Positions 1 to 44,439 of a DNA stretch of 44,439 nucleotides are shown one piece after another. Below the pieces are notes generated by a model, which saw only the letters and a list, made by a program, of their open reading frames with translations, had not been told where the DNA came from and did not search any database. Within the stretch, counting starts at the first letter, position 1. Each line of letters begins with the position of its first letter. Both the position numbers and the translations under genes were made by a program. This DNA comes from Candidatus Dadabacteria bacterium CSP1-2 (GTDB taxonomy: Bacteria > Desulfobacterota_D > UBA1144 > Nemesobacterales > CSP1-2): contig LDXN01000019.1 of the NCBI GenBank assembly GCA_001443445.1, positions 1 through 44,439 on the forward strand. Direction: 5' to 3'.

Positions 1-72
1 GAAATCAGCTAAAACAGGTTGAGAGATTGCCCATATCATTAGGAAAACGAGAAATCTCAATCTGTATCTCAA
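1..72 (-). CDS. 5' end of a secreted protein gene (partial, runs off the window)
   Basis: Reading the minus strand from a TTG at 72 gives 24 open codons to the window edge. They translate to a typical signal peptide: basic start MRYRLR, hydrophobic core FLVFLMIWAIS, then a small-residue cleavage region QPVLA. A strong AAAGGAG lies about 8 bases upstream (complement of 81-87), with a second GGAGG even closer. Nothing of the mature protein is in the window, so no function can be given. The signal peptide plus ribosome binding site make the call likely despite the short length. Confidence 0.6.
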   Translation of the reverse strand, partial: MRYRLRFLVFLMIWAISQPVLADF

Positions 73-145
73 TCCTCCGTCTCCTTTAAGCCTTAGATAA
101 ATTTGACTGCAAAATTTTGAACAAACTTACTAAAAAAGCAATGTG

Positions 146-174
146 ACTTTACTACCTTTACACATGGTTGTCAA
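146..174 (-). promoter_or_regulatory. possible sigma70 promoter for the left-edge gene
   Basis: On the minus strand a consensus TTGACA (174-169) is followed after 17 bases by TAAAGT (151-146), a fair -10 box. This would give a leader of about 65 bases before the secreted-protein start at 72. The insertion sequence ends only 14 bases upstream of the -35. A GCAAAATTTTGC palindrome (175-186) fills that gap and its half recurs at 110-120. Confidence 0.35.
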
Positions 175-196
175 GCAAAATTTTGCCTGATGTTGT

Positions 197-245
197 TGCA
201 AAGTGATAATGTCACTAGTTAAGTGCAAAGTGAAAATGTCACCCC
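197..245 (+). repeat. left end of the insertion sequence, two copies of the terminal motif
   Basis: TGCAAAGTGATAATGTCAC lies at 197-215 and TGCAAAGTGAAAATGTCAC at 224-242, in the same orientation. These are likely transposase binding sites. They are the mirror of the pair at the right end. Confidence 0.85.
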
Positions 246-257
246 TTAGGTGTTTTG

Positions 258-292
258 GGATAATTTCTAGGATAAGTAGGAATTATCCAAAA
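258..292 (+). promoter_or_regulatory. hairpin that partly covers the transposase ribosome binding site
   Basis: GGATAATT (258-265) pairs with AATTATCC (281-288), and after one bulged G the TTTT at 253-256 pairs with AAAA at 289-292. The last bases of the stem enter the AAGGAGGT (291-298) that serves the ATG at 309. Insertion sequences often use such structures to limit transposase translation from read-through transcripts; that role is inference here. Confidence 0.45.
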
Positions 293-308
293 GGAGGTAG
301 AAACACTG

Positions 309-1541
309 ATGGAGGTGATAACTTTGAGGCGACAGGAATTAACAAGATATCAGGTGATAAATGGAACAATAGAGAGGAAGATTTCAAATACTGAAGCGGC
401 CATATTGCTTGGGATATCAAAGAGGCAGGTAATAAGGGTAAAGAACAAGATAAGGAGAGTCGATTTTAATGGGGTAGTACATGGCAATAGGGGAAGGAGA
501 CCGAAGTTAGGTATTTCAAATGAGACAAAAGAGATGATCCTCAGTCTTTATCAGAACAGATATTATGGATTTAATGTCACACATTTTGGGGAATTCCTAA
601 AGGAAGTGCACGGGATTCAGGTATCCAGAGAGACTTTAAGGAAGCTTCTACTCATATCAGGGCTTAGGACAAAGAGCAAATCACCACCAAGACACAGAAC
701 AAGGAGGGCTAGGATGCCCAGGAGTGGCCTTTTAGTCCAGATGGATTCCTCCGAGCACAAGTGGTTAGAAGAAAGCACTATCTGGCTTATAGCCACTATA
801 GATGATGCAACGGGAGAGGTTCCATATGCCCTTTTTGTAGATAGTGATTCCACGGAGAACAATATGAGGGTTATAAAGAGACTAATAGAGAAAAGGGGGA
901 TGCCTGTAGCCTTATACACTGATGGGGCGAGTCATTTTATAACACAAAGGCACTATTCTTACAGGGTAAATCTTAGGTATGACGATACTCCTACGCAGAT
1001 TCAAAGGGCATTAAATGAACTTGGTGTAAGGCTTATCATTGCAGGAAGCCCTCAGGCCAAGGGAAGAGTAGAGAGACTTTTTGAAACCTTCCAGGACAGG
1101 CTCCTTAAGGAATTAAAACTCTATAAAATCTCTTCTATAGAGAAGGCTAACAGGTATCTACACAATAAGTTTCTACCAAGATTTAATAATAAATTCTCTA
1201 ACGCTCCCAAAGACCCGGAGACCGCTTGGAGAGTTTTACCAAAGGAATTAAACCTTGAGTCTGTATTCTCAATAAAAGAGCAAAGAACTGTTATGGCTGA
1301 TAACACTATCTCCTTTAGGAATCGAATATTTCAGATACTCCCTGATAAGTATAGAATCTCCTTTGCTAAGGCTAAAGTTGTAGTGGAGAAGAGATTAGAT
1401 GGGTCTATACACATAAGATATAAGGACCAATACCTGAATTTTAAGGAAATTAGTTCTGATGAAATTAAAAAGATTAAAACTAATACTCTGCCTCTTGAGA
1501 AGCTACTTACAGGTGACATTTTCACTTTGCATCAGGGGTGA
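309..1541 (+). CDS. IS transposase, helix-turn-helix plus rve (DDE) core
   Basis: This 410-residue protein opens with an HTH region (about 18-60; ISNTEAAILLGISKRQVIRVK), followed by a second HTH-like stretch and then an rve integrase core. The catalytic triad is visible as D146 (VQMDSSEH), D205 (ALYTDGASHF) and E255 (GSPQAKGRVERLFE). The ATG at 309 has AAGGAGGT 10 bases upstream. The reading frame is intact, so the element may be active. The last codons (DIFTLHQG) are written by the inner terminal repeat and the TGA stop lies at the edge of the outer one, so the protein C-terminus and the right end of the element share DNA. Confidence 0.88.
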   Translation: MEVITLRRQELTRYQVINGTIERKISNTEAAILLGISKRQVIRVKNKIRRVDFNGVVHGNRGRRPKLGISNETKEMILSLYQNRYYGFNVTHFGEFLKEVHGIQVSRETLRKLLLISGLRTKSKSPPRHRTRRARMPRSGLLVQMDSSEHKWLEESTIWLIATIDDATGEVPYALFVDSDSTENNMRVIKRLIEKRGMPVALYTDGASHFITQRHYSYRVNLRYDDTPTQIQRALNELGVRLIIAGSPQAKGRVERLFETFQDRLLKELKLYKISSIEKANRYLHNKFLPRFNNKFSNAPKDPETAWRVLPKELNLESVFSIKEQRTVMADNTISFRNRIFQILPDKYRISFAKAKVVVEKRLDGSIHIRYKDQYLNFKEISSDEIKKIKTNTLPLEKLLTGDIFTLHQG

Positions 1542-1565
1542 CATATTCACTTTGCATTGACATCA
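1513..1565 (-). repeat. right end of the insertion sequence, two copies of the terminal motif
   Basis: GTGACATTTTCACTTTGCA (1513-1531) and GTGACATATTCACTTTGCA (1538-1556) are the reverse complements of the left-end motifs. ACATCA (1560-1565) mirrors the left TGATGT. Confidence 0.85.
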
Positions 1566-1597
1566 AAAGGATTTTCTATTTTCTTTATAGAGGTTAT

Positions 1598-2500
1598 TCA
1601 AGGCTTAATTGCAGGTCTAATTTCACGTGAAAAAAACTCCATAGTCTCAATTACGCCTTTTAAGTTCCCGCTAAGAACATGAAAGATTAGATGAGAAACT
1701 CCTGAATTTTTATATTTCTCTATTCCTTCAATTATCTTTTCGGGCATGCCACGAAGTGTTTCTCTTTCGTCCGCCTTTTTAATCTCCTTCTTCGAAGTGC
1801 GTTTTATCTGGAGGTTTTTCCTTAAGGATATGACAAAATCTGAAGGACTTTTCCCCTTTTTACCTAAAAGTTCATTTAGGTAGTTTACATTTTCTTTTAT
1901 CTCATAAGGTGTAAGTCCAACGGGATGCCATCCATCACCAAGATTGACTGCCCGCTCGATGGCTTTTTGGCTGTTTCCACCTATCCATATAGGGGGGCAA
2001 GGCTTTTGAATGGGTTTTGGTAGAAAATTTATATCTTCGAATTTATTATACATTCCAATAAACTTCGGCCTCTTTTGAGTCCATAGTGTTTTCAAAACTT
2101 GAATATACTCATCAGTCATCGTCCCCCTTTCTCTATAAGAAACACCGAGGGCTTTAAACTCTTCTTTTAGCCAACCAGCTCCAACACCGAGAATTACCCT
2201 TCCATTTGAGAGGACATCAATGGTTGAGACCATTTTAGCGAGAATAATAGGGTTTCTATAGGGTAGAATTATTACACTTGTGCCGAGGTAAATCTTGGTT
2301 GTTAAGGCAGCTATATAGGTAAGCGTTGCAATAGGTTCATAGAAAACGTTACCAAATCCTTGATGTGACTCTGGTATTACAATATGGTCACTCACCCAAA
2401 CTGAGTCAAAGCCGAGTGTTTCTGCAGTTTTTGCTATACCAAGGATTGCATCTCTTTTCGCATACTTGCCAAAATTTGGAAGCGCAATGCCGAATTTCAT
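1598..2500 (-). CDS. LLM-class (luciferase-like) oxidoreductase, probably F420-dependent
   Basis: This 300-residue protein is a TIM-barrel monooxygenase-like enzyme of the bacterial luciferase superfamily. It has the MKFGIALPNFG start, the GFDSVWVSDHIVIP strand-loop (about 31-44), the LGTSVIILPYRNPIILAKMVSTIDVLSNGRVILGVGAGW block (about 72-110) and PPIWIGGNSQKAIERAVNLGDGWHP (about 170-195). These fit the subgroup usually annotated as F420-dependent; FMN use cannot be excluded. Substrate is unknown. It stands alone, faces away from the purine permease and has no strong Shine-Dalgarno. Confidence 0.85.
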   Translation of the reverse strand: MKFGIALPNFGKYAKRDAILGIAKTAETLGFDSVWVSDHIVIPESHQGFGNVFYEPIATLTYIAALTTKIYLGTSVIILPYRNPIILAKMVSTIDVLSNGRVILGVGAGWLKEEFKALGVSYRERGTMTDEYIQVLKTLWTQKRPKFIGMYNKFEDINFLPKPIQKPCPPIWIGGNSQKAIERAVNLGDGWHPVGLTPYEIKENVNYLNELLGKKGKSPSDFVISLRKNLQIKRTSKKEIKKADERETLRGMPEKIIEGIEKYKNSGVSHLIFHVLSGNLKGVIETMEFFSREIRPAIKP

Positions 2501-2624
2501 CTTATTCGCCTATATTTCACATTATAACCTTTTCTGTTTTGCTAAACCAAGATAAAAATTCTCAGATGTGCTTACAAACTTGGTCTCATTTAATTTCTAT
2601 TATTAGTAAATTTCAAGAGTAAAG

Positions 2625-2686
2625 TTGATATAATTAGAACAGTTAACAGGGTTAAGTGTACTTCAGAAGTAATTCTTGATATAATT
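2625..2686 (+). promoter_or_regulatory. repeated TTGATATAATT motif upstream of the purine permease
   Basis: The 11-mer TTGATATAATT occurs at 2625-2635 and 2676-2686, 51 bases apart, each holding a perfect TATAAT. The second would place a transcript start about 25 bases before the permease ATG. No good -35 is seen, so these may be tandem weak promoters or a regulator site. No purine riboswitch core was recognised in this leader. Confidence 0.3.
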
Positions 2687-2717
2687 CAACAAAAATTCCT
2701 ATATTAATTACCCCTCG

Positions 2718-4046
2718 ATGAAAGTGATAGAGAGCTTCTTTGGTTTTAGAGAGAAAGGAACATCTTTTAAGACCGAAGCCATTGCTGGTCTCACCACATT
2801 CATGACCATGGCATATATAATTTTTGTACAGCCTGCTGTTCTCTCACAAGCTGGAATGGATTTCGGAGCGGTCATGATGGCCACGTGCTTATCTGCAGCT
2901 ATCGCAACCCTTGTAATGGGACTATATGCAAATTACCCCATCGGGGTTGCCCCAGCTATGGGAGAGAACTTCTTTTTTGTCTTTACAGTTGTACTCGGTA
3001 TGGGCTTAGCGTGGCAGAAGGCCCTTGGAGCGGTTTTTATTTCAGGGGTTCTTTTTGTTGTCTTAACCGCTTTTAGGATTAGAGAGGTGATTGTTGATGC
3101 TGTGCCTCAATCACTAAAGGATTCCATAGCAGGTGGAATTGGATTATTTATAGCCTTTATAGGTCTTATTCAAGCGGGGGTTATTGAGAAGAGTTCTGAA
3201 GGGATTTTAGGTTTGGGAGATTTAAGAAAGGAAGCCGTACTCCTTTCTATATTCGGATTAATATTTACAGCAGTTTTAATGACAAGAAAGATTACAGGAG
3301 CTATATTGATAGGAATTATCGTTTCAACTATTCTGGGACTACTTCTTGGAATAGTTAATTATCCTGGAAGCATTCTTTCTGTTCCACCATCTCTCTCCCC
3401 TACATTCCTTAAACTTGATATAAAAGGGGCTCTTGAAATTGACTTCATAACTGTGACTATTATTTTCCTTTTCATGGTTATGTTCGATACAATAGGCACA
3501 TTAATAGGGGTGGCCGGAATAGCTGGCTTTTTAAGAAATGGAAGGCTTCCTAGAGCAAGTAGAGCACTAATGGCTGATGCTGTAGGAACATCGGTAGGAG
3601 CATTATTAGGTACGTCAACTGTTACCGCTTATATCGAAAGCACAACAGGGGTTTCTCAGGGTGGCAGGACGGGATTTGTATGTGTAGTTATTGCAATACT
3701 TTTTTTATTGTCCATTCTATTTTTCCCGCTTGTAAAAATGATAGGAGGAGGTTATGAAATCTCTAAGGGTGTTTTTATCTATCCTCTTACTGCTCCAGCA
3801 CTCGTTATTGTAGGAAGCTTAATGATTCAAGCGATAAAGGATATAAGGTGGGATGATTTATCAGAAGGAATTCCTGCGTTCCTAACACTAATTGGAATAC
3901 CATTCACATTCAGTATTGCCGATGGTCTTTGTTTTGGTTTTATCTCTTATCCCATCTTAAAACTACTTTCAGGTAAAGGCAAGACAGTTTCTTGGCTTAT
4001 ATATTTACTAGGAGCACTTTCCATAATCCGCTACTTATTTGCATAA
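2718..4046 (+). CDS. NCS2 family purine (guanine/hypoxanthine) permease
   Basis: This 442-residue membrane protein matches the AzgA-like branch of NCS2 xanthine/uracil permeases in length and motifs. It has the opening FFGFREKGTSFKTEAIAGLTTFMTMAYIIFVQP, the GVAPAMGENFFF segment, and the MFDTIGTLIGVA and ADAVGTSVGALLGTSTVTAYIESTTGV signature segments. About 12-14 membrane helices are expected. It should import hypoxanthine, guanine or adenine by proton symport. The convergent neighbour is hypoxanthine phosphoribosyltransferase, which would trap the imported base as a nucleotide. Whether the substrate is guanine/hypoxanthine or adenine cannot be read from the sequence. There is no clear Shine-Dalgarno before the ATG. 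Confidence 0.9.
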   Translation: MKVIESFFGFREKGTSFKTEAIAGLTTFMTMAYIIFVQPAVLSQAGMDFGAVMMATCLSAAIATLVMGLYANYPIGVAPAMGENFFFVFTVVLGMGLAWQKALGAVFISGVLFVVLTAFRIREVIVDAVPQSLKDSIAGGIGLFIAFIGLIQAGVIEKSSEGILGLGDLRKEAVLLSIFGLIFTAVLMTRKITGAILIGIIVSTILGLLLGIVNYPGSILSVPPSLSPTFLKLDIKGALEIDFITVTIIFLFMVMFDTIGTLIGVAGIAGFLRNGRLPRASRALMADAVGTSVGALLGTSTVTAYIESTTGVSQGGRTGFVCVVIAILFLLSILFFPLVKMIGGGYEISKGVFIYPLTAPALVIVGSLMIQAIKDIRWDDLSEGIPAFLTLIGIPFTFSIADGLCFGFISYPILKLLSGKGKTVSWLIYLLGALSIIRYLFA

Positions 4047-4073
4047 CACTTTATTAATATGAATAAGATTTTC

Positions 4074-4610
4074 CTACTTAGTTAAAATATCTTCCTTAAG
4101 AACACCGATAAATGGCAGATTCCGATAATGCTGGTTATAGTCCATCCCATAACCTACTACAAATTCATCTGGAATTTCAAATCCGCGGTAGTCAATTGGT
4201 ATATCCACAATCCTACGAACCTTCTTGTCAAGAAGAGTACACACACGAACGTCAGTTGGTTTCCTTTCCTTTAATATTCTTAATATATAATTAAGAGTCA
4301 GTCCAGTATCAATTATATCCTCAATTAGAATTACGTGCTTATTCTCTATATTTTCATCTAGATCTTTTAAGATTCTAACTATACCTGTGTGGGTTTGTCC
4401 TGAGTAACTTGAAATAGACAAGAAATCAAGGGTAACAGGAATAGAAATCTCTCTCATCAAATCACATAGAAAAATAATCGCCCCTCGCAAGACGGTAACA
4501 ATTACAGGTTTCTTTCCATAATAGTCACGAGATATCTCTTCTCCGAGCTCCTTAATCCGCTTTCTTATATCTTCTTCTGTGATTAAAACCTTAGCTATGT
4601 CTTCATTCAC
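4074..4610 (-). CDS. hpt: hypoxanthine (guanine) phosphoribosyltransferase
   Basis: This 178-residue type I phosphoribosyltransferase converts hypoxanthine or guanine plus PRPP to IMP or GMP. The PRPP-binding signature VILIEDIIDTG is at 93-103, with the acidic pair before DTG. The LRGAIIFLCDL loop (41-51) and the flexible-loop SSYSGQTHTG (67-76) are in place. The C-terminal region around residue 150 (FVVGYGMDYNQHYRNLPFIGVL) is typical of bacterial HPRT. An AGAGGA lies about 9 bases before the ATG. It faces the purine permease convergently, which fits a salvage role. A long 344-base gap that holds a structured RNA on the opposite strand separates it from the next minus-strand gene upstream. 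Confidence 0.95.
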   Translation of the reverse strand: MNEDIAKVLITEEDIRKRIKELGEEISRDYYGKKPVIVTVLRGAIIFLCDLMREISIPVTLDFLSISSYSGQTHTGIVRILKDLDENIENKHVILIEDIIDTGLTLNYILRILKERKPTDVRVCTLLDKKVRRIVDIPIDYRGFEIPDEFVVGYGMDYNQHYRNLPFIGVLKEDILTK

Positions 4611-4758
4611 TTTAGTTCCTCTTATTTCGAGAATAGTCTAACTTTTAATTGCTGGATGTTACTATTTCATTTCTAACTGAGAGTTTATCATCGTTAATTA
4701 AGATATTATCATTCATAACTGCCTATAAACAAATAATTTTTATTTTAATAAAATATAC

Positions 4759-4787
4759 TTGACATTCATTACAAAATGTAGTATAAA
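4759..4787 (+). promoter_or_regulatory. strong sigma70 promoter with UP-like A/T tract for the structured RNA
   Basis: Consensus TTGACA (4759-4764), an exact 17-base spacer, then TATAAA (4782-4787). The bases just upstream (4731-4757) are an A/T tract resembling an UP element. The predicted start, about 4794, falls a few bases before the first strand of the outer stem of the RNA. No plus-strand gene follows, so the product is the RNA itself. Confidence 0.7.
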
Positions 4788-4793
4788 TTACAT

Positions 4794-4961
4794 TAAGCGG
4801 TTCCAAGAGGCTCAGGGTAATTTGAAAACCAAAGCCTAAAGTACCAAGAGGAGACCGAAAGGTCAAATTGAAGCTTCCCTCGACGAGGGAGAGGCTAGTT
4901 AAAAGGAAAGCCAGGCAAGGTTTTCAAAAGTAAAAGGTCACTTGGAGCCGTCTCCTATTTT
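4794..4961 (+). ncRNA. unassigned structured RNA of about 165 bases
   Basis: The outer stem pairs 4798-4807 (CGGTTCCAAG) with 4941-4950 (CTTGGAGCCG): ten pairs with one G-U. After a 13 by 12 base internal loop, a perfect ten-pair stem joins 4821-4830 (TTTGAAAACC) to 4919-4928. Inside are a possible five-pair stem (4833-4837 with 4892-4896), a GNRA hairpin GACC-GAAA-GGTC (4853-4864) and TCCCTC-GAC-GAGGGA (4876-4890). GGAG-CCGT-CTCC followed by TATTTTCT (4944-4963) could end transcription, in competition with the outer stem. It overlaps the last bases of the convergent gene at 4955. I do not see SRP, tmRNA or RNase P signatures. A divergent 6S RNA is the best known alternative, but the branched centre does not fit it well. 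Confidence 0.6.
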
Positions 4962-5869
4962 CTACCGAACCTCTGTAGTAATTTCTTATAATCCCTTCCA
5001 TAAAATATTTTTATATTGACCTTTGGATAAAGCTCTCTTAGCCTCCTGAGCTTACGATTTTTCTTTGTCACAAGTTTTTGTTTAAGAGTGGTAAGCTCTA
5101 TGTAAGTGTCTAGATCAGGGAGGTAAAAATCTGGTGTGAATTCTTCTATTACCTTGCCGTTCTTATCCCATTCAATAGGAAAACTCCTAGGTTCATACTC
5201 CCACTTGATTCGGTAAAATTCCAAAACACGAACAAAATCCTTTTCACTAGGGTGAGCAAATGAAGGAATTCCTAATTTTTTAACTTTCTCTGAGTTCAAT
5301 CTAATATATAATCCTAGCTCATTCAAGCTCGCTTTTAATTTTTCAATTCTTCTCCAAGTCACTCCAGCCTTCGCCATTATCCCCTTTGTTTCAACTGCTT
5401 TTAATATCATATCCACCGCAAAATCCGCATCCATATTCTCTATTTTAATCTGAAGGTCATAAAAACTACTCACTATTTTTTTCTTTGCATAAAGTTTCTT
5501 GATAAAGCTTACGTAACTTCTTTTTCTGTTTTTAATTAATTTAGTTTCCTTTTTTCCGTCATAAGAATGATGGATTTTTACATGAAGGGCGCCAGGAAGA
5601 TTGCGAAATAGAATTTCGCCTCCAAGGTTAAGTACTACTACGTTATTTTCGAGAGCATGTTTGATTATTAGCTTTTTAATAAGTCTTGGCGGGATTTTGT
5701 CTTGAAAGAGGAGCTCAGTGTCCTTTTCTACGTCTATCTCGTGAGGAATACCTAACTTGCTAATAATGAGGGTGCTATCTACTAAAATGAATCCAAGCCT
5801 CTGAGAAACCTTTCTAGCAACCTCTTGACCTAGACCATCACCTAATTCTGATATAGTGATAATAGCCAT
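4955..5869 (-). CDS. cytidylate-kinase-like domain fused to a PD-(D/E)XK-like domain
   Basis: This 304-residue protein appears to have two parts. Residues 1-160 resemble the cytidylate-kinase-like family: ITISELGDGLGQEVARKVSQRLGF at the start, VVLNLGGEILFRNLPGALHVKI (78-99) and YDLQIKIENMDADFAVDMI (137-155). The P-loop is degenerate, with no GK[ST], so kinase activity is doubtful. Residues 205-300 hold FTPDFYLPDLDTYIELTTLKQK, with D247, E258 and K263 spaced like a PD-(D/E)XK nuclease core. A basic KKNRKLRRLRELYP helix and a final FYGRDY strand follow. The gene lies upstream of hpt on the same strand, with the RNA gene between. The function is unknown; a nucleotide-responsive nuclease or regulator is only inference. 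Confidence 0.6.
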   Translation of the reverse strand: MAIITISELGDGLGQEVARKVSQRLGFILVDSTLIISKLGIPHEIDVEKDTELLFQDKIPPRLIKKLIIKHALENNVVVLNLGGEILFRNLPGALHVKIHHSYDGKKETKLIKNRKRSYVSFIKKLYAKKKIVSSFYDLQIKIENMDADFAVDMILKAVETKGIMAKAGVTWRRIEKLKASLNELGLYIRLNSEKVKKLGIPSFAHPSEKDFVRVLEFYRIKWEYEPRSFPIEWDKNGKVIEEFTPDFYLPDLDTYIELTTLKQKLVTKKNRKLRRLRELYPKVNIKIFYGRDYKKLLQRFGRK

Positions 5870-6002
5870 CTATTTTTGGTTGGATATTATAGGTGTATTT
5901 CTATTATGAATGTTAACTAAGTAAATCCCAGTTGGGCATTTAGAGTTCAACAGGATTAAAGTTCATACCCCCTTACACATTCTCAATAGTAACCCCAAAA
6001 AC

Positions 6003-6056
6003 TGTAGGAGCAGCTTCTAGCCGCGATTCAGTCGCGCCATGAATGGCGCTCCTACA
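6003..6056. repeat. REP-type palindromic element, GTAGGAGC family
   Basis: TGTAGGAGC (6003-6011) and GCTCCTACA (6048-6056) close the element. Inside are GCGCCAT-GA-ATGGCGC (6034-6049) and GCGA-TTCAG-TCGC (6023-6035), which share bases. The ends match those of the elements at 22449-22549 and, with G for A, at 24705-24769. It lies in the 221-base gap upstream of the gene ending at 4955. Confidence 0.75.
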
Positions 6057-6090
6057 AGATCGGAAAGTATGTCTTATGCTTTTTCTCCAC

Positions 6091-6576
6091 TCATCCAATC
6101 TTGTATCCAATTTTTCTTAAAAAAGCCCTTCTCTCTTCGATGTCCTTCTCCGTTTCAATCCCTTTTGATTTTAAACCATCAATAACGCCGAGGATTCCCC
6201 TTCCTTGCTCTGATTCAGCGATAATTACTTCAACAGGGTTTGCCGTAGCACAGAATATTCTACAAACCTCAGGAACGCTTTTTATAGCGTTAAGCACATT
6301 GATCGGATAGGAGTTTTTAAGAAATATTATGAAGCTATGACCCGCCGAAATGCTAAATGCAGTTCTTTGTGCTAATTCGGTAAGCTCAGGGTCGGTGCCG
6401 CTATATCTTACAAGGCATGGACCTGATGACTCACAGAAGGCGAGCCCAAACTTTATGCCAGGAACTGTATTAACTAAGGCTTCATGAAGGTCTTCAACAG
6501 TCTTAATAAAATGTGATTGACCCAAAATAAGGTTTAAGTCTTCAGGCTTTTGGATTTTTACAGTTTTAATTTCCAT
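6091..6576 (-). CDS. adenosine-specific kinase family protein
   Basis: This 161-residue protein covers the full length of the adenosine-specific kinase family (the former DUF355). It shows the [30 protein letters not shown] start, [19 protein letters not shown] (about 42-60), the AGHSFIIFL strand and the conserved [30 protein letters not shown] segment (about 104-133). Archaeal members have been reported to bind adenosine/AMP and phosphorylate adenosine; in bacteria the role is little studied. It follows the ethylmalonyl-CoA mutase gene by 117 bases and may share its transcript. Nearby purine uptake and HPRT genes are consistent with nucleoside salvage. Confidence 0.85.
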
Positions 6577-6693
6577 GGCTAATATCTAAAAAATGCTTAT
6601 TTAATTAGTAAAAGGTTTGCACATAAATGCAGATTCAAGGAAAAACTGATTGAACAATTTTTACATTGTGTAAAAAGGATCAAGGAATAAACA

Positions 6694-8721
6694 TCAAACA
6701 TTATCTTTTGATTCTTTTATTATCTCAACAATATCATGCATAATTCGATTAAGTGAATAATCCTTAGGTGTGTAGACACGTTTTATTCCGGTGGCGATGA
6801 GGAGTTTTGCATCATCGTCTGGAATGATACCACCCGCTATAACGGGAATGTCTCCGAGGCCTTTTTCATTAAGGAGGTTCATAATCTTTGGAATAATCGT
6901 ATCATGTGAGCCAGAGAGTATACTTAGTCCTATTATATCTACATTTTCTTGCTCTGCGGTTGATACAATCTCTTCAGGTGTTAACCGAATTCCCTGATAA
7001 AGCACCTCCATACCTACATCCCTTGCACGAACTGCTATCTGCTCAGCTCCATTTGAATGCCCATCAAGGCCCGGTTTTCCAATTAGCACCTTTGGTGGCC
7101 GGCCCAGTTTTTCTCTAAGTGATTTTACTTCGTTTCTTACCGATCGGATTTCGTTCGTATCTTCCCGTAGCGTGATTGAGGTTCCTGTCGGCGCTCTATA
7201 TTCACCAAAGACACGTCGGAACGTATCCGCCCATTCACCTGTTGTAACTCCTGCATGAGCACAGTGTATTGATGCAGGCATAATGTTTATATCACTCTTA
7301 GCAGCTTCACTAAGTTCACGAAGGGCTTCTTTGACTGCTTTCTCATTTCTTTTGATTTTAAATGCTTTAAGTCTTTCTAATTGTTGTCTAACAACCTTTG
7401 GGTCAACCTTCTGTATTGATTCTTCAACTGACTGTACAAGGGGCGATTGTTCTGTTTCGGTAAAGCAGTTAACTCCAACGATTTGTATTTCCCCTTTCTC
7501 GATTGCGCGAACGCGCCCAGCGTGCGACGCAACGAGAGCCATCTTCATATATCCCTTTTCAATTGCTGAAAGCGCTCCGCCTATTTCTTCAATCCTTTCG
7601 ATTTCTTTCCAAGCCTCTTTTTTAAGGTCTCTACCCTTCCTTTCAATTACAGGTGACCCATCAAATATATCTGGGTATTCGAGTAAATCTGTTTCATAGG
7701 CTAGAATCTGCTGGAATCTAAGTGACCACTGCTGATCCCAGGGGCGGGGAAGCCCAAGGGCTTCGTTCCATGCGGGAAGCTGAATTGCCCTTGCACGTGC
7801 ATTTTTGCTTAACGTTACCGCAAGCATCTCAAGTAGAATTCTTGCGATATTATTTTCAGGTTGCTGGGCTGTAAGCCCAAGGGAATTTACCTGAACCCCG
7901 TACCTGAAGCGACGGTATTTTTCATCTCCAACTCCATATCGCTTTAGGGTGAGTTCATCCCACATTTCAGTAAACGCCCTCATCTTGCACATCTCCTCAA
8001 TGAAACGAATCCCGGCATTCACGAAGAACGAAATACGACCTACTACCTGAGGGAATCTGTCTTTGGGGATTTGCCCGCTTTCACGAACTGTATCAAGGAC
8101 TGCTATTGCATTTGCAAGTGTAAATGCGATCTCTTGCACAGGTGTGGCTCCTGCTTCTTGAAGATGGTAGCTGCAAATATTAATGGGATTCCATTTGGGG
8201 ACTTTTGAGAATGTAAAAGTGATCGTATCCGAAATTAGGCGCATAGAGGGCTTTGGAGGAAAGATATAAGTTCCGCGGGAAAGGTATTCCTTCAGGATGT
8301 CATTCTGAGTGGTTCCCTCTAGTTGTGAAATATCCACACCACGTCTTTCAGCAAGGGCAATATAGAGAGAAAGAAGCCAAGCTGCAGTAGCATTAATCGT
8401 CATAGAAGTATTCATCTTCTCTATGGGGATCTTATCAAAAAGGGCATCCATGTCTTCAATGTGGCCTATCGGAACGCCTACCTTTCCAACTTCACCTTCT
8501 GCAAGTGGATGAACCGAGTCGTATCCGGTTTGGGTAGGTAAGTCGAATGCAACGCTAAGACCGGTTTGTCCTTTAGCTAGATTTTTCCTGAATAATTCAT
8601 TTGAAGCCTTTGCAGTTGTATGTCCTGCATAAGTCCTCATAATCCAGGGATTATCTTTTACCCCTTGAGCGGCTTTGTCGAAACTCTGCTTTTTCGGCTT
8701 TTCCTCGGGTTTTGAAGACAT
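6694..8721 (-). CDS. ecm: ethylmalonyl-CoA mutase (B12-dependent acyl-CoA mutase)
   Basis: This 675-residue single-chain mutase has a catalytic barrel (about 25-530) and a C-terminal cobalamin domain (about 540-670). The base-off B12 motif DGHSNG (near 551) and the downstream LSILSGSHD and IAGGIIP segments are present. The barrel carries AGHTTAKASNELFRKNLAKGQTGLSVAFDLPTQTGYDS, NTSMTINATAAWLL and YRYGVQVNSLGLT-type blocks that I recognise from ethylmalonyl-CoA mutase rather than methylmalonyl-CoA mutase. It would convert (2R)-ethylmalonyl-CoA to (2S)-methylsuccinyl-CoA. The next enzymes of that pathway, methylsuccinyl-CoA dehydrogenase and malyl/methylmalyl-CoA lyase, are in the same operon, which strengthens the call. 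An AGAGGA stands about 9 bases before the ATG. Methylmalonyl-CoA mutase remains a weaker alternative. Confidence 0.85.
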   Translation of the reverse strand: MSSKPEEKPKKQSFDKAAQGVKDNPWIMRTYAGHTTAKASNELFRKNLAKGQTGLSVAFDLPTQTGYDSVHPLAEGEVGKVGVPIGHIEDMDALFDKIPIEKMNTSMTINATAAWLLSLYIALAERRGVDISQLEGTTQNDILKEYLSRGTYIFPPKPSMRLISDTITFTFSKVPKWNPINICSYHLQEAGATPVQEIAFTLANAIAVLDTVRESGQIPKDRFPQVVGRISFFVNAGIRFIEEMCKMRAFTEMWDELTLKRYGVGDEKYRRFRYGVQVNSLGLTAQQPENNIARILLEMLAVTLSKNARARAIQLPAWNEALGLPRPWDQQWSLRFQQILAYETDLLEYPDIFDGSPVIERKGRDLKKEAWKEIERIEEIGGALSAIEKGYMKMALVASHAGRVRAIEKGEIQIVGVNCFTETEQSPLVQSVEESIQKVDPKVVRQQLERLKAFKIKRNEKAVKEALRELSEAAKSDINIMPASIHCAHAGVTTGEWADTFRRVFGEYRAPTGTSITLREDTNEIRSVRNEVKSLREKLGRPPKVLIGKPGLDGHSNGAEQIAVRARDVGMEVLYQGIRLTPEEIVSTAEQENVDIIGLSILSGSHDTIIPKIMNLLNEKGLGDIPVIAGGIIPDDDAKLLIATGIKRVYTPKDYSLNRIMHDIVEIIKESKDNV

Positions 8722-8822
8722 AAGATTATTCCTCTTATTGGAATCGGCTTAAAACTAATTTTATCTGAAAAGTGGGTAAAGCTAAAGTTTGGGCTGCAGT
8801 TATTAGAAGTATCGTTTAAGTT

Positions 8823-9557
8823 CTAATGCTTCTTCTTTGAAGTTTCAACCTCTTTAACTCGCTTGTTATAACTCTTGAATAATATTGTTGAGCCTCCTTT
8901 GTAAATCATCATATCAAAGTTAGCATCAAATAGCGCAACCCATCTTCGAATAAAGTCAAATGGATACCATGCGTCTGGTATTATCGTAATTTTGTATTCT
9001 ATACATTCTCCTTTATGAGCTATATCATGCCTTGCTTTCTCAATCATTTTGATTCCTTTCCAAGTAATAGAGGGCCTGAAAGATGATTTATCATCAATAA
9101 AAATTTCATCCATCTCGAACTGGGCTAAATAAATTCCTAGGATATTTTTGTAAATTTTCTTTATATCTTCTAAACTACGGTATGAAAATTCCTCTAAAGA
9201 TGCTTCAACAACGTTAGATTTAACACTTTTGTGAAAATGACGGTAGTATTCTTTGAATTTTTCAATTAGGTAAAGCTCAAAGGCTGTATAGGTGGCTAGT
9301 AATATTTGACTACCTATATTTCTTAGCTGAGTATGCTTCTCTAGGAGTTTTCTTTCCTGATCATTATAGGCACAGCTAAATAGAGTTAATAAGCTTATTT
9401 TATTTGAGGTTATTATGGTCTTAATCAGATTCTTATCCACTTCCTGACCACGAAGGTTTGCAATGATATGAAGTGCATACACATCCGCTGAACGAATAGT
9501 TTGTAATATCCCCTCATCAAGTTTATTAAATCTTTCAATTGCCTTGGGAATATTCAT
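8823..9557 (-). CDS. HEPN-domain protein (RiboL-PSP-HEPN-like), unknown role
   Basis: This 244-residue, mainly helical protein carries the HEPN ribonuclease motif R-[NH]-x3-H as R176-H-D-I-A-H181 inside EKARHDIAHKGE. An earlier helix (about 88-106, LATYTAFELYLIEKFKEYY) looks like the first HEPN helix with its polar pair. HEPN proteins of this type are often RNases in toxin or defence systems, but some are inactive scaffolds. No MNT antitoxin-like partner gene is next to it. It lies 50 bases after the lyase and 101 bases before the mutase in the ethylmalonyl-CoA operon, which is an odd place for such a gene. No Shine-Dalgarno is evident. Confidence 0.6.
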   Translation of the reverse strand: MNIPKAIERFNKLDEGILQTIRSADVYALHIIANLRGQEVDKNLIKTIITSNKISLLTLFSCAYNDQERKLLEKHTQLRNIGSQILLATYTAFELYLIEKFKEYYRHFHKSVKSNVVEASLEEFSYRSLEDIKKIYKNILGIYLAQFEMDEIFIDDKSSFRPSITWKGIKMIEKARHDIAHKGECIEYKITIIPDAWYPFDFIRRWVALFDANFDMMIYKGGSTILFKSYNKRVKEVETSKKKH

Positions 9558-9607
9558 AGGGCTTAACTTTTACAAAGCTTACGAAGAAGTTATTTGCCAA
9601 AGCTATC

Positions 9608-10648
9608 TTACCGCCTCTCCCCAGCTCGGCGTATATCATATCCGGTGATGGATTTGCTCTTTTCTGCCATTGAATCAACGTATTCTTTGTCAACGAGGCC
9701 AGCCATGTAGGCTTTGGATACCCTCATAAGAGCTATCTTTGCTGTGGCTTCGTCAATCATCTGTCCAGTCTTAGGGTCAAACATCGAGCCTCCGCCCATC
9801 TCATGATAGAAATCAAGCTGGTGCTTTGCCTCTTCGATCTGCTTCTTTGTTGGAGTAAAACACTCGTTTGCAATCTGAGCCTGCTGAGGGTGAATCACCC
9901 ACGTGCCGTCCATTCCTATCGCTGCTGCGACCTCGTTCTTTCTTCGGAGTCCTTCATCAATTTGTTTAACAACTTCAGGTGGGTCATCTTTTCTCCAGAT
10001 TCTTAGATAAACGTTATCAACCGCATGAAGCTCTGCAGCCTTTGCTGCTGTAACGACTGCTTTCTTTTCGTAATAGAACATCTCATTTTGTCTGTCTAAA
10101 AGCAGGTCTGGGTCTCCGCCTAATTCTGCAGTGTAATCTGCGATTCCGAAGATAAGCCCTGCCATTCTTGGGGATGCCGTTGCGATCTCATATGCGTACT
10201 CAAGAGCGCGCGGTCTTTCGATAAGGCTTTCAATTGCTACCTTGGTCTTCCATCCGTATCTTGCCTCTAATTCGTCAAGTAGGTCTGAAACTAGCTTTAT
10301 GTCTTCAGGCCCATGGATCTTGGGGATTATCACGCCGTGAAATTTATCTACCGCTCCGCTCATTACGGCTTCCATATCCCCATAGAAAAATTCCGAGCGA
10401 AGGTTGTTCGGCCTTACAGTCACAACCTTTTTCCCAAAGTCTATTGTGTTTAGAGCTTCGACCATTACCTGTCTACTTTTATCTCCCTTAAATTCATAGG
10501 GGCATGCGTCTTCAAGGTCAGCCATCACATGGTCAACCGGAGATTTTGCCGTGTCCGCTGCACTTTGGTGTAACTTCAAATTATGTCCTGGATAAGTTAA
10601 TTCAGTTCTTGGAACAACGACTCTTTTGCCTTCATCTAAAACAAACAA
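9608..10648 (-). CDS. mcl: CoA ester lyase, probably (3S)-malyl-CoA / beta-methylmalyl-CoA lyase
   Basis: This 346-residue HpcH/HpaI-CitE family enzyme shows ADLEDACP (acidic Mg site), VTVRPNNLRS (the CoA/substrate arginine), VIIPKIHGPEDI, KVAIESLIERPRAL with the metal-binding Glu, SPRMAGLIFGIADYTAELGGD and GTWVIHPQQAQIANECFTP. In the ethylmalonyl-CoA pathway this enzyme cleaves beta-methylmalyl-CoA to glyoxylate and propionyl-CoA and handles malyl-CoA. Its position between the methylsuccinyl-CoA dehydrogenase and ethylmalonyl-CoA mutase genes supports that assignment over citrate lyase beta-chain. The start is TTG at 10648, with AAGGAGGG about 7 bases upstream. Confidence 0.82.
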   Translation of the reverse strand: MFVLDEGKRVVVPRTELTYPGHNLKLHQSAADTAKSPVDHVMADLEDACPYEFKGDKSRQVMVEALNTIDFGKKVVTVRPNNLRSEFFYGDMEAVMSGAVDKFHGVIIPKIHGPEDIKLVSDLLDELEARYGWKTKVAIESLIERPRALEYAYEIATASPRMAGLIFGIADYTAELGGDPDLLLDRQNEMFYYEKKAVVTAAKAAELHAVDNVYLRIWRKDDPPEVVKQIDEGLRRKNEVAAAIGMDGTWVIHPQQAQIANECFTPTKKQIEEAKHQLDFYHEMGGGSMFDPKTGQMIDEATAKIALMRVSKAYMAGLVDKEYVDSMAEKSKSITGYDIRRAGERR

Positions 10649-10670
10649 GATGTTCCCTCCTTGTATTATT

Positions 10671-10746
10671 TAGCCACTGAGACCACAGAGAAAATAAAGA
10701 ATTTTTTAAAACGATCTCTCTGTGTACTCTGTGTACTCTGTGGCTA
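10671..10746. repeat. inverted repeat between the dehydrogenase and lyase genes
   Basis: TAGCCAC (10671-10677) pairs with GTGGCTA (10740-10746), and CACAGAGA (10684-10691) with TCTCTGTG (10717-10724). TACTCTGTG is repeated in tandem on the right arm. The pattern matches the AGCCACAGAGnnCACAGAG repeats scattered in many bacterial genomes. It occupies nearly all of the 101-base gap inside the operon and could shape or stabilise the transcript. Confidence 0.7.
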
Positions 10747-10749
10747 ATA

Positions 10750-11913
10750 TTAGAGTTCGAGAAGCCGCCTTGCTATTACCTCATGCTGAATCTCGCTTGT
10801 ACCTTCAAATAAGCTTATCACCCTTCCATCACGCCAGTATCTCTCAACAGGATATTCTTTAGAGTATCCGTAACCTCCAAAAATCTGCATTGCCTCTCTT
10901 GTAACGTATTCAACCATCTCTGCAGAAAAGACCTTTGCCATTCCTGCTTCAAGGTCACAGCGTTTGCCGGTATCCTTCATACCACAAGCGTAATAGACAA
11001 GCTGCCTTGCGGCTTGTAGCCTTGACGCCATCTCAGAAAGCTTCATTCTGATTGCTTGGAAATTGCATATCGGCTGACCAAATTGTGAACGCTCTTTTGA
11101 ATACCTAAGAGCTGCTTCAAAAGCGGCCTGTGCTAATCCAACAGCGCGGGCGGCAGTCTGAAGTCTAGCGGACTCATAAGTAGCCATTAATTGATAGAAT
11201 CCTTTGTTTTCTTCCATACCGATTAGATTTTCCTCGGGAACATAGCATTCATCGAAACTTAGGCTATAGGAACGCATCCCGTGATACCCGACTGTAGGAA
11301 TAGGCTCACCGGATATATTTGGATGCTTTATAACGTCACCAACCTCCTTTTCGACAAGAAACATGCTAAGCCCTCTATGTTTCTTATTTGGATCGGGGTC
11401 AGTGCGTGCAAGGACTGTTAGAACATGTGCGCGATTTGCAAACGTGCACCATGTTTTTTCTCCATTCAGGATATAGCCGTTTCCTTTTTTGATTGCGCGG
11501 AGTTTCATGCTTCCTGTATCTGATCCTGAGTCGGGTTCGGTGAAAGCGGCAGCGGTCATAATCTCTCCTCTTGCGATACCGGGGAGAAATTTCTTTTTCT
11601 GTTCCTCTGTGCCATGAGAAAGAACAAGGGTTCCTGTGATTATGCTCCTAGTCATAACGCTTCCAACGCTTAGCCACCCTCTACTTAATTCTTCGGCAAC
11701 AATGGCCATGCTTATATAGTCTAAGCCTATTCCGTCGTATTCTGGTGGAAATATTAAACCGAAGTATCCAAGCTCTGCCATTTTTTGTATAATTTCACGG
11801 GGTATTTCTTTTTGATGGCGGTCTAATTCCTGTGCAACTGGAACTATTTCTTCATCCGTAAACTTACGTACAGCTCTTCGAATTTCTTCATGTTCTTCAG
11901 TTAGTATTGGCAT
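10750..11913 (-). CDS. mcd: acyl-CoA dehydrogenase, probably (2S)-methylsuccinyl-CoA dehydrogenase
   Basis: This FAD acyl-CoA dehydrogenase, 387 residues from the chosen ATG at 11913, shows AAAFTEPDSGSDTGSMKLRAIK, TWCTFANRAHVLTVLARTDP, GYHGMRSYSLSFDECYVPEENLIG, GFYQLMATYESARLQTAARAVGLAQAAFEAALRYSKERSQFG and the C-terminal catalytic loop FEGTSEIQ. The TYESAR-QTAARAVG block and the operon partners point to methylsuccinyl-CoA dehydrogenase, which forms mesaconyl-C1-CoA. The frame stays open to an ATG at 12075, but that ATG lies upstream of the predicted -35, so the extra 54 residues are unlikely. A G-rich ribosome site (TGGGGGG) lies before 11913. A generic dehydrogenase of another acyl-CoA is possible. 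The best-known methylsuccinyl-CoA enzymes carry an N-terminal extension that is missing here. Confidence 0.75.
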   Translation of the reverse strand: MPILTEEHEEIRRAVRKFTDEEIVPVAQELDRHQKEIPREIIQKMAELGYFGLIFPPEYDGIGLDYISMAIVAEELSRGWLSVGSVMTRSIITGTLVLSHGTEEQKKKFLPGIARGEIMTAAAFTEPDSGSDTGSMKLRAIKKGNGYILNGEKTWCTFANRAHVLTVLARTDPDPNKKHRGLSMFLVEKEVGDVIKHPNISGEPIPTVGYHGMRSYSLSFDECYVPEENLIGMEENKGFYQLMATYESARLQTAARAVGLAQAAFEAALRYSKERSQFGQPICNFQAIRMKLSEMASRLQAARQLVYYACGMKDTGKRCDLEAGMAKVFSAEMVEYVTREAMQIFGGYGYSKEYPVERYWRDGRVISLFEGTSEIQHEVIARRLLEL

Positions 11914-11939
11914 GACAGATACCCCCCAAAGGATTAACA

Positions 11940-11958
11940 CTAGCCCTCTCAGGGCTAG
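11940..11958 (-). promoter_or_regulatory. hairpin in the leader of the ethylmalonyl-CoA operon
   Basis: CTAGCCCT-loop of three-AGGGCTAG forms a perfect eight-pair stem in the predicted 125-base leader, about 25 bases before the start codon. No run of T follows on the minus strand, so it is not a plain terminator. It could control ribosome access or RNA stability. Confidence 0.5.
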
Positions 11959-12044
11959 ATTACAGGTAACTTTATCTAACTGTGGTTTTGTGTAATTGTA
12001 AATCAGAAATGCTAAAACAACAAATAAAGCACAACTGGCTATTA

Positions 12045-12072
12045 TGTATACCTTTTTTAAATACCTTGTCAA
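12045..12072 (-). promoter_or_regulatory. predicted promoter of the ethylmalonyl-CoA operon
   Basis: On the minus strand TTGACA (12072-12067) is followed after 16 bases by TATACA (12050-12045). Transcription would start near 12038, giving a leader of about 125 bases. It supports the downstream start for the dehydrogenase and is divergent from the promoter at 12098. Confidence 0.55.
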
Positions 12073-12097
12073 CAATCAAGATTGAAGCCGATTATGC

Positions 12098-12126
12098 TTG
12101 ACAATTGAGTAGAAAAGTTGTGTAAT
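12098..12126 (+). promoter_or_regulatory. strong sigma70 promoter for the Cys-rich ORF
   Basis: TTGACA (12098-12103), a 17-base spacer and TGTAAT (12121-12126, five of six consensus bases). The predicted start near 12133 is only about 8 bases before the ATG at 12141. The -35 boxes of the two divergent promoters, TTGTCAA and TTGACAA, form an inverted pair 31 bases apart. Confidence 0.6.
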
Positions 12127-12140
12127 AAGAACGAGGACAA

Positions 12141-12575
12141 ATGATACATATACAATATCTTATATCTACTAAAGAAAAGGAGATCTTTTGGATAAAGCCA
12201 CTATGGTGTCCGCTAGCTCGCCCTTTTTGTATTTCCAGGTGGAACCAAAAGCAGGGTATAAACGTTTGTCCCTGTTACAGTGGTGTAAGAAGAGAGACTT
12301 GTGGACCGATGTACGTTTGGTGTAAATACGATGAGTTGCCCAATTCAACTGCAAGGACATATACATATAATTTTAAACTTTCTGTCGGTGAACACGATCA
12401 GGAATCTGGCCTAAACATAGGACCAATGATTCCGGATAACTGCCCTAGGTGTATACAGTATCTAGGAGATATATGCATAACTAATGGAGAGTTTCGAACC
12501 CTGTGTGATGACTTTATTGACGTTATCACCTGGCTTCAGACCGGCTCTTTATCTAGGAACGAAGAAGACAGTTGA
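12141..12575 (+). CDS. Cys-rich hypothetical protein
   Basis: I do not recognise this 144-residue product. It has many cysteines in pairs: WCPLARPFC, VCPCYSG, TCGPMYVWC, NCPRC, ICI and LC, suggesting metal binding or disulfides. No signal peptide or membrane segment is clear. The ATG is preceded by GAGG at 5 bases and by a strong promoter whose transcript would begin about 8 bases upstream, so the leader is very short. A stem-loop with GAAGAC (12564-12569) and GTCTTC (12614-12619) arms follows the stop. No other gene shares the transcript. It may be a genuine small protein, or the transcript may act as RNA. Confidence 0.4.
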   Translation: MIHIQYLISTKEKEIFWIKPLWCPLARPFCISRWNQKQGINVCPCYSGVRRETCGPMYVWCKYDELPNSTARTYTYNFKLSVGEHDQESGLNIGPMIPDNCPRCIQYLGDICITNGEFRTLCDDFIDVITWLQTGSLSRNEEDS

Positions 12576-12786
12576 GGATCCCATGATCCAGTAAGGGTTG
12601 AAGAAACTGGCCCGTCTTCAGCATTCTTTCTTATTTATAAATGGTAAGCGATAATATTTTTTGATTCACATTTTAGGATTTATTACGTACTAAGACTTCA
12701 AGTGGGTCTATATATCTCGGGATTTTAGATTAAGTAAGAGGAATAAAAGTTTAAAAAATATAGAATAAATAAATTGGAGGAAATAT

Positions 12787-13317
12787 ATGGCGCGTATTAA
12801 ATATATTGAAGATAACGAAGTTAAAGACCCAAAGGTAAAAGAGGCTTATGATCGGATGATAAAGAAAAGGGGTAAGGTTACCCATATCTATAAAGCATTA
12901 GCATATAAGCCATCCATAATATCAACCATGGGACCATTTGTTGCAGCTGTTCAGGAGCCAGACGAACTTGATCCTAAGCTTAAGGAGAGGTTAATACTAA
13001 AAGTCTCAAAGATTAACCGCTCGGCATATTGCTATCACGCTCATCAACAAATAAGCAAGAAAATGGGTTTTACTGAAAATGAAATTCTTGAGGTTGATAA
13101 CCCTGAGAGTGCGAATATTCCAGAGGCTGAAAAGGTCGCTCTAAAATACGCAGAAACTATGACGATTAGTCCAGGAAATATTCCTGACGCCCTTTTTGAC
13201 GAACTTAAAAGACACTTTAGTGACTCCCAGATTGTAGAGCTGACCATGTTGGTAGCTTTGTATAACATGATAAATCGTTTTAACGAGGCTCTGAAACTGG
13301 ATCCCGAGGAGTACTGA
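12787..13317 (+). CDS. carboxymuconolactone decarboxylase (CMD/AhpD-like) family protein
   Basis: This 176-residue helical protein has the CMD domain in its middle: LKERLILKVSKINRSAYCYHAHQQISKKMGF (about 65-98) and the C-terminal ELTMLVALYNMINRFNEAL helix. In AhpD the active site is a CxxC pair plus His. Here the first Cys is Ser (SAYCYHAH), so a thiol-disulfide relay is unlikely to be standard, though the Cys and the downstream His remain. The true substrate is unknown. GGAGG stands 7 bases before the ATG. It is a single gene with about 190 bases on each side. Confidence 0.82.
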   Translation: MARIKYIEDNEVKDPKVKEAYDRMIKKRGKVTHIYKALAYKPSIISTMGPFVAAVQEPDELDPKLKERLILKVSKINRSAYCYHAHQQISKKMGFTENEILEVDNPESANIPEAEKVALKYAETMTISPGNIPDALFDELKRHFSDSQIVELTMLVALYNMINRFNEALKLDPEEY

Positions 13318-13508
13318 AAAAACACTTGTGAACAAATAAGTGAAGAACTAATTAAAGCAGGGAATAAGCCTATGAGGCCTTCCTAATAGAATCCCCAATG
13401 ACTCTAGATTCTTGATCTGTTTTTGCTATCTTTGGCACAATCTTGAAAACTCTAATCTGATATTTCTGGCCTTTTTGACATATAATTAATATAAAAGGAG
13501 ATAAAAAA

Positions 13509-14444
13509 GTGACTGTAAAGGGGTTGCTGATACTTTTTACAATATTTGCTTTATCTTCCAATCTAAAGTTTACGGTAATCTCACAGGGACTTACGAATAA
13601 GATACCATCATTTAATAATTTGGTTGTTAAAAACCAAGAGGAGCTAAAAAGGGTCTGGGATTCATTAGGGATTGTTGATGAAGTTCCCACCATTGATTTC
13701 AAAAAAGAATTGGTGATTGTTATAGTGCCAAGAGGAAGAACAGAAAGCGCTGTAGAGGTCTCAACGCTTGAACAAAAAACGAATACCGTTGAGGTCAGAT
13801 ACTTAGTAAGACCTATGTTAACAGATTCGAAGACATACAGCGGGCTAAATTCTCCATACCTAATTGCCAAGCTATTTCCAACCGATCCGCAGAACCTAAA
13901 TGTGAAATTTATTGAGGATCTTCCAAAGCCTCCAATTCCAGAAGGTACCTCAATTGGTAGGCTTCCAGTTGATGCAAGTGTGCTTAAGCAATATGGTAAC
14001 AATAAAATATCTCAATATTTTCCACTCGATAGAGGAAACGTCTGGACATACAGGGTTGAATCCAAGGGAAAGGCACATGATGAAACCTACTCAATTCTTT
14101 CTGTATCACAAGATGGATGGTCTATCTTTGACAACTTCTTCGGACAAAAAACCATTGCTTTAAGAATAGATCCTTTTGGTACTATCTTTATTACGTCTGA
14201 CAAAGGGACAAGGACTTTTTATAACCTAGATATACAACACAGTTACAAACATTCTGAGTTCATAACCCTGGCGGGCAAATTTGACGACCTTATGGTTGTG
14301 ACTGTTCCGGGTGGAGATAAATTCTGGTTCAAGGATGTTTATGCAAAAGGTGTAGGGCTCATTTATCATGAACATAACTCGCCAAAAGGATTAGTTAAAT
14401 ACACTTTAATTAATGCTGAGGTAAGAGGGAAGAAATATCCTTAA
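13509..14444 (+). CDS. secreted protein with a PrcB-like domain
   Basis: This 311-residue protein starts with GTG at 13509, with AAAGGAG 8 bases upstream. Residues 1-25 form a signal peptide. Residues about 36-135 resemble the PrcB C-terminal domain: VVKNQEELKRVWDSLG, VPTIDFKKELVIVIVPRG and NSPYLIAKLFP, a fold first known from a treponemal protease complex. A second part (about 170-305) opens with ISQYFPLDRGNVWTYRV, a motif found in many exported proteins of unknown role, and continues as beta-rich sequence. No lipobox is obvious, so it is probably periplasmic or released. No protease gene is adjacent. HtpX follows 373 bases downstream with its own promoter. Confidence 0.65.
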   Translation: MTVKGLLILFTIFALSSNLKFTVISQGLTNKIPSFNNLVVKNQEELKRVWDSLGIVDEVPTIDFKKELVIVIVPRGRTESAVEVSTLEQKTNTVEVRYLVRPMLTDSKTYSGLNSPYLIAKLFPTDPQNLNVKFIEDLPKPPIPEGTSIGRLPVDASVLKQYGNNKISQYFPLDRGNVWTYRVESKGKAHDETYSILSVSQDGWSIFDNFFGQKTIALRIDPFGTIFITSDKGTRTFYNLDIQHSYKHSEFITLAGKFDDLMVVTVPGGDKFWFKDVYAKGVGLIYHEHNSPKGLVKYTLINAEVRGKKYP

Positions 14445-14752
14445 ATCAAGAACCCTTATTAATCTTTGTGAATCTGCAAACTAGACAGCAGTAACCCCTT
14501 AATTTCGGCATTAAACTTTTATCATCTTTAATATCAGTGCAAATAAGCCTCATATTGAAGACCATATTCATAACCCACACCAACTTTACTTATAGAACCG
14601 AGGTTAGACGTTTATCAAACAGATAGAGAATCGTGATTTATGGTACAATCCACTGAAACCATTCATGTATTATTTATGATCGAAAACCCATCGAATTTCA
14701 AATTATACCTTTGTTTATTCTTGTAGAACCAGTGACAAACTAGTGAAAAACG
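14445..14752. other. gene-free stretch, nothing recognised
   Basis: AT-rich spacer between the secreted PrcB-like gene and the htpX promoter. I see no ORF with a ribosome site, no strong stem-loop and no repeat shared with the rest of the window. Confidence 0.5.
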
Positions 14753-14781
14753 TTGACAACAAGGGTTACGATAATTACATT
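14753..14781 (+). promoter_or_regulatory. predicted promoter of htpX
   Basis: TTGACA (14753-14758), 17-base spacer, TACATT (14776-14781). It would give a leader of about 30 bases before the GGAGG and ATG at 14818. The box types are housekeeping-like; no CIRCE operator is seen. Confidence 0.5.
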
Positions 14782-14817
14782 ATTACTGTTTAGTTTGTAA
14801 TCTAGGAGGCTAAAAAT

Positions 14818-15675
14818 ATGTCAACATCGTTAAAGACTGCATTTTTATTAGTAATTTTAACTCTAGTATTTGTTTATGTTGGAAGGCTTATTGGCGGAAC
14901 GACAGGGATGACTATAGCTTTTATTATAGCCCTTGTTATGAACCTCGTATCCTACTGGTTCTCAGATAAGATCGTGCTTGCTATGTATCGCGCAAGGGAG
15001 GTTACGCCTGAAGAGGCTCCCAAGCTTCATAATATGGTAAGAAACGTAGCGATGCAGGCTCAGATCCCAATGCCAAGGGTTTATATAATGCCAACACAGG
15101 CACCAAATGCCTTTGCTACAGGAAGAAACCCTGAAAATGCTGCTGTAGCTGTTACCGAAGGCATTCTTAGACTCCTTGAACCACAGGAGCTTGAGGGTGT
15201 ATTAGCCCATGAAATTAGCCATGTTAAAAATAGGGATATCCTTATTGGTTCGATAGCAGCCACGCTTGCAGGCGCTATAGGGTATTTGGCTCATATGGCC
15301 CAGTTCGCACTTATTTTTGGAGGGTATGGAAGAAGCAGTGACGATGAAGGACGTGGCAGTTTGATAGGTTCTCTTGCTATGATAATATTGGCGCCAATAA
15401 TTGCCTTACTTATTCAGCTTGCCATATCACGTGCGAGAGAGTATAAAGCCGATGAAACCGGCGCTCATATTACTCGAAGACCCCTTGAATTAGCAAGTGC
15501 GCTTAAAAAGATAAGCTACGGAACACAAAGAATTCCACTTGATGCAAACCCTGGCACAGCACATCTCTTTATAATGAATCCCCTTCGTGGCGGTATATCT
15601 GGACTTTTCAGCACACATCCCCCAGTAGAAGAAAGAATAGAAAGACTTGAAAAGCTTTCAAGAGAGATTGTCTAA
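14818..15675 (+). CDS. htpX: HtpX-like membrane zinc protease
   Basis: This 285-residue M48 family protease has two N-terminal membrane helices (about 5-22 and 30-48), the zinc site H131-E-I-S-H135 in [13 protein letters not shown], two further membrane helices (about 143-160 and 180-200) and the third ligand Glu in [13 protein letters not shown]. The C-terminal [14 protein letters not shown] is typical of HtpX. It acts in the inner membrane with FtsH to cut misfolded membrane proteins. AGGAGG precedes the ATG. The length and order are normal for the family. Confidence 0.95.
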
Positions 15676-15683
15676 AATAATTT

Positions 15684-15703
15684 AGGGGCGACCGGCCGGT
15701 CGC
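15684..15703. repeat. perfect 20-base palindrome after htpX
   Basis: GGGCGACCGGCCGGTCGCCC is fully self-complementary and much more GC-rich than its surroundings. It starts 9 bases after the htpX stop and is preceded by TAG and one G, so it resembles the GTAGGGGC-type REP ends at 24705. It may act as a bidirectional transcript end between htpX and the convergent dsrE-like gene. Confidence 0.75.
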
Positions 15704-15717
15704 CCACACCACGTTAT

Positions 15718-16071
15718 CTAAAAACTCACTACCTTATTCGATTCCCTTATAGATTTGGCTAGATCTACCATACTTACCCACTCTACTCCTTCAACCACCA
15801 TACCCTCCGTGATGCCTCTAGTCTGAGCACACTGAGTGCAAAGCCTTATTCGTGCTCCAAGCCCAAGAAGCTCTTTTATCTTTGCCCCTGTATTTTGGCC
15901 CGAAATTTCATCAGGCGTGGTTTGTCCTTTCAGTGCACAGAAGGCACCGTCGTTTAGGAGAAAGACCTCTGCCTTTGTGTCAGCACCTATAAGGGCACCT
16001 GACAATCTAAAACCATTCCAAGCCCTCATACTGCTCGGAGCCTCATTAATAATAACTACTGCCCTTTCCAT
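15718..16071 (-). CDS. DsrE/DsrF-like family protein
   Basis: This 117-residue protein has the DsrE fold pattern: an early beta strand (AVVIINEAP), a helix with SMRAWNGFRLSGAL, the VFLLNDGAFCALKGQ strand-loop and LGARIRLCTQCAQTRG (about 71-86) with two cysteines, then a C-terminal SMVDLAKSIRESNKVVSF. Some family members relay sulfur through a conserved Cys, others only bind small molecules. The CTQC pair could serve such a role. It stands alone, divergent from the MshEN-nuclease fusion and convergent to htpX. Its ATG has AAGGAGG about 8 bases upstream. Confidence 0.8.
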   Translation of the reverse strand: MERAVVIINEAPSSMRAWNGFRLSGALIGADTKAEVFLLNDGAFCALKGQTTPDEISGQNTGAKIKELLGLGARIRLCTQCAQTRGITEGMVVEGVEWVSMVDLAKSIRESNKVVSF

Positions 16072-16397
16072 GTGAATTCCTCCTTGAAGGTTATTTCAAT
16101 AGCTCAATTCAGCGAAATTACAAAAAAATGTACATAACATGAGATATTTTATTTTTGTAAGTAGTTAATTGCAATAGCTAAGGAGTAATAATTAGGGTAT
16201 TCCATATTTTGATTCTGAAATCTTTGCGATATAGAATCTATGTCTAATATAAAAGATTAAACTAACTATTATGAACAGAAATCCGATCTACTTTAATAGA
16301 AAAGTGGTTTGCGTACTAGTCGAAATGGGTGTACCATAATCTTAACTTATCATGATTACAGCAAAGTAGCCTGGTAGCATAAATTAGAGAAAACATC
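16072..16397. other. divergent intergenic region
   Basis: This AT-rich stretch lies between the dsrE-like gene and the fusion gene and must hold both promoters. A weak plus-strand candidate is TTTGCG (16223-16228) with TAATAT (16245-16250). I see no strong hairpin, repeat or small gene. Confidence 0.4.
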
Positions 16398-17654
16398 TTG
16401 GGAAAGACATTGATAACGATAACAAGAAAACTCCTTGGTGACCTTTTACTCGAGGCTGGTGTAATTACAGAAGACCAACTACGGGAAGCTCTTGAACGTC
16501 AGTGGTCTCAAGGTGGAAGAATATTAAGTATTCTAGTAGAGCTTGGGTTTATTTCAGAGACTAAACTAGAAGAGTTTCTTACAAAGAAACTTAAGCTACC
16601 ATTAGTAAATCCATTGGCCACTGAAATAGAAAAAAATACATTGAAATTAATTCCGGCTGAAACTGCTTACAAACTTAAGGTAATACCTATAAAGTTAGAA
16701 AAAAAATTAGGAAGAAAAATATTAATGCTTGCAACCTCTGACCCTGATATAGAGATTGCTGATGCTGTTTCATTTATCACTGGTCTAGATGTTCAGTTAG
16801 GGTTCGCTTCTGAGCCGGATATAGAAAAAGCATTAAAGCAGTACTATAGTATTGAAAAGGGTATCCCAGATGATAAGAGACCTAATAAGATAAGTGAAAA
16901 AGTAACTTATAATACACCCCTAGAGGAGTGTGGGAAAGCACAGCAGCAACTGATCAATTCGCTAAACACGTTATTTGAGGACACGAAAAAGTCTATCGGA
17001 GATTTCGGGCTGCCATCATGGTGTAATAGCTATATTCTACCTCATGACTTTGAGATTGGAGGCGATATACAAAACCTCGAAAAAGAAATAAATAGTATCA
17101 AAGATAAAATAAGTAAACATAAAGATTTAATTTGGAAGTCAGAACAACGTAAGATTTTATTTGCAGGCTCAGGCAAGGAGATGGAAGATCAAGTCAAGGA
17201 TATACTTGAAGAGATGGGATATACTTTTATGGGGGGATTACAAGACGGGGAGGGTTTAATATTTAAATATAACGACAGAATAGCCGTAGTTGAGACTAAA
17301 GGGGTGTCAGGGGGCGCATTAGAAAAACACGCTATACAGTTAGAAAAAGCTATTATTGAGTACTACTCGTCTCACGAAATTATGCCTAAGGGAGTTTTAG
17401 TTGTTAACGTTTATAAGGACACACCTCTAGATGATCGAAATGTGGCTCCCTTTCCAAGTAATTTGATAAGCTACTCTGAAAAAAGGGATCATTGTCTAAT
17501 AACTGGCTTACAATTATTAGGTTTATACATTGACTGCAAGGATAATCCGGATAAGAAAGCTCAGGTGATCGCCAGTATATTTTCTACTAGTGGGGTCTTT
17601 GGTTATTATCAAGACTGGAGAGGTTTTTTAAAATTAGAGGAAAGTATCAGATAA
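16398..17654 (+). CDS. MshEN (GspE N-terminal) domain fused to a PD-(D/E)XK nuclease domain
   Basis: This 418-residue protein has two domains that are rarely together. Residues about 8-150 match the N-terminal module of type II secretion/pilus ATPases: LLGDLLLEAGVITEDQLREALERQ (12-35), RILSILVELGFISETKLEEFL (41-61), then the KLKLPLVNP and ILMLATSDPDIEIADAVSFITGLDVQ segments. This module binds c-di-GMP in MshE, but some binding residues here are changed (L before LGDLL, S in place of G in RILS). A helical linker (about 170-250) is coiled-coil-like near 226-242. Residues 255-400 hold a restriction-type core with E261/E263, D283 (QDGEGLIF) and E299-T-K301 (AVVETKG). No ATPase domain is present. 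The start is TTG with a weak ribosome site. The gene stands alone. Confidence 0.7.
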   Translation: MGKTLITITRKLLGDLLLEAGVITEDQLREALERQWSQGGRILSILVELGFISETKLEEFLTKKLKLPLVNPLATEIEKNTLKLIPAETAYKLKVIPIKLEKKLGRKILMLATSDPDIEIADAVSFITGLDVQLGFASEPDIEKALKQYYSIEKGIPDDKRPNKISEKVTYNTPLEECGKAQQQLINSLNTLFEDTKKSIGDFGLPSWCNSYILPHDFEIGGDIQNLEKEINSIKDKISKHKDLIWKSEQRKILFAGSGKEMEDQVKDILEEMGYTFMGGLQDGEGLIFKYNDRIAVVETKGVSGGALEKHAIQLEKAIIEYYSSHEIMPKGVLVVNVYKDTPLDDRNVAPFPSNLISYSEKRDHCLITGLQLLGLYIDCKDNPDKKAQVIASIFSTSGVFGYYQDWRGFLKLEESIR

Positions 17655-17722
17655 AAGTGTGCTAGAAATATTAATATTGTATTTAACCTAAACTGGATAG
17701 TCATATTAGTTACTGTTCCCTC

Positions 17723-17750
17723 TTGACATGACTTCTATGTTGATTAATTT
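17723..17750 (+). promoter_or_regulatory. possible promoter of the ABC cluster
   Basis: Consensus TTGACA (17723-17728) with TAATTT (17745-17750) after 16 bases. The -10 is imperfect. The start would be about 28 bases before the ATG at 17785. Confidence 0.4.
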
Positions 17751-17784
17751 TTAACTTAAGTTTTTGTAAAACTATTTTTCGGAT

Positions 17785-18717
17785 ATGATTCAGGTTCAAA
17801 ATCTTACAAAACGCTATGGCAATTTAGTTGCTATAGATAACGTATCCTTCCGAGTTGGTCAGGGAGAGATTCTTGGATTTCTCGGCCCAAACGGTGCGGG
17901 AAAAACCACAACAATGCGGATAATTAGTGGATATATGCCTCCCACTGATGGCACTGTCCGTGTGGGTGATTTTGACGTTTTAGAAGATCCCATAAAAGCA
18001 AAGAGGCAAATAGGTTATCTACCTGAGAATCCCCCTTTATATAATGACATGACTGTTCAGGGTTATCTTGACTTTGTTGCTGATATAAAAAATGTGTCGG
18101 GGAAAAATAAAAAAGCCAAGATTGACCTTGCTATGGAAAGGTGTGGAATTACAGATGTGAGAAAACGTCTAATCGGGAATCTTTCCAAAGGTTATAGACA
18201 ACGCGTTGGAATTGCGCAGGCAATTGTTCATGATCCTGCTGTTCTAGTACTTGACGAACCTACGATTGGACTTGACCCAAAGCAGATTATTGAGATTCGG
18301 TATCTAATAAAAAGCCTGGCAGGGGATCGTACCGTTATCCTGAGTACTCACCTACTTCCAGAGGTTACTATGACATGCACAAGGGTTGTAATTATAAACG
18401 AAGGAAAGATTGTATTAGAAGAATCCCTTGAGACACTTTCACAAAGGGTAAATGGTGCTCAGATGTTATTTCTCAAGCTCAATTACAATGATAAAAGTAA
18501 TGACGTTAACGAAAAAATCCTCTCTCTCCCCACAGTATCAGAGGTGAAGGAAAGCGCTTATGGAGAGTTTATCATTCAGACAAAGGGAGGAGCCGATATT
18601 AGAGAAGAACTGGTTAAGATGGTTGTTAAAAATGGCTGGGGTCTACTAGAACTCCGTCCTCTTACGCATGCACTTGAAGAGGTATTTCTTAGAGTTATAT
18701 CAACTGAAGGAGAGTAG
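17785..18717 (+). CDS. ABC transporter ATPase, GldA-like
   Basis: This 310-residue ATPase has Walker A GPNGAGKTT (about 34-42), Q-loop IGYLPENPPLY, signature LSKGYRQR, Walker B AVLVLDEPTIGLD and an H-loop STHLLP, followed by a C-terminal extension usual in ABC-2 exporters. It starts a four-gene run with the permease, the GldG-like protein and the DUF4340 protein. The cluster is widespread in bacteria that do not glide, so its cargo is unknown. The permease ATG follows its stop without a gap. Confidence 0.92.
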   Translation: MIQVQNLTKRYGNLVAIDNVSFRVGQGEILGFLGPNGAGKTTTMRIISGYMPPTDGTVRVGDFDVLEDPIKAKRQIGYLPENPPLYNDMTVQGYLDFVADIKNVSGKNKKAKIDLAMERCGITDVRKRLIGNLSKGYRQRVGIAQAIVHDPAVLVLDEPTIGLDPKQIIEIRYLIKSLAGDRTVILSTHLLPEVTMTCTRVVIINEGKIVLEESLETLSQRVNGAQMLFLKLNYNDKSNDVNEKILSLPTVSEVKESAYGEFIIQTKGGADIREELVKMVVKNGWGLLELRPLTHALEEVFLRVISTEGE

Positions 18718-19470
18718 ATGAAACCCGTTTTTACGATCATAAGAAGGGAATTCAAATCATATTTTGCTTCTCCTATAGCATATATTGTTTTAGTTGTATT
18801 TCTTATTCTTTCTGGGATCTTCTTCTTTTTATATCTCCAGAGCTTTGTTGAATCTCAGTTCGACCCAAGGTTTCAGTTCCTTAGAGAAAGGCTTAACTTA
18901 AATGATTTCGTGATTCGACCATACTTTGGCACAGTAAGCATCATACTACTTCTCATGATACCTCTTATCACGATGAGACTTATTGCGGAAGAGAGAAAAA
19001 ACTTTACAGCAGAACTTCTTTTTACTTCACCTCTTAGAATAATACATATAGTTTTAGGTAAGTTTCTCGCTTCTCTCTCTTTCTTTGGAGTGATGTTGAT
19101 ACTCTCTGCTATATATGTTGTTGTTCTTGAGGCATATGGAAACCCCGACTCAGGTCCTGTGCTTACAGGGTATCTAGGGCTTTTTCTTTTAGGTGGTTGT
19201 TTTATTGCAGTTGGGCTTTTTGCTTCTTCATTGACTGAGAATCAAATAATTTCTGCGGTGATTTCTTTCGGAATACTGCTTATTTTTTGGATAATAGGGG
19301 CTTCATCTGGCGATGAAGGTTCTATCTTAGGGTACATCTCGATAATTAACCACCTTGATAATTTTACAAAAGGTGTGATTGAGCTAAAAGATGTCGTATA
19401 TTATCTTTCTCTAATCTTCTTTGGACTCCTTCTAACCCATGTCACACTTGAATCTGAGAGGTGGAGATGA
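18718..19470 (+). CDS. ABC-2 type permease, GldF-like
   Basis: This 250-residue inner membrane protein has about six hydrophobic segments: first helix AYIVLVVFLILSGIFFFLYL, then IILLLMIPLITMRLIAEERKNFTAELLFTSPL. That ITMRLIAEER-to-TSPL stretch is characteristic of GldF/ABC-2 permeases. It would form the membrane channel with the ATPase before it. The ATG begins right after the ATPase stop, and its own stop overlaps the next start as ATGA. Confidence 0.9.
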   Translation: MKPVFTIIRREFKSYFASPIAYIVLVVFLILSGIFFFLYLQSFVESQFDPRFQFLRERLNLNDFVIRPYFGTVSIILLLMIPLITMRLIAEERKNFTAELLFTSPLRIIHIVLGKFLASLSFFGVMLILSAIYVVVLEAYGNPDSGPVLTGYLGLFLLGGCFIAVGLFASSLTENQIISAVISFGILLIFWIIGASSGDEGSILGYISIINHLDNFTKGVIELKDVVYYLSLIFFGLLLTHVTLESERWR

Positions 19471-20831
19471 AGAGAAAGCGATTTCTTCTCCATGGAACTA
19501 ATGCCTTTGTATTTTCGATAGTAGTACTTGGGATTCTAATAATAATAAATTATTTAGCCTATAAACGTGATGCCAGATTCGATGTTACTGTGGGGAAATT
19601 ATATTCCCTTTCAGATCAGACGGTTAAAGTGTTGAATAATCTAGATAAAGAGATAGAGGTTTTAGCCTTTTTTAAGGAGGTTGGTGTTGATAGAAAAGAA
19701 TTCCAGGATTTAATAAACGAATATAAAAGAAAGTCCGATAAGATAAGAGTGCGATTCGTTGACCCAGATAAAGAGCCAGGGCTATCGAAGAAGTATGAGG
19801 TTAATGAGTACGGTACAGTGGTGCTCGTAAGCGGTGATCAAAATGTAAAAACAAAGTTAGAAGACTTGATATCAGGAGGTATAGTGGATAATAGTGAGGA
19901 AGAGATTACAAACGCTCTAATTAAATTATCTCAGTCGATAAAGAAAACTGTTTTTTTCCTTGCTGGACATGGTGAAAGGGATATTCAGAACGAAACAGAA
20001 CCAGAGGGATATGGAAGTTTAAAGCATGCCCTAGAAGGAGAGTCTTATGAGGTTAAAGATTTTGTACTTCTAACGGATAAAAGTATTCCTAGAGAGAATT
20101 CAATACTGGTTATAGCAGGTCCTAAAAAACCTTTGATTGGAAAAGAGATTGAAGCTATTAAGAAGTATATTGATAACGGTGGGAAAGCCGTCTTTATGAT
20201 AGAACCAAGGTCGGCTGAGAATTTGGTTTCTCTCTTAAGAAGTTATGGCTTCGATTTAAAGAACGATATTATAATTGACCCCTCCTCTAAGCTTGTAGGC
20301 GGTGGAGACATTGCCCCGATTGTGGCTGAGTATCCTTCTCATGATATTACAAACGATTTCAGGTTTGTTACAATGTTCCCATATGGCAGGAGTGTTAACG
20401 TAACTAAAAAGGATGAAGGCAAAACAGCCGTAATTGCAAACACGAGCAAGTACAGTTGGTCTGAAGGTGATTTTTCTCTATTTGATAAGGGAACAGCTCA
20501 GCAGGACCCTGATGAAAAATCAGGTCCACTTGGAATTGTCGCTGTGGGCGAAATTGGAGATAATACTAAGATAGCTGTGTGTGGAAGTGTAGATTTTGTG
20601 TCAAACAGGTACTTTGATTTTTCTGGAAACAGTGACTTTTTTCTAAATACTATAAACTGGGTCGGAGGAGATGAACATCTAATTTCGATTCGACCTAAGA
20701 TAGCTAAAGAAGGAAAGTTGACACTTTCAGGAAACCAAATGAGGATTATTTTCTCCATCACTGTTATTATCTTCCCTGCAATTATTCTTTTTTCTGGAGT
20801 AGCAGTCTGGTGGAAGAGAAGAAATATGTGA
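19467..20831 (+). CDS. GldG-like ABC-associated protein
   Basis: This membrane-anchored protein has an N-terminal helix (FVFSIVVLGILIIINYLAY), a large periplasmic region with the IFT52/GldG-type fold (KLYSLSDQTVKVLNNLDKEIEVLAFFKE and VFFLAGHGERDIQNE) and a C-terminal helix before WWKRRNM. GldG proteins partner GldA/GldF transporters. I chose the ATG at 19467, which overlaps the permease stop as ATGA with AGGTGG upstream; a GTG at 19461 is also in frame. Length is 454 residues. The next gene follows after 131 bases. Confidence 0.85.
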   Translation: MKRKRFLLHGTNAFVFSIVVLGILIIINYLAYKRDARFDVTVGKLYSLSDQTVKVLNNLDKEIEVLAFFKEVGVDRKEFQDLINEYKRKSDKIRVRFVDPDKEPGLSKKYEVNEYGTVVLVSGDQNVKTKLEDLISGGIVDNSEEEITNALIKLSQSIKKTVFFLAGHGERDIQNETEPEGYGSLKHALEGESYEVKDFVLLTDKSIPRENSILVIAGPKKPLIGKEIEAIKKYIDNGGKAVFMIEPRSAENLVSLLRSYGFDLKNDIIIDPSSKLVGGGDIAPIVAEYPSHDITNDFRFVTMFPYGRSVNVTKKDEGKTAVIANTSKYSWSEGDFSLFDKGTAQQDPDEKSGPLGIVAVGEIGDNTKIAVCGSVDFVSNRYFDFSGNSDFFLNTINWVGGDEHLISIRPKIAKEGKLTLSGNQMRIIFSITVIIFPAIILFSGVAVWWKRRNM

Positions 20832-20962
20832 AGATTAGAGTGTAAAGGGGTTTTGCTCGTACCTGCAAGTGGAAAGTAAGTAAATTTATAATTCTCTTTA
20901 ATAATTAATAAACGTTTTCAATGCTGTAACTAAGCACCGCCCTCAAATTAGTTTTTGTCAGC

Positions 20963-22321
20963 ATGACTCAATCAAAAGATATGAAAAGCTATCTAGTAAA
21001 GTTCGCAGGAACTCTTATCGGAGCATTAGTTCTTATTGTGCTTGTGGGATATCTTTATTTCTTCGAAATAAGAAAAGAAAGTGAAAAAGCAAAGAAAGAA
21101 AATATTTTCCCTACAATTAATGAAGGACAAATTAACGAGATTATTCTTAAATATCCTTCCAGCACAGTAGTTTGCCAAAAGGATGGAGGAAGTTGGTTTA
21201 TTTTGAAGGATTCAAAAAGATTTAAGGCTGACGACAAAGTTATAGGTAGCGTGATAGAAAATATTTCAAAGATAAAGATTGACAAGGTAGCCTCGGAAAC
21301 CCTTACCGATTTATCTGAGTTTGGCCTTGTAACGCCAGAAGCTGAGGTTATTGCAAAAACTCCTGAGAAAGAATACCGGATATTAATAGGTGGTGAGAGT
21401 CCTGTTGGATCAGGTAAATATATACAGGTGGATAAAGATAGCAGAATTCTTGTTGTAAGTAGAAGCTCTGTTTGGGAATTTTTGAGTAACTCAGCGAATG
21501 ATTTAAGGGATAAGCAGGTACTTAGCTTAAACGAAGGTAAAATCAAAAGAATAAGGTTTAAATGGAAAGATTCGTCGTTCGAAATCGAGAGAAATAATGG
21601 AAGTTGGATTGGGAAAGATATTCCTGATTATGTAGATATTGATCAATCAAGGGTATGGGCAATTCTTAGGACTTTTGTAAATTTAAAGATTGATAATTTT
21701 GAAAATGATGAGCCGAATAATCTCGCTGCATATGGGTTAGATAAACCGATTGCTGAGATTGATCTCTTTCAGTATGGTAAACCCGTTCGTGTGTCATTCG
21801 GGAATAAAAAAGAATCGGGAGACTATTACGTAAAGCTCGATTTAGATAATTCTGCTTATTCCGTATCTGAGTTTGTATTAAGACAGATTCCTGAAAGTGT
21901 GAATGACATTAGGGTAAGAAGGATTGTGAAATTGGATGCCGAAAAGGTAAGGGGAGTTGAGATTAATAGAGGTGATAATAAGATTTCGATTCTTAAAGAA
22001 GGAAATAAATGGAAGCTAGGTGGTGACAATAGCAAAAAAGTTGATGAATCAAAAGTCGGTGAGCTGATAGCGGATATTGGGAGTCTTGAGGTAGAAGAAT
22101 TTGTTGATGACAATCCCAAGGATTTGACTTCTTATGGTTTAGATAAACCTGAGATTGTGCTCACGGTTTTGGAAGCGGATAAAAAGAAAACACTCCTTTT
22201 CGGAAAGAAAGAGAACAAAAAGGTGTATGCCAAACTTGCTGATGGAAAACCGGTTTACCTTGTAGGGGGGGACATACTTTCTAAGATTACTTCTTCCGGT
22301 AATGAGCTAATTAAGAAGTGA
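20963..22321 (+). CDS. DUF4340 domain-containing protein
   Basis: This 452-residue protein has one N-terminal membrane helix (about 11-30, LIGALVLIVLVGYLYFF) and a repetitive extracytoplasmic region. Three repeats each contain an L-x2-[YF]-G-L-x-x-P motif: LSEFGLVTPEAEV, LAAYGLDKPIAEIDL and LTSYGLDKPEIVL, each followed by a strand containing a GG or GNK turn. It is the usual fourth member of gldA-F-G clusters and probably supports the same transporter at the periplasmic face. Its function is not established. Confidence 0.88.
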   Translation: MTQSKDMKSYLVKFAGTLIGALVLIVLVGYLYFFEIRKESEKAKKENIFPTINEGQINEIILKYPSSTVVCQKDGGSWFILKDSKRFKADDKVIGSVIENISKIKIDKVASETLTDLSEFGLVTPEAEVIAKTPEKEYRILIGGESPVGSGKYIQVDKDSRILVVSRSSVWEFLSNSANDLRDKQVLSLNEGKIKRIRFKWKDSSFEIERNNGSWIGKDIPDYVDIDQSRVWAILRTFVNLKIDNFENDEPNNLAAYGLDKPIAEIDLFQYGKPVRVSFGNKKESGDYYVKLDLDNSAYSVSEFVLRQIPESVNDIRVRRIVKLDAEKVRGVEINRGDNKISILKEGNKWKLGGDNSKKVDESKVGELIADIGSLEVEEFVDDNPKDLTSYGLDKPEIVLTVLEADKKKTLLFGKKENKKVYAKLADGKPVYLVGGDILSKITSSGNELIKK

Positions 22322-22384
22322 GAAGGGGTTAAGGCATAAATATGAGTTTAAAAAGAAATTGCGAACTGGATTATTAACATTTTC

Positions 22385-22408
22385 TTACACTTTTGGGGGG
22401 AAGTGTAA
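22385..22408. other. stem-loop downstream of the DUF4340 gene
   Basis: TTACACTT (22385-22392) pairs with AAGTGTAA (22401-22408) around a T2G6-rich loop. There is no T tract, so termination is uncertain. It may serve either convergent gene. Confidence 0.35.
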
Positions 22409-22448
22409 AGTGGGAGGTCATAACAACCAAAAATAACCCCCTTATTCC

Positions 22449-22549
22449 GTAGGAGCACCATCTTGGTGCGATTTGAAGGCGTTTGGTAGACGCTTCTACT
22501 CAGGGCAGGCCTGGTGTGCGACAATTTCGCGGCTGGAAGCCGCTCCTAC
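22449..22549. repeat. composite REP element (BIME-like), GTAGGAGC family
   Basis: GTAGGAGC (22449-22456) and GCTCCTAC (22542-22549) bound a 101-base element. Inside are GCACCA-TCT-TGGTGC (22455-22469), an imperfect GAAGGCGT/ACGCTTC stem near 22476-22497, and GCGGCT-GGA-AGCCGC (22529-22543). The right end overlaps the aspS stop codon. The ends match the repeat at 6003-6056. Confidence 0.75.
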
Positions 22550-24336
22550 TTTTCTTTCACATCCACTCTTATCTTGAGTTCAAGAAGCTGTTTTGTATCT
22601 ACTGGTGAAGGGGCTTCGGTAAGCGGACAGACACCCTTTTGCGTTTTTGGAAAGGCGATAACATCTCTTATTGAATCAGCGTCTGCAATGAGCATTACAA
22701 GTCTATCTAATCCTAACGCAATCCCACCATGTGGAGGTGCCCCAAACTCCAGGGCTTCTAGCAGGAATCCGAATTTTTTCTTTGCTTCTTCTGGTTCAAG
22801 CCCGATTTTATCAAAGAGTTTTTGTTGTATGTCACTTCTATGGATTCTTATACTGCCCCCACCGATTTCAACACCGTTTAGAACAATATCATAAGCCCTA
22901 GCCCTTACCCTTTCTGGGGAGCTATCGAAAACCCCTAGGTCTTCTTCCTTGGGCGACGTGAATGGGTGATGCATAGCGACATAGCGTTTTTCAGTTTCAT
23001 CGAAATCAAGAAGAGGGAAGTCTACTACCCATAGGAATGAGAGTTTGCTTTGATCTATCAAATTGAATCTTTCTCCAAGACGAAGTCTCAAAGTAGAAAG
23101 TACGAGATTAACTGTATGTGCGGAATCCGCTGTAAAGAAGATAACATCTTCATCCTCGGTTTTTAGAGTGTTTTGCAATCCCTTCTTTTCGGTCTCTGTG
23201 AGAAACTTTGTTATAGGTGATTGCCATTCATCACCGGTAACCTTTATCCATGCAAGCCCTTTTGCTCCAAGGGATTTCGCAAATTCAACTAAGTCATCGA
23301 GCTCTTTTCTCGAAAAATCTGAGGCCTTTCCCTTGAGATTGAGTGCTTTTACAATTCCGCCTCTTTTTATTGCGTCGCCGAACACTTTAAATCCCGAGTT
23401 CATAAATATCTCGGTAATATCGTATAGCTCAAGACCGAACCTGGTATCAGGCTTGTCGTTTCCATATTTAAGCATTGCTTCATCATATCTAATTCTTGAA
23501 AATGGCGTTGGAATATCTATTTCCTTTGATTGCTTAAAAATAGCCTTGAGCATTCCTTCGACGATTTCCATGACATCATTTTCGCTCACAAATGACATTT
23601 CCAAATCAATCTGTGTAAACTCAGGCTGACGGTCGGCTCTTAAGTCCTCATCGCGGAAACATCTAACAATTTGATAGTAGCGATCAAAGCCAGAGATCAT
23701 AAGTGTTTGTTTTAGAAGTTGCGGCGACTGAGGAAGTGCATAGAATTCACCTGGATTAAGTCTACTTGGTACAAGAAAATCCCTAGCCCCTTCAGGTGTA
23801 GACCTTGTGAGATATGGGGTTTCCAACTCTATGAATCCTTTGGAGTTTAGATAATTTCTCGTAGCACTTGCTATTTCATGTCTGAGAATAAGGTTCTCTT
23901 TCATCATTGGTCTTCTTAGATCGAGAAACCTGTACTTTAACCTTAGGAGCTCGTCAACTTTAATTTCGTTCTCTATAGGAAAAGGAAGAACTTTTGAGGT
24001 GTTAAGAATCCTTATTTCCTTTACAGTAATTTCAATCTCACCCGTTTTAATATTTGGGTTTATAGTTTCTTGGGGGCGTCTTGTTACAGTGCCCTTTACG
24101 GCTACTATCCATTCATCCTTGAGTAGCCCTGCTTTCTGATGCGCTTCTATATTGAGTTGAGGATTATAAACTACCTGGATTATCCCTTCTCGGTCTCTTA
24201 AATCTACAAATATAAGCCCACCATGATCCCTTTTTGACTGAACCCACCCCATTAGAATTACTTCACGCTCAAGGTCTTCTACACCAAGGCTCCCACAGTA
24301 GTCAGTTCTTTTCCAATCTCCTAAAAGCTCAAGCAT
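22546..24336 (-). CDS. aspS: aspartyl-tRNA synthetase, bacterial type
   Basis: This 596-residue class II synthetase has an N-terminal OB anticodon-binding domain (GWVQSKRDHGGLIFVDLRDREGIIQVV), motif 1 near residue 140-180, motif 2 YQIVRCFRDEDLRADRQPEFTQIDLEMSF, the bacterial GAD insertion in the middle and motif 3 GIALGLDRLVMLI near the end. It charges tRNA-Asp. Whether it also charges tRNA-Asn cannot be decided by eye. The TAG stop lies within the GTAGGAGC end of the REP element, so the last codon context was set by that repeat. The gene is monocistronic here. Confidence 0.96.
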   Translation of the reverse strand: MLELLGDWKRTDYCGSLGVEDLEREVILMGWVQSKRDHGGLIFVDLRDREGIIQVVYNPQLNIEAHQKAGLLKDEWIVAVKGTVTRRPQETINPNIKTGEIEITVKEIRILNTSKVLPFPIENEIKVDELLRLKYRFLDLRRPMMKENLILRHEIASATRNYLNSKGFIELETPYLTRSTPEGARDFLVPSRLNPGEFYALPQSPQLLKQTLMISGFDRYYQIVRCFRDEDLRADRQPEFTQIDLEMSFVSENDVMEIVEGMLKAIFKQSKEIDIPTPFSRIRYDEAMLKYGNDKPDTRFGLELYDITEIFMNSGFKVFGDAIKRGGIVKALNLKGKASDFSRKELDDLVEFAKSLGAKGLAWIKVTGDEWQSPITKFLTETEKKGLQNTLKTEDEDVIFFTADSAHTVNLVLSTLRLRLGERFNLIDQSKLSFLWVVDFPLLDFDETEKRYVAMHHPFTSPKEEDLGVFDSSPERVRARAYDIVLNGVEIGGGSIRIHRSDIQQKLFDKIGLEPEEAKKKFGFLLEALEFGAPPHGGIALGLDRLVMLIADADSIRDVIAFPKTQKGVCPLTEAPSPVDTKQLLELKIRVDVKEK

Positions 24337-24464
24337 ATAAACGGCTTCCTCTTATTTCTGATAATGTTCAAAAATGTTAACCTTTATAGTGGATATTGGC
24401 AAGCAAAGTTCTATGGGGTAGTGTGTGAATTGGTTAAGAATAGGCTGGAAAAAGCAAGGTCGGC

Positions 24465-25037
24465 ATGAAATACAATCCTGATATTCATCATAGGAAGTCT
24501 ATAAGGTTAAAAGGATACGATTATTCACAAGGTGGAGCATGTTTTATAACGATATGTGCTCGTAATAAAGAATTATATTTTCAACAACACCCTGAATTAA
24601 AGCGGATTTTAATTCGGCAATGGCAAGAAATACCAGATAGATATGCAAATATAAGATTAGACGAATTCGTCATTATGCCAAATCATATACATGGGATAAT
24701 AATTGTAGGGGCAACCCTTGCGGTTGCCCAGGCCCGGGAGAAAAGGGCGGGTGCAAGACCCGCCCCTACAATTGGGGAAATTATTGGAATATTTAAATCA
24801 TTATGTCTACATGATTGGTTAAAATACATAAAAGAAAACAGGATTGATGCGGTTGGTAAATTCTGGCAACGCAATTATTACGAACACATAATCCGTAACG
24901 AAGATGAATTAAACAAAATCAGGGAATATATTCAAAATAATCCATTAAAATGGAATCTCGATAGAGAAAATCCAGAAAGGGTTGGCCAAGATCTATTAGA
25001 AGATGAAATTTTTAAACGTACCAAAGGTGTTCAATAA
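24465..25037 (+). CDS. REP-associated tyrosine transposase (RAYT, Y1 family)
   Basis: This 190-residue IS200-like single-strand transposase begins with HHRKSIRLKGYDYSQGGACFITICARN. It holds the HUH motif in VIMPNHIHGIIIV and the catalytic Tyr region FWQRNYYEHIIRNEDELNKIREYIQNNP, both typical of RAYTs. Between the HUH motif and the GEIIGIFKSL helix lies a 24-residue insert (ATLAVAQAREKRAGARPAP region) encoded by a REP pair, in frame. RAYTs are thought to act on REP hairpins; the dispersed GTAGGAGC/GTAGGGGC elements in this window are natural candidates. Era starts 10 bases after its stop. The insert lies in a loop position and may not abolish function. Confidence 0.9.
   Translation: MKYNPDIHHRKSIRLKGYDYSQGGACFITICARNKELYFQQHPELKRILIRQWQEIPDRYANIRLDEFVIMPNHIHGIIIVGATLAVAQAREKRAGARPAPTIGEIIGIFKSLCLHDWLKYIKENRIDAVGKFWQRNYYEHIIRNEDELNKIREYIQNNPLKWNLDRENPERVGQDLLEDEIFKRTKGVQ
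24701..24773. repeat. REP pair inside the RAYT gene
   Basis: AATTGTAGGGGC (24701-24712) and GCCCCTACAATT (24762-24773) form 12-base inverted ends. Two hairpins with eight-pair stems and five-base loops lie inside: GGGCAACC/GGTTGCCC (24709-24729) and GGGCGGGT/ACCCGCCC (24745-24765). The insert is very GC-rich for this genome, and its length keeps the frame. Confidence 0.85.
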
Positions 25038-25046
25038 AAGTCTACA

Positions 25047-25955
25047 ATGAAACATGAAATAAAGACTCAAGAGAATTTTCGCTCCGGTTTTATTTCAATA
25101 ATCGGAAGACCAAACGTAGGGAAATCCACCCTTCTCAACGTGATTGTAGGTGAGAAGATTGCTATGGTCTCAGAAAAGCCTAGTACGACTAGGAATCGGA
25201 TACTCGGTATAAAAACCCTTCCTGGTGCTCAGCTTATTTTTCTTGATACACCTGGTATACACAAAGCCAAAGACGAACTTGGAAAGGTTATGGTTCGGAC
25301 TGCGATAAGTGCGATCGGAGAAGCGGATGTTATTTTAATGATGATCGAAGTGGATGAGCCATTTGGTAAGGGCGACTGCTTTATAATAGATAGCCTTCCT
25401 AAACCGGCCATCCTGGTAATTAATAAAATTGATACTGTAAAGAAAAGTGAAATCTTAGATATTATTGCAGAATCACAGAAATTCGAAGGAAAATTCTTGG
25501 AAGTGATACCTATTTCCGCTTTCAAAGCTGATGGGATTGATGATCTTGTAAACACTATTATAAATTATCTTCCGGATGGTCCAAAATATTTTCCAGATGA
25601 TATGATTACGGACCAGCCAGAAAGATTTCTTGCCGCAGAGCTTGTAAGAGAGAAGATTTTTAACCTCACACGCGAGGAGGTTCCCTACAAAACTGCTGTT
25701 GTTGTTGAGGAGTTTCAAGATGTGCCTGATAAAAACCTAGTGAGGATTTCAGCAGTAATTTACGTTGAAAGGGATAGCCATAAAGGGATTATAATTGGAG
25801 AGGGTGGCAAGATGCTGAAGCAAGTAGGAAGCCTTGCAAGGGTTGATATGGAAAGGATTTTCGGCACTAAGGTTTATCTTGAGCTATGGGTAAAGGTAAA
25901 AGAAAGATGGACGGAGAGGGGGGATCTTATAAGGGAGTTTGGGTACGGAGGCTGA
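25047..25955 (+). CDS. era: GTPase Era
   Basis: This 302-residue GTPase has G1 GRPNVGKSTL, G2 region PSTTRNRILG, G3 DTPGI and G4 NKID, followed by a C-terminal KH RNA-binding domain (about 205-300) with GEGGKMLKQVGSLARVDMERIFGTKVYLELWVKVKERW. Era helps mature 16S rRNA and assemble the 30S subunit. The ATG lies 10 bases after the RAYT stop. The ribosome site is weak, so the start might be a few codons later, near GFISIIGRPN. A direct-repeat tract follows. Confidence 0.95.
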   Translation: MKHEIKTQENFRSGFISIIGRPNVGKSTLLNVIVGEKIAMVSEKPSTTRNRILGIKTLPGAQLIFLDTPGIHKAKDELGKVMVRTAISAIGEADVILMMIEVDEPFGKGDCFIIDSLPKPAILVINKIDTVKKSEILDIIAESQKFEGKFLEVIPISAFKADGIDDLVNTIINYLPDGPKYFPDDMITDQPERFLAAELVREKIFNLTREEVPYKTAVVVEEFQDVPDKNLVRISAVIYVERDSHKGIIIGEGGKMLKQVGSLARVDMERIFGTKVYLELWVKVKERWTERGDLIREFGYGG

Positions 25956-25960
25956 TTTAA

Positions 25961-26047
25961 GGATGCAGGATACACGATGCAGGATGCGAGATACATGATA
26001 CAAGATGCAAAGGCCATAGGGAGTCAGGAGCCAGAATCCAGAAGTCA
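25961..26047. repeat. degenerate direct repeats downstream of era
   Basis: Units like GGATGCAGGATACA, GATGCAGGATGCGAGATACA and GATACAAGATGC run from 25961 to 26009. GAGTCAGGAGCCAGAATCCAGAAGTCAG (in pieces) follows at 26020-26047. The second part resembles the AGTCAGAAG repeat at 31729. These are the oligopurine spacer repeats common in some environmental genomes; no function is known. Confidence 0.6.
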
Positions 26048-26082
26048 GTAGTGAAAAAAATCAAAATTAGAGAGGAGATCTG

Positions 26083-26589
26083 ATGGACGCGTTTGAATGT
26101 ATAAGAAAAAGAAGGGATATAAGGAGTTATCTTAAAAAAGATGTGCCGGATGACGTTATTAGAAAGATTGTTGAGGCGGGCAGGCTCGCTCCTAGTGCTA
26201 TGAACCTACAGCCCTGGCATTTTATCGTAATAAAAAATAGGGATACGTTGAAAGAACTCGGTAAATTTTGTATGAGTGGGAGGTTTATCGTTGATGCCTA
26301 TTTTGCTGTTGTTGTAATCACTGAACCTTCCAATAAATGGCATGAAATAGATGGGACAAGGGCTGTACAGAACATGTCTCTTGCAGCTTGGAATGAAGGG
26401 GTTGGGACTTGCTGGATTGGTGCAATTGATAGAGAGAAAGTAAAGGAGAAGCTCCACATTCCAAAAAATCTGCATGTTCTTACAATTCTCCCATTTGGAT
26501 ACCCTGAGGAATTTACAGTAAAAAGAAAAAAGGTTAGGAAGTCATACGAAGAGGTGCTTCACATGGAGAAGTTTGGGAGGAAGCTTTAA
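26083..26589 (+). CDS. nitroreductase family protein
   Basis: This 168-residue flavoprotein starts MDAFECIRKRRDIRSYLKKDVPDDVIRKIVEAGRLAPSAMNLQPWHFIVI, the FMN-binding pattern of the family. It continues with GTRAVQNMSLAAWNEGVGTCWIG and the LPFGYPEE phosphate-side loop. It probably reduces a quinone, nitro or enone compound with NAD(P)H; the substrate is unknown. AGAGGAG lies 7 bases before the ATG. The gene stands alone. Confidence 0.88.
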   Translation: MDAFECIRKRRDIRSYLKKDVPDDVIRKIVEAGRLAPSAMNLQPWHFIVIKNRDTLKELGKFCMSGRFIVDAYFAVVVITEPSNKWHEIDGTRAVQNMSLAAWNEGVGTCWIGAIDREKVKEKLHIPKNLHVLTILPFGYPEEFTVKRKKVRKSYEEVLHMEKFGRKL

Positions 26590-26745
26590 AATAAAAAATG
26601 TTATTTTAATTTCTCTTTTGTGTATGTGTGAGCCTTACCAGAAAACTCCTTTATAAACGAATATACTTCAATACGTTGTATAGACCTTTACAATGCATGA
26701 GGGTAGAGTTGATCCAGTGGGTGGCCTCTACGTTTCGAGTGAAGT

Positions 26746-29436
26746 CTAAAAGTTTCCATCACAGATAGAACCATTTCCTTCCGCCGTTTGTGCCACACCA
26801 TCACCACAGCAATAACGAGAACTAGGTCTGCCGCCATTTTTCCCAGGGCAGTCAGCCGAACAAGAATTGCAATTTTCTCCTAAATCACATATAACGTCAT
26901 TATCACAAGCAGGCGGCGCACAGGAGGGATCACCGACGCAATTAGGATCAGCGCAATCTATTGAACTGTCACAGTCATTATCCAGACCATCGGTACAGAT
27001 CTGTTCAGATGCTGGTGGTGTTCCACAATCATTTGGACAACTGCAAACCGATTCGTTGGAATGACAAGTTCCATCACCACAGAAGGGTGCAGGCCCGCAA
27101 TCAAGTGTACAACTATTGCTGTCCTCAAAGCCGCTGCATTCCATATCTCCGCAGCAATATGGTTCGGCTGGAATATTTGTACATTGATAGCCCTGTGAGA
27201 TACAGCGGCCATCATTGCATGAAACCGGTTTGATTCCATCCCCATCGCCACAGCAGTAACGTTTACTAGGACTGCCGTCTTGCTTTCCTCTACAGTCCTG
27301 CGGGCAAGAAATACAGTCCTCTCCGTTGCCCGCCTCGCAAAGTCCGTTTCCACACATTGCTCCATTTCCGAAAATACAGTCGTTTGGACAATTGCTACAG
27401 TTTTCTCCGGAATCACAACTGCCGTTATTATTGCACACGGGAGTAAAACATGTGTCTGTTTGCTCATCGCACGATTGACCGGGACAGGGATCATTCCCCA
27501 GCATGCAGTTATTGTTAACACAGGTTTCAGCTCCATTACAATAAAGGCCGTCTTCACAATCCGCATTCTCTGTGCAGTTAGAGGGTTGGACACTCATGAA
27601 ATAGGCTCCCAATCCTACATACGTTCCCTGATAACCAATTGAGTTCTCAGTTATCTCCCAGGTCTTGGCCGTCCAGACTGTTTGGTCATTCCAATCGCGG
27701 TAGAAACGGTTGTAATAGTTGGCACCTAGCGGAGGAGAAGCTGTGCCACTGTAATCCTTGTTGGGGCCGCCAGGAACAAAACCAGGAGGTGGCCCAAGGA
27801 CAGAAGCCTTGTTGTCGTTAATACCGTGGTTATCAGTACCCTTAAAATAGGGATAATCAGGCTCATTCACGAAGCTTGGTATGCCTATATAGTTGTTTTT
27901 TGAGAAGGTGTTTGTGGAGTCTCCAAACCATGCGTGATAAAACTGGAAAGAGGAATGCTCCCCGCCAAGGGATGCTATGTTTGTAAGATACACCATGTTA
28001 AGTGGGTTTAGTCCGTGAAAGAAATGGAAGAAGTGCTGAGCATGTGTTAAACACTCTTGTGCTGTGTGGGAACCGGTTTGGCCTAGCTTTACAGCCGTTA
28101 TAAGGAATACGCCAGTAGCAGCTCTAGGTAGGTTTGAGCCCCAATGGTAGGCCCAATCGGGCATGCCGTTCCTGTAAAGATCATTAGTAGAAAAAATGTA
28201 ATTCACCTGATCTGATATATTTTGGAGCATATTTGAAACAACCGCTGACGTCGCGCCCGTGGTTTGAACGTAAGTGGTTGCTGCATGGGTATCATAGCGC
28301 GCAGGGTTAAAGAATCGGCCGCTCCAGTTAGATGGGTAAAAATTGTCAACATAGTTACGGGCTGAAGTTACAGTCGGATCAGTTCGAAAAACCTCTGCGG
28401 CGGCCCACACTTTTTCTTCGCTATGGCCTTGCGTCAGTAACCAGTTCCATGTCTTTACCGCAGCGGTCTTTAGAGTATCTGCGTAAGCAAGTATTCCCTC
28501 GGATTTAAAGACCCTAGAAGCCAGCGCCGTTGTACCAGCAAAAACAGACCCTGATTCCAAATTCGGGTTTTGATAGTATCTTATGTTTGTATCCATGCTG
28601 GGTGGTGAATCGGAGGCAAATCCGTCTACATGCATTTGATACAAGACTTCTCCACTCGTCAACTGCATCTTGAGTAACCAGTCGAGCTCCCACTTAATTT
28701 CATCAAGAATATCCGGAATGCCGTTTCCCGATTCGGGTATGTTTAGGTCACCGTCCCTAAAAACGCCAGGGTTATCCTCGTATGCCCTTAACATAAACAG
28801 TATTGCGGAAGATACTGCTTTCCAAACATATTTGTTGTAGTCCCCGGCATCGTGCCATCCCCCTGTAAGATCGCGTGTACCGTAGTTTGTATGCCCGGGG
28901 GTTGGCCCTGTTGTCAGGTCTTGTATATGGCATGATTGGGGATCATCCCACACACCGGCGTAAGTCGTCTCCTTGGGAGTGTTGCACCTTTGGTAATAAA
29001 AGGTTTTTAGTGCTGTTATTACAACATCATTATATATATCATCTCTTATTTCAAAGTCATAAGATTGGAGGCCTAAAGAGGGAATATTGAGCCTGTATGT
29101 ACCGGGAGTGGTAAAAGAGCTAAAATCCACCCACCACACATTGTCGCCTGAGGGTGCACCGTCATAACCCTTGCTGACAATCGAACCGCCATTTGAAGGT
29201 ATGGTAAAGACTACCTGATCGGTGCTAGTACGGATCTCAACAATAGAACCGGGGTTAGTTGTAACGATGGCTAGCTTAGTATCCGTGGGTCTGTATCCAA
29301 AGTGATCCAGTTTTACTAACTGGGTGACTGGGGCTCCCAAGCTTCCATGGGCAGTCAATAGGTAGACAACTAAAGAGACGCTTAGCATGCGGACGGAATT
29401 ATTAAGTTGATTACACTGAGCAACGTGATATTTCAT
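26746..29436 (-). CDS. secreted glycoside hydrolase family 9 enzyme with Cys-rich tail
   Basis: This 896-residue protein starts with a long signal peptide (1-35), then an Ig-like CelD_N-type domain (about 38-130) and a GH9 catalytic domain (about 135-615). The base motif is D196-A-G-D199 in TGGWHDAGDYNKYV and the acid is probably E597 in EITENSIGYQGTYVG; NEPDYPYFKGTDNHGINDNKASVLGPPPGF precedes it. It should cut beta-1,4-glucan or a related glycan. Residues 620-896 form a string of Cys-rich units such as CNNNGSCDSGENCSNCPNDC and DPNC, like those in many deltaproteobacterial exported proteins. AGGAGG stands 10 bases before the ATG. The base composition is richer in GC than the neighbours, and no other cellulase gene is near. 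Confidence 0.88.
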   Translation of the reverse strand: MKYHVAQCNQLNNSVRMLSVSLVVYLLTAHGSLGAPVTQLVKLDHFGYRPTDTKLAIVTTNPGSIVEIRTSTDQVVFTIPSNGGSIVSKGYDGAPSGDNVWWVDFSSFTTPGTYRLNIPSLGLQSYDFEIRDDIYNDVVITALKTFYYQRCNTPKETTYAGVWDDPQSCHIQDLTTGPTPGHTNYGTRDLTGGWHDAGDYNKYVWKAVSSAILFMLRAYEDNPGVFRDGDLNIPESGNGIPDILDEIKWELDWLLKMQLTSGEVLYQMHVDGFASDSPPSMDTNIRYYQNPNLESGSVFAGTTALASRVFKSEGILAYADTLKTAAVKTWNWLLTQGHSEEKVWAAAEVFRTDPTVTSARNYVDNFYPSNWSGRFFNPARYDTHAATTYVQTTGATSAVVSNMLQNISDQVNYIFSTNDLYRNGMPDWAYHWGSNLPRAATGVFLITAVKLGQTGSHTAQECLTHAQHFFHFFHGLNPLNMVYLTNIASLGGEHSSFQFYHAWFGDSTNTFSKNNYIGIPSFVNEPDYPYFKGTDNHGINDNKASVLGPPPGFVPGGPNKDYSGTASPPLGANYYNRFYRDWNDQTVWTAKTWEITENSIGYQGTYVGLGAYFMSVQPSNCTENADCEDGLYCNGAETCVNNNCMLGNDPCPGQSCDEQTDTCFTPVCNNNGSCDSGENCSNCPNDCIFGNGAMCGNGLCEAGNGEDCISCPQDCRGKQDGSPSKRYCCGDGDGIKPVSCNDGRCISQGYQCTNIPAEPYCCGDMECSGFEDSNSCTLDCGPAPFCGDGTCHSNESVCSCPNDCGTPPASEQICTDGLDNDCDSSIDCADPNCVGDPSCAPPACDNDVICDLGENCNSCSADCPGKNGGRPSSRYCCGDGVAQTAEGNGSICDGNF

Positions 29437-29663
29437 GAAAAATAATCCTCCTAGGTACTGAATGGGTATACCGAATTTCTAAAAAACACCTAAAGTATAT
29501 TAAAGCATAATGCTTTTTTCAAAGATATGGCAAATTTTTATTAATAGATTGTAGAAAATTGTAATATAAAAGCAAGACGCTAGCTAAAACCGGATTTTGC
29601 TTAATTTAGGACATGACTTTCGTTTTTTTAACTTTATCTAGGTGATAAGCTTTATTTCTGTTT

Positions 29664-30461
29664 TCAATCCCCTCTAAATTTAGGTTTTCTCTTCTCTGAA
29701 AAAGCCCTTTGGCCCTCTTTATAATCTTCACCTTCTTGCACCTTTAAAATCATCTCTTTAATGGTTTCTTCATCGTGAGGGCTTAATGATTGGTTTCTTT
29801 GCCAGGCATTTATCATCTCTTTCAAGGTTCTGATTGAGAGTGGTGCATTCTCACAAATTTCATAGGCGAGTTTATATGTGAACTCTTCTAATTCAGATTT
29901 TGGTAGAACATGGTTTACAAGTCCTATTTTTTGAGCAGTTCGTGCGTCAATATTTCTTCCTACCAGGAAAATCTCTTTTGTAAATCCAATGCCGATAAGG
30001 TTAAGGAATCTTCTTACCCCTGAGTATGGATAAATGACTCCAAGCTTTGCAGGCGGCATCCCGAAGAGTGCGTTATCAACGGATATTCTAATATCACAGG
30101 TTAAGGCTATCTCAAGTCCTGCGCCAAAGGCGTGACCGTTTATCATAGCAATCACAGGATAAGGAAAGTTTTCTATAGCTTTTGATGCTATGATAAGCGG
30201 ATGGTCACCTCTATAGTCCCTCATCATATCGTCTTTTATTTTTCCGATTGCTGCTATATCGTATCCTGAACAAAAGGCCTTATCCCCTGAGCCCCGAATT
30301 ACTACGCATCTTGTTTTCTCTTCAGTTGCTATTCTTTTTAATTCTGAACCGATATCGAGAAGAATTTCTGGTGTTAGGGAATTCCTTTTTTCAGGTCTAT
30401 TTATAGTTATAGATGTGATCGTATCCTTTTGTTCAATTATCAGTTCCTTGACATTTGTCAC
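29664..30461 (-). CDS. enoyl-CoA hydratase/isomerase family protein, decarboxylase-like
   Basis: This 265-residue crotonase starts with GTG at 30461, with AGGAGG 8 bases upstream. The oxyanion-hole segments CSGYDIAAIG (64-73) and INGHAFGAGLEIALTCD (107-123) are in place, and E117 matches the first catalytic Glu of hydratases. The second Glu is replaced by P137 in FGMPPAKLGVIYPYSG, where Y144 aligns with the Tyr of methylmalonyl-CoA decarboxylase (ScpB). The enzyme is thus more likely a (methyl/ethyl)malonyl-CoA decarboxylase-like crotonase than a hydratase. With ethylmalonyl-CoA enzymes in the same window, a repair or side role in that pathway is an attractive inference. Confidence 0.78.
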   Translation of the reverse strand: MTNVKELIIEQKDTITSITINRPEKRNSLTPEILLDIGSELKRIATEEKTRCVVIRGSGDKAFCSGYDIAAIGKIKDDMMRDYRGDHPLIIASKAIENFPYPVIAMINGHAFGAGLEIALTCDIRISVDNALFGMPPAKLGVIYPYSGVRRFLNLIGIGFTKEIFLVGRNIDARTAQKIGLVNHVLPKSELEEFTYKLAYEICENAPLSIRTLKEMINAWQRNQSLSPHDEETIKEMILKVQEGEDYKEGQRAFSEKRKPKFRGD

Positions 30462-30491
30462 AGGACTTCCTCCTTGAAAGCAAGTGTGAAA

Positions 30492-30521
30492 TTAGTATTA
30501 TCCCATGCCAATCTTTGTCAA
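30492..30521 (-). promoter_or_regulatory. possible promoter of the crotonase gene
   Basis: TTGACA on the minus strand (30521-30516), followed after 18 bases by TACTAA (30497-30492). An overlapping TAATAC at 15 bases is an alternative. Only about 30 bases would separate it from the GTG start. Confidence 0.35.
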
Positions 30522-30602
30522 ATTATTGAAAACGCATGGTGGTAACATCAAGCATTTAAAGGTGTGGTTGTAAAATCCCCTATCGCCTCTGGGAAAAATA
30601 GG

Positions 30603-30730
30603 AGGGAAATCCCTGTCCCGCATTTCTTCGGCGGTGTTGGAAAACACCGCCTATCATGGATGGAGGTTTAATACACCGATAGACGGGACATTCCTGTCCC
30701 GCATTGACAGGCAGGGTTAGAAACCCTGCC
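30603..30730. repeat. two-unit palindromic repeat with a shared linker
   Basis: The 13-mer CCTGTCCCGCATT occurs at 30612-30624 and 30693-30705. Each copy is followed by a long hairpin of the same layout but different stem: GGCGGTGTT/AACACCGCC (30630-30651) and GGCAGGGTT/AACCCTGCC (30710-30730). CGGGACA-TTCC-TGTCCCG (30684-30701) precedes the second. This fills most of the 447-base gap between the crotonase and the first FmdB-like gene. No gene is seen in the gap. Confidence 0.75.
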
Positions 30731-30818
30731 TGATGCCCTAATATAGCGCTCAATATTTTCAAATCCTGTAGCAGAGATGTAATGTTTAACTTGCATCCAT
30801 AATGATATTTTTAATTTA

Positions 30819-30846
30819 GTAGAGACATGCCATGGCATGTCTCTAC
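30819..30846. repeat. perfect 28-base palindrome
   Basis: A 14-base arm GTAGAGACATGCCA is followed directly by its reverse complement. It begins GTAG like the REP family ends. It lies about 60 bases before the first FmdB-like gene, so it could affect that leader. Confidence 0.75.
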
Positions 30847-30908
30847 CACTGGAACAACTAAGAATTCTTTGTTAATATATAAGCGTACAAAATAGGAGGG
30901 TATGAGTA

Positions 30909-31421
30909 ATGCCTGTTTTTGAATATGAGTGCGACCGCTGTATAGATGAATATAATTCTGATATATCTACTTTAGTTGAGAAGCTTAATAAATCCAATGC
31001 AACAAAGATAATGAAAAGAAACCCGAAATTTTGTTACGTCGAGGTTTATGATGACAAAAGGAGTAAGCCAATGTTCGCATTGGGTGAGAAGGGGAAATAT
31101 AATAAATATAATATTAGAAGATTTAGTTATAAGCTAAAGAATAATAAAATTCTCTCTATTGAATTAAGAAATTTTAAATTCAGCGAGCTGATATATGACA
31201 AAGAGGAAGAAAAAAGCCTGAAGTGCCCATTGTGTCATAAAGGTGATAAAGTTCGTAGGGTTTATTCAACATTCAAAGCAATTCTTGATGACAAAAATAA
31301 AAGGGCACCGCGTCCGGGGGATGAGCTTGCATACCATTTTGATTATAAGAAAAAAAAGGATGAGGAAATGGCTAGCTCTTGGGTTGGATACGATTATTTG
31401 GATCAATATTTCCAAAGATAG
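30909..31421 (+). CDS. FmdB-like zinc ribbon protein with a long insert
   Basis: This 170-residue protein opens as MPVFEYECDRC, the FmdB start, and returns to the family pattern at LKCPLCHKGDKVRRVYSTFKAIL (about 99-121), so the two CxxC knuckles are about 90 residues apart instead of about 20. The insert (about 15-95) is basic and beta-rich, with VEVYDDKRSKPMFALGEKGKYN, and I do not recognise it. FmdB-type ribbons are thought to be small regulators. AGGAGG lies 11 bases before the ATG. Its close relative follows after 12 bases. Confidence 0.7.
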   Translation: MPVFEYECDRCIDEYNSDISTLVEKLNKSNATKIMKRNPKFCYVEVYDDKRSKPMFALGEKGKYNKYNIRRFSYKLKNNKILSIELRNFKFSELIYDKEEEKSLKCPLCHKGDKVRRVYSTFKAILDDKNKRAPRPGDELAYHFDYKKKKDEEMASSWVGYDYLDQYFQR

Positions 31422-31433
31422 GGAGAAATTAGA

Positions 31434-31697
31434 ATGCCTTTATATGAATATGAGTGTTTAAAGTGTAAGCACAAATTCTCTGAGATAATTTACCAAAAGG
31501 ACGAAGAGAAGAAGCTCAAATGTCCAAAATGCAAATCAAAGAAATGGGAGCGACTTTTTTCTTCCTTTGCTGTGGTTGCAGACTTATCTACTAACATGCC
31601 TAAGCCTGATCTTTCAAATTTGCCACCTGAAGTAAGGTCAAAAACAATGATAGGTGATTATATTGAAGAGAAGGACAGGCCAAAGAAAAATAGGTAA
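31434..31697 (+). CDS. FmdB family zinc ribbon protein
   Basis: This 87-residue protein has the usual layout MPLYEYECLKCKHKFSEIIYQKDEEKKLKCPKCKSKKWERLFSSFAVV with two CxxC pairs (8-11 and 30-33). A charged, Pro-rich tail ends in KKNR. It is a single zinc ribbon of the FmdB regulator type; its target is unknown. It is co-transcribed with the longer relative upstream, the pair looking like a duplication in which one copy gained an insert. Confidence 0.88.
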   Translation: MPLYEYECLKCKHKFSEIIYQKDEEKKLKCPKCKSKKWERLFSSFAVVADLSTNMPKPDLSNLPPEVRSKTMIGDYIEEKDRPKKNR

Positions 31698-31728
31698 TTG
31701 TATTTAACTAAGGAATTCAGGAGTCAAA

Positions 31729-31776
31729 AGTCAGAAGAAAAGAAGACTTCTAACTTCTGGTTCCTGGCTTCTGACT
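31729..31776. repeat. inverted repeat, AGTCAGAAG type
   Basis: AGTCAGAAG (31729-31737) pairs with CTTCTGACT (31768-31776), with further partial pairing inside. It lies between the convergent FmdB and hisIE genes and ends 4 bases from the hisIE stop. Sequence of the same type is found at 26020-26047. Confidence 0.65.
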
Positions 31777-31779
31777 TCC

Positions 31780-32451
31780 TCATTTAGAATCATTTTGCCT
31801 GTATTCCTCTTTTGATTTTCCAAACCTCTTACCTAGCTCTTGATATATATCTTCAAGTTTTATTCCAAATTGAACAAGCATTACCATTGAATGAAACCAT
31901 AAGTCCGATATTTCATAAATAACCTCTTCTTTACTCTTATTTTTCCCTGCTACTATGGTTTCACTAGCTTCCTCTCCAACTTTCTTGAGTATGGTATCGA
32001 GTCCCTTTTTAAAGAGACCGCTTACATAAGAGCCTTCTCGAGGGTTTCGTTTTCTATCTTCAATAACTTGATACACCTCCTCTAAAGTTTTATCAGTTCT
32101 TATGGGTCCAAATGAAGGGGCAATGTTTTCTCTTCCATCTACTGTCTCAAAAAAACAACTTCTTTTACCGGTGTGGCAGGCAACGCCCGTTTGATTAACC
32201 AGAACTAGTATAGTATCTTTGTCACAGTCTAGAAAAACATCCTTTACTTCCTGAACGTTTCCTGATTCTTCGCCCTTTTCCCAAAGCTTTTTTCTTGATC
32301 TACTCCAAAAGTGGGTTTTTTTCGTTTTTATGGTTTTTTCAAGTGCATCTTGATTTGCATAGGCGAACATTAGTACTTGCCCGTTTTCAGCATCTTGAAC
32401 AATAACCGGCACATACCCTTTTTCATCGAATTTTATACTTCTGATGTTCAT
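31780..32451 (-). CDS. hisIE: bifunctional phosphoribosyl-AMP cyclohydrolase / phosphoribosyl-ATP pyrophosphohydrolase
   Basis: This 223-residue fusion catalyses the second and third steps of histidine synthesis. The HisI part (about 1-115) has [18 protein letters not shown], the metal site LDCDKDT and [13 protein letters not shown]. The HisE part (about 120-215) has [39 protein letters not shown] and [22 protein letters not shown] lies 7 bases before the ATG. No other his gene is adjacent, so the pathway is scattered in this genome. Confidence 0.95.
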
Positions 32452-32580
32452 TTTTTACCTCCACAATTATAGTAGCTGCATAACTTTCCATAATTATTAT
32501 TGCGAACACATTCATCCATCGGTTTCACTCAGGACATGCTTAGTTCAGTGTAAACTACGTGAAGCAATTTGATACATAGC

Positions 32581-32830
32581 GTCATCCTGAAGGAGCAAAG
32601 CGACTGAAGGATCTCGTGATTTATTATGGGATCCTTCGCGGAGTTTATCCTGAGGCATCGAAGGGCTCAGGACGACACTCAGTGTCGGATTGCTTCGTCA
32701 ACGCCTTTTATTTCCATTTCTCGTTCTTTGTATTTCCCTTTGAACCACACTGCGGTTCAAAGAAAGCGGCTCTCGAAATAATTCTCCTCGCAATTACAGG
32801 CAAGGGGGTTTTGTTCCAAGCAATGACAAA
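32581..32830. repeat. cluster of decayed intergenic palindromic repeats
   Basis: GTCATCCTGAAGGAGCAAAG opens a unit at 32581-32614, and a similar unit runs in reverse from 32675 to 32627 (GTCGTCCTGAGCCC then CGCGAAGGATCCC). Further right, GATTGCTTCGTCA, CTCCTCGCAATTACA and CAAGCAATGACA are pieces of the well-known GTCATTGCGAGGAGCGAAGC-type repeat. CCCTTTGAACC/GGTTCAAAG (32736-32762) forms a hairpin. Apparent short ORFs here are products of the repeat. The rest of the 503-base gap before rpoZ holds nothing I recognise. Confidence 0.75.
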
Positions 32831-32954
32831 ATAAATTATGGATCGTTTACAGCACACTATGTAAAATACTAACTGAGTCTTAATCTCTTTACTATTTCCT
32901 TTATGTAGCTTATATTTTTACTATTAATTTCCTTAATCTGAGGAGTGAATAACT

Positions 32955-33179
32955 ATGGCAAGAATAACTATAGAAGATTGTCTAGAAAAGGTAGAAAACA
33001 GATTTGCCCTTGCAGTAGCGGCGATGAAAAGGGCTAAGCAGATTGTAAAGGGGGCAAAGCCTCTTTCTGAAGAAACTGATAACAAATCCGTTGTTCTAGC
33101 ACTTAGAGAGATTGCGGGAGAAAATGTAAAGGTGGTTTATCCTCCCGGTTATACAAAGATTAATCCACCTCGTAAATGA
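32955..33179 (+). CDS. rpoZ: RNA polymerase omega subunit
   Basis: This 74-residue protein has the omega pattern: MARITIEDCLEKVENRFALAVAAMKRAKQIVKGAKP followed by SVVLALREIAGENV. It supports assembly of the RNA polymerase beta-prime subunit. Its stop overlaps the marC start as ATGA. The usual gmk-rpoZ-spoT neighbourhood is absent. Confidence 0.92.
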   Translation: MARITIEDCLEKVENRFALAVAAMKRAKQIVKGAKPLSEETDNKSVVLALREIAGENVKVVYPPGYTKINPPRK

Positions 33180-33775
33180 AAGAATCTTTGATCCTTAGTT
33201 TTATTCCCCTTTTCGTTGCTATGGATCCTATAGGTATTGTCCCTTTGTATCTTACTCTAACAGGAGAACTGAGCCATCATGAAAAGAGAAAGGTAGTAAA
33301 GGATTCAGTTCTGACTGCATGTGTTCTAGGGGTTGTATTTGTTTTTGGGGGGAAGGTTATATTTCAGGTTTTAGGAATAAGTGTTGCTGATTTTGCGATA
33401 GCGGGTGGTTTACTTTTATTTTCAATATCCATCTTAAACTTGGTTAAAGATATAAACCCTGAAGTTAATAGAAAGGCAATTAGTTCTCTTGGTATCTTTC
33501 CTATTGGAACACCTATTATCGTTGGGCCTGCTGTGCTAACAACTCTTATTATACTTGTGGATAACCATGGATTTGTTCCAACCCTTGTTTCTTTTGGATT
33601 GAATCTCATAATTTTAGGAGTGGCTCTTTTAAAAGCCGATATCATATTCTCAGTGCTTGGAGAAGGTGGAGCCAGGGGTTTCGCAAAGGTAATGCACATC
33701 CTACTTGCAGCCATCGGGATTATGATGGTAAGAAGAGGGGTTATGGAACTGATTTCAGATTTTCGTGGTTTGTGA
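33176..33775 (+). CDS. MarC family integral membrane protein
   Basis: This 199-residue protein has about six membrane helices and the family start LILSFIPLFVAMDPIGIVPLYLTLTG. FGGKVIFQVLGISVADFAIAGGLLLFSISI and GTPIIVGPAVLTTLIILVDNHG are family motifs. The name is historical; MarC is not proven to give antibiotic resistance and its cargo is unknown. It overlaps rpoZ by four bases. An inverted repeat follows its stop. Confidence 0.92.
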   Translation: MKESLILSFIPLFVAMDPIGIVPLYLTLTGELSHHEKRKVVKDSVLTACVLGVVFVFGGKVIFQVLGISVADFAIAGGLLLFSISILNLVKDINPEVNRKAISSLGIFPIGTPIIVGPAVLTTLIILVDNHGFVPTLVSFGLNLIILGVALLKADIIFSVLGEGGARGFAKVMHILLAAIGIMMVRRGVMELISDFRGL

Positions 33776-33778
33776 CTA

Positions 33779-33845
33779 GTGGTTCGTAACTTATTCGTGA
33801 GTTCAATCGAACAATTCAATACTCGATTCACGAATCACGAACCAC
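33779..33845. repeat. nested inverted repeat downstream of marC
   Basis: GTGGTTCGT (33779-33787) pairs with ACGAACCAC (33837-33845), ATTCGTGA (33793-33800) with TCACGAAT (33828-33835), and GTTC-AATC-GAAC caps the centre. It begins 4 bases after the marC stop and could form a long hairpin in the transcript. Confidence 0.7.
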
Positions 33846-33912
33846 GCACTGGCAACAACAATTAATGTTATGCAGGATAACATAAACCACATAAAAAGTT
33901 AGCTCTCCTATT

Positions 33913-35859
33913 ATGATTCGGGTAGGAATAGATACAGGTGGAACTTTTACAGATTTTGTATTCTATGATGGGAAGAATGTCCAAACCTATAAGGTACCAT
34001 CACTCCCTTCAAATCCATCTAAAGCAATATTAAAAGGGTTAAAAGATGGCCTAGGCGAAGGAATCAGAAACATAGAAATAGTACACGGTACAACCGTTGC
34101 CACAAATGCGCTTCTTGAAAGAAAAGGGGCAAAAGTGGCCCTTATCACAACTAAAGGGTTTGAGGATGTAATTGAAATAGGCAGGCAGAATAGGGGGAAA
34201 TTATATGATCTTTTCTGGGAGCCACGAGAACCACTTATAAAAAGAGAACTTAGGTTTGGGGTCAATGAAAGAACCAATTTCCAGGGAAAGGTTATAAAAA
34301 ATGTTAGATTAGCTGATGTTAAGAAAATCTCTTCAAAACTCAAAAAACTAAAAGTCGGCGGAATTGCAATCTCTTTTCTTCATTCATATGCAAACCCAAA
34401 GAATGAAGAGCGAGTTGAATATCTTCTAAAACCCCTTGGAATTCCTATCTCCATTTCGTCAAGAATTCTGCCTGAGTTCAGGGAATATGAAAGAACCTCA
34501 ACCACTGTGGCAAACTGCTATTTACTTCCCAGGGTTAAGTCGTATATGGATGAGCTTTCAAAAAAACTTTATGAGAGTCGGCTCTTTATTATGCAATCAA
34601 GTGGAGGTGTGGTTTCGCCAATTCAGGCGGGTGAAGAACCCGTAAGGCTCCTTTTCTCAGGCCCAGCTGGAGGGGTTGTTGGCGGGTTTAAAATTGCAGA
34701 GACAATTGGGCATAAGAAAGTAATTACCTATGATATGGGTGGTACTTCTACAGACGTAGCTCTCTATGATGGAGCGCTAAGATTTACAACAGAAACTTAT
34801 ATTGATGGTATTCCGATAAAGGTTCCGATGGTTGATGTAATGAGCATAGGTGCAGGTGGTGGGTCTATCGCTTATATTGACCCAGGAGGGGCTTTAAATG
34901 TTGGGCCTATGAGTGCAGGAGCAGACCCAGGTCCTGCATGTTATGGAAAAGCTTTAAATGCAACTGTAACGGATGCTAACGTTGTTCTTAGAAGAATAAA
35001 TCCAAGATGGTTTCTGGGCGGAAGGATGGAGATCTTTCCGGAAAAATCAAGAGCAGCTTTGGTTAGACTTTCAGAAAAGTTAAAACTCTCTATAATACAA
35101 CTTGCCGAGGGCATAATAAAAATTGCAAACTCAAATATGGAAAGGGCACTCAGAGTTATATCAATTGGTCGAGGGTTTGATCCTAGGGAGTTTGCGCTTA
35201 TTTCTTTTGGTGGTGCTGGGGGACTACACGCTTGTGAACTCGCTCTTGGCTTGGGTATACAAACCGTAATTTTTCCGAGAGAGCCTGGGACGCTTTCTGC
35301 GCTCGGTATGCTAATGGCAGATTCTTTTAAGGACTATAGCCTCACAACATTTTTAGCTGGAGAGAAGCCTAACCTAAAAGCCATTGAAAGGAGTTTCAGG
35401 GTTTTAGAAGATAAAGCACGGAAAGACCTACCAGGAGAGCAACTAAGATTTGAACGTTTTTTTGATGCGCGTTACAAAAGACAATCTCATGAGATAACCA
35501 TTCCCTACAGTAGGGATTTTATTCGTATATTTCACCAAGCCCATAAAAGAATGTATGGATACTGCAAACATGAGAGTGATATAGAGATAGTAACTTTGAG
35601 AGTTAGGGCTAAAATTGAGAAAGAAAAAATCGAGCTCCCTAGATTAAGTACAACTCCAAAAGAAGTAGAATCAAAAAAGGAAAAATTGTTTTATAGGGAA
35701 AAAGAGATTGGGGTACATTCCTATAGAAGACACGATTTCTTTCCGGGGTTTACCTTTTCGGGCCCCGCCTTAATTTTAGAAAGCACATCTACACTTTTCA
35801 TTACCCCAGATTTTTGGTGTGAAGTAGATGAATGGGGAAATATCATGGCGAGGGTTTGA
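33913..35859 (+). CDS. hydantoinase/oxoprolinase family protein, HyuA-like
   Basis: This 648-residue ATP-dependent amidohydrolase-like protein has the ASKHA start VGIDTGGTFTDFVFYDG, VHGTTVATNALLERKGAKVALITTKGFEDV, the second phosphate motif VITYDMGGTSTDVALYDG and SIGAGGGSIAYIDPGGALNVGPMSAGADPGPACYG. Members hydrolyse 5-oxoproline, hydantoins or act in acetone carboxylase complexes. The beta partner HyuB that is normally encoded next to it is not in the window, so the substrate is open. It has no clear ribosome site. Confidence 0.88.
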   Translation: MIRVGIDTGGTFTDFVFYDGKNVQTYKVPSLPSNPSKAILKGLKDGLGEGIRNIEIVHGTTVATNALLERKGAKVALITTKGFEDVIEIGRQNRGKLYDLFWEPREPLIKRELRFGVNERTNFQGKVIKNVRLADVKKISSKLKKLKVGGIAISFLHSYANPKNEERVEYLLKPLGIPISISSRILPEFREYERTSTTVANCYLLPRVKSYMDELSKKLYESRLFIMQSSGGVVSPIQAGEEPVRLLFSGPAGGVVGGFKIAETIGHKKVITYDMGGTSTDVALYDGALRFTTETYIDGIPIKVPMVDVMSIGAGGGSIAYIDPGGALNVGPMSAGADPGPACYGKALNATVTDANVVLRRINPRWFLGGRMEIFPEKSRAALVRLSEKLKLSIIQLAEGIIKIANSNMERALRVISIGRGFDPREFALISFGGAGGLHACELALGLGIQTVIFPREPGTLSALGMLMADSFKDYSLTTFLAGEKPNLKAIERSFRVLEDKARKDLPGEQLRFERFFDARYKRQSHEITIPYSRDFIRIFHQAHKRMYGYCKHESDIEIVTLRVRAKIEKEKIELPRLSTTPKEVESKKEKLFYREKEIGVHSYRRHDFFPGFTFSGPALILESTSTLFITPDFWCEVDEWGNIMARV

Positions 35860-35899
35860 GATTAATATCTAATTTTCTCTAAAGAACGAAGAAGAATCT

Positions 35900-36664
35900 A
35901 TGGACTATTTAATTAGACTCGTAAAAGCTCTTATTCCGGAGCAATACCATCCCATTGTGGGAGAAATTTATAGAATCTGCAGATCATTTCTATATATTGG
36001 CAACCGGTATATCTGTCCTTGTTGCGGTTGGCGCTTTCGTACACTTCTACCATATGGAAATAAGAAGAGGCCAAATGTTGGTTGTCCAAGATGTAACTCT
36101 GCTGAAAGGCACCGTTTATTATGGCTTTATCTTAAAAACAAAACTAATTTCTTTTCCGATAATCTAAAGGTTTTACACTTTGCACCGGAATATATTTTTC
36201 AAAAAACTTTAAGATTCATGTCTAACCTTGATTATATAAGTGCTGACTTAAACTCTCCTATGGCAATGGTCAAAATGGATATTACAAATATTTTATACGA
36301 GGACAATTCTTTTGATGTTATTTTGTGCAGTCATGTACTTGAACACGTCGTTGATGATCGAAAGGCTATGAGAGAATTATTTAGAGTTTTAAAACCTGGC
36401 GGATGGGGGATTCTTCAGGTGCCAATCCTACGTGACAAAACGTTTGAGGATCCCAGCATAGTGTCACCCGAAGACCGAGAACGCATCTTTGGCCAAAAAG
36501 ACCATGTAAGAATATATGGTCGTGACTATAAAGATAGACTTGAGGAAGCGGGTTTTACCGTAAAGGTGGATGGGTATGTAAGAGAATTAGGGGACGACAA
36601 GATCAAAAAACATGGTTTGAGTGAAGATCAAGACATATACTTCTGTGCCAAACAGAGACCGTAA
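35900..36664 (+). CDS. SAM-dependent methyltransferase with N-terminal zinc-binding segment
   Basis: This 254-residue protein has CPCCGWRFRTLLPYG and VGCPRCNSAERHRLLWLYL (about 39-77), two Cys pairs that probably bind zinc, followed by a class I methyltransferase domain. The SAM-pocket strand is VLHFAPE, with SYDVILCSHVLEHV-type acidic motif and LKPGGWGILQVPI. Such enzymes occur in surface polysaccharide loci. It is the first gene of the locus that extends to the window end. It is convergent with the GT2 gene after 19 bases. Confidence 0.85.
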   Translation: MDYLIRLVKALIPEQYHPIVGEIYRICRSFLYIGNRYICPCCGWRFRTLLPYGNKKRPNVGCPRCNSAERHRLLWLYLKNKTNFFSDNLKVLHFAPEYIFQKTLRFMSNLDYISADLNSPMAMVKMDITNILYEDNSFDVILCSHVLEHVVDDRKAMRELFRVLKPGGWGILQVPILRDKTFEDPSIVSPEDRERIFGQKDHVRIYGRDYKDRLEEAGFTVKVDGYVRELGDDKIKKHGLSEDQDIYFCAKQRP

Positions 36665-36683
36665 AAAGATTAAAGAAGCATAC

Positions 36684-37595
36684 TTACCTCCATCCTTTGG
36701 GTTTTCCTACTAATAGTAATCGTATCCTTTCCCAAATCCGCGCACATCTTATGAATAAAAAAACACAAATGACTTTGTATTTTTGTTTTACTCCATTTAG
36801 CCTTCTAAATCTTTCATCGGAGCAAATACGTGCTAGGGTTATAACAGGTGGCAGCAGTTCTACGAACGAGCTTGTTATTAAAGCTATGTGAGGATGAGAG
36901 CTTTTTGCTTTAATTAGATCGTATTCTCCATGGATTATCCGAGCGTGTTTATTATATAGCTCCTTTAAAGAATGTCTTGCAGGATGCGCCACACAGGTAT
37001 CCTCGGCATACACAAGTTTATATCCTGATGAAAATACACGTTGTCCCCATTCAACATCCGCACCCGATTTAAGTTTTTCGTTGAAATTACCTATTCGTTG
37101 AATAACACTTCTGAAAGTAAAAACATTTGCAGTTGCGCCAAATCTCATCACTTCAGCATAATACCTCTGTGGAAAAGCTGCAACACTCTCATAAATTTCT
37201 ACGGCCGTTGGTTTGTCTGAGTTTTTAAAGAAAATGTTTACCCTACCTGCAACCAGACCATAGTTAGGCACAAGAAGAAGATTTGCTACTCCCTTCTGAA
37301 TCCAATCTGAGGCCGGAATACAATCTGAATCAGTAAAAGCAATTATGTCACCTTTAGCTTTAGAAAGTCCTTTATTTCTTGCAGCATAGGATCCTCGCTT
37401 ACTTTCAAAGTAAAGTGTTACTTGACTATATTGATTTACTAAGCTTTCAATATTTTCATCAGACCCATTATCAACAACAATGACTTCATACATGCTTTTT
37501 GGATATGTTTGATTTTCTAGAGCCTCCAAACAAGTTTGTAATCTTTCTGAATCATTGAGAACTGGGATTATTACAGAAACAAAAGGGTTATCCAT
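36684..37595 (-). CDS. glycosyltransferase family 2
   Basis: This 303-residue GT-A enzyme has VSVIIPVLNDSERLQTCLEALENQTYP, VIVVDNGSDENI, the ARNKGLSKAKGDIIAFTDSDCIP region with the DSD metal site, and SGADVEWGQRVFSSGYKLVYAEDTCVAHPAR downstream. A basic C-terminal end with a hydrophobic helix suggests contact with the membrane. It is the only gene of the polysaccharide locus on the minus strand and is divergent from the flippase with 228 bases between. Confidence 0.9.
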   Translation of the reverse strand: MDNPFVSVIIPVLNDSERLQTCLEALENQTYPKSMYEVIVVDNGSDENIESLVNQYSQVTLYFESKRGSYAARNKGLSKAKGDIIAFTDSDCIPASDWIQKGVANLLLVPNYGLVAGRVNIFFKNSDKPTAVEIYESVAAFPQRYYAEVMRFGATANVFTFRSVIQRIGNFNEKLKSGADVEWGQRVFSSGYKLVYAEDTCVAHPARHSLKELYNKHARIIHGEYDLIKAKSSHPHIALITSSFVELLPPVITLARICSDERFRRLNGVKQKYKVICVFLFIRCARIWERIRLLLVGKPKGWR

Positions 37596-37823
37596 ATTTG
37601 TATTAAATTTATCTTTGTTACTTTAAGATTCGAATTTTGCTACTAAGACCATTGTTAGTCAAATTTCATGTAAAATACTTCAAATGTTATCACATTGTAT
37701 TAATTCAGTAATAATCCTTTGAAACTATAATAACTTAAGTATGACCAATAAAGTAAAAAGAAGTAAGGTATAAGGGATCTTACAAATTGCTATAAGTATT
37801 TGTATGCTCTTTAATGGACAAGC

Positions 37824-39320
37824 ATGGATAAACTAAGTTTCAGGAAAATCATTAATAATGTTAGAAAACCTGGTGCAAGTCTAACTCACCGAGTTGTCGT
37901 AAGTGGATTTTGGGTGTTTGCACTAAGGATACTTCAGAAAGCATTTGGCTTTATTAGGTTGATAGTATTAGCACGTGTTCTCGCTCCCGATGATTTTGGT
38001 TTAATGGGGATTGCGCTATTAACAATGTCAACACTAGAAACCTTTTCTCAAAGCGGTTTTCAACATGCCTTAATTCAGAAAAAGGAAAATATAGATTCGT
38101 ATCTTAATAGTGCTTGGACTGTTTCAGTCCTACGAGGAATTATAATTTTCGTGATTCTTTACTTAATTGCACCTTATGTCGCAACTTTCTTTAATGCAAC
38201 AGAGGCAAAATCAATAATTCGTATAATTGGGCTTTCGGTGCTTATTAAGGCATTTACTAATATCGGTGTTATATATTTCAAGAAGGATTTCGAATTTAAT
38301 AAACAGTTTATTTATGAATTAGCAGGGGCATTAGCTGATTTTATCGTTTCAGTATCCGCAGCGTTAATCTTAAGAAATGTATGGGCGCTGGTTTTTGGAT
38401 TACTTGCAGGAGACTTAGCAATGTGTTGTTTAAGTTATTTTCTTCATCCACATAGACCGCGTCTAAATTTTGATTTAGGTAAGTTGAAAGAATTATGGGG
38501 TTTTGGAAGATGGATATTTAGCTCTAGCATATTGATATTTTTAGTTACCCAAGGAGACGATATTTTTGTTGGAAAGTTTCTTGGAGTTACTATGTTAGGG
38601 TTTTATCAAATTGCTTATAGGGTTTCCAACACTCCGGCAACTGAAATTTCGCATATCATATCTCGTGTTACTTTTCCAGCTTATTCTAAATTGCAAGAAG
38701 ACTTATCTAGACTAAAAGAAGCGTATATAAAAGTTTTACAGGTCACAATGTATTTATCTTTCCCAATTGCTGGATTAATCTTTGTCTTAGCTCCGGATTT
38801 TACTAAAATATTTTTAGGAGAAAAATGGATGCCAATGGTACCAGCGCTGCGAGTATTGTGCATCTATGGAGTTGCCAGAGCTTTTGGAGCTACTGCAGGC
38901 ACTTTATTCCAAGGAGTTGGTAGACCCTCAATATTAACATATTTAGCAATAATTGATTTGACTTTAATGATCTTAATAATTTATCCGCTAACGAGTAAAT
39001 ATGGTATCCTCGGAACTTCCATAGCTGTTCTGACCCCATCTCTTATTACCCAATTTATCGTTGGGGTTAATGTGTTGAATATTATAAAATATAGTAGTTT
39101 TAAGTTTGTTAAGGTTTTTCTATTACCACTTATATATACCATTATAGTGATTTTACCTTTGTACGTTTTTATTAGTTTTTGTCAATATGTGAACTTTTTT
39201 GTTTTCATATTTTTAATATTTTATTTTGTAGCTGGATACTTGTGGGTATTATATTTATTTAAAAAAAACGTTTTTTTTAATGCTTATAAAAATATTGAAA
39301 ATAAGGATTTTAAAATTTAA
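37824..39320 (+). CDS. polysaccharide flippase (Wzx/MOP family)
   Basis: This 498-residue protein has about 12-14 membrane helices and the family start GFWVFALRILQKAFGFIRLIVLARVLAPDDFGLMGIALLTMSTLETFSQSGFQHALIQ. It would move lipid-linked repeat units across the inner membrane for O-antigen, capsule or exopolysaccharide. The C-terminal helices are very rich in Phe, Ile and Tyr, and the gene is strongly AT-rich. It heads a plus-strand run of seven genes. Confidence 0.9.
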   Translation: MDKLSFRKIINNVRKPGASLTHRVVVSGFWVFALRILQKAFGFIRLIVLARVLAPDDFGLMGIALLTMSTLETFSQSGFQHALIQKKENIDSYLNSAWTVSVLRGIIIFVILYLIAPYVATFFNATEAKSIIRIIGLSVLIKAFTNIGVIYFKKDFEFNKQFIYELAGALADFIVSVSAALILRNVWALVFGLLAGDLAMCCLSYFLHPHRPRLNFDLGKLKELWGFGRWIFSSSILIFLVTQGDDIFVGKFLGVTMLGFYQIAYRVSNTPATEISHIISRVTFPAYSKLQEDLSRLKEAYIKVLQVTMYLSFPIAGLIFVLAPDFTKIFLGEKWMPMVPALRVLCIYGVARAFGATAGTLFQGVGRPSILTYLAIIDLTLMILIIYPLTSKYGILGTSIAVLTPSLITQFIVGVNVLNIIKYSSFKFVKVFLLPLIYTIIVILPLYVFISFCQYVNFFVFIFLIFYFVAGYLWVLYLFKKNVFFNAYKNIENKDFKI

Positions 39321-40026
39321 AAATTATTTTTTATTAAGTAACTTTCTTAAGTATAAAGTTACTCTTCGAAAAATGCCATTAAAAAAGGATTTCTGGAAAA
39401 TATATAAAAAATATCTAATTTTTTGTGTTATGCCATACACATTGTTGAATTATCCCAGACTATCTACACTCTATGAAATTGCAACTCATTTAGAAAGGCG
39501 AAAGGTAATGGGTAGTTTTGTTGAGTGCGGTGTTCTGAATGGTGGCAGTTCAGGCTTGATGGCTAAAATAGCTTCAAATAATCGAGTAAGGCACATATGG
39601 CTTTTTGATTCTTGGGAGGGTTTGCCAGAACCGACAGCTTTCGATATTTCTTATCAAGGTAAAACAGGTAATAAAGGTATGGCTTTTGGTAGTATTGAGA
39701 GTGTTAAAGAACTCCTTTTCAAAAAACTTAAATTAGATGGTAGGAGAATACACCTTCAAAGAGGATGGTTTAATGACACAATTCCTTTATGCAAAAAGGA
39801 TATCGGGGAAATAGCCCTTTTACATTTAGATTGCGATTGGTATGAATCCCTAAAATTCTGTTTAGAGGAACTGTTTGATTGTGTCGTTAAAGGGGGTTTT
39901 ATAGTTATCGATGATTATGGACACTGGGAAGGTTGTAAAATGGCTGTTGACGAATTTATCGAGAGTAGAAAACTGCATATAGAATTAGTTAAAATTGATT
40001 ATACTGGAGTTTATTTTCAAAAATGA
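39280..40026 (+). CDS. TylF/MycF-type O-methyltransferase
   Basis: This 248-residue enzyme of the macrocin O-methyltransferase family has FVECGVLNGGSSGLMA (SAM loop), HIWLFDSWEGLPEP, the metal site LHLDCDWYESLKFCLEEL and GGFIVIDDYGHWEGCKMAVDEF. It probably methylates a sugar hydroxyl in the polysaccharide. The ATG at 39280 overlaps the flippase gene by 41 bases; an ATG at 39373 is also possible and would remove 31 basic residues. Neither has a good ribosome site. The stop overlaps the next start. Confidence 0.85.
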   Translation: MLIKILKIRILKFKNYFLLSNFLKYKVTLRKMPLKKDFWKIYKKYLIFCVMPYTLLNYPRLSTLYEIATHLERRKVMGSFVECGVLNGGSSGLMAKIASNNRVRHIWLFDSWEGLPEPTAFDISYQGKTGNKGMAFGSIESVKELLFKKLKLDGRRIHLQRGWFNDTIPLCKKDIGEIALLHLDCDWYESLKFCLEELFDCVVKGGFIVIDDYGHWEGCKMAVDEFIESRKLHIELVKIDYTGVYFQK

Positions 40027-40775
40027 CAAAAGATATGAGTCAACATCAAAAAGAATTCTACGAAGAATATTGGAAGCAGAGAGAAAATGAAAATTATATT
40101 CATACTAAAAATAATATGTGGATACCTCCACGAATTAGGATTGCTGTGAATATGATATTAAGGGATTATAATATTAATGGAAATAAGTCAATACGTGTTC
40201 TTGATGTCGGTTGTGGTGAGGGAGCGTTCGGAAAGTTGCTTACAGAAAGACTAAAAGATCAAGTTTATATTGTTGGTTGCGATATTTCAAATACTGCATT
40301 GACTAGAGCTTCTTCTCTCTATTCCTGCGTTTTCCAAGCTGATATTGAAAAGAATGAACTTGTTGAAAAATTATATAATCAAAGATTTGATTATATAATT
40401 TTATTAGAAGTACTTGAACATTTATTTAGACCTGGAAAAGTTCTTTCACAATGCTACGAAATTTTAAAGGATGACGGAGTTCTCCTTGCTTCTTTCCCTA
40501 ATATCGCTTGGTATAAATATAGAATTGATATGTTAATGGGTAATTTCCCAAAGAATTATCTTTTATATCCAGGGGAACATATTCAAAATTTTACATTAGA
40601 CTCATTTTATAAGCTGTTACGGGAAAGTGGATTTTCTCCCATTGAGATAGATGGTCAATTTGTTTTTCCAAGAATTTTTAAACCTGTAAGGCTTTTTTAC
40701 TATGTTCTAAAGAGGTTTCCAAATTTATTTGGTTACCAGCTTGTTATTAAATCGAGAAAGGGGAAAAACTCATAA
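40023..40775 (+). CDS. class I SAM-dependent methyltransferase (MetW-like)
   Basis: This 250-residue protein has a SAM loop VLDVGCGEGAFGKLL, VGCDISNTAL, the acidic YIILLEVLEHLFRP and LKDDGVLLASFPNIAWYKYR. The last motif resembles MetW-like and glycan-methylating enzymes. Its ATG overlaps the previous stop as ATGA. Substrate is unknown. Confidence 0.88.
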   Translation: MTKDMSQHQKEFYEEYWKQRENENYIHTKNNMWIPPRIRIAVNMILRDYNINGNKSIRVLDVGCGEGAFGKLLTERLKDQVYIVGCDISNTALTRASSLYSCVFQADIEKNELVEKLYNQRFDYIILLEVLEHLFRPGKVLSQCYEILKDDGVLLASFPNIAWYKYRIDMLMGNFPKNYLLYPGEHIQNFTLDSFYKLLRESGFSPIEIDGQFVFPRIFKPVRLFYYVLKRFPNLFGYQLVIKSRKGKNS

Positions 40776-40789
40776 GACCAGGAACATTA

Positions 40790-41440
40790 TTGCGTTGGTA
40801 CGCTTTAAAAAAAATCTTAAAATCTGAAATTAAAGATGGATCTATCACAATTGACATTGGAAGTTACGATGGTTTCATCCCTTATAATCTAAAAAACATA
40901 TTTCCAAATCTCAACATTACAACTGTAGATATAGATAAATCAGGTTTGCAATTAGCAAGAAACCAAAGATTGAATGTACTTCAAGCATCAGCTCTTGAAT
41001 TACCAATTAGGGATAATCGAGTCGATGTCGTTCTATGTCTTGATATAATAGAGCACGTTAAGGAAGATAGTAGGCTAATTAAGGAGATATCCAGAGTTTT
41101 GAAAAAAGGTGGTAAAGTAATTTTAAGCACCCCGATGCAAAATGGCATATCTTTTCCTCTCATCAGCAAAGAAAAAAGTAAAATCATTAATAAGAACTGG
41201 GGTCATGTCAGAATGGGCTATGATTTGAAGGAATTAGAAATCTTATTTAAAAATGATGACTTAGCAATAGAAAAAACTTCGAAGTATTTTAATCTGTTTA
41301 CTAAATTGGCTTATTTATTTTTGTTAAGTTCATATCCCATATTGAATAGAGTTGGTAGGTTACTATATGGATTAACAATAAAACTAGAGCCTTATATTAA
41401 ATATAAAGCAGAAGGACATATAATAATAGGTAAAAAATAG
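40790..41440 (+). CDS. class I SAM-dependent methyltransferase
   Basis: This protein of about 216 residues has ITIDIGSYDGFIPYNLK (SAM loop), ITTVDIDKSGL, VDVVLCLDIIEHVKED and LKKGGKVILSTPM. The listed start is a TTG. The frame continues upstream through RPGTLL to an ATA at 40772 that overlaps the previous TAA stop and has AAGGGG at a good distance; this could be the real start. It is followed closely by the GT4 gene. Confidence 0.82.
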   Translation: MRWYALKKILKSEIKDGSITIDIGSYDGFIPYNLKNIFPNLNITTVDIDKSGLQLARNQRLNVLQASALELPIRDNRVDVVLCLDIIEHVKEDSRLIKEISRVLKKGGKVILSTPMQNGISFPLISKEKSKIINKNWGHVRMGYDLKELEILFKNDDLAIEKTSKYFNLFTKLAYLFLLSSYPILNRVGRLLYGLTIKLEPYIKYKAEGHIIIGKK

Positions 41441-41443
41441 CTA

Positions 41444-42700
41444 ATGAAAATAGGGTTTATTGTTAGCTCATTTCCTAGCTTGTCACAAACATTTATTCTT
41501 AATCAAATTACAGGATTACTAGATTTAGGGCATGATGTTGAGATATTTGCAAGGAACAATCCTAACGAACCCAAGAAACATCCCGATATATATAAGTATC
41601 ATCTTAATCAACGAACTCATTATATGCCTCACATTCCTCACAGTATATTAAAGCGTAGGTTAAAAGCTATATATCTCATAATCACGAATTTCCATAAGAG
41701 CCCATTTAATATACTAAAGTTATTAAACATACCTAAATATGGAAAAGATACTTTATCATTAATATATACTTTGATTCCTTTTTTAGATAAGAGTTTTGAT
41801 ATACTTCACTGTCATTTTGGACCTAATGGAATTATCAGTTTATATCTTAAAGAGATGGGAATTTCAGGGAAATACATAACTACTTTTCACGGATATGATA
41901 TTAGCGGTTATCCTCGAATAATGGGAGAAAATATATATAACAATTTGTTCAGAAAAGTTGATCTTATTACATGGAATGCGAATTTGACTAAGCGGTGTGT
42001 GATAGAACTTGGATGTGACGAAGATAAAATCATAATTTTGCCATATGGCATTAGAATTGAAAAATTTAGATTCTCTGAAAGAAAAGTTCAAGATAAAGAG
42101 CCTATAAGAATATTAACTGTGGGAAGATTGGTTGAAAAAAAAGGACATGAATATGCAATCAAAGCGATAGCAGAGGTAGTCAAGAGACACGGAAATATTG
42201 AGTATATGATCGCAGGGGATGGACCATCAAGAAGCAAATTAGAGAATCTGGTTGTAACATTAGAGATAGAAAATTATGTGAAATTTCTAGGAGCCGTTGA
42301 TCAAGACGAGGTTTTAAAACTCTATGAGCGTTCACATATTTTTCTCCTTTCAAGTGTAACTGCAAGTGATGGGGATAGTGAAGGACTACCAGTAGTTCTA
42401 CTGGAAGCCCAAGCGGTTGGTCTTCCAATAATATCCAGTTTACATGGTGGAATTCCAGAAGGCGTGCTCGATAGTAAATCTGGCTTCCTTGTTCCTGAGA
42501 AGGATGTTGATGCTTTAGCCGACAAAATAGAATATCTAATTAAAAATCCAGAGTTATGGTCAGAAATGGGAAGATATGGACGAAAGTTTGTTGAAGAACG
42601 ATATGATATCCAAAAACTTAATCAGCGATTAGTAAAAATATACAAAGCTTTGCTTACCAACGATACCAGTACATTGGAAGAGCTTAGGGGTGAGCAATAA
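41444..42700 (+). CDS. glycosyltransferase family 4
   Basis: This 418-residue GT-B enzyme has an N-terminal domain with IGFIVSSFPSLSQTFILNQITGLLDLGHDVEIFAR and a C-terminal donor domain with ILTVGRLVEKKGHEYAIKAIAEV, YMIAGDGPSRSKLE, FLLSSVTASDGDSEGLPVVLLEAQAVGLPIISS. This arrangement is typical of the colanic-acid WcaL/AmsK branch. It begins 4 bases after the previous stop. Confidence 0.92.
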   Translation: MKIGFIVSSFPSLSQTFILNQITGLLDLGHDVEIFARNNPNEPKKHPDIYKYHLNQRTHYMPHIPHSILKRRLKAIYLIITNFHKSPFNILKLLNIPKYGKDTLSLIYTLIPFLDKSFDILHCHFGPNGIISLYLKEMGISGKYITTFHGYDISGYPRIMGENIYNNLFRKVDLITWNANLTKRCVIELGCDEDKIIILPYGIRIEKFRFSERKVQDKEPIRILTVGRLVEKKGHEYAIKAIAEVVKRHGNIEYMIAGDGPSRSKLENLVVTLEIENYVKFLGAVDQDEVLKLYERSHIFLLSSVTASDGDSEGLPVVLLEAQAVGLPIISSLHGGIPEGVLDSKSGFLVPEKDVDALADKIEYLIKNPELWSEMGRYGRKFVEERYDIQKLNQRLVKIYKALLTNDTSTLEELRGEQ

Positions 42701-42810
42701 ATCTAAATAAGAAAGATCTGTTTAAACTGAAGAGAATCGAGTTGATCATAAGTCTTATTAAGCCAAGAATTAAATTAACAGCTATGCATGCTTAAACTCT
42801 TATTCTCTGT

Positions 42811-43467
42811 TTGCTTAAAGGTTCAAAAAAATACTATTATGAATTGGAATACTGGCAACGGCGAAAACTCAAAGAAGGTGATTTATCAGATGAACATTAC
42901 AAGTATTTTTACACAAAACACTTTGGACTCGATGACTCTTTCTATACGGGTAAGAGGATTTTAGATATAGGGTGCGGTCCACGTGGTAGCCTTGAATGGG
43001 CTGATATGGCTGCTGAAAGAGTCGGTATAGATCCATTAGTAGAGTCTTATAAAGCTTTAGCAATTGACAAACATAAAATGAGGTATATAAAAACAGGTGC
43101 AGAGAATATACTATTCGAGGATGAATATTTTGATGTTGTATCTTCTTTTAATTCTTTAGATCAAGTAGATAATATAGATCAAGCGATAGCTGAAATTATT
43201 CGTGTTATTGCTCCTGGTGGTTTTTTTCTTTTAATAACCGAAGTAAATCATGCTCCAACTAAGCGTGAACCGCTAGAATTCTCGTGGGATATAGTTTCCA
43301 AATTCAACTCAAATCTGAAATTGGTAGAGGAAAAGCATTTTGAAAGAAGTAGAGACGGTACATATGCAAGTATTAGTCCAAACATAACCTATGACCATTC
43401 AAAGCCTAAAAAGGAATACGGTGTTCTCTCGGCCAGATTTATAAGATCAGCAAAGTACTATGACTAA
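42811..43467 (+). CDS. class I SAM-dependent methyltransferase
   Basis: This 218-residue protein has KRILDIGCGPRGSLEWA, RVGIDPLVESYKALAID, FDVVSSFNSLDQVDNIDQAIAEI and APGGFFLLITEVNHAP. The start is a TTG at 42811 without a strong ribosome site; the 110 bases before it hold nothing clear. It overlaps the next gene by eight bases. Confidence 0.85.
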   Translation: MLKGSKKYYYELEYWQRRKLKEGDLSDEHYKYFYTKHFGLDDSFYTGKRILDIGCGPRGSLEWADMAAERVGIDPLVESYKALAIDKHKMRYIKTGAENILFEDEYFDVVSSFNSLDQVDNIDQAIAEIIRVIAPGGFFLLITEVNHAPTKREPLEFSWDIVSKFNSNLKLVEEKHFERSRDGTYASISPNITYDHSKPKKEYGVLSARFIRSAKYYD

Positions 43468-44395
43468 GAATTATCCAATCGTAAGTGTGATCATACCAAC
43501 TTATAACCGTGCTGCGTTACTACCTAGAGCTATTAGAAGTGTATTAAATCAATCTTTTCAAGATTTTGAGTTAATTATCGTTAATGATGGATCAACAGAT
43601 AACACGGAGGAAGTTGTAAAGAGTTTTGAAGATAACAAGATTAGATATATCCGACATGAAAAAAATAGAGGGGGATCTGCTGCAAGAAATACAGGGATTA
43701 AGGCAGCACAAGGACAATATATAGGTCTTTTAGACGACGATGATGAGTGGCTACCGGAGAAGTTAGAGAAACAAATTAATAAATTTCAAGGATTGTCTGA
43801 AGGTTATGGAGTAGTTTATAGCGGATTTTCTTATGTGTATGAAAAAAAAGGAGAGATTATTTCCAATAATGTTCCCATGTTACGAGGAAATGTATACGAT
43901 AGCCTTATCAAAGGTTGTATCTTAGGAAGTCCAACTCCTGTTATCAAAAAGATTTGTTTTCAAAAAGCGGGTTTTTTTGATGAGACACTACCAAGTTGTC
44001 AGGATTGGGATATGTGGATTAGGATTTCAAAAAACTATAATTTTGATTTTGTCCCTGATATTTTAGCAAAGCATTATGTTCATGGTGTCCAAATATCAGT
44101 TGATTTAAATGTGAAAATTGTAGCTAGAGAAAAATTAATAGAGAAATATTGGATTGACTTGTCTCAGAAGCCTCAAACCCTTAGCATTCTCTTAACTCGG
44201 CTTGGTATACTTTACTCTCTAGGTGAAGACTATACAAAGGCACGGAAATATTTCTTTGCTTCTATTAAAAAAGATCCACTTAAAAGAGGTAATTATATTC
44301 ACCTATTACTTTCTGCTTTGCTTCCCAGCCTTCATAAGGTTTTAATAAAAAAGTACTTTATAAAAAACATAAATGGAGTTGAATTATACTCCTGA
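43460..44395 (+). CDS. glycosyltransferase family 2
   Basis: This 311-residue GT-A enzyme has VSVIIPTYNRAALLPRAIRSVLNQSFQDFELIIVNDGSTDNTEEVV, NRGGSAARNTGIKAAQGQYIGLLDDDDEWLPEKL with the DDD metal site, and CQDWDMWIRISKNYNFDFVPDILAKH. The C-terminus (about 240-300) is helical. It is complete; the polysaccharide locus may go on beyond the window. Confidence 0.92.
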   Translation: MTKNYPIVSVIIPTYNRAALLPRAIRSVLNQSFQDFELIIVNDGSTDNTEEVVKSFEDNKIRYIRHEKNRGGSAARNTGIKAAQGQYIGLLDDDDEWLPEKLEKQINKFQGLSEGYGVVYSGFSYVYEKKGEIISNNVPMLRGNVYDSLIKGCILGSPTPVIKKICFQKAGFFDETLPSCQDWDMWIRISKNYNFDFVPDILAKHYVHGVQISVDLNVKIVAREKLIEKYWIDLSQKPQTLSILLTRLGILYSLGEDYTKARKYFFASIKKDPLKRGNYIHLLLSALLPSLHKVLIKKYFIKNINGVELYS

Positions 44396-44439
44396 TGGGT
44401 TTTATAACTAATCTGCTGTAATTTTTCTCATAGCTTATA

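Follow-up and report, generated by a model that had tools for sequence, protein, structure and literature searches.

The window, the whole stretch of 44,439 nucleotides from Candidatus Dadabacteria bacterium CSP1-2 that was analysed, contains a consensus promoter on the forward strand between two genes of the reverse strand, a divergent gene of the hpt type and a convergent gene for a 304-aa protein (Table 1). A sequence-only reading of this DNA had described the promoter as a textbook one that points at no protein gene, and this description was found to be accurate: TTGACA and TATAAA are separated by a 17-nt spacer and preceded by an A/T-rich tract, and the gene that lies downstream (4955-5869) is encoded on the opposite strand. 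The automatic promoter scan accepts a -10 box only if it ends in T, and it was for that reason alone that the site was passed over. From the position of the promoter and the onset of conservation, we infer that the RNA starts near A4795. The U-rich end that had been read behind it is weak in the window copy (UCUCCUAUUUU), whereas relatives show it clearly (e.g. CGCUUUUUUUUAUC). A conserved open reading frame was looked for in the ten copies of the RNA described below and none was found; the longest forward frame in the window copy encodes 21 aa and is not conserved.

Table 1. Features of the small RNA locus, in window positions.
Feature	Position	Strand	Basis or remark
Divergent phosphoribosyltransferase gene (hpt-type), outside the RNA gene	4074..4610	-	Pfam PF00156
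A/T-rich tract 5' of the promoter	4730..4758	+	Sequence
-35 hexamer TTGACA	4759..4764	+	Sequence; 5-6/6 matches in 10/10 copies
-10 hexamer TATAAA, 7 nt before A4795	4782..4787	+	5-6/6 matches in 8 copies
Small RNA, type A copy	4795..4960	+	Models R1 and R2 match 4795-4955; 3' end approximate
P1 5' arm, pairs with 4941-4951	4797..4807	+	109/110 cells paired in ten copies; 11-bp end-closing helix
P2 5' arm GGCU, pairs with 4936-4939 (GGUC)	4809..4812	+	39/40 cells paired
Internal loop, purine-rich, 5' side; opposite 4929-4935	4813..4820	+	Alignment
P3 5' arm, pairs with 4919-4928	4821..4830	+	67/70 cells paired, seven inner pairs
AGUACC, strand X of the predicted apical module; second half degenerate in the window copy	4840..4845	+	Full AGUA-NN-GAA in relatives
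Hairpin GACC-GAAA-GGUC	4853..4864	+	Fold; in 8 copies with loop changes, missing from two short copies
Hairpin UCCCUC-GAC-GAGGGA	4876..4890	+	Fold, alignment; type A only
GAGGGAGA, degenerate strand Y of the predicted apical module (AGUAGGGAAA in relatives)	4885..4892	+	Alignment
P3 3' arm	4919..4928	+	Pairing with 4821-4830
P2 3' arm GGUC	4936..4939	+	Pairing with 4809-4812
P1 3' arm	4941..4951	+	Same pairing count as 5' arm
Convergent gene, 304 aa, kinase-like N-terminus and PD-(D/E)XK-like C-terminus, outside the RNA gene	4955..5869	-	Pfam, fold search, homologs

As folded and aligned, the RNA is a rod whose two ends pair to close it, and in which P1, P2, an internal loop (about 8 by 8 nt), P3 and an apical module with hairpins follow one another. 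Its minimum free energy is -58.5 kcal/mol, with a folding z-score of -3.9 for 4790-4970 and of -5.2 for the RNA alone, and scores between -3.0 and -6.5 are obtained across all ten copies. The helices had been judged unlikely to arise by chance, and none of 200 shuffles of 4790-4970 folded equally well. As for their size, the description of two ten-pair helices is about right, the outer arms consisting of 11 and 4 bp with one mismatch between them and the inner arms of 10 bp. Taken as a whole, the earlier observation is confirmed, since the promoter, the start, both long helices (with the pairs 4798/4950 and 4821/4928) and the two nested hairpins, one of them with a GAAA loop, all lie where they had been placed.

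Homologs were found in related genomes, with ten copies in 7 of the 58 genomes of the class (Dadabacteria). With blastn, a 94% copy was found in the same genus, a second copy (78%) in the window's own genome, and further copies in other genera and in another family. A covariance model trained on seven copies (R1) yielded three more when it was run on the full set of 58 genomes of the class, and a second model (R2), which was run on 291 genomes and from whose training the window copy, G001A and G009A were excluded, recovered these three with E = 5e-21, 4.8e-19 and 5.1e-11, respectively, the last being the copy from another family. At E up to 0.01, R2 found nothing in the 291 genomes beyond the known copies, and no copy was found in the 233 genomes outside the class. 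Nor was any match found by blastn against phage and plasmid records or by a pattern search of viral contigs. A looser model search of 39 genomes returned, besides the known copies, only weak matches, of which those with E up to 1 were inspected; the weak matches at G007:C63, G020:C43, G020:C47, G048:C14, G002:C57, G044:C6 and G029:C85 all proved to be parts of long open reading frames and are attributed to chance. The RNA is thus limited to six of the seven genomes of one family (f1) and one genome of another (f4). Five copies measure 160-164 nt, and the others 115, 115, 139, 141 and 142 nt. The -10 box is weaker (3/6 matches) in two copies, G002A and own2B, the latter being the second copy in the window's own genome.

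The paired regions of these copies are well conserved, with standard pairs in 215 of 220 cells (the 22 pairs of P1, P2 and P3 in ten copies). Measured against the commonest pair, 31 changed cells still pair and 5 are broken, so that pairing in the helices of 4798/4950 and 4821/4928, for which a test for compensatory changes had been suggested, is mostly preserved. Two-sided changes are seen at three P1 pairs (U-A/C-G, U-A/C-G and G-C/A-U), at one P2 pair (G-C to A-U in the type B copy of G006) and at one apical pair (C-G to U-A). When partners are slid by one base, pairing falls from 92-95% to 50-56%. In 47/500 and 32/500 trials, column shuffles gave at least as many two-sided pairs as were observed, and these covariation tests are modest because the sequences are few. 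P2 contains G-U pairs in 9/10 copies, which would read C-A on the other strand, and this argues that the plus strand is the functional one.

Much of the conserved sequence outside P1-P3 falls in the apical module, which fits the expectation for a binding surface. AGUA occurs at two apex positions in seven copies, and in four copies (G002A, G006A, G004A and G005A) AGUA-NN-GAA is present on both strands with complementary NN, an arrangement that was found in 0 of 50,000 shuffles. The layout is antiparallel, each AGUA lying opposite the GAA of the other strand, and the two motifs have two Watson-Crick pairs in common, one of which changes from C-G to U-A in two short copies. We take AGUA facing GAA to be the hallmark of a bulged-G motif (loop-E, sarcin-ricin), and the apex is predicted to consist of two such modules placed back to back. 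In the short copies, strand X, a GAG-GAGA-CUC hairpin and strand Y form one uninterrupted rod. One half of the module, the same half each time, has degenerated on both strands in the window copy, G001A and G009A, where a stronger CCCUC/GAGGG hairpin is in competition with the module, and in own2B one of the two Watson-Crick pairs is G-G; these irregularities weigh against the reading preferred below.

The copies fall into two lineages. Type A is flanked by the convergent gene of the 304-aa type and the divergent hpt gene in all seven genomes, and type B is found in three of them (own genome C22, G001 C223 and G006 C39), where in both genera it precedes an M23 peptidase/rlmB pair. On the 3' side of type B, roughly the last 20 codons of the 304-aa gene survive as a decayed remnant, which in G006 reads KSLERFGIK after a frame-disturbed stretch resembling KIFYRRDYE. 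Judged from these remnants, a segment with the RNA and the gene end has been duplicated, the RNA and its promoter being kept and the gene end lost. As type B kept the RNA while the gene end decayed, the RNA itself is what is retained, and its position away from an intact gene argues that it acts in trans, with no need for the neighbour in cis. A further broken C-terminal remnant of the 304-aa gene is present in G006 (C96, L126, ~2288-2395), where no convincing RNA was found beside the fragment; the segment has seemingly been duplicated repeatedly. A gene for an rve-type transposase is located at 309-1541 (+) of the window, and a near-identical C-terminal fragment of it near the type B locus on C22 (L023 11440-11688, -).

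The N-terminus of the 304-aa protein is of the adenylate kinase type, with PF13189 just under the cut-off and fold matches to 3fdi and 3hdt; its P-loop is degenerate. The C-terminus is PD-(D/E)XK-like, with weak matches to endonuclease I and an invariant E-L-T-T where E-x-K is usual. In Actinomycetota and relatives (L076, L078, L084 and L087), the PD-(D/E)XK-like domain stands alone (~130 aa) with a MerR-like gene as its neighbour, and three of these loci have hpt nearby. In Bacillota, Atribacteria, Coriobacteriia and further groups, the domain, whose conservation is unusually high, is located next to hpt.

With homologs, pair-preserving changes, conserved promoters and the independent retention of a duplicate, the suggestion of a new small RNA is upheld, and the locus almost certainly represents a new family of structured small RNA; the high abundance that had been proposed for it is a conjecture from the strength of its promoter. 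Judged from the ten copies, the family has its own gene with a sigma-70-type promoter and has been duplicated into two lineages that both persist. No family of Rfam 15 was matched above its gathering score, in agreement with the earlier reading, which had assigned none; at gathering thresholds the whole window was searched, and at E up to 10 the RNA region gave a single chance-level match, upstream and on the opposite strand. Other known kinds of RNA were considered and rejected. CsrA-titrating RNAs carry several conserved GGA motifs in hairpin loops, but GGA positions vary among the copies here (e.g. AGAAGACC in G002A). Hfq was found in 0/58 genomes of the class, with five control genomes positive, and Hfq-dependent base pairing is therefore unlikely. 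A riboswitch or leader was rejected because no same-strand gene follows on the 3' side in the window and the neighbours of types A and B differ.

That last observation also bears on the view that there is no RNA gene at all and that the locus is a bidirectional terminator, structured DNA or the leader of a downstream gene. P1 followed by a U-rich tract would suit a terminator, and partial self-complementarity is seen in both directions, the other strand scoring 21.8 bits; the RNA strand, however, scores 150 bits against these 22 and the promoter is conserved in ten copies, so that this view is highly improbable. A small RNA that pairs with mRNAs in trans and independently of Hfq, its conserved unpaired letters serving as seeds, would agree with the typical size, the promoter of its own, the U-rich end and conserved unpaired stretches such as CGAAAGAGGAGA. 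Against it, Hfq is undetected in the class, the RNA is highly structured with few free bases, and the bulged-G module, including the compensatory C-G/U-A pair, accounts for those apical letters that are most conserved; seed pairing is thus rather unlikely. The RNA could also serve the neighbouring genes, as a partner of, or a convergent antisense regulator for, the kinase-like/PD-(D/E)XK protein or the kinase-hpt pair. Within the class, protein and RNA occur in exactly the same seven genomes and G003, of the same family, has neither; the RNA ends within about a dozen nucleotides of the convergent gene's stop codon, and the C-terminal domain of the protein is strongly conserved between phyla (up to 73% over 99 aa in a Coriobacteriia protein). 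Yet no RNA match lies near the homologs from Bacillota, Atribacteria, Actinomycetota and Chloroflexota, and hpt follows the gene directly in those loci of Bacillota, Atribacteria and Coriobacteriia that were examined, so the link is most simply one of synteny shared in a single clade; type B copies, moreover, persist apart from any intact gene copy. A partnership with the neighbour is accordingly doubtful, and distinctly so.

Equally doubtful is a highly divergent 6S- or Ms1-like RNA that would mimic an open promoter and bind RNA polymerase. 6S RNA is marked by a large central bubble between closing and apical stems, by binding to sigma-70 RNA polymerase and by serving as the template for product RNA. 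The strong promoter, the duplicated gene, the long end-closing helix and the internal loop between two stems would all be in keeping with such a function, and Ms1 shows that RNAs that bind the polymerase can evade 6S models (PMC9130861). None of the 58 genomes of the class contains an Rfam-detectable 6S, which has either been lost there or become too divergent, and this leaves room for 6S-like action. The proposal of a very divergent 6S nevertheless fared poorly. The Rfam model of 6S (RF00013) gave no match in this region of the window at any threshold used (gathering threshold or E up to 10) and none in the own genome, and 51/58 genomes of the class lack the RNA, although a 6S would be expected throughout. 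Half of the copies (five of ten, 115-142 nt) fall below the ~160 nt of one of the shortest 6S RNAs, the length limit used here being about 160-200 nt (PMC9130861). The internal loop between P2 and P3, in addition, may be too small for the central bubble of a 6S, and the apical module holds at least as many of the conserved unpaired letters as this loop does.

The explanation that we prefer, and whose chances we put at about even, is a structured RNA that acts in trans by binding a protein, is transcribed from its own gene and belongs to a new family restricted to this lineage. On this preferred reading, transcription would start near 4795 from the sigma-70-type promoter and would be ended by the closing helix and the U-rich tract. 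The architecture suggests that the RNA works through protein binding, with the tandem bulged-G (loop-E-type) module of the apex and the purine-rich internal loop as the putative docking surfaces, and that it may titrate or scaffold its partner. A bolder version, in which a tandem bulged-G module with two-fold symmetry forms the core of a new class of small protein-binding RNA that possibly acts as a global regulator and replaces 6S in a branch of the Dadabacteria, is speculative and rather unlikely. In either form, a structured RNA family is added to a phylum for which no small-RNA literature was found, and it offers a compact test case for the use of small RNAs in a lineage with neither a detectable Hfq nor a detectable 6S. 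The length classes of 115, 140 and 160 nt indicate that hairpins can be lost but that P1, P3 and most of the apical module cannot, and they are therefore a direct guide to dispensable and indispensable elements in experiments.

Among known systems, the bacterial small SRP RNA (RF00169) is likewise small and of housekeeping size, but RF00169 has no match in the window and the SRP RNA of this genome sits elsewhere (G000:C31:27396-27493). Bacterial Y RNA is similarly a small RNA closed by its ends with an internal loop near the closing stem; it was rejected as an identity, the Ro (TROVE) protein being found in 0/58 genomes here. The 6S RNA resembles the RNA in the size of the long type A copies, the strong promoter, the paired ends, the internal loop between stems and the sometimes two copies per genome, whereas the lack of an Rfam match, the shortness of half of the copies, the small internal loop, the narrow distribution and the elaborate apical module set the present family apart. 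Ms1 of the Actinobacteria offers the parallel of a lineage-restricted structured RNA where 6S is undetected; it measures ~230-300 nt, has extra hairpins and neighbours a HAD-IB hydrolase gene (PMC9130861), whereas the RNA here measures 115-164 nt and is found beside hpt, the kinase-like gene and others, with no HAD-IB hydrolase. With the bulged-G or loop-E modules of rRNA and other RNAs, the apex has in common an AGUA opposite a GAA beside Watson-Crick pairs; it differs in that two such modules, predicted from sequence alone, would be placed back to back in one small RNA.

Follow-up and report, generated by a model that had tools for sequence, protein, structure and literature searches.

The closest described relatives of the protein analyzed here are the PF05157 proteins MshE, PilB, PilF and NfrB, in which two 24-residue motifs with a 5-residue spacer are followed by an MshEN_C subdomain, and the module accompanies an ATPase or a glycosyltransferase. 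The main text of Wang et al. 2016 (PMC5013675) gives the consensus of each c-di-GMP-binding motif as RLGxx(L/V/I)(L/V/I)xxG(L/V/I)(L/V/I)xxxxLxxxLxxQ and reports that the ligand no longer stabilizes MshE carrying either G40I or G11L. It also lists fusions of MshEN to REC, HD-GYP, CheA, CheX, cyclase and kinase partners, where MshEN serves as a portable N-terminal module, and mentions no fusion to a nuclease. In a reconstruction based on PilF, an alanine at position 3 of motif II causes an approximately 10-fold loss of affinity (PMC12002112).

The window, by which we mean the whole stretch of 44,439 nucleotides from Candidatus Dadabacteria bacterium CSP1-2, encodes a 418-residue protein that shares the two motifs, the spacer, the MshEN_C subdomain and the N-terminal placement of the module, but carries neither an ATPase nor a glycosyltransferase. 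From the N- to the C-terminus it consists of an MshEN/GSPII module (residues 12-154), then a coiled coil, then a PD-(D/E)XK-like domain; nowhere after the MshEN module does an ATPase follow (Table 1). The open reading frame, the pairing of these two domains and the missing ATPase were all part of the original prediction and are supported by the profile matches, the family profile and the structural model described below.

Table 1 Features of the fusion gene and its neighbours in the window.
Feature	Position	Strand	Basis or remark
HtpX-type membrane protease (putative)	14818..15675	+	Syntenic anchor; assigned from sequence
DsrE-family protein	15718..16071	-	Divergent upstream neighbour; syntenic anchor
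Fusion gene, 418 aa	16398..17654	+	TTG start; ORF, sister conservation and dN/dS
MshEN_N	16431..16589	+	24-residue motifs 12-35 and 41-64, 5-residue spacer; NF053729, published consensus and homolog alignment
MshEN_C subdomain	16590..16859	+	Pfam PF05157, residues 65-154
Junction/linker	16860..17066	+	Aligns with nuclease family from approximately residue 183; invariant Trp208 retained
Long helix/coiled coil (predicted), residues 224-250	17067..17147	+	Precedes the nuclease fold family-wide
PD-(D/E)XK-like domain, residues 252-403, core 260-369	17151..17606	+	Family profile, model, Foldseek
Gly286 codon	17253..17255	+	Column of the relatives' invariant catalytic Asp (15/15)
E299-T300-K301 (ExK)	17292..17300	+	Sister: T299-V300-K301
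ABC transporter ATPase	17785..18717	+	First gene of downstream transporter operon; syntenic anchor

Because the gene has an end-to-end counterpart with 85% identity in a sister species of Dadabacteria (L003, a contig from a Candidatus Dadabacteria MAG) and a dN/dS of 0.19 between the two (Nei-Gojobori), we regard 16398-17654 as a genuine coding gene under purifying selection. The two halves give nearly the same value, 0.19 for residues 1-154 and 0.20 for residues 205-418, which is comparable to some of the neighbouring genes, and the reading frame is uninterrupted in the two of them. The sister gene starts with GTG at the position of the window's TTG, and in both an AGAG lies approximately 10 nt 5' of the start. 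The fusion is present in these two species only, and the residue losses reported below are judged from the two sequences.

The N-terminal half passes both curated cut-offs, with 50.9 bits against a cut-off of 23.1 (E=1.6e-13) for Pfam PF05157 on residues 65-154 and 63.5 bits against 38 for NCBIfam NF053729, the model of the c-di-GMP motif, on residues 13-63, and judged by these scores it is a member of the MshEN domain family. Its matches among PDB sequences were all traffic ATPases or their domains, including V. cholerae MshE and Thermus PilF (6f8l). The GSPII-A domain of Thermus thermophilus PilF (9g1w; within 6f8l) is among the closest solved sequences and likewise has a degraded motif II, but it sits in a traffic ATPase and has substitutions of its own (H33, S39, A41 and R62).

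Compared with the consensus, motif I (12-35) has L12 instead of the first Arg, and motif II (41-64) has I42 instead of Leu, L43 instead of Gly at the third position and K64 instead of the terminal Gln. Thus, of the contacts to c-di-GMP, three are gone (R9, G40 and Q61 in MshE numbering, now L12, L43 and K64), and the fusion differs from the PF05157 proteins at position 1 of motif I and positions 3 and 24 of motif II. G14, L28, L32, Q35, R41, L57 and L61 are retained in the window protein, with an additional L32H in motif I of the sister, and the pattern RLGxx...LxxxLxxQ expected of a c-di-GMP-binding MshEN is complete in neither of the two 24-residue motifs. The nearest relatives, which are small MshEN proteins of other bacteria, keep the Gly of motif II in the homolog alignment, and therefore its loss is peculiar to the window protein and its sister. 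Departures from the MshEN consensus do not all abolish binding, and we take the module to be MshEN by descent with a doubtful ability to bind c-di-GMP.

The ligand itself is probably made in the host, because the genome encodes two GGDEF proteins, one of them with an EAL domain. This supply of messenger, together with an MshEN of normal length that keeps R41, Q35 and most of the hydrophobic contacts, speaks for a c-di-GMP-gated DNase or defence effector as originally predicted. We nevertheless consider such a protein improbable, since L43 matches the positions where G40I and G11L abolished ligand stabilization in the main text of the MshE study and where even an alanine is costly in PilF, the changes to L12 and K64 add to this, and the catalytic Asp of the other half is lost. 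With three contacts missing, Gly286 in place of that Asp and housekeeping genes on either side, most of the proposal is left without support.

Two further observations concern MshEN modules elsewhere. The PilB-like ATPase of the same genome (L001, G000:C52, a 570-aa frame) has a strongly degraded MshEN motif in which Arg-Leu-Gly and Gln are gone, despite the two GGDEF proteins. Small MshEN proteins of approximately 150-276 aa without an ATPase occur in several unrelated bacteria (L006, L007, L009 and L013), and in L007 two of them adjoin.

For the C-terminal half, direct scans of Pfam, NCBIfam, PADLOC and PHROG gave no credible match, and tblastn of the window C-terminus against the plasmid and phage collections gave none at all. 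The family behind it was opened by a profile bootstrapped from a relative in one genome of the same order, 27% identical to the C-terminal half. A three-sequence profile led to five further bacterial genomes, and then came plasmid-collection records from Klebsiella, Serratia, Pantoea, Synechocystis and Fusobacterium along with phage and prophage contigs. Scans of the viral sequences with single proteins mostly gave no matches, while the alignment A4 succeeded; two of the relatives had no DNA match in E. coli complete genomes. A profile of 15 relatives, with the window protein excluded, scored 81 bits against residues 183-403 of the window protein, where the invariant Trp, Gln and Asn are also found, and by this profile the C-terminal half is a member of an unnamed family with a coiled coil and a REase-like domain. 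This family has no model of its own in Pfam or PADLOC, and PADLOC gave no credible match for the window protein and 11 relatives.

Members of the family are laid out as a variable N-terminal domain, a Trp, a coiled coil, the motif L..sG.eL..V...L...gF, E-D, E-x-K-G, Gln, an N...R motif and a helical end. The fusion shares with them (for example WP_016946333.1 from a Klebsiella plasmid, WP_028946592.1 from Synechocystis PCC 6714, L049 and L075) the region of residues 183-403 with the Trp, the Lys of ExK, the Gln and the Asn, but these members have another N-terminal domain, an intact E-D...ExK site and in some cases a C-terminal extension. The family-type N-terminal domain is absent from the fusion, where the profile match begins at residue 183, and because the other members carry a different domain there, MshEN has replaced the usual one. 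Both parts are of known kinds. No other MshEN-nuclease fusion was found in several hundred genomes, by searches for the fusion or for its C-terminal part, or in the literature examined, including the main text cited above.

Several independent weak lines agree on a PD-(D/E)XK fold, none of which passes a strict cut-off. The AlphaFold model of the window protein, which is shallow (6 sequences, mean pLDDT 45.8), has a helix at 260-272, strands at 276-280, 286-291 and 294-300, a helix at 308-324, a strand at 332-338, a further helix and a strand at 365-369, and this alpha-beta-beta-beta-alpha-beta succession is the PD-(D/E)XK order. In the core (260-369) the pLDDT is mostly 65-82 in the strands and the first helix and lower in the loops and in 302-324. 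A structure prediction had been proposed as one check on the nuclease fold, and the order of elements in the core of the model agrees with that fold. When Foldseek was run against the PDB, MshE ranked first, R.BspD6I2 third (probability 0.93, E 0.08) and BglII sixth (E 0.19), the E-values being weak, and nothing significant was matched in the Foldseek viral library. Among the relatives, Pfam matches below threshold pointed to NERD, AHJR-like, CoiA_nuc and PDDEXK_9. For the canonical relative L055, AlphaFold modelled the nuclease region poorly, and that model was left out; a profile search of PDB sequences returned only chance matches to coiled coils, which were discarded.

Counted over 15 relatives, a set that omits a match in G344 (L042, too weak) and one in G157 (L041, not resolved to protein), the catalytic Asp, the Gln, the Asn and the upstream Trp are each present in 15/15, the acid of ExK is Glu in 14 and Asp in one, and its Lys is found in 14/15. 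The window protein has G286, E299, K301, Q314, N337 and W208 at these positions, and the sister has the same except that the Glu of ExK is gone (E299T). The HMM and local-pair alignments agree that G286 occupies the column of the catalytic Asp, and the predicted strand 2 starts at 286; the alignments A5 and A3, which put the Asp at N292 or at a gap, were not followed, and neither places it at D283. The original prediction had built its active site from D283 and ETK (299-301). These residues are indeed there, but D283 precedes the catalytic column by three positions, at a place that varies across the family, and it is not homologous to the catalytic Asp. An acid at the start of strand 2 combined with (D/E)xK in strand 3, the signature of an active nuclease, is therefore not what the two species have, given G286 in both and T299 in the sister, and the loss of D/ExK residues among homologs, which had been named as an outcome that would refute the original prediction, is in part seen within the genus itself. 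A separate case is the family member L034 (G201), where E-A-E-G replaces ExKG and which is a candidate inactivated nuclease.

A possible stand-in for the Asp is E285, which directly precedes G286, lies 14 residues from E299 (approximately 12-15 in the family) and is conserved in the sister. On this basis the protein could still be an active nuclease with a metal site of E285 (or D283), E299 and K301, in which GSPII would sense an input other than c-di-GMP, for example a protein partner, and which would be a chromosomally fixed member of a defence-associated family. The presence of E299, K301 and Q314 in the window protein, the fitting spacing of E285 in both species, the purifying selection and the genetic contexts of the family (see below) are in keeping with this reading, which we nonetheless find unlikely: both species have Gly in place of the invariant Asp, the E299T substitution in the sister means that not even the two members of the genus share the activity, and the immediate neighbours include no defence genes.

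Family members turned up in bacteria and phages and on plasmids, frequently adjoining defence genes or lying in prophage cargo sites. A full-length member in L075 (G328:C183, 3590-5386) is embedded in an operon for type I restriction (hsdM-hsdS-X-hsdR), its end touching the start of hsdR. In L077 (G220:C29, 6660-8796) a member has a 100-aa ORF and then a gene for a TIR-domain protein after it on the same strand, and together they possibly make up a defence operon. Members adjoin an endolysin-like gene in L046 and L049, which we take to be P1-like elements judged by their gene content, and other members lie beside a phage repressor (L050) and, on a conjugative plasmid, close to pifC and to genes for P-loop NTPases (L047). 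The member in L051 (5980-7668), with one in-frame stop, is located between the genes for a replication-nicking and a portal protein, that is in the P2-like gpA-gpQ variable locus, described as an anti-phage hotspot by Rousset et al. (PMC9122126). Collectively, these contexts suggest defence cargo. A quite unlikely reading is that a previously unnamed nuclease family, mobile and associated with defence, exchanges the sensor domain at its N-terminus and that the genus of the window took MshEN, with the metal site rebuilt around E285. If this were true, a secretion- or pilus-type signal module, responding to c-di-GMP or to a protein partner, would be linked to nucleic-acid cleavage.

The locus itself looks different. 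No defence genes are found among the immediate neighbours, since htpX, dsrE and the ABC transporter are all housekeeping genes, although in favour of the predicted link to defence, the nuclease-like half does derive from a family whose members occur in the context of defence genes and mobile elements. The gene may not be alone in its transcript as had been supposed: the ABC transporter operon begins on the same strand after a gap of 130 bp, in which no plus-strand terminator is predicted. In three other genera of the family-level lineage (L070, L071 and L072) sucB-sucA separates htpX/dsrE from the ABC transporter, whereas in the genus of the window the fusion gene lies between dsrE and the ABC transporter (16072-17784) in the place of sucB-sucA. 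The gene sucA, for the E1 component of 2-oxoglutarate dehydrogenase, occurs in each of the five other genera and was not found in either genome of the window genus (both drafts, approximately 90% complete), so that this enzymatic step has possibly been lost. Both species hold the fusion at this one chromosomal locus, and the other genera are without it. Because it occupies the sucAB site of the sister genera in both species, the fusion, as judged from synteny, arrived in or moved into this rearranged site ahead of the divergence of the two species and was then retained.

The erosion of both active sites, the absence of the gene from the other genera and a divergence faster than that of the neighbours (85% compared with 92-98% identity between window and sister) are what would be seen in a mobile defence gene that has lost its function and survives as a decaying remnant. 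We hold this to be improbable as well, because the frame is intact in both species, the dN/dS of 0.19-0.20 in both halves is in the range of some neighbours, and the family-invariant but non-catalytic residues W208, Q314 and N337 are retained.

The explanation we prefer, and to which we give about an even chance, is a chimeric pseudo-nuclease that is kept under purifying selection and binds nucleic acid or a protein partner rather than cutting. In this scheme MshEN/GSPII would have replaced the N-terminal domain of a member of the unnamed coiled-coil and PD-(D/E)XK family, after which both active sites would have eroded in the genus, through the c-di-GMP contacts and the catalytic Asp and in the sister also through the Glu of ExK. 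The nucleic acid or protein partner would be held by the coiled coil together with the REase fold, with Gln, Asn, Trp and Lys conserved, and the helical bundle of GSPII may act as a protein-interaction or dimerization module. The sequences themselves show which domains are present, the link to the family, the lost residues and the purifying selection; the loss of catalysis, the loss of the response to c-di-GMP and the binding role are what we infer.

For MshEN proteins in general, the fusion illustrates that calling c-di-GMP "receptors" by profile alone can mislead, as this module scores above the profile cut-off although it lacks ligand contacts. Of greater value is the family that supplied the nuclease-like half. 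It occurs as a single gene in P2-like and P1-like phages, on Enterobacterales plasmids and in an hsdMS-hsdR operon, and it may itself merit more attention than the gene in the window.
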